Origin: an uncultured Planctomycetota bacterium
GTDB lineage: Bacteria > Planctomycetota > Planctomycetia > Pirellulales > Thermoguttaceae
Assembly: GCA_902766935.1 (NCBI GenBank)
Contig: CACXFR010000185.1
Coordinates: 1-36,392 of the forward strand
DNA: 36,392 nt
Direction of reading: 5' to 3'
Below, one piece after another: positions 1-36,392 of the stretch; positions within the stretch are counted from its first letter, which is position 1; every line of letters starts with the position of its first letter. The notes under the pieces were generated by a model. It worked only from the letters and a program-made list of their open reading frames with translations, did no database searches and had not been told where the DNA came from. Both the position numbers and the translations under genes were made by a program.

Positions 1-84
1 CGAAGTGGCGGAACTGGCAGACGCGCTAGGTTCAGGTCCTAGTCTTCGTAACAGAAGGTGAAGGTTCGAGTCCTTTCTTCGGCA
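1..84 (+). tRNA. tRNA-Leu (anticodon CAG), 5' end cut by window
   Basis: The 3' acceptor strand (77-83, CTTCGGC) pairs with the CGAAG that opens the window, so only about two 5' bases lie outside. The anticodon stem is CTAGG/CCTAG (26-30/38-42) around the loop TTCAGGT, which gives anticodon CAG at 33-35. A long variable arm of the leucine/serine class follows, then a TTCGAGT T-loop. The discriminator base is A84, as usual for tRNA-Leu. The next bases are CCT rather than CCA, so the CCA end is not fully encoded and must be added by the nucleotidyltransferase. Confidence 0.95.
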
Positions 85-90
85 CCTCAA

Positions 91-116
91 AAACCGGCCG
101 CAAGGCCGGTTTTTTT
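91..116 (+). terminator. Rho-independent terminator of tRNA-Leu
   Basis: Stem AAACCGGCC (91-99) / GGCCGGTTT (104-112) with tetraloop GCAA, running into seven T (110-116). It lies directly behind the tRNA. The same stem with a GAAA loop occurs again behind the second porin at 3777-3800. Confidence 0.9.
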
Positions 117-171
117 ATTCCCGTTCTTTTTTATCTGAACTCCTTTAACGATTTTGCCGATTGTTGGGATT

Positions 172-205
172 AGGCGGACTTTTCCGATTTTGCGGGAAAA
201 GTCCG
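172..205 (+). promoter_or_regulatory. Leader hairpin and shared 25-nt element upstream of porin 1
   Basis: A perfect 11-bp inverted repeat, CGGACTTTTCC (175-185) / GGAAAAGTCCG (195-205), has a 9-nt loop and no T-run behind it, so it is not an obvious terminator. The 25 nt at 172-196 match 3850-3874 upstream of porin 3 at 21 of 25 positions (AGGCxGACTTTxCCGATTxTxCGGG). It is either a conserved operator or 5'-leader element, or a remnant of the gene duplication. No convincing -35/-10 pair was recognised here. Confidence 0.5.
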
Positions 206-248
206 TCCGAACCGAAAAAAGAATCGATCGGAACATCTCCCCTTTGAA

Positions 249-2030
249 ATGCCAGACAGAAAAAAAATGACCGTAAACATCAAATCGACGGCGGCTTTTT
301 GCGGACAAGCGGCGAAAATTCTTTCCGTCGGCTCTTTTCTTCTCCTTTGCGCCGCCCTCGCATCCGCGGGAACCCCGGCGAATCCGGAGGCGATCCCCGA
401 GATTTCCCCGATGCCCACCTTTTTAGCGCCGCGGGTTCTCGATCCCGTCTACATGGAAATCGACGGCGCCGACGCACCGGTTTCGGACGAACCAATAGCC
501 GATGCCGAACCGGTTGCCGAACCCAAGCCGGCCCCGGCTTCAGCTCCGACTGCCGACCCCGCGCCGACCGCCGACCCCGCGCCGACCGCCGACGTTGAGC
601 CGGCCGCCGCCGAACCGGAACCCGAATCGACCGCCGGATTTGTGCTCGAATCGACCGCGGGATCTCCGGCGGGTCGGTACGTAGCGAGCGAACCGGCTCC
701 GAAATCGACCGCCGAATTCGAAGCCGAATCCGCCGCGGCGGCCCCCTACGCCGATCTGCGGCGTTCGATAGACGAACTCCAGGAGGAACTTCGCTCGCTC
801 CAGACTCAGGTCAAAAAGAAGCAGGACGTTCCCGACACCTCCAAAAAATTCAGCGCCAAAGCGGGGGGTATGCTCGCTTGGGACAGCGTGACAATCGACC
901 AGTCCGACGAAAACCGGGTTCTCTACGGCGATATCGACAACGATTTCGCCTCGCGCGACCTTCGTCTCTGGGTCAAAGGCGAAGGATACGACAACCTTGA
1001 TTACGAGGTCTGTCTGGGATACACGGGTTCCCTCTCGTTCAAAAACGTCATGCTCACGGCGAAAAACGTTCCCCTATTCGGAACCGCCCGAATCGGGTAT
1101 TTCAAGGTCGAATCGGGCCTGAACTTCGCCTCAAACGTCTACGACAACACATTCGTCGACTGGGAATCGTGCGACCGCACGTTCCAGGTCGGCCGGCGTC
1201 TCGGCGTCGGGTCGATCCATTACAACGAGGATAAAAGCCTCCGTTTCTTCACCGGCGTCTATACGGGGCAGAACCTCGCGATCGGCGACGGCAAACACGC
1301 CAACGAGAACAACGACAACGTCGGCCTGATCCTGAACACCCGCCTGACCGCCGTTCCGATCTACTCGGAAGGAGCGGACGGCGAACTGCTGGAAGTCCTC
1401 CACCTGGGCGCGGGACTGCGCTGGGTGGATCCGGGACACGATTCCAAAACGGGAGCCGACCGTCCCACGACGCTGCGGGCGGCGCCGGTCGACTGGCTTT
1501 CGGATATGACCCCGCTCCTTTCCGGCTCGATCGTCACCAACTCCTACACCGTCACCAACGTCGAGGCGGCGTGGCAGAAATCACGGTTCGGCGTCATCGG
1601 GGAAGGCCACATCGGGAATTACAGCGGTTACGACAACGCCTACGGCGTCTCGGCGACCGGCCGGTTCCTCTTAACCCCCGGCGCTTATCAGAAGTATAAC
1701 AAAAGCGGCGGCTGTTTCGCCGGGATCGCCGTGCCCGCGAACATGCGTTTCGTCGATTGCGAGAACTGGACCTGTCTCGAAGGGGGAGGCGTCTGGGAAG
1801 TCGCCGCGCAGTGGGCGTGGACCGATCTGGATGTGCTCCGCGACGTGCCGGCGTCGGTGCGCTACGGCAGAATGAACCAGTACACATTGGCGCTCAACTG
1901 GTACTGGAATCCGCAGACCCGCTGGGGACTCAACTGGATCTACGCCAAGCCGGAAAGCGGTTTCGGCGGCGCGGAAGCGGTCTCTTCGTCCCTGAACACG
2001 CTCGCCTGCCAGGTTCGGTTTACCTTCTAA
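249..2030 (+). CDS. Outer-membrane porin, OprO/OprP (phosphate-selective porin) type, paralog 1
   Basis: 593-aa secreted protein. A signal peptide spans about residues 1-40 (hydrophobic core SVGSFLLLCAALASAG). A Pro/Ala/Glu-rich linker follows at about 55-165 with ADPAPT repeats, then a short coiled coil at about 170-195 (LRRSIDELQEELRSLQ), then the barrel. The barrel resembles OprO/P porins: an ARIGYFKVESGL strand, the GRRLGVGSIHY motif, and a C-terminal phenylalanine (VRFTF), typical of outer-membrane barrels. It is the first of three tandem paralogs (others at 2249-3751 and 3905-5428) and the only one with the long linker, which could span the periplasm. No clear Shine-Dalgarno is present; Met7 at 267 is an alternative start. 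Solute specificity cannot be read from sequence. Confidence 0.85.
   Translation: MPDRKKMTVNIKSTAAFCGQAAKILSVGSFLLLCAALASAGTPANPEAIPEISPMPTFLAPRVLDPVYMEIDGADAPVSDEPIADAEPVAEPKPAPASAPTADPAPTADPAPTADVEPAAAEPEPESTAGFVLESTAGSPAGRYVASEPAPKSTAEFEAESAAAAPYADLRRSIDELQEELRSLQTQVKKKQDVPDTSKKFSAKAGGMLAWDSVTIDQSDENRVLYGDIDNDFASRDLRLWVKGEGYDNLDYEVCLGYTGSLSFKNVMLTAKNVPLFGTARIGYFKVESGLNFASNVYDNTFVDWESCDRTFQVGRRLGVGSIHYNEDKSLRFFTGVYTGQNLAIGDGKHANENNDNVGLILNTRLTAVPIYSEGADGELLEVLHLGAGLRWVDPGHDSKTGADRPTTLRAAPVDWLSDMTPLLSGSIVTNSYTVTNVEAAWQKSRFGVIGEGHIGNYSGYDNAYGVSATGRFLLTPGAYQKYNKSGGCFAGIAVPANMRFVDCENWTCLEGGGVWEVAAQWAWTDLDVLRDVPASVRYGRMNQYTLALNWYWNPQTRWGLNWIYAKPESGFGGAEAVSSSLNTLACQVRFTF
551..594 (+). repeat. 18-bp tandem repeat in the porin 1 linker
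   Basis: About 2.4 copies of an 18-bp unit (551-568, 569-586, partial 587-594), almost identical, encoding ADPAPT hexapeptides. In-frame repeats of this kind can change copy number and so linker length. The other two porins lack them. Confidence 0.8.
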
Positions 2031-2185
2031 CGGTACGGAAAAAACAATAAAACCATCGCTTTTATAGGATTTTCTCTCACGTCCTCTTTCCGGTTATACC
2101 GATTATAGGGGTCAAGCAAGAGGTTCCGGTCCGAAATCGGCATCGTCCGCCGAAGTGGTTCTGTCGGACCGAAAGTTTGACTCAT

Positions 2186-2206
2186 GACCGGGCGAAATGC
2201 CCGGTC
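2186..2206 (+). promoter_or_regulatory. Perfect hairpin in the leader of porin 2
   Basis: GACCGGGC (2186-2193) / GCCCGGTC (2199-2206) forms an 8-bp perfect stem with loop GAAAT, 43 nt before the preferred start of porin 2. No T-run follows, so it is more likely a leader structure or processing site than a terminator. The rest of the 218-nt gap 2031-2248 shows no gene. A partial copy of the porin upstream element (CCGATTATAGGGG, 2099-2111) is present. Confidence 0.5.
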
Positions 2207-2248
2207 GCTGCTGGGATGGCTGAATTATCATCCGGAAAGAGAGTTTTT

Positions 2249-3751
2249 ATGAAAAGGATTTCGCGAAAACGTGTTCTCAGAAAGAAGGTCGGCGGCGTTC
2301 TGCTCGGTCTGGGAGTGCTTCTCTCCGGCGCGGCGGTTTCCCCCGCGCATGGTCTCGACGTGCCGTCGTCGGACAGCATCGCGGCCTACCTGACGACCGC
2401 GGATCAAGGGGGTTCGGAAGACGCCGTGCTCCTCGCGGCCGCCGCGGAGGAATCCCCGGCGGCGAGCGCCGACGACGTTCAAAGGTCGATCGACGAGCTG
2501 CGGCGGCAGATCGACTCGCTCCAGGATCAGATGAGCCGAAAGCAGAACATTCCCGACACGCTCAAAAAGTTCGGGGCGCAGGCCGGAGGATTTCTCGACC
2601 TGGACGCCGTGACCATCTCACAAAACGAAGAGAACAAAACGGCGTACGGCGACATTAACAACGATTTCGCCGTTCGGGACCTTTGGCTGTGGGTTCGGGG
2701 GGAAGGTTACGGCAATATTGATTACGCGGTCATGCTCGCCTTCCCCGGCAGCCTCGCCTTTCGGGACGTCGTGCTCAACGTCAAAAACCTTCCGATCCTC
2801 GGAACGGTCCGAACCGGTTATTTCAAGGTCGAATCGGGTCTGAACAACGAGCAGTTCGTCTACGACAACACGTTCGTCGACTGGGAATCGTGCACCCGAA
2901 CCTTTATGGCGGGGCGCCGCCTCGGGGTCGCTTCGATCCACTACAACGAAGATAAGACCATGCGCCTCTTCACCGGCGTGTTCACCGGCAAAAACCTCTC
3001 GATCGGGGACGGTATGCACTCCAACGAGGACTGCGACAATCCCGGCACGATCCTGAACACCCGCCTCACGGCGCTTCCGATCTACCGCGTAAACGCGGCG
3101 GGAGATATCTGCGAACTCCTCCATCTGGGGGCGGGGTTCCGCTGGGTCAATCCCGGAAAGGATTCCGAAACCGGTCAGATACGCCGCACTGCGCTCGGCG
3201 CCGTCCCGGCGGACTGGCTCGCCGATATGCCTTCGCTCCTCGCCGGACAGATCGATTCGAACTCCTACTCGGTCACGAACATCGAAGCGGCGTGGCAGCG
3301 GGGTCAGTTCGGTCTGGTCAGCGAGGGCTACGTCGGATCCTATAACGGTTACGACAACGCCTACGGGGTCTCGACCACCGGCCGGCTTTTGCTCACCCCC
3401 GGCGCTTACCAGAAGTACAATAAGATCAACGGCTGTTTCGGCGGGATCGCCGTGCCGAACAATATGCAGTTCGTCGACTTTGAGAACTGGACCTGCCTCG
3501 AAGGGTGGGGTGTCTGGGAAGTCGCCGCGCAGTGGGCCTGGACCGATCTGGATATGCTCCGCGACGCGCCGGTGTCGGCGCACTACGGCAAAATGAACCA
3601 GTTCACCCTGGGGCTGAACTGGCACTGGAATCCGCAGACCCGCTGGGGGATCAACTGGATCCACGCCAAGCCGGAAAGCGGCGCAGGGAGTGCGGAAGCG
3701 GTCGCTTCGTCCCTGAACACCCTCGCTTTCCAGGGACGGATCACTTTCTGA
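2249..3751 (+). CDS. Outer-membrane porin, OprO/OprP type, paralog 2
   Basis: 500 aa from the ATG at 2249, chosen because a purine-rich site (GGAAAGAGAG) lies just upstream and a typical signal peptide begins there (basic MKRISRKRVLRKK, then VLLGLGVLLSGAAV). The frame is open back to 2177. After the signal sequence come a short variable region, a coiled coil (about residues 78-100, QRSIDELRRQIDSLQDQ), and a barrel very close to paralog 1. Shared motifs include FKVESGLN, YDNTFVDWESC, AGRRLGVASIHY, ENWTCLEG and a terminal FQGRITF. A strong terminator follows at 3777-3800. The long Pro/Ala linker of paralog 1 is missing. Likely a general or anion-type diffusion channel; the substrate is unknown. 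Confidence 0.85.
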   Translation: MKRISRKRVLRKKVGGVLLGLGVLLSGAAVSPAHGLDVPSSDSIAAYLTTADQGGSEDAVLLAAAAEESPAASADDVQRSIDELRRQIDSLQDQMSRKQNIPDTLKKFGAQAGGFLDLDAVTISQNEENKTAYGDINNDFAVRDLWLWVRGEGYGNIDYAVMLAFPGSLAFRDVVLNVKNLPILGTVRTGYFKVESGLNNEQFVYDNTFVDWESCTRTFMAGRRLGVASIHYNEDKTMRLFTGVFTGKNLSIGDGMHSNEDCDNPGTILNTRLTALPIYRVNAAGDICELLHLGAGFRWVNPGKDSETGQIRRTALGAVPADWLADMPSLLAGQIDSNSYSVTNIEAAWQRGQFGLVSEGYVGSYNGYDNAYGVSTTGRLLLTPGAYQKYNKINGCFGGIAVPNNMQFVDFENWTCLEGWGVWEVAAQWAWTDLDMLRDAPVSAHYGKMNQFTLGLNWHWNPQTRWGINWIHAKPESGAGSAEAVASSLNTLAFQGRITF

Positions 3752-3776
3752 AAAAAGGCGGCTTTCATTTCGCCGA

Positions 3777-3800
3777 ACCGGCCGAAAGGCCGGTTTTTTT
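3777..3800 (+). terminator. Rho-independent terminator after porin 2
   Basis: ACCGGCC (3777-3783) / GGCCGGT (3788-3794), loop GAAA, then T-run 3794-3800. It separates porin 3 from porins 1-2 transcriptionally. Confidence 0.9.
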
Positions 3801-3849
3801 GCGCCGTTTTCGATGAATTTTAACGGTGGAAAGTCCGATAAGTAAAAAT

Positions 3850-3874
3850 AGGCAGACTTTGCCGATTCTACGGG
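3850..3874 (+). promoter_or_regulatory. 25-nt element shared with the upstream region of porin 1
   Basis: AGGCAGACTTTGCCGATT and the following seven bases match 172-196 at 21 of 25 positions. The element lies 30 nt before the annotated porin 3 start, compared with about 52 nt before porin 1. Upstream GACTTT-complementary bases (AAAGTC near 3830) could pair with it, so it may also fold as a leader hairpin as in porin 1. Its role is inferred. Confidence 0.45.
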
Positions 3875-3904
3875 TTTTAACGACACGCGGCAGATCAACT
3901 TCGG

Positions 3905-5428
3905 ATGAGGGATTATCTCCCGGGACAAAAGATGAGCCTTGCCCCCTTCCTCAGCGTCTTCGATTCCGTGCGGTCCTTTTCGGCGGCCGCGCTGCGTCCG
4001 CTCTGCGCTCTCTTCGCCGCCGCGGGAATGATCGCGGCGGGCGCCGCCCTTTACGCCGAAAACGCTTCGATCGCTCCCGTCTCCGAGGAAATCGAAGCGG
4101 GGATTCCCGACGGCTTTGAACTTGAAACCCGCGGCGCGTCCGATCCGGCCGATCTTCAGGCATCGCTCGACCGGCTGAAGGCCCAAATCGACGCGCTTCG
4201 GAAGGAACTCGACGGAAAGCAGGATGTTCCCGACACCCGGAAGAAATTCTCGGCGCGCGTCGGCGGGATGCTCGAAATCGAATCGGTCGCCGTCGACCAA
4301 AGCCGGACCAATCGGGAAATTTACGGCGACATCGATAACGATTACGGGTTCCGGGACGTTCGAGTCTGGGTAAAAGGGGACGGATACGAAAACCTGGCCT
4401 ACAACGTTACGCTCGGTTTTACCGGACGGCTCACTTTCAAAAATGTCGCCCTCACCGCCAAGGAACTCCCGATCCTGGGAAACGTCACCGTCGGCCACTA
4501 CGACGTCGAGATGGGCATGGGATACCTGGAGAGCACCTACGACTACACGTTCGTCGAAGAGGACTCCGTCAACACCACGTTCAGTTTCGGGCGCCGGCTC
4601 GGCATCGGCACGGTTCATTACGGCGCCGACCAGAACGTCCGCTTCTTCGCCGGCATCTATACCGGCAAACCCCTTTCGATCGGCGATGGGAAACACGCGA
4701 ACGAAAACTGCGACAACGTCGGTCTTCTCCTCAACACCCGCCTGACGGCGGTGCCGGTCTACCGCGAGACGGCCGACGGCGCGCTCGACGAGGTTTTCCA
4801 TCTGGGCGGCGCGTTCTGCTGGGTCAATCCGGGAAAGGACGCCGAAACCGGCCGGTACCGTCCGACGACGCTGACGGCCTCCCCGACCGACTGGCTCGCG
4901 GATATGCCGGCGCTCATCAGCGGCGAGCTCGAAACCAACACCTATTCCGTCACAGGAATCGAAACCGCCTGGCAGCGGCGTCGGCTCGGCGTGATCGGCG
5001 AAGGTTTTATCGGCAGCTACAACGGCTACGACAACGCCTATGGCGTCGCGGCGACCGCCCGGCTCCTCTTAACCCCCGGCGCCTATCAGAAATACGACAA
5101 GAGCGGCGGCTATTTCGCCGGGATCCACATTCCCGAGAATATGCGCTTTATCGACTACGGAAACCACACCTGCCTCGAAGGGTGGGGCGCCTGGGAACTC
5201 GTCGGACAGTGGTCGTGGACCGATCTGGATACGCTCGCCGACGCGCCCCGCGCCGACTTCGCCGGCCGGATGAAGCAGTACACGGCGGCGGTCAACTGGT
5301 ATTGGAATCCGCAGGTCCGCTGGGGGGTCAACTGGATCTACGCCGAGCCGGCCGGCAGCCCGCGCGGCGGCGGCGACGTTTCCTCCTCGGTCAACGCGAT
5401 GGCGTGCCAGGCGCGCTTTACGTTCTGA
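3905..5428 (+). CDS. Outer-membrane porin, OprO/OprP type, paralog 3
   Basis: 507 aa from the ATG at 3905; ATG 3932 (MSLAPFLSVF) is an equally plausible start, and neither has a strong Shine-Dalgarno. A signal peptide (LCALFAAAGMIAAGAALYAENA), a coiled coil at about residues 75-103 (LQASLDRLKAQIDALRKEL), then the barrel. The barrel is clearly homologous to the two genes before it but is the most divergent copy: the FKVESGLN segment reads YDVEMGMGYLEST and YDNTFVDWE becomes YDYTFVEEDS. GRRLGIG and the C-terminal phenylalanine (QARFTF) are kept. A bidirectional terminator follows. The divergence around the predicted constriction strands suggests different solute preference (inference). Confidence 0.85.
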   Translation: MRDYLPGQKMSLAPFLSVFDSVRSFSAAALRPLCALFAAAGMIAAGAALYAENASIAPVSEEIEAGIPDGFELETRGASDPADLQASLDRLKAQIDALRKELDGKQDVPDTRKKFSARVGGMLEIESVAVDQSRTNREIYGDIDNDYGFRDVRVWVKGDGYENLAYNVTLGFTGRLTFKNVALTAKELPILGNVTVGHYDVEMGMGYLESTYDYTFVEEDSVNTTFSFGRRLGIGTVHYGADQNVRFFAGIYTGKPLSIGDGKHANENCDNVGLLLNTRLTAVPVYRETADGALDEVFHLGGAFCWVNPGKDAETGRYRPTTLTASPTDWLADMPALISGELETNTYSVTGIETAWQRRRLGVIGEGFIGSYNGYDNAYGVAATARLLLTPGAYQKYDKSGGYFAGIHIPENMRFIDYGNHTCLEGWGAWELVGQWSWTDLDTLADAPRADFAGRMKQYTAAVNWYWNPQVRWGVNWIYAEPAGSPRGGGDVSSSVNAMACQARFTF

Positions 5429-5448
5429 TCGGAAAATCGCGGAAAAGA

Positions 5449-5490
5449 AAAGACGCGGAAAAAAACCGAAGGGGCTCTTTCCGCGTCTTT
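5449..5490. terminator. Bidirectional terminator between convergent genes
   Basis: Perfect 12-bp inverted repeat AAAGACGCGGAA (5449-5460) / TTCCGCGTCTTT (5479-5490) with an 18-nt loop. It lies between the 3' ends of porin 3 (plus) and the chorismatase-like gene (minus). Confidence 0.8.
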
Positions 5491-5514
5491 ACGAAAAGCG
5501 GCCGGAAAGCCGGA

Positions 5515-6771
5515 TTAATTCTCTTCTTTGCTGCAGACCGCCAGCCCCTCGACCTCGACCAACAGGTCGTCGCGGCAGATGTCGGTAAACGTGTAGGTGA
5601 TCGGCGTGCCGCGGAACGCCTCGTCGGCGATCGAACGGATCAGGGGATAGTCGGCTTCCCGCTTGATGTAAACGCGCGCGATCGCCAGGTTGTCCAACGT
5701 GGCGTAAAAGCCGTGAAGACCGTGGCGCTCCAGGTTCGCCCCCGATATCAGGTCGAGGACGTTGCGGATCGTACGGCGCGTCTGCGCGGCGGGGTCGCCG
5801 ATAAACTGCGTTTCGGAATCGTTGATACTGGCGGTGCCGGAAACGTAGATGTGGCAGGTGTTTTTTGAGGAAACCGCCATCGCCCGCGAGAACTTCGGGC
5901 TCTGGGGACTGTAGACCGCGCCGTAGTCGAACGCCGGGGTCTGTTCCGGGTTTTCGAGGGGGACGGTCACCAGCCCGGGGGACTGTTCGGCGTCGGTGCG
6001 CACCGCGATCGCCGCCATCCGAATCCCAAGTCCGTCGGCGCCGATTCCGGTGCTCGCCGGATAGACCGCGCCGTGTTTTCCCTCGGGAACGAATTTCTGA
6101 AGGAAACGGACACCGCTGAAAAAATCGGTTCGCGCGCGGTTAAGCTCCTTGTAACGCTGCGTCGCCCCTTCGGGCCGCGTAATGCTCCCCTGATAAAGCC
6201 AGGTGCGCAAGAGATCCGACGTGTCGAACCCGCTGCGCCGCATTTCGGCCCTCATCTCCTCGAAAGTCTCGATCGACTCATCGTAGGCCGGCCCCGCCTC
6301 GGTCCGCGGGGCGAAGTCGCCGAAACGCCCGTAGGAAACGTCGCCGATGTCGTAGAGAACCGCGTGCGGGCCGCGGCGGATGATCCGGATGCGGCGCTTT
6401 TCCCCTTTAATGGCCAAAAGTTCAAAGACGAAAGGTTCCGCCTCTTCGCAGGGGCTCTGCGGCACGTAGGTGATCACCGGAAGATAGTCGCCGTAATACC
6501 CGACCAGAAGCGGCTCGATCACATGGCGGTCGGCCATACTTCGGAGAAACACCGTTTGGGAAACCACGCACCCCTGAAGACGCTCGCGTTTGAGGAGCGC
6601 GTCGAATTTATCGATCGACGATTCGACGGCTTTTTTCAGATCCCCGGTTTCCGTCGGCGCGACGACGGCGTGAAAGTAAATCACGCCGTCGTTTTCGATA
6701 AGCGAGTAACAGCTGCCGAGTACCGATGTCTTATAAAACGGCTGTTCATGCTTGCGAACCAAATCTGTCAT
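5515..6771 (-). CDS. Chorismatase-like (FkbO/Hyg5/XanB2-type) protein with RidA-like fold
   Basis: 418 aa from ATG 6771, chosen because AAGG lies about 8 nt upstream; a TTG at 6789 extends it by six residues. No signal peptide, so cytoplasmic. The C-terminal part (about residues 295-412: HIYVSGTASI, FIGDPAAQTRRTI, ARVYIKREADY, CRDDLLVEVEGLAV) resembles the C-terminal RidA/YjgF-like segment of chorismatases, which hydrolyse chorismate to hydroxybenzoates or dihydroxycyclohexadienoate. A Cys (C399) seven residues before a Glu (E406) matches, from memory, the spacing of the Hyg5 catalytic pair. The N-terminal 290 residues are also compatible with that family. The product class (3- or 4-hydroxybenzoate or neither) cannot be decided. 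Its neighbours, porin 3 and rpsI, give no pathway clue. A plain RidA-family protein is the alternative. Confidence 0.6.
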   Translation of the reverse strand: MTDLVRKHEQPFYKTSVLGSCYSLIENDGVIYFHAVVAPTETGDLKKAVESSIDKFDALLKRERLQGCVVSQTVFLRSMADRHVIEPLLVGYYGDYLPVITYVPQSPCEEAEPFVFELLAIKGEKRRIRIIRRGPHAVLYDIGDVSYGRFGDFAPRTEAGPAYDESIETFEEMRAEMRRSGFDTSDLLRTWLYQGSITRPEGATQRYKELNRARTDFFSGVRFLQKFVPEGKHGAVYPASTGIGADGLGIRMAAIAVRTDAEQSPGLVTVPLENPEQTPAFDYGAVYSPQSPKFSRAMAVSSKNTCHIYVSGTASINDSETQFIGDPAAQTRRTIRNVLDLISGANLERHGLHGFYATLDNLAIARVYIKREADYPLIRSIADEAFRGTPITYTFTDICRDDLLVEVEGLAVCSKEEN

Positions 6772-6836
6772 GGCGCGGCCTTGCTTCAATGCGTAGATTA
6801 TGCGGGGACGGTGAGAAACACAAACGGCGTTTTACA

Positions 6837-6867
6837 AAAAAAGGGACACTTGACGCGTCCCTTTTTT
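6837..6867 (-). terminator. Terminator of the rplM-rpsI operon
   Basis: 11-bp perfect stem AAAAAAGGGAC (6837-6847) / GTCCCTTTTTT (6857-6867), loop of 9 nt. On the minus strand it lies just downstream of rpsI and ends in a U-run; the A/T symmetry lets it act in both directions. The chorismatase-like gene starts 66 nt further on. Confidence 0.85.
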
Positions 6868-6892
6868 CGCAAAAACAGACGACTCCGAAAAA

Positions 6893-7318
6893 TTAACGTT
6901 TCGAGAACTGCGTACCGCGGCGGGCCTTGCGGAAACCGTACTTTTTGCGCTCGACTTCGCGTGCGTCGCGGGTCAGGAGGCTCTTCTCGCGAAGCTTCGG
7001 TTCGACTTCCGGATCGAATTCTTTCAGCGCGCGGGCGATCCCCATTTTGCAGGCGTCGGCCTGACCGGTGGTGCCGCCGCCGTGAACCAGAATGACGACG
7101 TCGACGACGTCGCGCTTTTCGGTGGCCAGAAGCGGAGCCAGGACGGCGTTGCGATGCTGGGCGGTGCGGAAGAATTCCTCGAACTCGCGGTTGTTAACGC
7201 TGATTTTGCCGGTGCCGGGACGGACGCGAACGCGCGCGACGGACGTCTTACGGCGGCCGGTTCCGAGCTTGTCGTTTTTCCCGTTCCCCTCGATAACGTA
7301 ATTGCCACGTTTAATCAT
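6893..7318 (-). CDS. rpsI: 30S ribosomal protein S9 (uS9)
   Basis: 141 aa. The family core is clear: GTGRRKTSVARVRVRPG near residues 19-35, VHGGGTTGQADACKMGIARAL in the middle, and the basic C-terminal tail RKKYGFRKARRGTQFSKR, which reaches the P-site tRNA in the ribosome. The extra N-terminal MIKRGNYVIEGNGKNDK is slightly longer than in E. coli. It lies 42 nt downstream of rplM in the usual rplM-rpsI order and is followed by a strong terminator. The ATG at 7318 has only a weak purine site (TAGAG). Confidence 0.97.
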   Translation of the reverse strand: MIKRGNYVIEGNGKNDKLGTGRRKTSVARVRVRPGTGKISVNNREFEEFFRTAQHRNAVLAPLLATEKRDVVDVVILVHGGGTTGQADACKMGIARALKEFDPEVEPKLREKSLLTRDAREVERKKYGFRKARRGTQFSKR

Positions 7319-7360
7319 TTGACTCTATTCCCTTATTGTATGTTGTTCTTGATTGATTCT

Positions 7361-7804
7361 TTACTTCTTGACAGCCAACTCGATCGGTTCGGGCTTTTGA
7401 GCCTGATGAGTATGATTTTGATCGCTGGTGTAGAGCTTCAGCTTTTCGAGCATCTGAACGGCAAGCTTGTTTTTCGGGAGCATACGGCGAACCGCTTCGC
7501 GGAGAATCATTTCCGGATGCTTGGCAAAACGTTCCTTGGCCGATTCGCTCCGCAGACGGGGATAACCGGTATTCCACGTGTAGCGTTTGTTTTCCCACTT
7601 GCGGCCGGTGAACTTCACCTTGTCGACGTTGGTAACGATGACGTAGTCGCCGCAGTCAACGTGCGGGGTATAGGTCGGGCGATGCTTCCCCATCAGAATC
7701 ATCGCGATATCGCTCGCCAGACGTCCGACGACTTTATCCGTGCCGTCCACGATCCACCATTTTTTTTCGACCGCGCCGGGCTTAGCCATATATGTTTTTT
7801 CCAT
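7361..7804 (-). CDS. rplM: 50S ribosomal protein L13 (uL13)
   Basis: 147 aa from ATG 7804. That start is preferred because MEKTYMAKPGAVEKKWWIVD aligns with the usual uL13 N-terminus; ATG 7789 would give 142 aa. The core motifs VVGRLASDIAMILMGKH, YTPHVDCGDYVIVTN and KWENKRYTWNTGYPRLRSES are typical. The helix EMILREAVRRMLPKNKLAVQMLEKLKLY closes the domain, and a short lysine-rich tail follows. uL13 is an early-assembly 50S protein. It is first in the operon with rpsI; the 286-nt region upstream is shared with the divergent glycosidase gene. Confidence 0.97.
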   Translation of the reverse strand: MEKTYMAKPGAVEKKWWIVDGTDKVVGRLASDIAMILMGKHRPTYTPHVDCGDYVIVTNVDKVKFTGRKWENKRYTWNTGYPRLRSESAKERFAKHPEMILREAVRRMLPKNKLAVQMLEKLKLYTSDQNHTHQAQKPEPIELAVKK

Positions 7805-7964
7805 TTTGATTAACCTGCTGAATTTGGGTTGTGAGGTTGAAGTAACTGACGTCGGTGAAAGGGATGTTCCCGCATCCTTCTTTCGTCTGAAAAAGGGAAA
7901 ATCCGCCGCACGGCTGAACGGGACCGAACGGACGCGTTCTGAGTTAAGAGAACAAAGCGCCCCC

Positions 7965-7993
7965 TTTACAGACACATAGACAATTGCTATTTT
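7965..7993 (+). promoter_or_regulatory. Candidate promoter for the GH106-like gene
   Basis: TTTACA (7965-7970), 17-nt spacer, TATTTT (7988-7993), about 100 nt before the ATG at 8091. It lies in the divergent region 7805-8090. I could not find an equally good pair for rplM on the other strand. Confidence 0.4.
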
Positions 7994-8090
7994 AAGCGAT
8001 ATCGGACTGTCGGCAAGGGGGTAGGGTTCCGACTTTTTCGCCCCCAAACGCCGATATCCTCCCCGACGCAACCCCCAGACTGAACCTGCG

Positions 8091-11000
8091 ATGCCCACCC
8101 TCTGCCGAACGCTTAAGTTTTTTTCCCTCCTTTTGGCCGTTTTTCTCCTTTCGGCGGGTCCCGTCCGGCCGATCCGGGGCCAGGTCGATCGGCTGAGGGA
8201 ACAGTTCAAAAACCCGCCCGCCGGATACGGCGAGGTCCCCTTCTGGTGGTGGACGGGCGAAAAACTTGACGGCGACCGCCTCGTCAGCCAGCTCGACGAA
8301 CTCCATCAGGCGGGGATTTCCGGGGTGCAGATCAACTACGCCCACCGGGACGCGGCTCCCTGGCTGACCTATCCGCCCGACCCGGAAATCTTTTCCGACG
8401 CGTGGTGGGCGGTCTACGACCGTCTGGCCGCAGCCTGCGCCGAACGGGGGATGGGGATCGGCGTTTCGGGGTACACCCTCGACTGGCAGAAGACCCCCGG
8501 AAACCTCTTTTCAAGGATCGTCTACGATAATCCCGAGACGCTGAGCCGGAACATCGTCGTCGAAAAGAAGATCTCCCTCCGCGCCAAGGAAGCTTTTTCC
8601 GAAAATATCTCCGACTCCCCCGAACGGAAGACCGTCGCCGCGGTCTTCTACCCCATGGGATCCGAAGAGGCCCCCCTCTACGCCAAGGGAACGGAACTCC
8701 TCCACGCGCCGGTCAAGGGGTTTACCGTTGTCAACGGAAAACTGATCGGTACCGCGCCGAGCGCCGGACAGCTCTGGCTCTACGCCGCCGAGGCGGTTCC
8801 CGACACCCTCAACCCGCTCCACCCCGATTCCGGCCGGCGGGTGATCGAGAAATTTTTTCAGCCGTTCGAAGACCATTCTCCGACCCGTTCGGCGCTCGGG
8901 CTGAACTATTTCTTTCAGGACGAACTGCAGATCGGAACCGGGCCGCTCCTCTGGATCGACGACCTGCCCGAAGAGTTCCAGAAGAGAAAGGGGTATTCCC
9001 TCTTCGAGGCGCTCCCGGTCTTTTTCAGCGACCGGAACGGCACCGCCGCCCGGCAGCAGGCGGTCAAGTACCGCCTCGACTGGTTCGACGTGCGCGTCCG
9101 TCTGGCCGAAGAGCGCTACTTCAAGCCGATCTTCGACTGGCACAACGACCGCGGCCTGATCTACGCCTGCGACCCCTCCAGCCGCGGCTACAACCCGTCC
9201 GAGTTCTGCGACTATTTCAGCGCCATCCGCTGGTACACCGCCCCCGGGCACGACACCCCCGGCGGGAACGCCGATTTCATCAAAAACCGCGTCTCCTCGT
9301 CGATCGCCCACTTCTACCACCGTCCGCGCGTCTGGCTCGAAGGGTATCACAGTCTGGGATGGGGCGCGACCCCCGAAAGAATCTTCCGCGCCACGTGCGA
9401 AAACTTCATCTACGGCGCCAACCTCCTGAACCTTCACGGGCTCTACTACTCGACGTACGGCTCCTGGTGGGAATGGGCGCCCCCATGCTACCATTTCCGC
9501 ATGCCCTACTGGCGCGATTTCGGCGTCCTGCTGCGCTACTTCGAACGGCTCTCCTTCCTGATGAGCCGGGGGCGGCAGAAAGCCGACATTCTGATCTACT
9601 ATCCGGTCTCGGAATTCCAGGGAGCCGACCGGCACGGGGAAGAAGCCGCACAATACGCGTTCGAAACGGCGCGCCATCTCTCCGCCGCGCATTACAACAT
9701 CTTCTTCGTCGACGACGATTCGATCGCCCGCGGCAGGGTCGAGGGGGACAAACTCGTCATTGACGGCGAGGCGTACAGTGCGCTCATCCTGCCGAATATC
9801 AGCGCGATCCGCTGGAACACCCTCACGCGCCTGGCCGAGTGGCGCGAAGGGGGAGGAAGCGTCGTCGCGCTGAACATCATTCCGAGCGGCAGCGACCGCG
9901 CCGGCCGAAACGACGCCGAGATGAACCGCCTGGTGAAAAAGATCTTCGCCGATCCCCAGACGGTTCTGAAAGAAGATCTTTCCGAACTCCGCGCGCCGCT
10001 CGTTTCGCTCCTCGAAAAGAAAGTGCCGCGCGACGTCATTCCCGAATCGCCGGACGACCGATTCATCTTCCAGCACCGCGTGACGGACGACTGCGACGTC
10101 TTCGTCGTGATGGGCGCGAAGCGGGGGGTTCCCCTCACGTTCCGAGCCGTCGGACGCGCCGAACTCTGGAGTCCGTGGACCGGCGAGGCGAAAGAGATCC
10201 TCCGGCTCAGCCATCCCGCCCCCGGTCTGACGCGGATCATTATGCCCGAAAACGAAGAAACCGCGCAGGTGATCGTCTTCGATCGGAAGACCCCCGCGCG
10301 GTTCGAGTCGGTCCGCACCAACCTGGATTCGATCGACGAAATCGCGCCCCCCGGCGAGCCGGGCGGAAAGTGGCGCGCGGTCGGCCGAAGCCCGGTCGCG
10401 GGAAAACGCACGATCGAAGTCGTTTCGGACGGCGGGAAATATATCCTGACGGGTCAGGCGCCTCCCCTTCCCGACCCGAAAGAGTTCGGCGATCTCTGGG
10501 AATCGGAAATCATTCCGACTCTGGACAACCGATACGGCGATTTCCGCCTCCCGGTCGAAGAGCGCTTTCTCGGTCCCGAGGCGCGCCGCTTCGAGTGGAC
10601 CGAAAAGGACGGCTCGATTCCCCTTTCGGGGGCGGAGCGCGTCACTTACGGCTTCGGCCCGAAATTCCTCCGGCTCGGTCCTTTTCCGGACAACCTCGCC
10701 GAAGAGGATCTCGCTGAACTCGACGCGCGTCTTGCCGCTCCCGGCGGGATCGACCCGCTCGAACCAGTCGCCGCGGCCGGCAAATCATACAACTGGACGC
10801 TCTACCCCTTCTCGTGGCGGGAAGGGATCGACGGGAATCCGGGGCACGAAGGGTATCACGGCTTAAAAGAGCTTCTCGACGACCGTTTCATCGGGCTGGG
10901 AAAAAACGAAGAGGGACTGAACGAGACGCTTTTCGTTCCCGCGCAGGAGGGAAACATCAATTATCTCCTGACCTGGGTGCACGCCGCGGTCGACCCGAAC

Positions 11001-11918
11001 GGTCCGATTCGCATCGCGACCGAAGGGGAGTTTCCCGCGCTGGCCCGTCTGGCGGGAGAGCCGCTCGAGGCCGAGACCCGCCTGAGGCCGACCCCGGAAA
11101 AACATCCGCTCCTTCTGCGCTACGACCGTGCCGGGCGCTACGCGCTGGTTCTGGTCGACGAAAGCGCCCCGGAACGAACCCAGCCGCCCACCCCGCTTGC
11201 GATGAAATGGTTCGAAATGCCCGGACGCCTCGACTACGACGTTCATCCCGGCGCGGCGCCGGAAGGCGTTTACACGTTCCTCTCTCCGCCGGGACTGACC
11301 GGCGCGGTCATTTCGGCGAAAGGACCGATCGCCGTCTATGCCGACGGCCGGCCGTTCGAAGCGGCGGAAATCGAAGAGGGAGGCCTTTTCGCTCCGAACG
11401 GTCTGGACGGAAGCCGGCGGTACCGCGTCCGATTCGACGACGGGGTCAGAACCGCCCGCCGGATCGAGATTCACGGCGCGGCCGAAGGGGCGTGCGGCGG
11501 CGCGTTCTTTCCCGAACCGATCCGCCTCGAAACGGGTACGGGCGAGATCGCGCTCGGCAGCTGGAACGAAAAGGGAGTTCTCGACGCCTTCTCGGGCGGG
11601 ATTCTCTATCGGCAGAAGTTCACCCTCACCGAAGACGAGGCGGCGGAGGATCTTTCGCTCGATCTGGGGAACCTCTGCGCCAGCGCGCGCGTTCTGATCA
11701 ACGGAGTCGAGGCGGGAACGCTCGTCACCCCGCCGTGGCGGCTCGATATTTCCGGGAGGGTGCGCGCCGGCGAAAACGTGCTCGAAGTCGAAGTACGCAA
11801 CACACTCTCGAACCATTACCTGACGATTCCGACCCGCTACCGCGGCGATTCCCCCTCGGGACTCTTCGGTCCGGTCCGGATCGAGTTCCGTCCGAAAACG
11901 AGGCTCGAATCGCGCTAG
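8091..11918 (+). CDS. Large secreted glycoside hydrolase, GH106 (alpha-L-rhamnosidase)-like
   Basis: 1275 aa with a signal peptide (residues 1-30, FFSLLLAVFLLSAG). The mature N-terminus resembles the GH106 opening: FKNPPAGYGEVPFWWWTGE at about 42-60, then LDELHQAGISGVQINY, the start of a (beta/alpha)8 barrel. Barrel-like motifs continue (YFFQDELQIG, WLEGYHSLGWGATPERIFRA, FIYGANLLNLHGLYYSTYG). The acidic residues in FQDEL and WLEGYH are candidate catalytic or binding residues. The C-terminus (about 1170-1265, LDLGNLCASARVLINGVEAG and TPPWRLDISGRVRAGENVLE) is a galactose-binding-like beta-sandwich as in GH2/GH106 enzymes. GH106 releases L-rhamnose from pectin or glycans. The family is likely, the exact substrate unknown. 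It is a single gene followed by a terminator; no strong Shine-Dalgarno. Confidence 0.75.
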   Translation: MPTLCRTLKFFSLLLAVFLLSAGPVRPIRGQVDRLREQFKNPPAGYGEVPFWWWTGEKLDGDRLVSQLDELHQAGISGVQINYAHRDAAPWLTYPPDPEIFSDAWWAVYDRLAAACAERGMGIGVSGYTLDWQKTPGNLFSRIVYDNPETLSRNIVVEKKISLRAKEAFSENISDSPERKTVAAVFYPMGSEEAPLYAKGTELLHAPVKGFTVVNGKLIGTAPSAGQLWLYAAEAVPDTLNPLHPDSGRRVIEKFFQPFEDHSPTRSALGLNYFFQDELQIGTGPLLWIDDLPEEFQKRKGYSLFEALPVFFSDRNGTAARQQAVKYRLDWFDVRVRLAEERYFKPIFDWHNDRGLIYACDPSSRGYNPSEFCDYFSAIRWYTAPGHDTPGGNADFIKNRVSSSIAHFYHRPRVWLEGYHSLGWGATPERIFRATCENFIYGANLLNLHGLYYSTYGSWWEWAPPCYHFRMPYWRDFGVLLRYFERLSFLMSRGRQKADILIYYPVSEFQGADRHGEEAAQYAFETARHLSAAHYNIFFVDDDSIARGRVEGDKLVIDGEAYSALILPNISAIRWNTLTRLAEWREGGGSVVALNIIPSGSDRAGRNDAEMNRLVKKIFADPQTVLKEDLSELRAPLVSLLEKKVPRDVIPESPDDRFIFQHRVTDDCDVFVVMGAKRGVPLTFRAVGRAELWSPWTGEAKEILRLSHPAPGLTRIIMPENEETAQVIVFDRKTPARFESVRTNLDSIDEIAPPGEPGGKWRAVGRSPVAGKRTIEVVSDGGKYILTGQAPPLPDPKEFGDLWESEIIPTLDNRYGDFRLPVEERFLGPEARRFEWTEKDGSIPLSGAERVTYGFGPKFLRLGPFPDNLAEEDLAELDARLAAPGGIDPLEPVAAAGKSYNWTLYPFSWREGIDGNPGHEGYHGLKELLDDRFIGLGKNEEGLNETLFVPAQEGNINYLLTWVHAAVDPNGPIRIATEGEFPALARLAGEPLEAETRLRPTPEKHPLLLRYDRAGRYALVLVDESAPERTQPPTPLAMKWFEMPGRLDYDVHPGAAPEGVYTFLSPPGLTGAVISAKGPIAVYADGRPFEAAEIEEGGLFAPNGLDGSRRYRVRFDDGVRTARRIEIHGAAEGACGGAFFPEPIRLETGTGEIALGSWNEKGVLDAFSGGILYRQKFTLTEDEAAEDLSLDLGNLCASARVLINGVEAGTLVTPPWRLDISGRVRAGENVLEVEVRNTLSNHYLTIPTRYRGDSPSGLFGPVRIEFRPKTRLESR

Positions 11919-11966
11919 CCGGCGGCCGTCCCGGCCGCCGGAGGGGAGGGAGAGTCCCTCTTTTTT
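11919..11966 (+). terminator. Double-hairpin terminator after the GH106-like gene
   Basis: A 10-bp GC-rich stem (11919-11928/11932-11941) starts right after the stop codon. A second hairpin, GAGGGA (11946-11951) / TCCCTC (11955-11960), is followed by six T (11961-11966). The second is a classical intrinsic terminator. Confidence 0.85.
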
Positions 11967-11992
11967 GGTGTTTTCCGAAACAGAAATCCGTG

Positions 11993-12039
11993 TATAATTA
12001 GGCTAAGTTGCGGGGTCTTTCCCGAAATCGAAAGATCCC
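11993..12039 (+). promoter_or_regulatory. Candidate -10 box and leader hairpin of the sensor phosphatase gene
   Basis: A perfect TATAAT at 11993-11998 follows the preceding terminator; no good -35 lies 16-18 nt upstream (GTTTTC at best). Soon after the expected start of transcription a 9-bp hairpin with one G-U pair forms, GGGGTCTTT (12012-12020) / AAAGATCCC (12031-12039). The start codon lies at 12098, so the leader is about 90 nt. Confidence 0.45.
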
Positions 12040-12097
12040 CTATGCGTCGTTTTTCCCCAAAACCCGAGCGGAGCAGCCCCAACTTCGAGACCGTCCC

Positions 12098-14104
12098 ATG
12101 ATTCATCGATACTCCCTTTTTACCTATCTCCTTCTGATTATCCTCCTTTCGTCGTCGATCGTGCTGGGAATCGTCATCTTCGGAAACCAGAACCTCACCG
12201 GCACGATTCTTCGCGACCACGAGGTGGAAAAGTTCAAGCTGATGACCCAGGCGGCGTCCGACGAAATCGAAATCCGCCTGACGAATATCGAAGAGGTCAT
12301 CCGCCGAAACTCGAGCCTCTTTCGCGACCAGGATCCCCATTCCCGGGAAGAAGCGATAAAGATTCTCGAACAGTCGATGAGCAACTTCCCGTCGATCTTC
12401 GCCATGGAGATCATCTTCACCGAAACCGAAGCCGAACAGATCGAAGAAGCGGGATACACCGCCCTTTACGCCTACCGTCATTCGTCGGAACTCCTCACCC
12501 CCGATAAGAAAGAATCGGAAGGCGAGGCGAAGGATCCGGGCTCGTTCGAAATCGTCGACCGAACGGATCTCGACGCCGACTACTCGTCGGAATGGTATAA
12601 CAAACCGATCATCCTGGGGGAGCCGATCTGGACGTCCCCGTACTACGATCCCCAGATCAACGTTCTGATGATCACCTATTCGGTTCCGGTCTACGACCGG
12701 CCCGACCATATCGAAGCGGTTCTGACCGCCGACGTTTCGCTCGAATGGCTCGATCAGCTGATCGACACGTTCGACATCGGAAAAACGGGGGAACCGGTTC
12801 TGATCACCCCCGACCAGATCATCTTCCGTTCCGAAACCGAGTCGGAAAGAGAACCGGATCTGGTCAACATCTCCGACGCGATCGCCGACTTCGAATCGGC
12901 GGCCCAAACCAAAAATCAGAAGAAAGAAAAGTATTCGAACCTGTTCGATCTCCTCAAGGGTGGGAAATCGGGCGAAATACGGTTCACCAATCCCTACGAC
13001 GGCGAAAAGACCTTCTTCTATTTCGCGACCCTGCCGAAGATCTCCTGGAAACTCGGGTGTTTCGTTCTGGAAAAAGAGGTTTTTAGTCCGGTCCGCCGAA
13101 TAACCAATATGATCGTGATCACGGGATTGGTCGGCGTGCTGCTTCTCCTTCTTCCCTCGTTTCTCATCGCCCGAAGCGTGGCGCGTCCCCTCTCGGTTCT
13201 GAGCGGAGCGGCGCGGAACGTGGCGCACGGTGATTTCGACGCCCCCCTTCCGATCATCAAGGGGAAAGGGGAGATCCCCCAGCTCTTCAGCGCGTTCGAC
13301 TCGATGCGCGGCGACTTAAAACGCTACGTCGACGACATCGCCAAAAGCGCGGCGAAAGAGGCGAACATGCACTCCCAGCTCCAGATCGCCCACTCGATTC
13401 AGCAGGGGATGGTACCGAAAAATTTCGAGTCGGCGCGCGAAGCCCGGCTCGACATCTTCGCCCAGATGACCCCCGCTCAGGAGATCGGCGGCGACCTGTA
13501 TGACTACCAGGTTCTGGACGACGGGCGGATCTACTTCGGGCTCGGCGACGTTTCGGGAAAAGGGGTACCGGCCTCCCTCTTTATGGCGATGGGAAAAACC
13601 CTGATCCGTTCGGCCATTCAGCGGGACGGCAATCCCGCCCACGCCCTCAACTGGGTCAACCCCCAGCTCTGCTCCGGCAACGACGCGGGTCTTTTTATCA
13701 CCGCGCTCTGCGGCGTGTACGACACGAAGAAACACGAGATCACCGTCTGCTGCGCCGGCCACAATCCGCCGTTTATCCGCCACGCCGACGGCACGGTTCA
13801 GAGAATCGATATCGCTAACGGAAAATTCCCGCTGGCGATTATGGACGACGTCGACTACGAGAATTACACGATTCCCCTTCCGCCGGGAAGCGTTTTCTTC
13901 ATCTATTCCGACGGCGTCACCGACGCCGCCAATCCCGCCGGAGAATACTTCGGCGAAGAAAACCTCAAAAAGTACCTCGGACTCGCGCCGGACAGCTCGA
14001 CGGAGGCGCTGGTCGAGTCGATGATGACCGAAGTCAGAACCTTCGCAAACGGAGCCAAACAGTCGGACGATATCACCATCCTGGCCTTTAAAGAGATCGC
14101 CTAA
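12098..14104 (+). CDS. Membrane sensor serine phosphatase (Cache-like, HAMP, SpoIIE/PP2C)
   Basis: 668 aa from ATG 12098; an upstream TTG (12008) would add 30 residues that lack a sensible N-terminus. Order: TM1 (about 8-28, LLLIILLSSSIVLGIVIFG); extracytoplasmic sensor of about 300 residues, Cache-like (EWYNKPIILGEPIWTSPYYD, TADVSLEWLDQLID); TM2 (about 337-358); HAMP (about 358-412); short linker; RsbU/SpoIIE-type PP2C domain (about 440-668) with the metal-binding motifs EIGGDLYD, GLGDVSGKG, CCAGHNPPF, IYSDGVTDA and QSDDITIL. Such proteins dephosphorylate anti-anti-sigma factors in partner-switching cascades in response to an external ligand. No antagonist or kinase is nearby, so the partner lies elsewhere. 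The gene for a GH99/GH71-like protein follows 21 nt later, probably co-transcribed. Confidence 0.9.
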   Translation: MIHRYSLFTYLLLIILLSSSIVLGIVIFGNQNLTGTILRDHEVEKFKLMTQAASDEIEIRLTNIEEVIRRNSSLFRDQDPHSREEAIKILEQSMSNFPSIFAMEIIFTETEAEQIEEAGYTALYAYRHSSELLTPDKKESEGEAKDPGSFEIVDRTDLDADYSSEWYNKPIILGEPIWTSPYYDPQINVLMITYSVPVYDRPDHIEAVLTADVSLEWLDQLIDTFDIGKTGEPVLITPDQIIFRSETESEREPDLVNISDAIADFESAAQTKNQKKEKYSNLFDLLKGGKSGEIRFTNPYDGEKTFFYFATLPKISWKLGCFVLEKEVFSPVRRITNMIVITGLVGVLLLLLPSFLIARSVARPLSVLSGAARNVAHGDFDAPLPIIKGKGEIPQLFSAFDSMRGDLKRYVDDIAKSAAKEANMHSQLQIAHSIQQGMVPKNFESAREARLDIFAQMTPAQEIGGDLYDYQVLDDGRIYFGLGDVSGKGVPASLFMAMGKTLIRSAIQRDGNPAHALNWVNPQLCSGNDAGLFITALCGVYDTKKHEITVCCAGHNPPFIRHADGTVQRIDIANGKFPLAIMDDVDYENYTIPLPPGSVFFIYSDGVTDAANPAGEYFGEENLKKYLGLAPDSSTEALVESMMTEVRTFANGAKQSDDITILAFKEIA

Positions 14105-14125
14105 AAGCGCGGGCGTCCGTTCCGT

Positions 14126-15946
14126 ATGAAATCAGCACCGAATCCTCTTCCGCCCCGCGCCGCTTTCGGTCGGCTGGCGGCGGTTCTTCTTTTCGCGGCC
14201 CTCGCGCAGACGGCGGCCGCGCAGTCGGCCGGCGTTCCCTGGATCGCCTTCGACCGGCTCGGGCGCGTCACCGTCGCCGCCGACGAGGCCGGTCTTCCGC
14301 GCAAGGGGAAACGCATCGGCATTTTCTACTTCCTCTGGGCGATGCCGTGCACGCCGATTCCTCAGGCGCCGGGAACCGACCACCCATATAATATCTCCGA
14401 AATTCTGGAGAAAGACCCCGGCGCCGCCTCGAATCCCGGCTCCCCGCTCTGGGGGGGGAACGGGATCTACCACTACTGGGCCGAACCGCTCTTCGGCTAC
14501 TACCGCAGCGACGACCCGTGGGTTCTCCGCCGGCACATTCAGCTTTTGGCCGACGCGGGGGTCGATTTTCTGATTTTCGACGCGACCAACAAGGTCACCT
14601 ATCCCGAAGCGTTTCTCCCCCTCTGCGACACGCTCGCCGAACTGCGCGCCGCGGGCGAGACGGTTCCGCAGGTGACCTTTATGGTGCACACCTCCGCCGC
14701 CGAGACCGCCGAAGTCCTCTGGAAGCAGATATACGGCATCGGCAGGTACGACGACCTTCTCTTCCGCATCGACGGGAAGCCGCTTCTGATCGGAAGTCCG
14801 AAAGAGATCAAAGACCCGAAACTGCGCAAAGCGCTCACGCTGCGCGAAGCCTGGTGGCCGTTCGAGATTAAAAACACCCGCGACGCCTGGCATTGGGAAG
14901 CGACTTATCCCCAGCCCTACAGCTGGCACGTCGCGGAAGACGTGCCGGAACAGGTCAGCGTCTCTGTCGCACAAAACCTCTCCCGCAAAGAGGGAACCGT
15001 CGTTCAGATGAGTTCCGGTCGGGCCCGTGGACGGAGCTTCCGCCAGGGGGACGGCGAGACGGTCCCGCGGCCCGAGCTGGGGCTCAACTTCTCGCAGCAG
15101 TGGTCCCGCGCCCTGGAACTCGATCCGACGTATATCATGGTCACCGGCTGGAACGAATGGATCGCCGGCCGATGGATTCAGGAGGGGAAATACGTCTTCG
15201 TCGACCAGTTCGATCAGGAATACAGCCGCGACGTCGAAATGATGAAGGGGGGGCACGGCGACAGCTACTACCTGCAGATGATCAGCGGGATCCGCCGCTT
15301 CAAAGGGGCGCTTCCCCTCCCGGCGGCGTCCGAACCGGTCACGATCGACCCGGACGGCGGTTTCGCGCAGTGGCGGAACGTCGAACCGGTCTTCGCCGAC
15401 CACGTCGGTGAGACGATTCCCCGCGACTTCGACGGAAACGGCGGAACCCGCTACGTCAACCGCACCGGGCGGAACGACATCGTTGAGGCGCGGGCGGCGC
15501 GCGACGGCGCGAACCTCTACTTCTACCTCAGGACAAAAGACCCGATCACTCCCGAAATTCCCGACGGACTCGCGCTCCTTCTGAACACCGATCTCGGCGA
15601 GTCGGGCTGGATCGGCGGCGACTGGCTGATCGGCCGCGCCTACGACGGCGCGACGGCCTCGCTCGAGAGGTACGCCGGCGGAAAAAAGCGCGACGTCTGG
15701 AAATGGAAAGAAACCGGAAGGATCGATTACCGCGTCGAAGGGAACGAACTTCTTCTGATCGTTCCGTTTAAGGCGGTCCGTCTTCCGAAATCGGAAAAGA
15801 GTCTTCGGCGGATCGCGTTCAAGTGGCTCGACAACGTTCCCGAAACGATGACCCCCGACGACCTCTACACCAACGGGGACGTCGCCCCCGAAAGCCGTTT
15901 CTTCTACGAGGTCGCCAAAGAGCCCGCCGAGGAAAAGCGGAAGTAA
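14126..15946 (+). CDS. Secreted GH99/GH71-like putative glycoside hydrolase with CBM9-like C-terminal domain
   Basis: 606 aa with a signal peptide (about 1-32, AAVLLFAALAQTAAAQ). Region 50-385 has the pattern of GH99/GH71-like barrels: RIGIFYFLWAMP at the first strand, DDPWVLRRHIQLLADAGVDF with FLIFDATNK, HTSAAETAEVLWKQIYGIGR, and YIMVTGWNEWIAGRW near the barrel end. The C-terminal region (about 405-595) looks like a CBM9/DOMON-type beta-sandwich (DPDGGFAQWRNVEPVFAD, DGANLYFYLRTKD). Endo-acting alpha-mannosidase or alpha-glucanase activity is known in these clans, but no substrate can be assigned. It lies 21 nt after the sensor phosphatase gene, suggesting an operon, although the functional link is unclear. 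Family placement is from pattern recognition only. Confidence 0.55.
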   Translation: MKSAPNPLPPRAAFGRLAAVLLFAALAQTAAAQSAGVPWIAFDRLGRVTVAADEAGLPRKGKRIGIFYFLWAMPCTPIPQAPGTDHPYNISEILEKDPGAASNPGSPLWGGNGIYHYWAEPLFGYYRSDDPWVLRRHIQLLADAGVDFLIFDATNKVTYPEAFLPLCDTLAELRAAGETVPQVTFMVHTSAAETAEVLWKQIYGIGRYDDLLFRIDGKPLLIGSPKEIKDPKLRKALTLREAWWPFEIKNTRDAWHWEATYPQPYSWHVAEDVPEQVSVSVAQNLSRKEGTVVQMSSGRARGRSFRQGDGETVPRPELGLNFSQQWSRALELDPTYIMVTGWNEWIAGRWIQEGKYVFVDQFDQEYSRDVEMMKGGHGDSYYLQMISGIRRFKGALPLPAASEPVTIDPDGGFAQWRNVEPVFADHVGETIPRDFDGNGGTRYVNRTGRNDIVEARAARDGANLYFYLRTKDPITPEIPDGLALLLNTDLGESGWIGGDWLIGRAYDGATASLERYAGGKKRDVWKWKETGRIDYRVEGNELLLIVPFKAVRLPKSEKSLRRIAFKWLDNVPETMTPDDLYTNGDVAPESRFFYEVAKEPAEEKRK

Positions 15947-15954
15947 CCCCGCTC

Positions 15955-16009
15955 TTGACAAGTTTTCCCGATATGCCATTATGGAATGGGGTAAACCCGA
16001 CTAACCCCA
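15955..16009 (+). promoter_or_regulatory. hydE promoter with inverted repeat over the start of transcription
   Basis: Perfect -35 TTGACA (15955-15960), 16-nt spacer, CATTAT (15977-15982). The expected start near 15989 falls in the inverted repeat TGGGGT (15987-15992) / ACCCCA (16004-16009), which is well placed for an operator or 5' hairpin. The promoter gives hydE independent transcription from the glycosidase gene ending 8 nt before the -35. Confidence 0.6.
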
Positions 16010-16077
16010 GGTGAATACTCTGTTTTAAAAACGCCTTCCCGTTACTCTTTCCGCGCCGAGCGGTCCGGAGAAAATCA

Positions 16078-17184
16078 ATGAACGAAAAAGAAATTGTGAA
16101 ATGGCTTCGCGAAGACGACCCCGACCGTCTCACCGAGCTCTTCCGAAAAGCCGACGCCGTCCGCCGGGATCACGTCGGCGACGCAGTTCATCTGCGCGGT
16201 CTGGTCGAGCTTTCGAATATCTGTCGGCGGAACTGCCTCTACTGCGGGGTGCGCGCCGGGCATAGCACCGTCGAGCGGTACCGGCTCACCGCCGACGAGG
16301 TGATGCAGGGGGCGCGTCTCGCCTCGGAGTTCGGTTACGGCACCCTGGTAATGCAGGCGGGGGAAGACTTCGGTCTGGAAGGGGAATTCGTCGCCGACCT
16401 GATCCGCAGGATCAAAAAAGAATACGCCCTGGCGGTCACCCTCAGTCTGGGGGAACGGACCGAGGCGGACTGGCGCCTCTGGCGCGAGGCGGGGGCCGAC
16501 CGCTATCTGATCCGGTTCGAAACGTGCAACAAAGACCTCTTCAGGGTGATTCATCCCCCGGTCGGAAAAGACGATCTCGGCTTTGAAGGGCGGATCGGCG
16601 CGCTTCGGGTTCTGCGCGGGCTCGGCTACGAGATCGGCAGCGGCGTCATGATCGGAATTCCCGGACAGACGTACGCCGACTTGGCGCGCGACCTGCTGAT
16701 GTTCCGCGAGCTTGATCTCGATATGATCGGCAACGGCCCCTATCTGGCACACCCCGAAACCCCGCTGGGACGCGCGGCGGAAGTCCTGGCGAAAAACCCC
16801 GGCGCCCCGACCGACGAACGGCGCCGTCTGACGGCGGAGGTCGGATTCGACTACCCGGTCTCCGACGACCCGGTTCCGGCCGACAACCTGACGGCGTTCA
16901 AGGTGATCGCCCTGACGCGCCTTCTCCTCCCCGACTCGAACATCCCCTCGACCACGGCGATCGCGACCAACGACAGACTTCACGGACGGGTCACCGGCCT
17001 TCAGAGCGGCGCCAACGTGGTCATGCCGAACCTGACCCCGACCCGCTACCGCGCCCTTTACGAAATCTATCCGAACAAGTCGGCCACGACCGAGTCGCCT
17101 GAAGAGACGCACCGTACGGCGATCGCCCAGATCATCGAAGCGGGGCGCATCCCGGGTACCGGCCCCGGCGGGCGGATCCGCTAG
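16078..17184 (+). CDS. hydE: [FeFe]-hydrogenase H-cluster radical SAM maturase HydE
   Basis: 368 aa, close to the usual HydE length. The radical SAM cluster motif CxxxCxxC is at C49, C53 and C56 (NICRRNCLYCGVR), preceded by the BATS/HydE-type VHLRGLVELS strand. Other typical segments are GYGTLVMQAGED, LSLGERTEADWRLWREAGAD, RYLIRFET and GSGVMIGIPGQTY, and the C-terminal NIPSTTAIATNDRLHGR and SGANVVMPNLTPTRYR. HydE acts with HydF and HydG to build the diiron site of [FeFe]-hydrogenase, so a hydrogenase is expected elsewhere in the genome; neither hydF, hydG nor hydA is in this window. GGAG 7 nt before the ATG supports the start. Its own promoter and terminator (17204-17234) make it monocistronic. 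A PylB-like methylornithine synthase is the alternative, less likely. Confidence 0.88.
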   Translation: MNEKEIVKWLREDDPDRLTELFRKADAVRRDHVGDAVHLRGLVELSNICRRNCLYCGVRAGHSTVERYRLTADEVMQGARLASEFGYGTLVMQAGEDFGLEGEFVADLIRRIKKEYALAVTLSLGERTEADWRLWREAGADRYLIRFETCNKDLFRVIHPPVGKDDLGFEGRIGALRVLRGLGYEIGSGVMIGIPGQTYADLARDLLMFRELDLDMIGNGPYLAHPETPLGRAAEVLAKNPGAPTDERRRLTAEVGFDYPVSDDPVPADNLTAFKVIALTRLLLPDSNIPSTTAIATNDRLHGRVTGLQSGANVVMPNLTPTRYRALYEIYPNKSATTESPEETHRTAIAQIIEAGRIPGTGPGGRIR

Positions 17185-17203
17185 TGCTGCCCGGGACGCT
17201 TCC

Positions 17204-17234
17204 GCGCCTTTCCGACGGGGAAAGGCGCTTTTTT
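17204..17234 (+). terminator. Rho-independent terminator of hydE
   Basis: 10-bp stem GCGCCTTTCC (17204-17213) / GGAAAGGCGC (17219-17228), loop GACGG, then six T (17229-17234). Confidence 0.92.
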
Positions 17235-17347
17235 CATCCCTTCCCGATTCCCGAAAGTATTGAAAAGGGAAAAATTCCTCTCCCATCAATCCTCTTTTTT
17301 TGCTATTCTCCCTCCGCGACATCGTAAACCGGCTCACGGAGAGCAAT

Positions 17348-18163
17348 ATGGATAAAATAGGCAATTCAGTTAAGACATTTTTAAGAAAAACGTTCCCGCC
17401 AGGGGTCGTTCTCCTTTTCTGCGGGCTCTTTCTTGCGCCGGGAACGTCTGTCACACAGCGCGCCGCGGGAAACGACGACCGTCATGTTCTCCTTGAAGAG
17501 ACCGACGTGCGCGCCCGACGGGCGGGATTCGACGTCAGTCCGAAAAACCTTACGCCGCAGCCGGTTCAGATCAAGGCTCCCGAAGGGGTTATGGTCGAAA
17601 TCGCCTCCGAAGGCGGGTTTACGGCCAATCCCGCCGGGTCGAACCTCTTCGGACTTCTGCAGGGGGAAGTCTACCGCTTTAAGTTCACCCGTCTCCCCTA
17701 CGCCGAAGGGCGCGAGCTCTATCCGACCGTCGAACTTTTGAGCACGCTGACGCCGCCTCGCGGCTACGAAACCGATTTTCCGATCCCGATCGAACTGACC
17801 GAGGAAGATATACGCATGGCACTGGACGGAAACCTGGTCACCCGCGTCGTCTATCTGGAACCGCCGCACAACGCGATTCCGGTCGACTCAACGGTCGATC
17901 AGGGGGAAATCTCCTCCGAGGCGCCTTCGTCGATCAATCCGGTCGCCCTGGCCAAATCGCGCGGGCGCGTGATGGCGATCCTCCGTCTCGGAAGCCGGAT
18001 TCCCGACACAAAGACCGATTTGAGCGGATTCTGTTTCGGGTATCCCGCCGTCACCTTTCCCGCCCCTTCGGACAAGCCGCGCGGATATATGCTCGGCTAT
18101 CCGATCCCGGCCGAACCGACCGACCTTTCCGACCCGACCCAAACCGAATTAACGTTACCGTAA
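17348..18163 (+). CDS. Secreted hypothetical protein, first gene of an envelope operon
   Basis: 271 aa from ATG 17348, chosen because GGAG stands 7-10 nt upstream and a signal peptide starts there (KTFLRKTFPPGVVLLFCGLFLAPG). The frame is open to a TTG at 17300. The mature part has no motif I recognise. It is probably all-beta, with repeated Pro-containing strands (QPVQIKAPEGVMVEIASEGG, YPTVELLSTLTPP) and two similar C-terminal segments, FCFGYPAVTFPAPSDKP and YMLGYPIPAEPTD. The stop is 6 nt before the DUF11 protein gene, so the two are co-transcribed. The pairing with a DUF11 protein suggests an envelope or surface role (inference). A TGCTATTCT extended -10 near 17301-17309 might serve it, without a -35. 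Confidence 0.75.
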   Translation: MDKIGNSVKTFLRKTFPPGVVLLFCGLFLAPGTSVTQRAAGNDDRHVLLEETDVRARRAGFDVSPKNLTPQPVQIKAPEGVMVEIASEGGFTANPAGSNLFGLLQGEVYRFKFTRLPYAEGRELYPTVELLSTLTPPRGYETDFPIPIELTEEDIRMALDGNLVTRVVYLEPPHNAIPVDSTVDQGEISSEAPSSINPVALAKSRGRVMAILRLGSRIPDTKTDLSGFCFGYPAVTFPAPSDKPRGYMLGYPIPAEPTDLSDPTQTELTLP

Positions 18164-18169
18164 ATAATT

Positions 18170-20059
18170 ATGACGATGAGTGAGACGATGTTAAAATCAC
18201 CATTCCCCGGCCGGTTCTCCGCGACGGTCTGTTTCCTTCTCGCGGCGGCCGCGCTCCCGTTTTGCGTATCGTGTCAATCGAAGGGATACGTCCCCGGACC
18301 GAACGATCCGTTCGCCGAAAACGCCCCGAAGACGAAAGAGGAAGAGGAGTATTACCGCGACGTCCTTTCGGGGGATTGGCAGAAGCAGACGAGCAATCCG
18401 CTCGGCTATTTCGGACTCGGACGGAACCAGGTCTCGACGACTCCCCCGCCCCACTGGACGATGACCCCGCCCAACGGCGCGAAGACGATGGAAGAAATCC
18501 GCGCCGAGACGTACGACAAGCGGATCGCCGAAGAACGGGCGAGGCTTCAAAACAGAGCCGATCCCGAAGGGCGCGTCTATAAAACCGCCGCCGTCGATCC
18601 GCGGCTTCCCGACCGCCCCCGCCCGGACGTTCCGCCGGCGCCGGCCGGCAGAGTAAAAGAAGCGCCCTCCGGCGGCGCGCCCGCCCTCCTGCCGCAAGAG
18701 ACGGAAAAACCGAAAAAGGAGGAGTCGGGCGGCATTTCGGGGTTCTTCCATTCTTTTACCGCGGCCCCGGAACCGAAAGCGGGAGAAAAAACGCCTCAGA
18801 CCGTCTCGAAGACGGAGACCGCCGAAGCAAATCCGAAAGGAAAGGAAGATTCAAATTTCTTCACAAGCGTCTTCAAACCTTTTTTTGAAGAAAGGACTCG
18901 TTTTCAGCCGTTCGGCGCCTCCGAACGCCTGACGGCCGAAGGCGGGTCCGAAAACTTTTCCTTTTCCGACGACCGCAATCTGATCGTCCGCGCTCAGGAG
19001 CCCGAAAACGAATCGGGGCCGCGCAGCGGCGGCGGAGTGATCACCACCGCCGACGCGGTCGAATCTCCTCTGACGATCGATCCGGAACTTGCCGAACGCT
19101 GGCGGAGCATCGGAGGACTTCGGATCGGGGACGACGTGCCGAAAGACCTGCCCGACGACGAGTATATCGTCGTCGGCGGCGACGCCGGGGGCGAGGCGTT
19201 CGCTCTGCCGAACTGGGACGTACACAACCTGGAAGCGGACGAGACGATCGCACACTTCGACACGGTCGGCGGTCAGATCAAAGTCGAACCTTCGAACCGG
19301 TTCATCATCTACATGCCGCGCTTCGCGACGGTCCGCCAGATTGTCGGGCCCCGTTCGCAGTCGCAGAACACGCGTCTCGGTTCGATGGACGCCGATCTGG
19401 TTCCGACCGAAGAGCGGAACGCCGAAGGGGTCGACTTCCGTTCGCAGGAAGAACGAACCTCCTCGACTCGGGGCGAAGTGCAGATTTCCGACATCCGCGC
19501 CAATCAGCCGGGCGGAGAGATCGTTTCCGAAGAGGGGCTGATCGAAGAGACCCAGAAGGTTCTGACCGCCTCGGCCAACGGCATGCTCCGCGAAGAGACC
19601 GTCTCGGACCAAACCCGCCTCGAACTGGCCCAGGGAGCGGCGGCCGCCGCCGCGTGGGGAAAGACGCAGGGGGTCGCGGTCCATATCGACAAACTCGCCG
19701 CTCAGGGAAACGTCACTCTTCAGGGGGCGGCGACGATCTACTCGATCAAAAACGACACGAAAACCTCCCAGCTGCGCCTCTTCAAATCGGCGTCGAAACA
19801 GGAAGCCAAGCCGGGAGAGGTGATCGAATTCGTCCTCCGCTACGAGAACGTCGGAACCGAAGTGATCGGAAACGTCACGATACTCGACTCCCTTTCGGCG
19901 CGGCTGCAATACGTCGACGATTCGGCGGTTTCGTCGAAAAAAGCCGACTTCCTGGTGAAGAACAACGAAACCGGCTCGCTCGTTCTCCGGCTGGAAGTGA
20001 TCGACCCGCTCGAACCGGGGGACTACGGCGTTCTCACTTTCCTCTGCAGGGTGAGGTGA
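18170..20059 (+). CDS. DUF11-domain putative lipoprotein
   Basis: 629 aa from ATG 18170; ATGs at 18176 and 18188 are alternatives because none has a clear ribosome site. The N-terminal hydrophobic stretch (FSATVCFLLAAAALPFCVSC) ends in VSC-Q, a weak lipobox, so the protein is probably anchored in a membrane. A long low-complexity, charged Pro/Lys/Glu region covers about 40-320. A mixed region follows with WDVHNLEADETIAHFDTVGG and FIIYMPRFATVRQI at about 340-395. A single DUF11 beta-sandwich lies at about 530-629 (RLFKSASKQEAKPGEVIEF, VTILDSLSARLQYVDDS). DUF11 modules occur in surface and adhesion proteins. The protease start lies 8 nt after the stop, and its ribosome site overlaps this stop, implying coupled translation. 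Confidence 0.8.
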   Translation: MTMSETMLKSPFPGRFSATVCFLLAAAALPFCVSCQSKGYVPGPNDPFAENAPKTKEEEEYYRDVLSGDWQKQTSNPLGYFGLGRNQVSTTPPPHWTMTPPNGAKTMEEIRAETYDKRIAEERARLQNRADPEGRVYKTAAVDPRLPDRPRPDVPPAPAGRVKEAPSGGAPALLPQETEKPKKEESGGISGFFHSFTAAPEPKAGEKTPQTVSKTETAEANPKGKEDSNFFTSVFKPFFEERTRFQPFGASERLTAEGGSENFSFSDDRNLIVRAQEPENESGPRSGGGVITTADAVESPLTIDPELAERWRSIGGLRIGDDVPKDLPDDEYIVVGGDAGGEAFALPNWDVHNLEADETIAHFDTVGGQIKVEPSNRFIIYMPRFATVRQIVGPRSQSQNTRLGSMDADLVPTEERNAEGVDFRSQEERTSSTRGEVQISDIRANQPGGEIVSEEGLIEETQKVLTASANGMLREETVSDQTRLELAQGAAAAAAWGKTQGVAVHIDKLAAQGNVTLQGAATIYSIKNDTKTSQLRLFKSASKQEAKPGEVIEFVLRYENVGTEVIGNVTILDSLSARLQYVDDSAVSSKKADFLVKNNETGSLVLRLEVIDPLEPGDYGVLTFLCRVR

Positions 20060-20067
20060 TCTTCCCG

Positions 20068-21468
20068 ATGACCTGGTTTCGGCTCGCGGCATTTCTGACG
20101 CTTCTTCTTCTCCCTCCCGCGGCGGGCGGATTCGCGTCGGCGCAGGAGGAAGAACCGCGGGAAACCGTTCTTTCCCTCCCCGAAGGGATCGACCGCGGCG
20201 AAGTCCTGGCCGAAGCCGCACGCCGCCGCGCGGAGTGGAAGGGGTTCGACGAGCTGGAATACGCGCAGATGAGCCGGCTCGGGATCCGCCTGATTCGCGG
20301 AAAGCATGTCGAGTTCTACACCGACCTGGCCGAGTCGAAAGACGTCGACTCCATCCCCGTCGTTCTCGACGAGGCGGTTTCGCAGCTGGCGCTCTTCTTC
20401 GGCCTTTCCCCCGAGGATTACAGGAACTGGCGCGTCGAGGCGTTTCTGATCAGCGACCGCGAGCCGTTCGAGATTTTCGGCGCGCTCAAACGCGCCCCCG
20501 ATTTTGAGCACGGCTACGCGCTCGAGTCGCGCGTCTGGATCCACGACCAGAAACAGGCGTATTACAATCGATTTCTCCTTCTGCACGAACTGACCCACGC
20601 CTTTATGAACTGGACGTTCGGCGATCTGAATCCCCGCTGGTATTCCGAGGGGATCGCCGACTACCTGGCGCTCCATCGATGGGACGGGAAAAATCTCACG
20701 CTCGGGATCTACCCCGCCTCTCCCGACGAGGTTCCCGGATTCGGGCGGATCGACCGGATCAAAAAGGCCGGACGGGGAAAGAATCGCAAAACGCTCGACG
20801 ACGTCCTCGATTTCGAGGCCGGCGACTTTCTCGACAACGACTCGTACGCCTGGAGCTGGAGCCTGGTCACGCTTCTTTTTCATTCGCCGCGCTTCGGCCG
20901 CGCGATCGGCGCGATGCCGTACCTGATGACGCGGCGCGACGCGAACCGTCTCTTCACGGAGCTTCTGGGAAAGGACGACGCCCGGCTGAACCGAGACTGG
21001 TACGAGTGGATTGCGTCGATCGACTACGCCGCCGATTTCTCCTCCTTTGCGCGGGACGACCTTCCCCCGCGTCCGCTGACCGATCCGGTCGAGCTGACCC
21101 TTTCGCCAAAAGAATCCGGATGGCAGTCGACGGGAATCCGCCTCGAAGCCGGAAAGACCTACGTTCTGCGCGCAGAGGGAAGATTCAAGGTCTATGAAAA
21201 AGAGCTGGCCCGCGCTCTCCCCTGCGAGGCGGGCGGGATTTCGCTCCGCTACTTCGCCGGCGCGCCGCTGGGTCAGGCCGCCGCGGCGGTTCCCCCGTCG
21301 GGCGCGCGCACGGTCAATCCCTGGAAGGGGGCCGTTCCGCTCAAAAACGGCGCCGTCCGCATCACCCCCGACGTCACCGGCCCCCTCTTCTTTCGATTCA
21401 ACATTCCCGGCGGCGCGGCGGAAAAATCTTCCGGCAATCTTGTCATTACGATTTCCCGAGACCGTTGA
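20068..21468 (+). CDS. Secreted HExxH metalloprotease with LecA-like C-terminal domain
   Basis: 466 aa from ATG 20068. AGGTGA overlaps the stop codon of the preceding gene 8 nt upstream, indicating translational coupling. The signal peptide ([18 protein letters not shown]) ends near residue 25. The zinc motif is HELTH at 173-177; the third ligand is probably E194 in [10 protein letters not shown], a gluzincin-like arrangement (HExxH-17-E) seen in M1/DUF1570-like secreted peptidases. The C-terminal 120 residues (about 345-466: [20 protein letters not shown], then [13 protein letters not shown] and SGNLVITI) resemble the galactose-binding LecA/PA-IL beta-sandwich. The protease may therefore be tethered to sugar or act on glycosylated surface proteins (inference). 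The DUF11 lipoprotein is a possible target or partner. The xylA promoter begins at this stop codon. Confidence 0.8.
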
Positions 21469-21493
21469 TTTTCGCCCGGCGCGCCGGTATAAT
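21465..21493 (+). promoter_or_regulatory. xylA promoter
   Basis: TTGATT (21465-21470), 17-nt spacer, perfect TATAAT (21488-21493). The -35 overlaps the stop codon of the upstream protease gene. The leader to the xylA start is about 60 nt. I saw no clear XylR-type palindrome. Confidence 0.8.
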
Positions 21494-21557
21494 GAGAAAT
21501 GTCAACGAAAGCCCCCGCCGCGGCTTTCCACCCTTTACCATTTCAAGGAGTTTTATG

Positions 21558-22874
<1,317 letters not shown>

Positions 22875-22899
22875 GAAAACCGCGCGGTTCCGGCCGCGA

Positions 22900-22946
22900 A
22901 AAAAGCCTGCAAGCGCGTCCCGGCGGGAAACGCTTGCAGGCTTTTT
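22900..22946. terminator. Bidirectional terminator between xylA and the MBL nuclease gene
   Basis: Perfect 16-bp inverted repeat AAAAAGCCTGCAAGCG (22900-22915) / CGCTTGCAGGCTTTTT (22931-22946), 15-nt loop. It serves both convergent genes. Confidence 0.93.
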
Positions 22947-22965
22947 CTTTCGGCGCGGCGAATTG

Positions 22966-24372
22966 TCAGATCGTCACCTCGTCGCCGTATTCCGGGCGGA
23001 TGATCTCGCTTTCGCTCAGCCGGCTCTTCAGAAGGTTTCGGAACGTTTCGGACGAACGGGTCTCGCCGTGAACGACAAAAATGTTTTTCGGCGGAGTCGG
23101 AATTGAACCGACCCATTTCAGAAGCTCCTGCTGGTCGGCGTGTCCCGAAATGCCGCGAACGGAGGCGATTTCGGCTTTGACCGCGAAGAACTGCCCGTTG
23201 ATGCGAACCCGCTTGTTCCCCTCGACGATCTGCCGTCCCAACGTTCCCGCGGCCTGGTAGCCGCAGAAGAGAACCATATTCCGCTTATAGCCGATATGGT
23301 TCGCCAGATGGTGTTTGATGCGGCCGGCGTTACACATCCCCGCGCTCGAGAGGATCACTCCCGGCCCCTCGATGTCGTTGAGCGTCATCGACTGTTCCTT
23401 CGTGGTGAGGAAATGGAAGTTGGTCACTTCCGAACGCTTTTCGAGACGACGCAGCGCGTCGTCGTCGAGACATTCCCGGTGCCGCATAAAGATCTTCGAA
23501 GCTTCGACCGCCATCGGACTGTCGAGCCAGATCGGAATGTCTTTCGGCATCCGTCCCTCGGCCTGAAGCGTGCCGAATCGGTAGATCATCTCCTGAGCGC
23601 GTTCGACGGCGAAGACCGGCATTAAAACCAAGCCGCGCCGCTCGGACACCCGGCGGATCGCGACGGCCAGCTGGTCGTTGACCTCGTCGATCGGCTCGGA
23701 ACTCCGGTCGCCGTACGTCGATTCGATAAAGAGCGCGTCGACCGGCGCGTTCGGTTCGGTGAAATACGCGGGGTCGCGCAGAATCGGACGGTTCGGCCGC
23801 CCCAGGTCGCCGGAAAAGAGAAGGCGTTTTTTCGTCCCGGCGTCGTCGGCAACCACCTCGATAAAACTTGATCCGAGCACATGCCCGGCCTCGCGCAGCG
23901 TGATCGTCACGTTCGGAGTGATCGCGGTCTCTTTGTCGTAATCAACCGGCGAGAAGAGAGCGACCGTCTTTTCGACGTCGTCCTGCGTGTAAAGGGGGCG
24001 GACCGGATGGGGCGAAACGCGCTTCTCTTTCGCATGACGCTTCTGCTTGAAGAGCGCGTCTTCTTCCTGAATGTGCGCCGAATCGCGCATGATCAGCTTC
24101 GCCAGGTCAAGCGTGGCGGAAGTTCCGTAAATCCTCCCGCGGAATCCGTCCAGAAAAAGTTTCGGCAGGAGTCCGCAGTGATCCAGGTGGGCGTGCGTTA
24201 AAAAAACCGCGTCGATCTCTTTCGCCGGTTCGGGACAGGGCTCCCAGTTCCGGCTGAGAAGATCGTGCCCCTGCGTCATTCCGCAGTCGACCAGAAAACG
24301 GAAATCCCCGACTTCGACAAAGTGCCTCGAACCCGTAACGTTTCCGTTCGCGCCCAAAAATCGTATTCGCAT
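22966..24372 (-). CDS. MBL-fold beta-CASP RNA-processing nuclease (CPSF/YSH1-like)
   Basis: 468 aa. Metallo-beta-lactamase core: HAHLDH at H60/H62/D64/H65, GHVLGSS with the motif-3 His, and FSGDLG with the motif-4 Asp. The beta-CASP insertion carries ESTYGDR, VFAVERAQEMIY and LDSPMAVEASKIF. The RNA-specificity C-terminal part has SSAGMCNAGRIKHHL and RGISGHADQ with the last His. These enzymes are metal-dependent endo/exonucleases acting on RNA. The protein is shorter than RNase J and lacks its C-terminal dimer domain, and belongs to the CPSF73-like group common in bacteria. AGGAAAGGG upstream of the ATG and a strong minus-strand promoter (24459-24487) support the start. Convergent with xylA; no functional link is evident. 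Confidence 0.92.
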   Translation of the reverse strand: MRIRFLGANGNVTGSRHFVEVGDFRFLVDCGMTQGHDLLSRNWEPCPEPAKEIDAVFLTHAHLDHCGLLPKLFLDGFRGRIYGTSATLDLAKLIMRDSAHIQEEDALFKQKRHAKEKRVSPHPVRPLYTQDDVEKTVALFSPVDYDKETAITPNVTITLREAGHVLGSSFIEVVADDAGTKKRLLFSGDLGRPNRPILRDPAYFTEPNAPVDALFIESTYGDRSSEPIDEVNDQLAVAIRRVSERRGLVLMPVFAVERAQEMIYRFGTLQAEGRMPKDIPIWLDSPMAVEASKIFMRHRECLDDDALRRLEKRSEVTNFHFLTTKEQSMTLNDIEGPGVILSSAGMCNAGRIKHHLANHIGYKRNMVLFCGYQAAGTLGRQIVEGNKRVRINGQFFAVKAEIASVRGISGHADQQELLKWVGSIPTPPKNIFVVHGETRSSETFRNLLKSRLSESEIIRPEYGDEVTI

Positions 24373-24458
24373 GGAGACCCTTTCCTGTTCTAACGAGATA
24401 GTTCAAACGGGGCGGCTTTCCCGCTTCGCCTGAAACGGACCGAACCGATCACAGGTTC

Positions 24459-24487
24459 ATTCTATTGATTTTTTTAACAAAGTTCAA
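24459..24487 (-). promoter_or_regulatory. Promoter of the MBL nuclease gene
   Basis: On the minus strand: TTGAAC (plus 24482-24487), 17-nt spacer, TAGAAT (plus 24459-24464), about 85 nt before the ATG at 24372. Confidence 0.75.
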
Positions 24488-24610
24488 GCGAGACATCCCC
24501 GATCCTTACAATCTCGGTCTATTTCCCGGAAAAACGCCGGAAAAACCGATACGCCGGGAAAAGATTCCCGTTTTCGCGCCGTTCCGCGCGCCGCGGAGCG
24601 TTTCAAACGA

Positions 24611-24638
24611 TTGACCCGCGGAACGCAGAGGGTAGAAT
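24611..24638 (+). promoter_or_regulatory. Promoter of the 24661 membrane-protein gene
   Basis: TTGACC (24611-24616), 16-nt spacer, TAGAAT (24633-24638). It is followed by AAGGGAGAAGG as ribosome site and the ATG at 24661. This gives a leader of only about 15-20 nt. Confidence 0.75.
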
Positions 24639-24660
24639 AAAAGAAGGGAGAAGGTTCCGT

Positions 24661-25422
24661 ATGGATTTGACTCAGAACAGTCCCGTTTTAAAAAGATTCC
24701 CGGCGCGGCGGCTTTGGACGTTGATTCCGGCGCTTGCGGCGGCCGCGCTCTGTTTCGGCATGCGGAATTCCTTCCCCGTCCGGGTCGTTTCGTCCGCGGC
24801 GGAGCCGACCTGCGAACGGGGGGCGGAAGATTACCTGCGGCAGACCGCCCGAATTCTGGGTTCCCGTTTCAACGAAGCGTTCTACCGCGCCGCGGTCGAA
24901 AAGCAGGCGCGGCGGCTTGCCGACCGGAACCCACGCTCCGACGCCGTCCCGCGCGAATGTTTTACGAGTCTCGCCGCGGAAGACGATCCCGGCGTTTCCG
25001 AAGCGCTGGGCTTTTTGGATGAATTCGCCGTGGCGGAGGCCGAGCTTTCGATCGACGGGTTTTCCGCCGGGAAAAATCCCGTCGATTCGCTGGTCGAACG
25101 GGCCGCTCCCCTGTCGGTTCCCCCCTCCCGCCCGACGCAGACCTTTATGCCGCGCCCCGCCGAAATTCCCCTTTCGGTCGAGTTCATCTTCCTCTTTTCG
25201 CTCGTTTCGTTCCTCGCTTCGATCCTGATTCCGGCGCCCCCCTTCGCGGCGGCGGTCGGCATGGGAATAACGGCGGTCGAGGAATGGTGCCGCCGGCTGG
25301 TTCGTTCTCTTTCCGCCCTGTACGGATCGCGCGTTTTGCGTCTTCGCAAAAGAGCCGAAAAGCCGCGCTCTCTTTGCCGCGCGCCTTTCGAAGAAAAATT
25401 GTGTATTGTTCTTCTCCTCTGA
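24661..25422 (+). CDS. Small membrane protein of unknown function
   Basis: 253 aa, not recognised. A first hydrophobic segment lies at about residues 18-36 ([17 protein letters not shown]). A helical extracytoplasmic stretch follows at about 45-165, with a Pro/Ser-rich end ([19 protein letters not shown]). A second, strong membrane segment is at about 172-200 ([20 protein letters not shown]), then a basic cytoplasmic tail ([17 protein letters not shown]). It has its own promoter and a good ribosome site, so it is expressed. It stands 55 nt before the pseudopilin gene, and its stop codon is inside the left arm of the inverted repeat at 25420-25465. Possibly an accessory of the pseudopilin/ABC locus behind it (inference). 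Confidence 0.65.
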
Positions 25423-25465
25423 CGTTTCGTCCCGCGTCTTTTCACTTTTCAAGATCGAAACGTCA
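25420..25465 (+). promoter_or_regulatory. Perfect 10-bp inverted repeat in the pseudopilin leader
   Basis: TGACGTTTCG (25420-25429) / CGAAACGTCA (25456-25465), 26-nt loop. The left arm includes the stop codon of the upstream gene, and the right arm ends a few bases before the ribosome site (CACGGA) of the pseudopilin. No T-run follows. It could be a translational control hairpin, an RNA-processing site or an operator. Confidence 0.55.
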
Positions 25466-25477
25466 CGGAAAAACAAT

Positions 25478-26560
25478 ATGATTAAACCGAAATCAAAGCC
25501 GGGATTCACCCTGGTCGAACTGTTGGTGGTGATCGCCGTCATCGGGGTTCTGATCGGGCTTCTCCTCCCGGCGGTACAGGCGGCGCGGGAAGCCGCGCGC
25601 CGGATGAAATGCACCAACAACATCAAGCAGTGGACACTGGCGCTCCACACTTATCATGACGCGACGGGGGGGCTTCCCCTCTTCACCTCGTGGTGCGATC
25701 ACGACTCGACCGGAACCGCGAAAACGGTCAGGGACGTGAAAACGGAATATTCTGTCCATTCCCGGATCCTTCCGTATATCGAATGGGGCGCGTTTATGGC
25801 CGGGATCGATATCGCCGACTACAAATACCGTCTCTTTTCGGGGGGGACGGCGCCGAACGCCGAAATCTATCCCCAGCTTCTTTTTCCGTGCGAGATCCTC
25901 GGCTGTCCGAGCGAAACCGCGCCGCGGATCCGGCAGATCCAAAAACATCCGCGCGACGCCTCGCAGGGATACGTCGACGACGCCGGAACGAACTATATGT
26001 TCTGCTGCGGTTCGGGCGTCGGCGAGGGCTACTGTCTCGACGACAAAAAAAGCGACGGCCTGTTCGGACTGGTTCCCCGGTCGTTCGATTCGATCACCGA
26101 CGGAACCAGCAACACGCTTGTCATTTCCGAAGCGCTCCTAGCGCCGGCCGCGTCGCAGACGACCGCGCCGGAAAGGGAGGTCTGCCGCTACTCGGTCGTC
26201 GGAAACCTTTCGGGAGAAACCCTTTCGCAATACAGCGAGAAAGAAAATTTCGACTGGGAAAAATTCACCGACGAAAAGCTCGAGACCGAAACTTCGTTCA
26301 GCGGAAACCGTGGATGCCCCTGGCTCTGCGGCCGGGTCTACGCGAGCGGATTTTCGGCCTACGCCCCGCCGAACGCCAAGCGGATCGGAATCTGGTACCG
26401 CGGCAAAGAGCTCCTTTACTACGGGACGGGGAGCTGCCACCGCGGCGTGGTGAACGCCGGAATGGCCGACGGTTCGGTTCGGACGGTCAGCGAATCGGTC
26501 GACCTGGAAATATGGCGGGCCGCCTCGACGATAAAGGGGCATGAACCCCGATCTCTCTGA
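25478..26560 (+). CDS. DUF1559 type II pseudopilin-like surface protein
   Basis: 360 aa from ATG 25478. Residues 8-30 carry the prepilin cleavage and methylation motif ([20 protein letters not shown], with cleavage expected after Gly), then the DUF1559 signature [20 protein letters not shown] at about 27-46. The C-terminus has the planctomycetal H-x9-DG motif (H, nine residues, then DG in [15 protein letters not shown]). The family is greatly expanded in Planctomycetota and is thought to form pseudopilus-type surface structures; its function is not established. There are several cysteines in the globular part ([27 protein letters not shown]). The gene sits between a small membrane protein gene and an ABC exporter pair. 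A hairpin (26571-26599) separates it from the ABC genes. Confidence 0.93.
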
Positions 26561-26570
26561 AACAAAAACG

Positions 26571-26599
26571 GCGGAAGGCCCGCCTGCCGGGTCTTCCGC
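26571..26599 (+). promoter_or_regulatory. 12-bp hairpin between pseudopilin stop and ABC ATPase ribosome site
   Basis: GCGGAAGGCCCG (26571-26582) / CGGGTCTTCCGC (26588-26599), one G-U pair, 5-nt loop. The next bases lead straight to GGAGGAG (26605-26611) and ATG 26619. Without a T-run it is not a standard terminator. It may protect or separate the upstream message, or limit ribosome access. Confidence 0.55.
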
Positions 26600-26618
26600 A
26601 GGACGGAGGAGTTTAAAA

Positions 26619-27389
26619 ATGACAGAACCGGTAATCCGAACCGTTGAGCTGAAAAAGTATTATTCCGGGAAGACCAAAGCGCTGGACGGCGTCGACCTTG
26701 AAGTCAATCCCGGCGAGTTTATCGCCGTGATGGGGGCGAGCGGTTCGGGAAAGAGCACCCTCCTTCACCTGATCGCGGGACTGACCCGTCCGACCGCGGG
26801 ACGGGTGACCATCGAAGGGCTCGACCCCGCCGCGATGTCCGACAACGCGCTGACGCGGTTCCGTCGGCGCCGAATCGGCCTTGTGTTTCAGCGGTTCAAT
26901 CTGATCCCCCATCTCACCGCCGAAGAGAACATTACGGTTCCGCTCCTGGCCGAAGGGAAAAGCCGCAAAGACGCCGAAAAACGCGCGCTCGAACTCGCCG
27001 GGGAACTCGGCATCGCCGAACAGCTCGACCAGCGCCCCGACACTCTCAGCGGGGGAGAGCAGCAGCGGGTCACCCTGGCGCGCGCCCTTTCGCTCAACCC
27101 GGCGATCCTCCTGGCCGACGAACCGACCGGAAACCTCGACTCGCTCAGCAGTCAGCGGATCTGCGAGATCCTCGACCGGCTCTGCCGCGCCGAGAAGCGG
27201 ACCATCCTTCTTGTCACCCACGAACCGGCCGTCGCCGTCTGGTCGAAACGGCTTCTGATCCTGAAAGACGGCCGTCTGATCGCCGACCGGCCGACTTCGG
27301 AATTCAGCGACGCGCATCATCTGGCCGCCGCGTATCAGAGGGCGGTCGAGGGAAACGCCGAACCGGCGGCAAGGGAGGACGCGGAATGA
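26619..27389 (+). CDS. ABC transporter ATP-binding protein, MacB/LolD family
   Basis: 256 aa from ATG 26619, supported by GGAGGAG 7 nt upstream; the frame is open back to 26541 but that start has no ribosome site. Walker A is GASGSGKST (39-47), the Q-loop region [11 protein letters not shown], the signature LSGGEQQR, and Walker [13 protein letters not shown], followed by the H-loop LVTHEP. The [10 protein letters not shown] sequence and size are typical of the MacB/LolD/FtsE group that works with FtsX-like permeases in lipoprotein release, efflux or cell-envelope signalling by mechanotransmission. It overlaps the permease gene by four bases (ATGA), so the two are translationally coupled and form one exporter. 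Confidence 0.95.
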
Positions 27390-30300
27390 ACAGACTTTTC
27401 CGACTCCTGGTTATCTCGCGCCTCGCCCGGCACCGGAGAGAACTGGCGCTGATTCTCCTCGCCGTTTCGGCCGCGTCCTGTCTGGTGGTCTGGGTGATCG
27501 GCGGATATCACAATCTTTTTACCGAAGTCGTTCATACCGACAACCGCCCGCTCGGCCGTTACGATCTCGTTCTGGGGGCGGACCTCCCCTCCGGCGGAAC
27601 CGGACGCGGCCCCGGGGGCGGGTTCGGCGGCCCGCTCGCCAAGCGGGGAACGCCGCCCGGCGGCGGTGCGGAGTCTTCGCCCGGCCCCGGACGCGGCGAG
27701 AAACCCGAAGGAGCCGCCCGCAAACGGTTCGACCCGCTCGCCCCGGCGCGCGGCGCCGACGGAACCGTCGTTCTGGACCGTCTTCCGGAAGGGATTCCTC
27801 CCCACATGCGCAAACGGCTCCGCGCCGCCGACGTCGACGGGAGCGGAACCCTTTCGCGCGTCGAGGAGGAAACCCTCTACGACGAAGCGTTCGAACCGAA
27901 GGAAGAGGAACGGCAGGAAATGCCCGGCCGAACCGATCCGGCAGCGCGGGGGGGCGGAGGACGTCCAGGAAGCCGGAAAGTCGTCATCCCCGAAGAACTG
28001 ATCGCCGAACTTGAACAGGATCCGCAGGTTCGTTCCGTCGACCGCAATCGAAATCTGCGCGCTTTCGTCTACGGCGAAAAGAACGAATCGGACACCCCCA
28101 TCGGGGAACCGCCGGCGGCGGATCCCGCCGCGGCCGCGGAGACCGTACCCGAAGGGATCGACCCTTCGCTGCACCGCCGCGGTCTGGCGGCGTACCGGCA
28201 GCGGATGGGAACCCCGGCGGCGCTGGGCGACGCGTTCTTCGGAACCGACGCCGACGAGCCTCCCGCGGAACTGGAAGAGGGACGCTGGTTCGATCCCGCC
28301 CGTCCCGACGCCCGGGAAGCCGTCTTGGGAGAACAGGCGGCGAAGAAGTATAACGCCGCGGTCGGCGACCGGCTTCTGGTGCTGACCAAGACCGACGAAT
28401 ATCAGCTGAAAGTGGTCGGGATTCTGGACGACCGGCGCCTTACCGGCTTCTTCGTTCCGTCGGGCGCCGCCGATCAGATCGCGGGGACCCCTTCCGAAAT
28501 CAACGGCGCGGCGATCACCCTCGTTTCCGCCGGGAAGGAAGCGGAATTCGCGGCGCGCTGGAAGGAACGCCTGGAAAAGGAAGCGCCGGGGGCGCGCTTG
28601 AAAACGAACGCCGACGTCCGGCGGGAAGAGATCGAAAGACTCAGCGCCTCGTCGGCGTTCCGTCTGCAGTCGGTCACCGGAACCGTTCTGGCGATTCTCG
28701 CCTCGCTCATGATCGTGCAGGCGGCGCTTTCGATCGGCGTGGAAGGGCGCCGGCGCGAAATCGGCCTTCTGCGCGCGGTCGGCGTCCAACGGCGGCATAT
28801 CGCCCTTTCGCTCCTCTTCGAATCGTTCCTTCTGGCCCTTCCCGGCTGGCTCGGGGGGCTTCTGACCGGATGGCTGATTCTCTGTATTTCAAGCGGGAAA
28901 GCGTTTGAACTGAACGGAAGCGCGGTCGTTTTTTCGTTCTTCTGCGCGGTCGCCTGTTCGGTCTTCGCGGCGGTCGTGCCGATGGTAAGCGCCTGCCGCG
29001 TCCGCCCGCTCGAAGCCGTTTCGGCCGCGCGGGAAATTCCGGCGCGCCGCATTCGCCCCGCGGCGCGCCGCCTGATCCGCTTCGGTCTTCCCGCGGCGGC
29101 GGCGATCCTGATCGGCGCCGATCTTTTCCTCATTTACGGCGTTCACACAAACACGGCGCGGCGCGCCGCGCTCCATTCGGGAATCGGAGTCCTGGCGCTG
29201 GCGCTCGGAGTCCTCTGCCTGATCCCCTCGCTGGTCCGCCTTTCCGAAAAGATTCTCCTTCCGATTCTGGCGTCCCTTCTGCGGTTCGACCGCACCGTCT
29301 CGGCCAACGAACTTTCGGCGCACATCAAAAGGACCACCGCCGCCGCGGCGATGCTCGCGGTCGGCGGCGGCCTTTTTACGATGATGCAGGTCTGGGGTTA
29401 TTCGATGCTCGGTCCGTTTCTGCCGAACACGCAGATGCCCGACGCGTTCGCCGCGTTTCTGCCGGTCGGTCTGACCGAGGAAAACGTCGAACAGCTGCGC
29501 GCCGCCCCCTGGATCGAGCCGGGCGCCTTCGAACCGGTCGCCGTCGAACAGGCCGCGTTCGCTCCCGAGCCGGTTCCCAGCGGCCGGGGGGGCGAGTTCG
29601 CCAACGTCGTTCTCTTTGGGATGAACGTCGAGCGCGCCTTCGCCGGTCCCGCCCCCCTCGTCCGTCTCAAATTTCTGCAGGGGGATCCCGACAAGGCCTT
29701 CGCCGCGATGGAGTCGGGCCGCGGCGTCGTGGTGAACGACGCGCTCACGGTCGACTACGGGTTTAAGCTCGGCGACACGCTCAGACTCTGCGATCCGAAA
29801 CAGAACGCGCGGATTCTCGAGTACCCGATCGTCGGCGTCGTGGCGTTCAACGGATGGCAGTGGCTGTCGAAAACGAGCGGCGTACGCCGAAACTACGGCC
29901 GTTCGGGCGGAATCGTCTTCGCCTCGGACCGACTCGTCCGCGGCGACTACCGCCTGACCGACACCGGTTACTTCTGGTTTAATCTCAAAAAGGGAACCGA
30001 CGTCAGGGAGGTGGAGGCGGAACTCGACCGAATCGCCCGAAAGAACCTGGCCGAAACCGCCGCCGAAAAGGAGAGGGAACCGGACGCCGACCCGCCGCGC
30101 GGTCGGCGGCGGGAGCTTTCGGCGCCGGGAGGGGGTAACGCGGCGTACGCCAAGCTCACCACCCGGCAATCCCTTTCCGACTCGATTTCAAAGCGCGCCG
30201 ACGGGGTCATCTGGGGGTTGAGCACGATGCCGCTGGTGACCCTGGCGCTCATGTCGATCGCCCTGGTCGCGGTCAGCGTCAACTCGGTCCGCGCGCGGCG

Positions 30301-30604
30301 GCGCTCCTTCGGAATCCTCCGCGCCGTCGGAGTCGAACGGGGAAAAGTGACGCGGATGATTTTGGCCGAGGCGGTTCTCCTGGCGCTCTGCGGCGCGGCC
30401 GCTTCGCTCCTGTTCGGAATCGTCGCGGCCGCGGGCGCCCTGAAACTCGGTCAGTCGATGTTCGGAACCGCCGACCCGCCGCTGATTCTTCCGGCGAAAG
30501 GACTTTTGGCGGGTCTGGCGTTTTTGATCTTCCTGGCGGCGGCGTCCGCCGCCGTTCCCGCCGTGAAGATCGGGCGCGCCAAGCCGCTGGATCTCCTGCA
30601 GTAG
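27386..30604 (+). CDS. FtsX/MacB-type ABC permease with an EF-hand loop in its periplasmic domain
   Basis: 1072 aa, start overlapping the ATPase stop (ATGA). TM1 is at about 18-38. A large periplasmic domain (about 45-420) contains a Gly/Pro-rich stretch (68-110) and a canonical EF-hand loop, D149-V-D151-G-S153-G-T155-L-S157-R-V-E160, with acidic or oxygen ligands at positions 1, 3, 5, 7, 9 and 12. Then comes a first FtsX core (about 430-545; ASLMIVQAALSIGVEGRRRE, GLLRAVGVQRRHIAL). Further membrane helices lie around 555-690, followed by a second periplasmic domain (about 695-940). The second FtsX core fills the C-terminus (SFGILRAVGVERGKV). About ten membrane segments in all, compared with four in MacB, so this is the duplicated LolC-like/YbbP-like long form. 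Calcium-dependent behaviour is an inference. A bidirectional terminator follows. Confidence 0.9.
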   Translation: MNRLFRLLVISRLARHRRELALILLAVSAASCLVVWVIGGYHNLFTEVVHTDNRPLGRYDLVLGADLPSGGTGRGPGGGFGGPLAKRGTPPGGGAESSPGPGRGEKPEGAARKRFDPLAPARGADGTVVLDRLPEGIPPHMRKRLRAADVDGSGTLSRVEEETLYDEAFEPKEEERQEMPGRTDPAARGGGGRPGSRKVVIPEELIAELEQDPQVRSVDRNRNLRAFVYGEKNESDTPIGEPPAADPAAAAETVPEGIDPSLHRRGLAAYRQRMGTPAALGDAFFGTDADEPPAELEEGRWFDPARPDAREAVLGEQAAKKYNAAVGDRLLVLTKTDEYQLKVVGILDDRRLTGFFVPSGAADQIAGTPSEINGAAITLVSAGKEAEFAARWKERLEKEAPGARLKTNADVRREEIERLSASSAFRLQSVTGTVLAILASLMIVQAALSIGVEGRRREIGLLRAVGVQRRHIALSLLFESFLLALPGWLGGLLTGWLILCISSGKAFELNGSAVVFSFFCAVACSVFAAVVPMVSACRVRPLEAVSAAREIPARRIRPAARRLIRFGLPAAAAILIGADLFLIYGVHTNTARRAALHSGIGVLALALGVLCLIPSLVRLSEKILLPILASLLRFDRTVSANELSAHIKRTTAAAAMLAVGGGLFTMMQVWGYSMLGPFLPNTQMPDAFAAFLPVGLTEENVEQLRAAPWIEPGAFEPVAVEQAAFAPEPVPSGRGGEFANVVLFGMNVERAFAGPAPLVRLKFLQGDPDKAFAAMESGRGVVVNDALTVDYGFKLGDTLRLCDPKQNARILEYPIVGVVAFNGWQWLSKTSGVRRNYGRSGGIVFASDRLVRGDYRLTDTGYFWFNLKKGTDVREVEAELDRIARKNLAETAAEKEREPDADPPRGRRRELSAPGGGNAAYAKLTTRQSLSDSISKRADGVIWGLSTMPLVTLALMSIALVAVSVNSVRARRRSFGILRAVGVERGKVTRMILAEAVLLALCGAAASLLFGIVAAAGALKLGQSMFGTADPPLILPAKGLLAGLAFLIFLAAASAAVPAVKIGRAKPLDLLQ

Positions 30605-30618
30605 GGACCGCGTCACGT

Positions 30619-30658
30619 AAAGACCGCCGCGGCGTATTCCTGCGCGGCGGCGGTCTTT
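30619..30658. terminator. Bidirectional terminator between ABC permease and TPR genes
   Basis: Perfect 12-bp repeat AAAGACCGCCGC (30619-30630) / GCGGCGGTCTTT (30647-30658), 16-nt GC-rich loop, between two convergent 3' ends. Confidence 0.82.
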
Positions 30659-30677
30659 GTATATCTAAAAAGGCACA

Positions 30678-32033
30678 TTAATCTTCCGGCGTCTTTTCCG
30701 GTGCGGATTCTTCCGCCGACCCGCCGGTAAGTCTTTTGAGGAGGTTTTCGGCGTCGCGGCGTTTCGGAAAGAAAGACGGCTCGGCCAAGGCGCTGGTCAG
30801 AAGCTGGCGGGCCAGATCGTCCTCGCCGCGCGCCAACGCGATACACGCAAGATAGTAGGCGCTGGTCGGGGTCAGCCCGCCGCGGTCGAGAATCGGCAGA
30901 AGGATATCTTCGGCGCGGTCGACGTTCCCGCGGCGAAATTCGACCCAGGCGAGCGTCGCGGCGGCCTCGTCCGAACGGGGATTGCGGCGCCGGAGGCGGT
31001 CGGCCTTTTCAAACGCTTCGGTCAGAAGGGCGGTCGTCTCCTCTTCGGCCAGCGCGAGCGCCAGTCCGTTGATCACGTCGAAATCGTTCGGCGCCAAGCG
31101 GAGCGCCCGGCGGTAACCGGACGCGGCGTCCTCGAAGTCCCCTTCGGTGTAGGCCAGAAGCGCGTCCCACTTGAGCCGATCCAAACTCTCCTGCGGCATT
31201 CGCGCGGCCGTCGTGCGCGCCTCGTCGAGACGGCCGCGGCGGTAGAGCATCCGGGCGACGCGGGAAAGTTCGGAAAGGGAAAGCGCCTCGTCGCCATAAT
31301 GCTCGTCGAGAAGCCGCACCGCCCCTTCGGCGTCCCCCTTCTCTTCCAGAAGGGCCGCAGCTGTCAGCCATCCGGCGAAAAGAGAGGGATTCAGCTCTTT
31401 GGCGCGGGAAAGCGCTTTCAGCGCCTCGTCGTTTTTCTCCTGCCGCAGCAGAAGGTACCCCAGGCTCAGATACCCTTCGGCCCCTTCGGGGTTCAGGTCG
31501 ATATACTCGCGCATCTTCGACTCGGCCGCGGCGAAATCCCCCGCGCATTCCAGAGCCCGGGACGCGGTCGAAATCGACTCGCCGCGGAGAAAGGAAAGCC
31601 GGGGAGAATCTTTCCCGGCCTCGCTTTCGGCAAACGCCGCCAGAAGCGCGTCCGCCTTTTCGCGGAGAAGCCCCAGTTCGGCGAGGCGGTTCTCGTCGGC
31701 GGCGATTTCGGCCAGACGGTACCACGGTTCGGGATCACCGGACGCTTCGCGAACCGCGCGGTTCAGATAGGCGTGTGTGTCGGAAAGATTCCCCTGTTGT
31801 TTCGCCAGAAGGGCGACCGCCACGCCGGCGGGGGGAAACGACGGATTCTCTTTTTGCGCCGCGTCGAAAAGGCGGTAGGCGGCTTCGAGATCCCCCTGGC
31901 GGAAAAGCTCCGCCCCCTCGGCCCAGTTCGCCGCGCCCGCGATGGGGACGGACTCGTCGCCGCGCGCCGGGACAAAAAAGAGGCCCGCACCGAGAAGGAA
32001 AAGGAAAATCCGCAGCAGGAACGTCTGTCTCAT
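30678..32033 (-). CDS. Secreted TPR-repeat protein
   Basis: 451 aa from ATG 32033, preferred because AAAGG is 8 nt upstream and a signal peptide starts there (RQTFLLRIFLFLLGAGLFFVPARG). Start codons 33-36 nt further upstream (ATG 32066, TTG 32069) lack a ribosome site. The rest is a solenoid of tetratricopeptide repeats, with typical helical pairs: NWAEGAELFRQGDLEAAYRL, PAGVAVALLAKQQGNLSDTH, AEGYLSLGYLLLRQEKNDEA and SAYYLACIALARGEDDLARQ. At least eight or nine repeats are recognisable between about 35 and 435; the C-terminal tail is acidic (SAEESAPEKTPED). Acts outside the cytoplasm as a protein-interaction scaffold; the partner is unknown. It begins 48 nt after the ilvB stop on the same strand and is probably co-transcribed with it, an unusual combination. 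Confidence 0.85.
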   Translation of the reverse strand: MRQTFLLRIFLFLLGAGLFFVPARGDESVPIAGAANWAEGAELFRQGDLEAAYRLFDAAQKENPSFPPAGVAVALLAKQQGNLSDTHAYLNRAVREASGDPEPWYRLAEIAADENRLAELGLLREKADALLAAFAESEAGKDSPRLSFLRGESISTASRALECAGDFAAAESKMREYIDLNPEGAEGYLSLGYLLLRQEKNDEALKALSRAKELNPSLFAGWLTAAALLEEKGDAEGAVRLLDEHYGDEALSLSELSRVARMLYRRGRLDEARTTAARMPQESLDRLKWDALLAYTEGDFEDAASGYRRALRLAPNDFDVINGLALALAEEETTALLTEAFEKADRLRRRNPRSDEAAATLAWVEFRRGNVDRAEDILLPILDRGGLTPTSAYYLACIALARGEDDLARQLLTSALAEPSFFPKRRDAENLLKRLTGGSAEESAPEKTPED

Positions 32034-32081
32034 CGGAAAACCTTTGTCGGGCGCGGGCGTCGGCATCAAATCAAAGGGAAG

Positions 32082-33887
32082 CTATTTCTCTTCGTTGAAA
32101 TTCTTGTAGATCACGTCGGCCACGGTGCAGCCGCCGGGAATGAACGGAAGGACATGCTCGCCGTACGGTGAGTTCACCTCAAGAAGGAAAGGCCCCTTCG
32201 AATTGAGCATGGCGTCGAGCGCGCCGGCGAACTCGTCGCGGCGGGTGACCGACGCGGCCTGCCAGCCGTAGCCGCGCGCGATCATCGGATAGTCGGGATA
32301 GCGGTGTTTCGGCGAGATGCCGTCCCCTCCCCCCGTCGCTTCGGGATCGGTCACGCGGCCCAGATAGGTGTTTCCGCGGTTCGACTTGTAGAAGACGTCT
32401 TCCCACTGCATCACGTTGCCGAGGAACTGGTTGTTCATCACCATCAGTTTGACCGGAATATTCTCGGTAATGCAGGTCGCCATCTCCTGAATGTTCATCT
32501 GGAGCGAGCCGTCCCCCTCGATGGCGACGACCAGCGCGTCGGGATGCGCCACTTTGGCGCCGATCGCCGCGGGCAGACCGAACCCCATCGTTCCGAGCCC
32601 GCAGCTCGAAAGCCAGGTGCGGGGGCGGCTGAAATGGTAGAAGAGGGTAGTCCAGAGCTGATGCTGGCCGACCCCGGTGGCGATATACGTCTCGCGGTCT
32701 TGGGTCGCTTTGCTCAGCTCCGAAATCGCGTATTGCACCAGGATGTGGTCCGCATCGTCGCGGAAACAGACCGGATATTTCTTTTCCCACTCGGCGATCT
32801 TTTCGTGCCAGGGGGAAAGATCGGCGTGCTGATACGAGGCGAGTTTTTTATTGAGTGCCTTGAGGAAAAGTCCGGCGTCGGCGAAAACCGCCTGATGAAC
32901 CTTTTTCACCTTTCCGAATTCGGAGGGGTCGATGTCGACGTGAATGATGTGCGCTCCCTTGGCGAACTGCGACACGTTGCCGACCACGCGGTCGCTGAAC
33001 CGGGTGCCGATCGCCAGCAGCAGGTCGCTTTCGCGCACCGCGCAGTTGGCGTAGACCGTCCCGTGCATTCCGAGCATCCCGATCGACAGACGATGATCTC
33101 GCGGAAAGGCCGCCAGGGCGGGCATCGAGGTTGCCACGGGAATGTCGGTCTGTTCGGCCAGCTTGAGAAGCTCGGCCGACGCGCCGGACATCATCACTCC
33201 GCCGCCGGCGAATATCACCGGGCGCCTCGCCCTTCGGATCGCCTCGGCGACACTGCTCACCTCGTCGGCTTTCACCTTCGGCGGAAGGGGATCGTATCCG
33301 GGCAGATCCGGCTTGGCGTTAAAATCGGGATAGCACTGGCCGACCTGGACATCCTTCGGAATATCGATCAGAACCGGGCCGGGACGCCCCGTGGTGGCGA
33401 CCAGAATCGCCTCATTGACGATTCGTGTGACATCGTTGACATCGGTCAGCAGATAGTGGTGTTTGGTGATGCTCCGGCAGACCTCGGTCATCGGGGTCTC
33501 CTGGAATCCGTCCGAACCGATGACGCCGGTGCCGACCTGACCGGTTATGATAAGGAGCGGAACCGAGTCGAGTTTCGCATCGTCGATGCTGGTGATCAGA
33601 TTGGTCGCGCCCGGCCCGCTGGTCGTCATGCAGACGCCGAGTTTGCCGGTACTCCGGGCATACCCCTGTGCGGCGAACCCGCCCCCCTGCTCATGCCGGG
33701 GGAGGACCACGCGGAGCTGGTCGCGGTAACGGCTCATCGCCTGATGAAGCGGGATGGACGCTCCGCCGGGATAGGCGAAAATGATGTCGATCCCGTTATG
33801 GATTAACGCCCGGACCAGGATTTCGGCGCCGGTCATCATACGTTCTTCGGCCTGGGTCGATTCAGACGCGTTTTTTTTCTTTGTCAC
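32082..33887 (-). CDS. ilvB: Acetolactate synthase, catalytic (large) subunit
   Basis: 601 aa beginning with GTG at 33887, supported by AGGAG 8 nt upstream. Condenses two pyruvates (or pyruvate and 2-oxobutyrate) in valine, leucine and isoleucine synthesis, using thiamine diphosphate, Mg2+ and FAD. The activating Glu is E66 (LPRHEQGGGFAAQGYAR). Other family motifs are YPGGASIPLHQA, TTSGPGATNLITSIDDAKLDSVP, GRPGPVLIDIPKDVQ, IGTRFSDRVVGN, and the diphosphate site GDGSLQMNIQEMAT with NNQFLGNVMQWEDVFY. The full-length biosynthetic form is complete. The small regulatory subunit ilvN, often directly downstream, is missing here; a TPR protein gene takes that place. A promoter with two overlapping TATAAT boxes lies at 33947-33974. 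Confidence 0.95.
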   Translation of the reverse strand: MTKKKNASESTQAEERMMTGAEILVRALIHNGIDIIFAYPGGASIPLHQAMSRYRDQLRVVLPRHEQGGGFAAQGYARSTGKLGVCMTTSGPGATNLITSIDDAKLDSVPLLIITGQVGTGVIGSDGFQETPMTEVCRSITKHHYLLTDVNDVTRIVNEAILVATTGRPGPVLIDIPKDVQVGQCYPDFNAKPDLPGYDPLPPKVKADEVSSVAEAIRRARRPVIFAGGGVMMSGASAELLKLAEQTDIPVATSMPALAAFPRDHRLSIGMLGMHGTVYANCAVRESDLLLAIGTRFSDRVVGNVSQFAKGAHIIHVDIDPSEFGKVKKVHQAVFADAGLFLKALNKKLASYQHADLSPWHEKIAEWEKKYPVCFRDDADHILVQYAISELSKATQDRETYIATGVGQHQLWTTLFYHFSRPRTWLSSCGLGTMGFGLPAAIGAKVAHPDALVVAIEGDGSLQMNIQEMATCITENIPVKLMVMNNQFLGNVMQWEDVFYKSNRGNTYLGRVTDPEATGGGDGISPKHRYPDYPMIARGYGWQAASVTRRDEFAGALDAMLNSKGPFLLEVNSPYGEHVLPFIPGGCTVADVIYKNFNEEK

Positions 33888-33946
33888 TTCAAAAACTCCT
33901 GAGGTTTTCGGAATGGATTTCGTCGGAACGCCGACTCTAACGCCCG

Positions 33947-33974
33947 ATTATATTATAATCCGCCGCATTGAAAA
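33947..33974 (-). promoter_or_regulatory. ilvB promoter
   Basis: On the minus strand: TTTTCA (plus 33969-33974), 16-nt spacer, TATAAT (plus 33947-33952), with a second TATAAT overlapping at 33952-33957. A 7-bp inverted repeat CCGCATT/AATGCGG (33963-33969/33977-33983) covers the -35. It could be an operator, or a weak end structure for the HAD gene just upstream. I saw no leader peptide rich in Val/Leu/Ile in the 60 nt before the start. Confidence 0.6.
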
Positions 33975-33984
33975 GGAATGCGGT

Positions 33985-34650
33985 TTAAAAGAGAGCTAAT
34001 ATCCGCTCGGCCGAAAGATCATCGAACGAGTCGACCAAAAGATCGACCCCGTCGTACTCTTCCGGCTCATGCCCGCCGGAAAAGAAGCCGACGATCTTCA
34101 TCCCCGCCGCGCGCGCGGCCGCCACGCCGCTGGCCGAATCGTCGATCGCGACACACCGATTCGGGGGAAGACCCATCTTTCGGGCGCAGGCCAGAAAAAT
34201 GTCGGGGGCGGGTTTCGCCTGCGGAACGTCGGTTCCCGAAACGACCCCTTTCAGACAGGGGAGGATCCCGAGCCGCGCGACGACGAAATCGACGTTGACC
34301 GCCGGACCCGACGAACCGACCGAAAGGGGAAATCCGCGCCGCGCCAGTCCGCGCACGAAGTCGACCGCCCCCGGCATCGCCGGAAAATTCTCCTCGGCCA
34401 TCTCGCGGTAGATCGTCTCTTTCCGCTCGGCCATTTTCTGAACTTCGCCGTCGGTCAGGGGACGCCCCCAGTGGTTGGCCAGGATCGCGTCGGAACGCTG
34501 TCCGAACGTCTCCTGAAAGAGCCGCGGAGTAAAGTCGAAGCCGTCCTCTTTCCCGAGAATCCGCCAGCTTTCGAGGTGGGCGGGATTGCTGTCCATCAGA
34601 ACGCCGTCAATATCGAAGATCACGCCGGGGAGTGTATCACGCTCGGTCAT
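33985..34650 (-). CDS. HAD-superfamily phosphatase / beta-phosphoglucomutase-like
   Basis: 221 aa from ATG 34650; the frame is open upstream into the RNA locus but those residues look non-coding. HAD motif I is FDIDGVLMDS (nucleophile D13, acid D15), motif II SVGSSGPA, motif III Lys in QAKPAPDIF, and motif IV AIDDSASGV. The helical cap between motifs I and II (about 20-85) is of the C1 type seen in beta-phosphoglucomutases and phosphoglycolate phosphatases. Probable substrate is a small sugar phosphate, unassigned. It lies 63 nt downstream of the structured RNA on the same strand and may be transcribed by read-through from the RNA promoter. The ribosome site is weak (CCCCAGCG before the ATG). 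Confidence 0.85.
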   Translation of the reverse strand: MTERDTLPGVIFDIDGVLMDSNPAHLESWRILGKEDGFDFTPRLFQETFGQRSDAILANHWGRPLTDGEVQKMAERKETIYREMAEENFPAMPGAVDFVRGLARRGFPLSVGSSGPAVNVDFVVARLGILPCLKGVVSGTDVPQAKPAPDIFLACARKMGLPPNRCVAIDDSASGVAAARAAGMKIVGFFSGGHEPEEYDGVDLLVDSFDDLSAERILALF

Positions 34651-34713
34651 CGCTGGGGAAACACGGAAACGGGTAAAACAAACGCCCCTCCATGCAAAAG
34701 CGTGAAGAGGCAT

Positions 34714-34921
34714 AAAAAAACCTTGAGAGGGAGATACATGCCCAACAAACAATTTTGGGAGCCCGCAAGGCAAGGGGGCGCGTGCAACAGTAGCGATGTG
34801 ATCGCCGAGCACCGAGGTGTCATCGACGCTATACAGTACTACGCTGATAGACCCAGCACCCATCGGGCACATGTAACGACTCCCCCGGATGTGATCCGCG
34901 GGCATGCACTCCTCTCAAGGT
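34714..34921 (-). ncRNA. Structured ncRNA of about 208 nt, 6S-RNA-like candidate
   Basis: The minus-strand transcript would start at about 34921, seven bases after a strong -10, and end in a run of seven U (plus 34714-34720). Its two ends pair perfectly: CCUUGAGAGG (plus 34911-34920) with CCUCUCAAGG (plus 34721-34730). After a small internal loop there is a second 7-bp stem, CAUGCCC/GGGCAUG. The interior can fold as a long imperfect rod (for example GGGGG with CCCCC). Two short hairpins share the sequence GAUCACAUC (plus 34886-34898 and 34793-34805). Size, closed terminal stem, rod shape and own promoter fit 6S RNA, the RNA-polymerase mimic. I found no SRP RNA tetraloop motif and no tRNA-like 3' end of tmRNA. 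A new sRNA family is the alternative. Confidence 0.55.
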
Positions 34922-34927
34922 GATTCT

Positions 34928-34956
34928 ATTCTACCACGATCTTTTTGCCTTGACAA
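34928..34956 (-). promoter_or_regulatory. Promoter of the structured RNA
   Basis: On the minus strand: TTGTCA (plus 34951-34956), 17-nt spacer, TAGAAT (plus 34928-34933), with a second TAGAAT overlapping at 34923-34928. The expected start at 34921 is one base before the 5' arm of the terminal stem. Confidence 0.75.
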
Positions 34957-35044
34957 TCAGGCATCGGAAAAAAATCCGTAAAAAACGGTTTTTCCTTTTC
35001 GGAGCCGAAGGCACGGTCCGGTTGTAGCGGCTTAAAAAGGAAGA

Positions 35045-35131
35045 AACTTGAGCGAAAAACAAGATTTTTCGCAAATTTCCTCAAGTTCCGCGTAATGAGG
35101 AGTAAAGGAACCCCCTCCGAAAGGGGTTTTT
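35045..35131 (+). promoter_or_regulatory. Structured segment with terminator, upstream of the YTV protein gene
   Basis: Nested hairpin: AACTTGAG (35045-35052) / CTCAAGTT (35080-35087) encloses GCGAAAAA (35052-35059) / TTTTTCGC (35065-35072). It is followed by a terminator-like hairpin AACCCC/GGGGTT (35109-35126) and T-run to 35131. Competing pairings exist: CCTCA near 35079 with TGAGG at 35096-35100, and GTTCC (35085-35089) with GGAAC (35107-35111). This could be an sRNA 3' part or an attenuator. No good plus-strand promoter was found for it. Confidence 0.35.
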
Positions 35132-35206
35132 CGGGGGATAATCGTTAAAGTTTGCCGAAATTAACATGAAAATCTTGGGAAAATTGCTCTTCCTCAGATT
35201 TTTTCT

Positions 35207-35235
35207 TTGGTTTCTGACGGTTGCTCGGATAAAAT
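35207..35235 (+). promoter_or_regulatory. Candidate promoter of the YTV protein gene
   Basis: TTGGTT (35207-35212), 17-nt spacer, TAAAAT (35230-35235), about 90 nt before the ATG at 35326. Only the TTG of the -35 agrees with consensus. Confidence 0.4.
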
Positions 35236-35325
35236 GGAGTGTGAGGATTTATTCGAAAAAAGCGAATTTACGGATGATATGGAGGTCTTCCAAGGTTCGG
35301 GTCTATCCTTCGGGAGTTTCAACCT

Positions 35326-36392
35326 ATGAGAATGATAACCAAAACAAATTGGATCGTCATCTTTGTCGTCCTTGCGGCCGCGATGCTGGCCGTCGGAACG
35401 GCGTCGAGCGTCTCCTCCTGCTGCGGACGCCCCGACCCGGCGCCGGTCATCGAGCCGTACACCTACGCGGCGCCTGAGCCGATCCCGACTTTCGCTGCGG
35501 TCGAACCGGTGATGATCTCCGCACCCGTCGTCGCCGCGCGCCCGGTGGTTAACAACTGCACGGTTCAGCGCCCCGCGTACAAGATGGTAACCGAGACCGA
35601 AATGAGGGAAGAGGAAATCACGACCTACGAGACGGTCTGGGACGAAGAAACGCGTTATCGCACCCGCACCGTCTGCAAACGGGTCCCCGAGACGACCATT
35701 CACCGCGAGACGGTTCGCGTCTCGAAGCCTGTCTGGGAAACGATCGAAAAAGAGACGAGTTACGACGTCGTCCGCTACGTGAGCGAAACGAGCGAGCGGG
35801 AAGAGGTCAAGACGGTCTGCAAACCGGTCACCGAGTACCAGGAAAAGCAGATCGTCGAGACGGTCGACCGCCCGGTGCAGGAGACGATCATGCAGCAGCG
35901 GACCCGGCTGGTCAGCCGTCCGGTCACCACCTGCGAAACGCGTACGCGCGACTGCGGCGAGTATGAAACCCAATACGTCGAAAAGCCGGGGAAGCAATAC
36001 ACCCGTCTGACCTGGCAGCGCGGGGGTGAATACTACGATCCGGCGACGGGCCGTACCCGCAACCGCCTTCCCGGTCTCTACTGGACCGATCTGAATTCCG
36101 CGCCCGAATATACCGAGCAGCGCGTCTACAAGCCGCGTCTGATAACCGAAACCGTTCCGGTCACCCGGATGGTCGAAGAGAGCGTCGTCGAGGAAGTTCC
36201 GGTCACGGTCAACAAGATCGTCAAAGAACAGGTCGTTCGAACCGAGCAGGTTCCGGTCACCCGGATGGTTGAAGAAAAAATCGTCAACAAGATTCCGATC
36301 ACGACGTACAAACCGGTCACCGAAAAGGTCGTGAAAAAGACGCCCGTCCGCGTCTGCCGGATGGAAACGGTCGACGAGGTCCGGGAAACCCC
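35326..36392 (+). CDS. YTV-repeat surface protein (partial, runs off window)
   Basis: At least 355 codons from ATG 35326; GGGAG stands 9 nt upstream, and ATG 35332 is an alternative. The N-terminal signal segment is TNWIVIFVVLAAAMLAVGTA, followed by a Cys pair (SSCCGRPDPAP) that might be lipid-modified, and a Pro/Ala-rich stretch. From about residue 80 on, the protein consists of short repeated strands rich in Thr, Val, Glu, Arg and Cys, such as YRTRTVCKRVPETTIHRETV, VCKPVTEYQEKQIVETV, VPVTRMVEESVVEEVPVTV and VPVTRMVEEKIVNKIPITT. This resembles the YTV repeats described for Planctomycetota proteins. A spacer, GGEYYDPATGRTRNRLPGLY, interrupts the repeats in the middle. Probably a secreted or cell-surface structural protein cross-linked by cysteines (inference). 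The stop is outside the window. Confidence 0.8.
   Translation, partial: MRMITKTNWIVIFVVLAAAMLAVGTASSVSSCCGRPDPAPVIEPYTYAAPEPIPTFAAVEPVMISAPVVAARPVVNNCTVQRPAYKMVTETEMREEEITTYETVWDEETRYRTRTVCKRVPETTIHRETVRVSKPVWETIEKETSYDVVRYVSETSEREEVKTVCKPVTEYQEKQIVETVDRPVQETIMQQRTRLVSRPVTTCETRTRDCGEYETQYVEKPGKQYTRLTWQRGGEYYDPATGRTRNRLPGLYWTDLNSAPEYTEQRVYKPRLITETVPVTRMVEESVVEEVPVTVNKIVKEQVVRTEQVPVTRMVEEKIVNKIPITTYKPVTEKVVKKTPVRVCRMETVDEVRET

Follow-up and report, generated by a model that had tools for sequence, protein, structure and literature searches.

A very probable, strongly diverged 6S RNA gene in a rumen planctomycete of the Thermoguttaceae

We propose, with a confidence close to certainty, that positions 34714-34921 (minus strand) of the stretch of DNA analysed here (the window, 36,392 nucleotides in full) are ssrS, the gene for 6S RNA, in a planctomycete of the rumen that belongs to the Thermoguttaceae. 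6S RNA mimics an open promoter and keeps RNA polymerase in check. The RNA of the window is homologous to the 6S RNAs of the Rfam family RF00013 through intermediates, is single-copy and rod-shaped and has a covarying closing stem, and on sequence comparison we take it to be a strongly diverged new member of the known 6S family.

The features of the locus are collected in Table 1. A sequence-only reading of the segment had described a TTGTCA-N17-TAGAAT promoter without giving its strand; it is present on the minus strand (34956-34928), with a spacer of 17 nt and a match to the consensus at 10/12 positions. Two promoter-like sites were counted in the 800-bp region against 0.5 expected from shuffles, and most Thermoguttaceae homologs have a -10-like hexamer 5-10 nt upstream of their RNA start. 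A34921 is the likely start of the RNA, which we infer to be transcribed from its own promoter. The same reading had seen a perfect 10-bp terminal stem, its arms 190 nt apart, running into seven U. Both elements were recovered: the arms (CCTTGAGAGG/CCTCTCAAGG, 10 nt each) are exact reverse complements, 190 nt being the distance from start to start with 180 nt between them, and T7 at 34720-34714 gives an RNA of 208 nt. No comparable arm pair was obtained in 100 shuffles of the window. That no coding frame explains the segment could also be upheld. Open frames traverse 34714-34921, for instance 33985-34905 (minus), but Pfam support within this frame is limited to the HAD phosphatase part, which begins downstream of the RNA, near 34641-34649, and the relatives carry insertions and deletions in the RNA segment, which speaks against coding.

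Table 1. Features of the putative 6S RNA locus (window coordinates)
Feature	Position	Strand	Remarks
-35 element TTGTCA	34956-34951	minus	kept in three genus members
-10 element TAGAAT	34933-34928	minus	RNA start 6 nt further on
6S RNA gene (very probable)	34921..34714	minus	208 nt, from a 5' end near 34921 to a 3' end within U7
Closing stem, 5' arm CCUUGAGAGG	34920-34911	minus	pairs specifically with its own partner across lineages
5' central bubble, putative pRNA template GGGGGAGUCGUUAC	34873..34886	minus	conserved GAGYCGWUA
3' strand facing the template, around GCGGGCUCCCAAA	34756..34768	minus	pairs with GCCCG or alternatively GGGAGUC; conserved within the order Pirellulales
Closing stem, 3' arm CCUCUCAAGG	34730-34721	minus	exact reverse complement of the 5' arm
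U7 run	34720-34714	minus	directly 3' of the closing stem; likely transcript end
Separate hairpin and U-rich stretch	34713-34682	minus	candidate back-up terminator, between the 6S and HAD genes

Around the locus, a HAD-like phosphatase gene (34649-33985, minus) begins some 65-70 nt 3' of the 6S gene and is followed by a gene for an acetolactate synthase-like TPP enzyme (33887-32082, minus); HAD phosphatase and TPP enzyme genes also follow the 6S RNA in locus L005. The plus strand has an open frame at 35326-36390 that encodes 355 aa or more, includes a YTV domain (PF07639) and runs past the window end.

The sequence-only reading had conceded that the primary sequence was insufficient to prove a 6S RNA. 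Even a scan of the segment relaxed to E<=10 does not list RF00013. The Rfam scan of the window at the gathering cut-off returned no 6S RNA and a tRNA at the window edge as the only match, and RF00013 had no match across the window's own whole genome; the direct score thus stays below a cut-off that is a detection threshold and not a biological definition. No other Rfam family matches the segment at the cut-off, and the genus loci gave no match when searched for tRNA and tmRNA. In the permissive scan of the segment, SmY, anti-hemB, mir-1788 and RF_site1 appeared far below the cut-off, and these matches were dismissed as chance. Because RF00013 is blind to the window RNA directly, homology was established through relatives.

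The reach of blastn is confined to the same genus, where the RNA is present in 5/6 other members; the named records carrying the RNA core are rumen or gut MAGs labelled uncultured planctomycete or Thermoguttaceae. A model built from four sequences of the window's genus (R1) matches the window RNA at 34714-34921 and finds the RNA in 42/118 relatives, mostly of the same family, with a single match in every genome except one and with matches that nearly always span the whole model. Searched against all Rfam, three of the R1 loci reach the RF00013 cut-off of 46.4 bits (L052, 49.6; L051, 46.9; L038, 46.4) and L043, L047, L049, L050 and L044 match RF00013 below it; these matches lie on the same strand with ends within a few nt of the R1 positions. 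RF00013 alone, run over 247 Pirellulales genomes, gives 13 matches, four of them above the cut-off and none in the window's genus, and coincides with R1 loci in genomes G008, G010 and G233. These 13 matches were used to build a further model (R2). Since R2 holds no sequence of the window's genus, its match is an independent test: the window RNA is found at 34718-34922 over model positions 1-211, that is in full length, with 35.3 bits and an E-value of 7.6e-9 (E-values of the R1/R2-type models come from a shortened calibration). No other match in the entire 2.2-Mb assembly is significant, the runner-up scoring 9.6 bits.

The 13 RF00013 matches share the motifs GGUGAGCCGAUAC, GCCCGUUGGG, GUGUAUAGCC, GGAUCACAC and GCGGGCUCUCA, and the window RNA has the equivalent motifs in the same order (GGGGAGUCGUUAC, GCCCGAUGGG, CUGUAUAGC, GCGAUCACA and GCGGGCUCCCA); the core common to both, again in the same order, consists of GAGYCGWUA, GCCCGNUGGG, GUAUAGC, GAUCAC and GCGGGCUC. 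By way of R1 and R2, an unbroken chain of relatives leads from the window RNA to the 6S family, and the earlier suggestion of a possible planctomycetal 6S RNA is borne out by homologs that reach the RF00013 cut-off and by the full-length recovery with R2. Compared with the other Pirellulales 6S RNAs matched by RF00013 (L058-L070), the window RNA has the same length and the core motifs in the same order, whereas its closing-stem sequence is wholly different (CUCUGCCAUGUUCGUG-type in most of L058-L070) and it carries GAGUCGUUAC where L058-L070 have GAGCCGAUAC. Members of its order thus pass the Rfam cut-off, whereas the window RNA is too diverged to match at E<=10.

The 208-nt RNA folds at -89.1 kcal/mol, whereas shuffles average -71.1 +/- 4.6 (z -3.9), as a rod of about 200 nt with paired 5' and 3' ends. 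Two outcomes that the earlier reading had named as refuting did not occur: the terminal stem covaries strongly, and the Rfam scans gave no significant hit to another family. In the L007/L032 homolog, the closing stem reads UCCCCUGACC/GGUCAGGGGA where the window has CCUUGAGAGG/CCUCUCAAGG, so that the letters are replaced and the pairing is kept. Among 22 Thermoguttaceae RNAs, the closing-stem arms pair with their own partner at a mean of -36.5 kcal/mol against -18.4 when partners are swapped, and 0/100,000 permutations gave a sum as good as the observed one; for this test the end regions were picked by sequence motifs only, with no model fitting, the loci themselves being model-selected. In the alignment of 49 members, 95.6% of the cells pair and 39/47 pairs (23.5 when shuffled) have both sides changed in one sequence or more, these counts being biased towards the model to which the alignment was fitted. 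The covariation score of the 49 members is 0.463; shuffles give 0.177, and sliding the partners gives no more than 0.091.

The minimum-energy prediction draws the central bubble as a 12-nt bulge on one side and not as a large open bubble, and two core helices compete within 0.6 kcal/mol (GCCCG/CGGGC, -86.3; GGGAGUC/GGCUCCC, -85.7). As the GGGAGUC/GGCUCCC helix covers part of the putative pRNA template, pRNA synthesis would need to open it; such a refolding would be in line with other 6S RNAs (PMC8876501). The GAGYCGWUA template motif is conserved among the homologs. It was not placed unaided by a MAFFT alignment with the E. coli 6S RNA and the Infernal alignment was used, in which GAGCCGAUA of L052 falls on the RF00013 consensus GAgCCgAaa. 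Nucleotide 44 (U44) of E. coli ssrS, whose sequence was verified in annotated genomes, is the final U of GAGCCGAU and the known pRNA start site (PMC8876501). The equivalent base of the window is 34875, opposite which pRNA initiation is predicted (5'-AACGACUCC...), the pRNA extending from there along the plus strand as 5'-AACGACUCCCCCGG. A central bubble with the template in its 5' strand is found in that the motif aligns to the consensus and a 12-nt stretch is unpaired, in a bubble that appears one-sided in the predicted fold.

The RNA therefore resembles E. coli ssrS and RF00013 in its length of about 200 nt, its rod with a long closing stem and its own putative promoter, and it has, like ssrS, a GAGCCGAUA-type pRNA template in the central 5' strand, at a place equivalent to U44. 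It differs from both in a closing stem that runs directly into U7, in the predicted one-sided bubble and in the two competing core helices. In B. subtilis 6S-1 and A. aeolicus 6S, a closing stem and a central bubble have been described, together with pRNA that starts in the 5' strand of the bubble and makes the RNA rearrange (PMC8876501); the window RNA may rearrange by a central bubble collapse helix of the B. subtilis type or by a 3' hairpin of the E. coli type.

By homology, a sigma-A-type promoter of its own would drive the RNA, whose rod and central bubble would imitate an open promoter and bind the RNA polymerase holoenzyme with the primary sigma factor. Under nutrient shortage, the RNA would sequester the holoenzyme. 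Upon nutrient return, the polymerase would copy the 5' bubble strand from a start opposite 34875 into a short pRNA (5'-AACGACUCCCCCGG...), which would rearrange the 6S RNA and free the polymerase. A role in growth phase may be assumed on the same grounds.

The U-run directly follows the closing stem in most Thermoguttaceae homologs and does not do so in several members of other Pirellulales families. Since the closing stem adjoins the U-run in most Thermoguttaceae, it may double as a terminator stem. We tentatively consider, as a possible but rather doubtful model, that the 6S rod of the Thermoguttaceae terminates its own transcription, the completed closing stem releasing the polymerase and fixing the 3' end in one step; the rod would then be, with equal reserve, an intrinsic terminator with a folded 'loop' of about 180 nt. 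The hairpin at about 34713-34682 (-18.8 kcal/mol, z -5.6, with a terminator-like site at 34703-34682) is the ordinary alternative to the closing stem as terminator. Lying right after U7, this hairpin could be a second terminator or mark the primary 3' end before trimming.

The identification as 6S RNA has to be weighed against other readings. A lineage-specific structured sRNA whose rod shape, size and U-tail converged on those of 6S would agree with the missing direct match of RF00013 to the window RNA, and rod shape and size are by themselves not diagnostic. Such convergence is, however, largely refuted and in our view very improbable, given that the homologs reach the RF00013 cut-off, that the core motifs are held in common and in the same order with the RF00013 matches, and that R2, which was derived solely from RNAs that RF00013 finds in other genera, matches the window RNA over its full length and nothing else significantly in its genome. 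Homologs that match RF00013 and a conserved pRNA template motif aligned with the 6S consensus also argue against an Ms1-like RNA, which would bind core RNA polymerase and not the sigma holoenzyme, as in Actinobacteria. A structural kinship of Ms1 with 6S (PMC9130861) and the one-sided bubble, which does not fix the exact binding mode, would fit an Ms1-like RNA; we nevertheless regard it as extremely improbable.

The surroundings of the RNA bear on a further reading, in which it would act in cis as the leader of the HAD phosphatase gene. The same strand, the short gap of about 65-70 nt and the succession of RNA and HAD gene, seen at least in the window and L005, would be consistent with a leader. 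The riboswitch or leader reading is rejected because the gene context changes: the L007/L032 homolog, the most diverged of the same genus, has different gene surroundings, and the Thermogutta terrifontis candidate described below again has other neighbours. In addition, the U-run and a further terminator-like hairpin stand between RNA and gene, and we give a leader next to no chance.

With the 6S identification retained, the models can be applied to the order. 6S RNA was found in 124/247 Pirellulales genomes with R2 and in 130/247 with R3 (a model from 49 sequences, the window included), against 13 with RF00013 in a same-sized draw (247) under the same kind of filters. R2 and R3 found no 6S RNA in about half of the 247 genomes, among them near-complete genomes from the window's own family; genomes G042 and G051 and the same-family genera g28 and g31 are examples without a match. 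The 117 unmatched Pirellulales genomes may lack 6S RNA or may have one that diverged beyond the reach of the models. In a sample of the phylum, RF00013 finds 6S RNA in 62/149 genomes, so that 6S RNA can in itself be detected in the Planctomycetota.

6S RNA has been reported as missing in the group of planctomycete bacteria to which the window belongs and as not found in T. terrifontis. In genome G030, a putative T. terrifontis, R2 gives a 6S candidate at C1:768874-769080 (minus; L101/L107) with an E-value of 1.6e-9, and the candidate has a 23-pair closing stem and a U-run; model R1 under strict filters did not find it. T. terrifontis therefore most likely has a 6S candidate at 768874-769080 (minus). 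Strand-specific RNA-seq has been published for T. terrifontis R1 (CP018477; PMC5673643), and its authors thus already have transcriptome data against which to check the claim. The window RNA and its relatives show much of the reported absence of 6S RNA in planctomycetes to be a limit of the search model, and the models presented here give a ready means to annotate 6S RNA in these bacteria.
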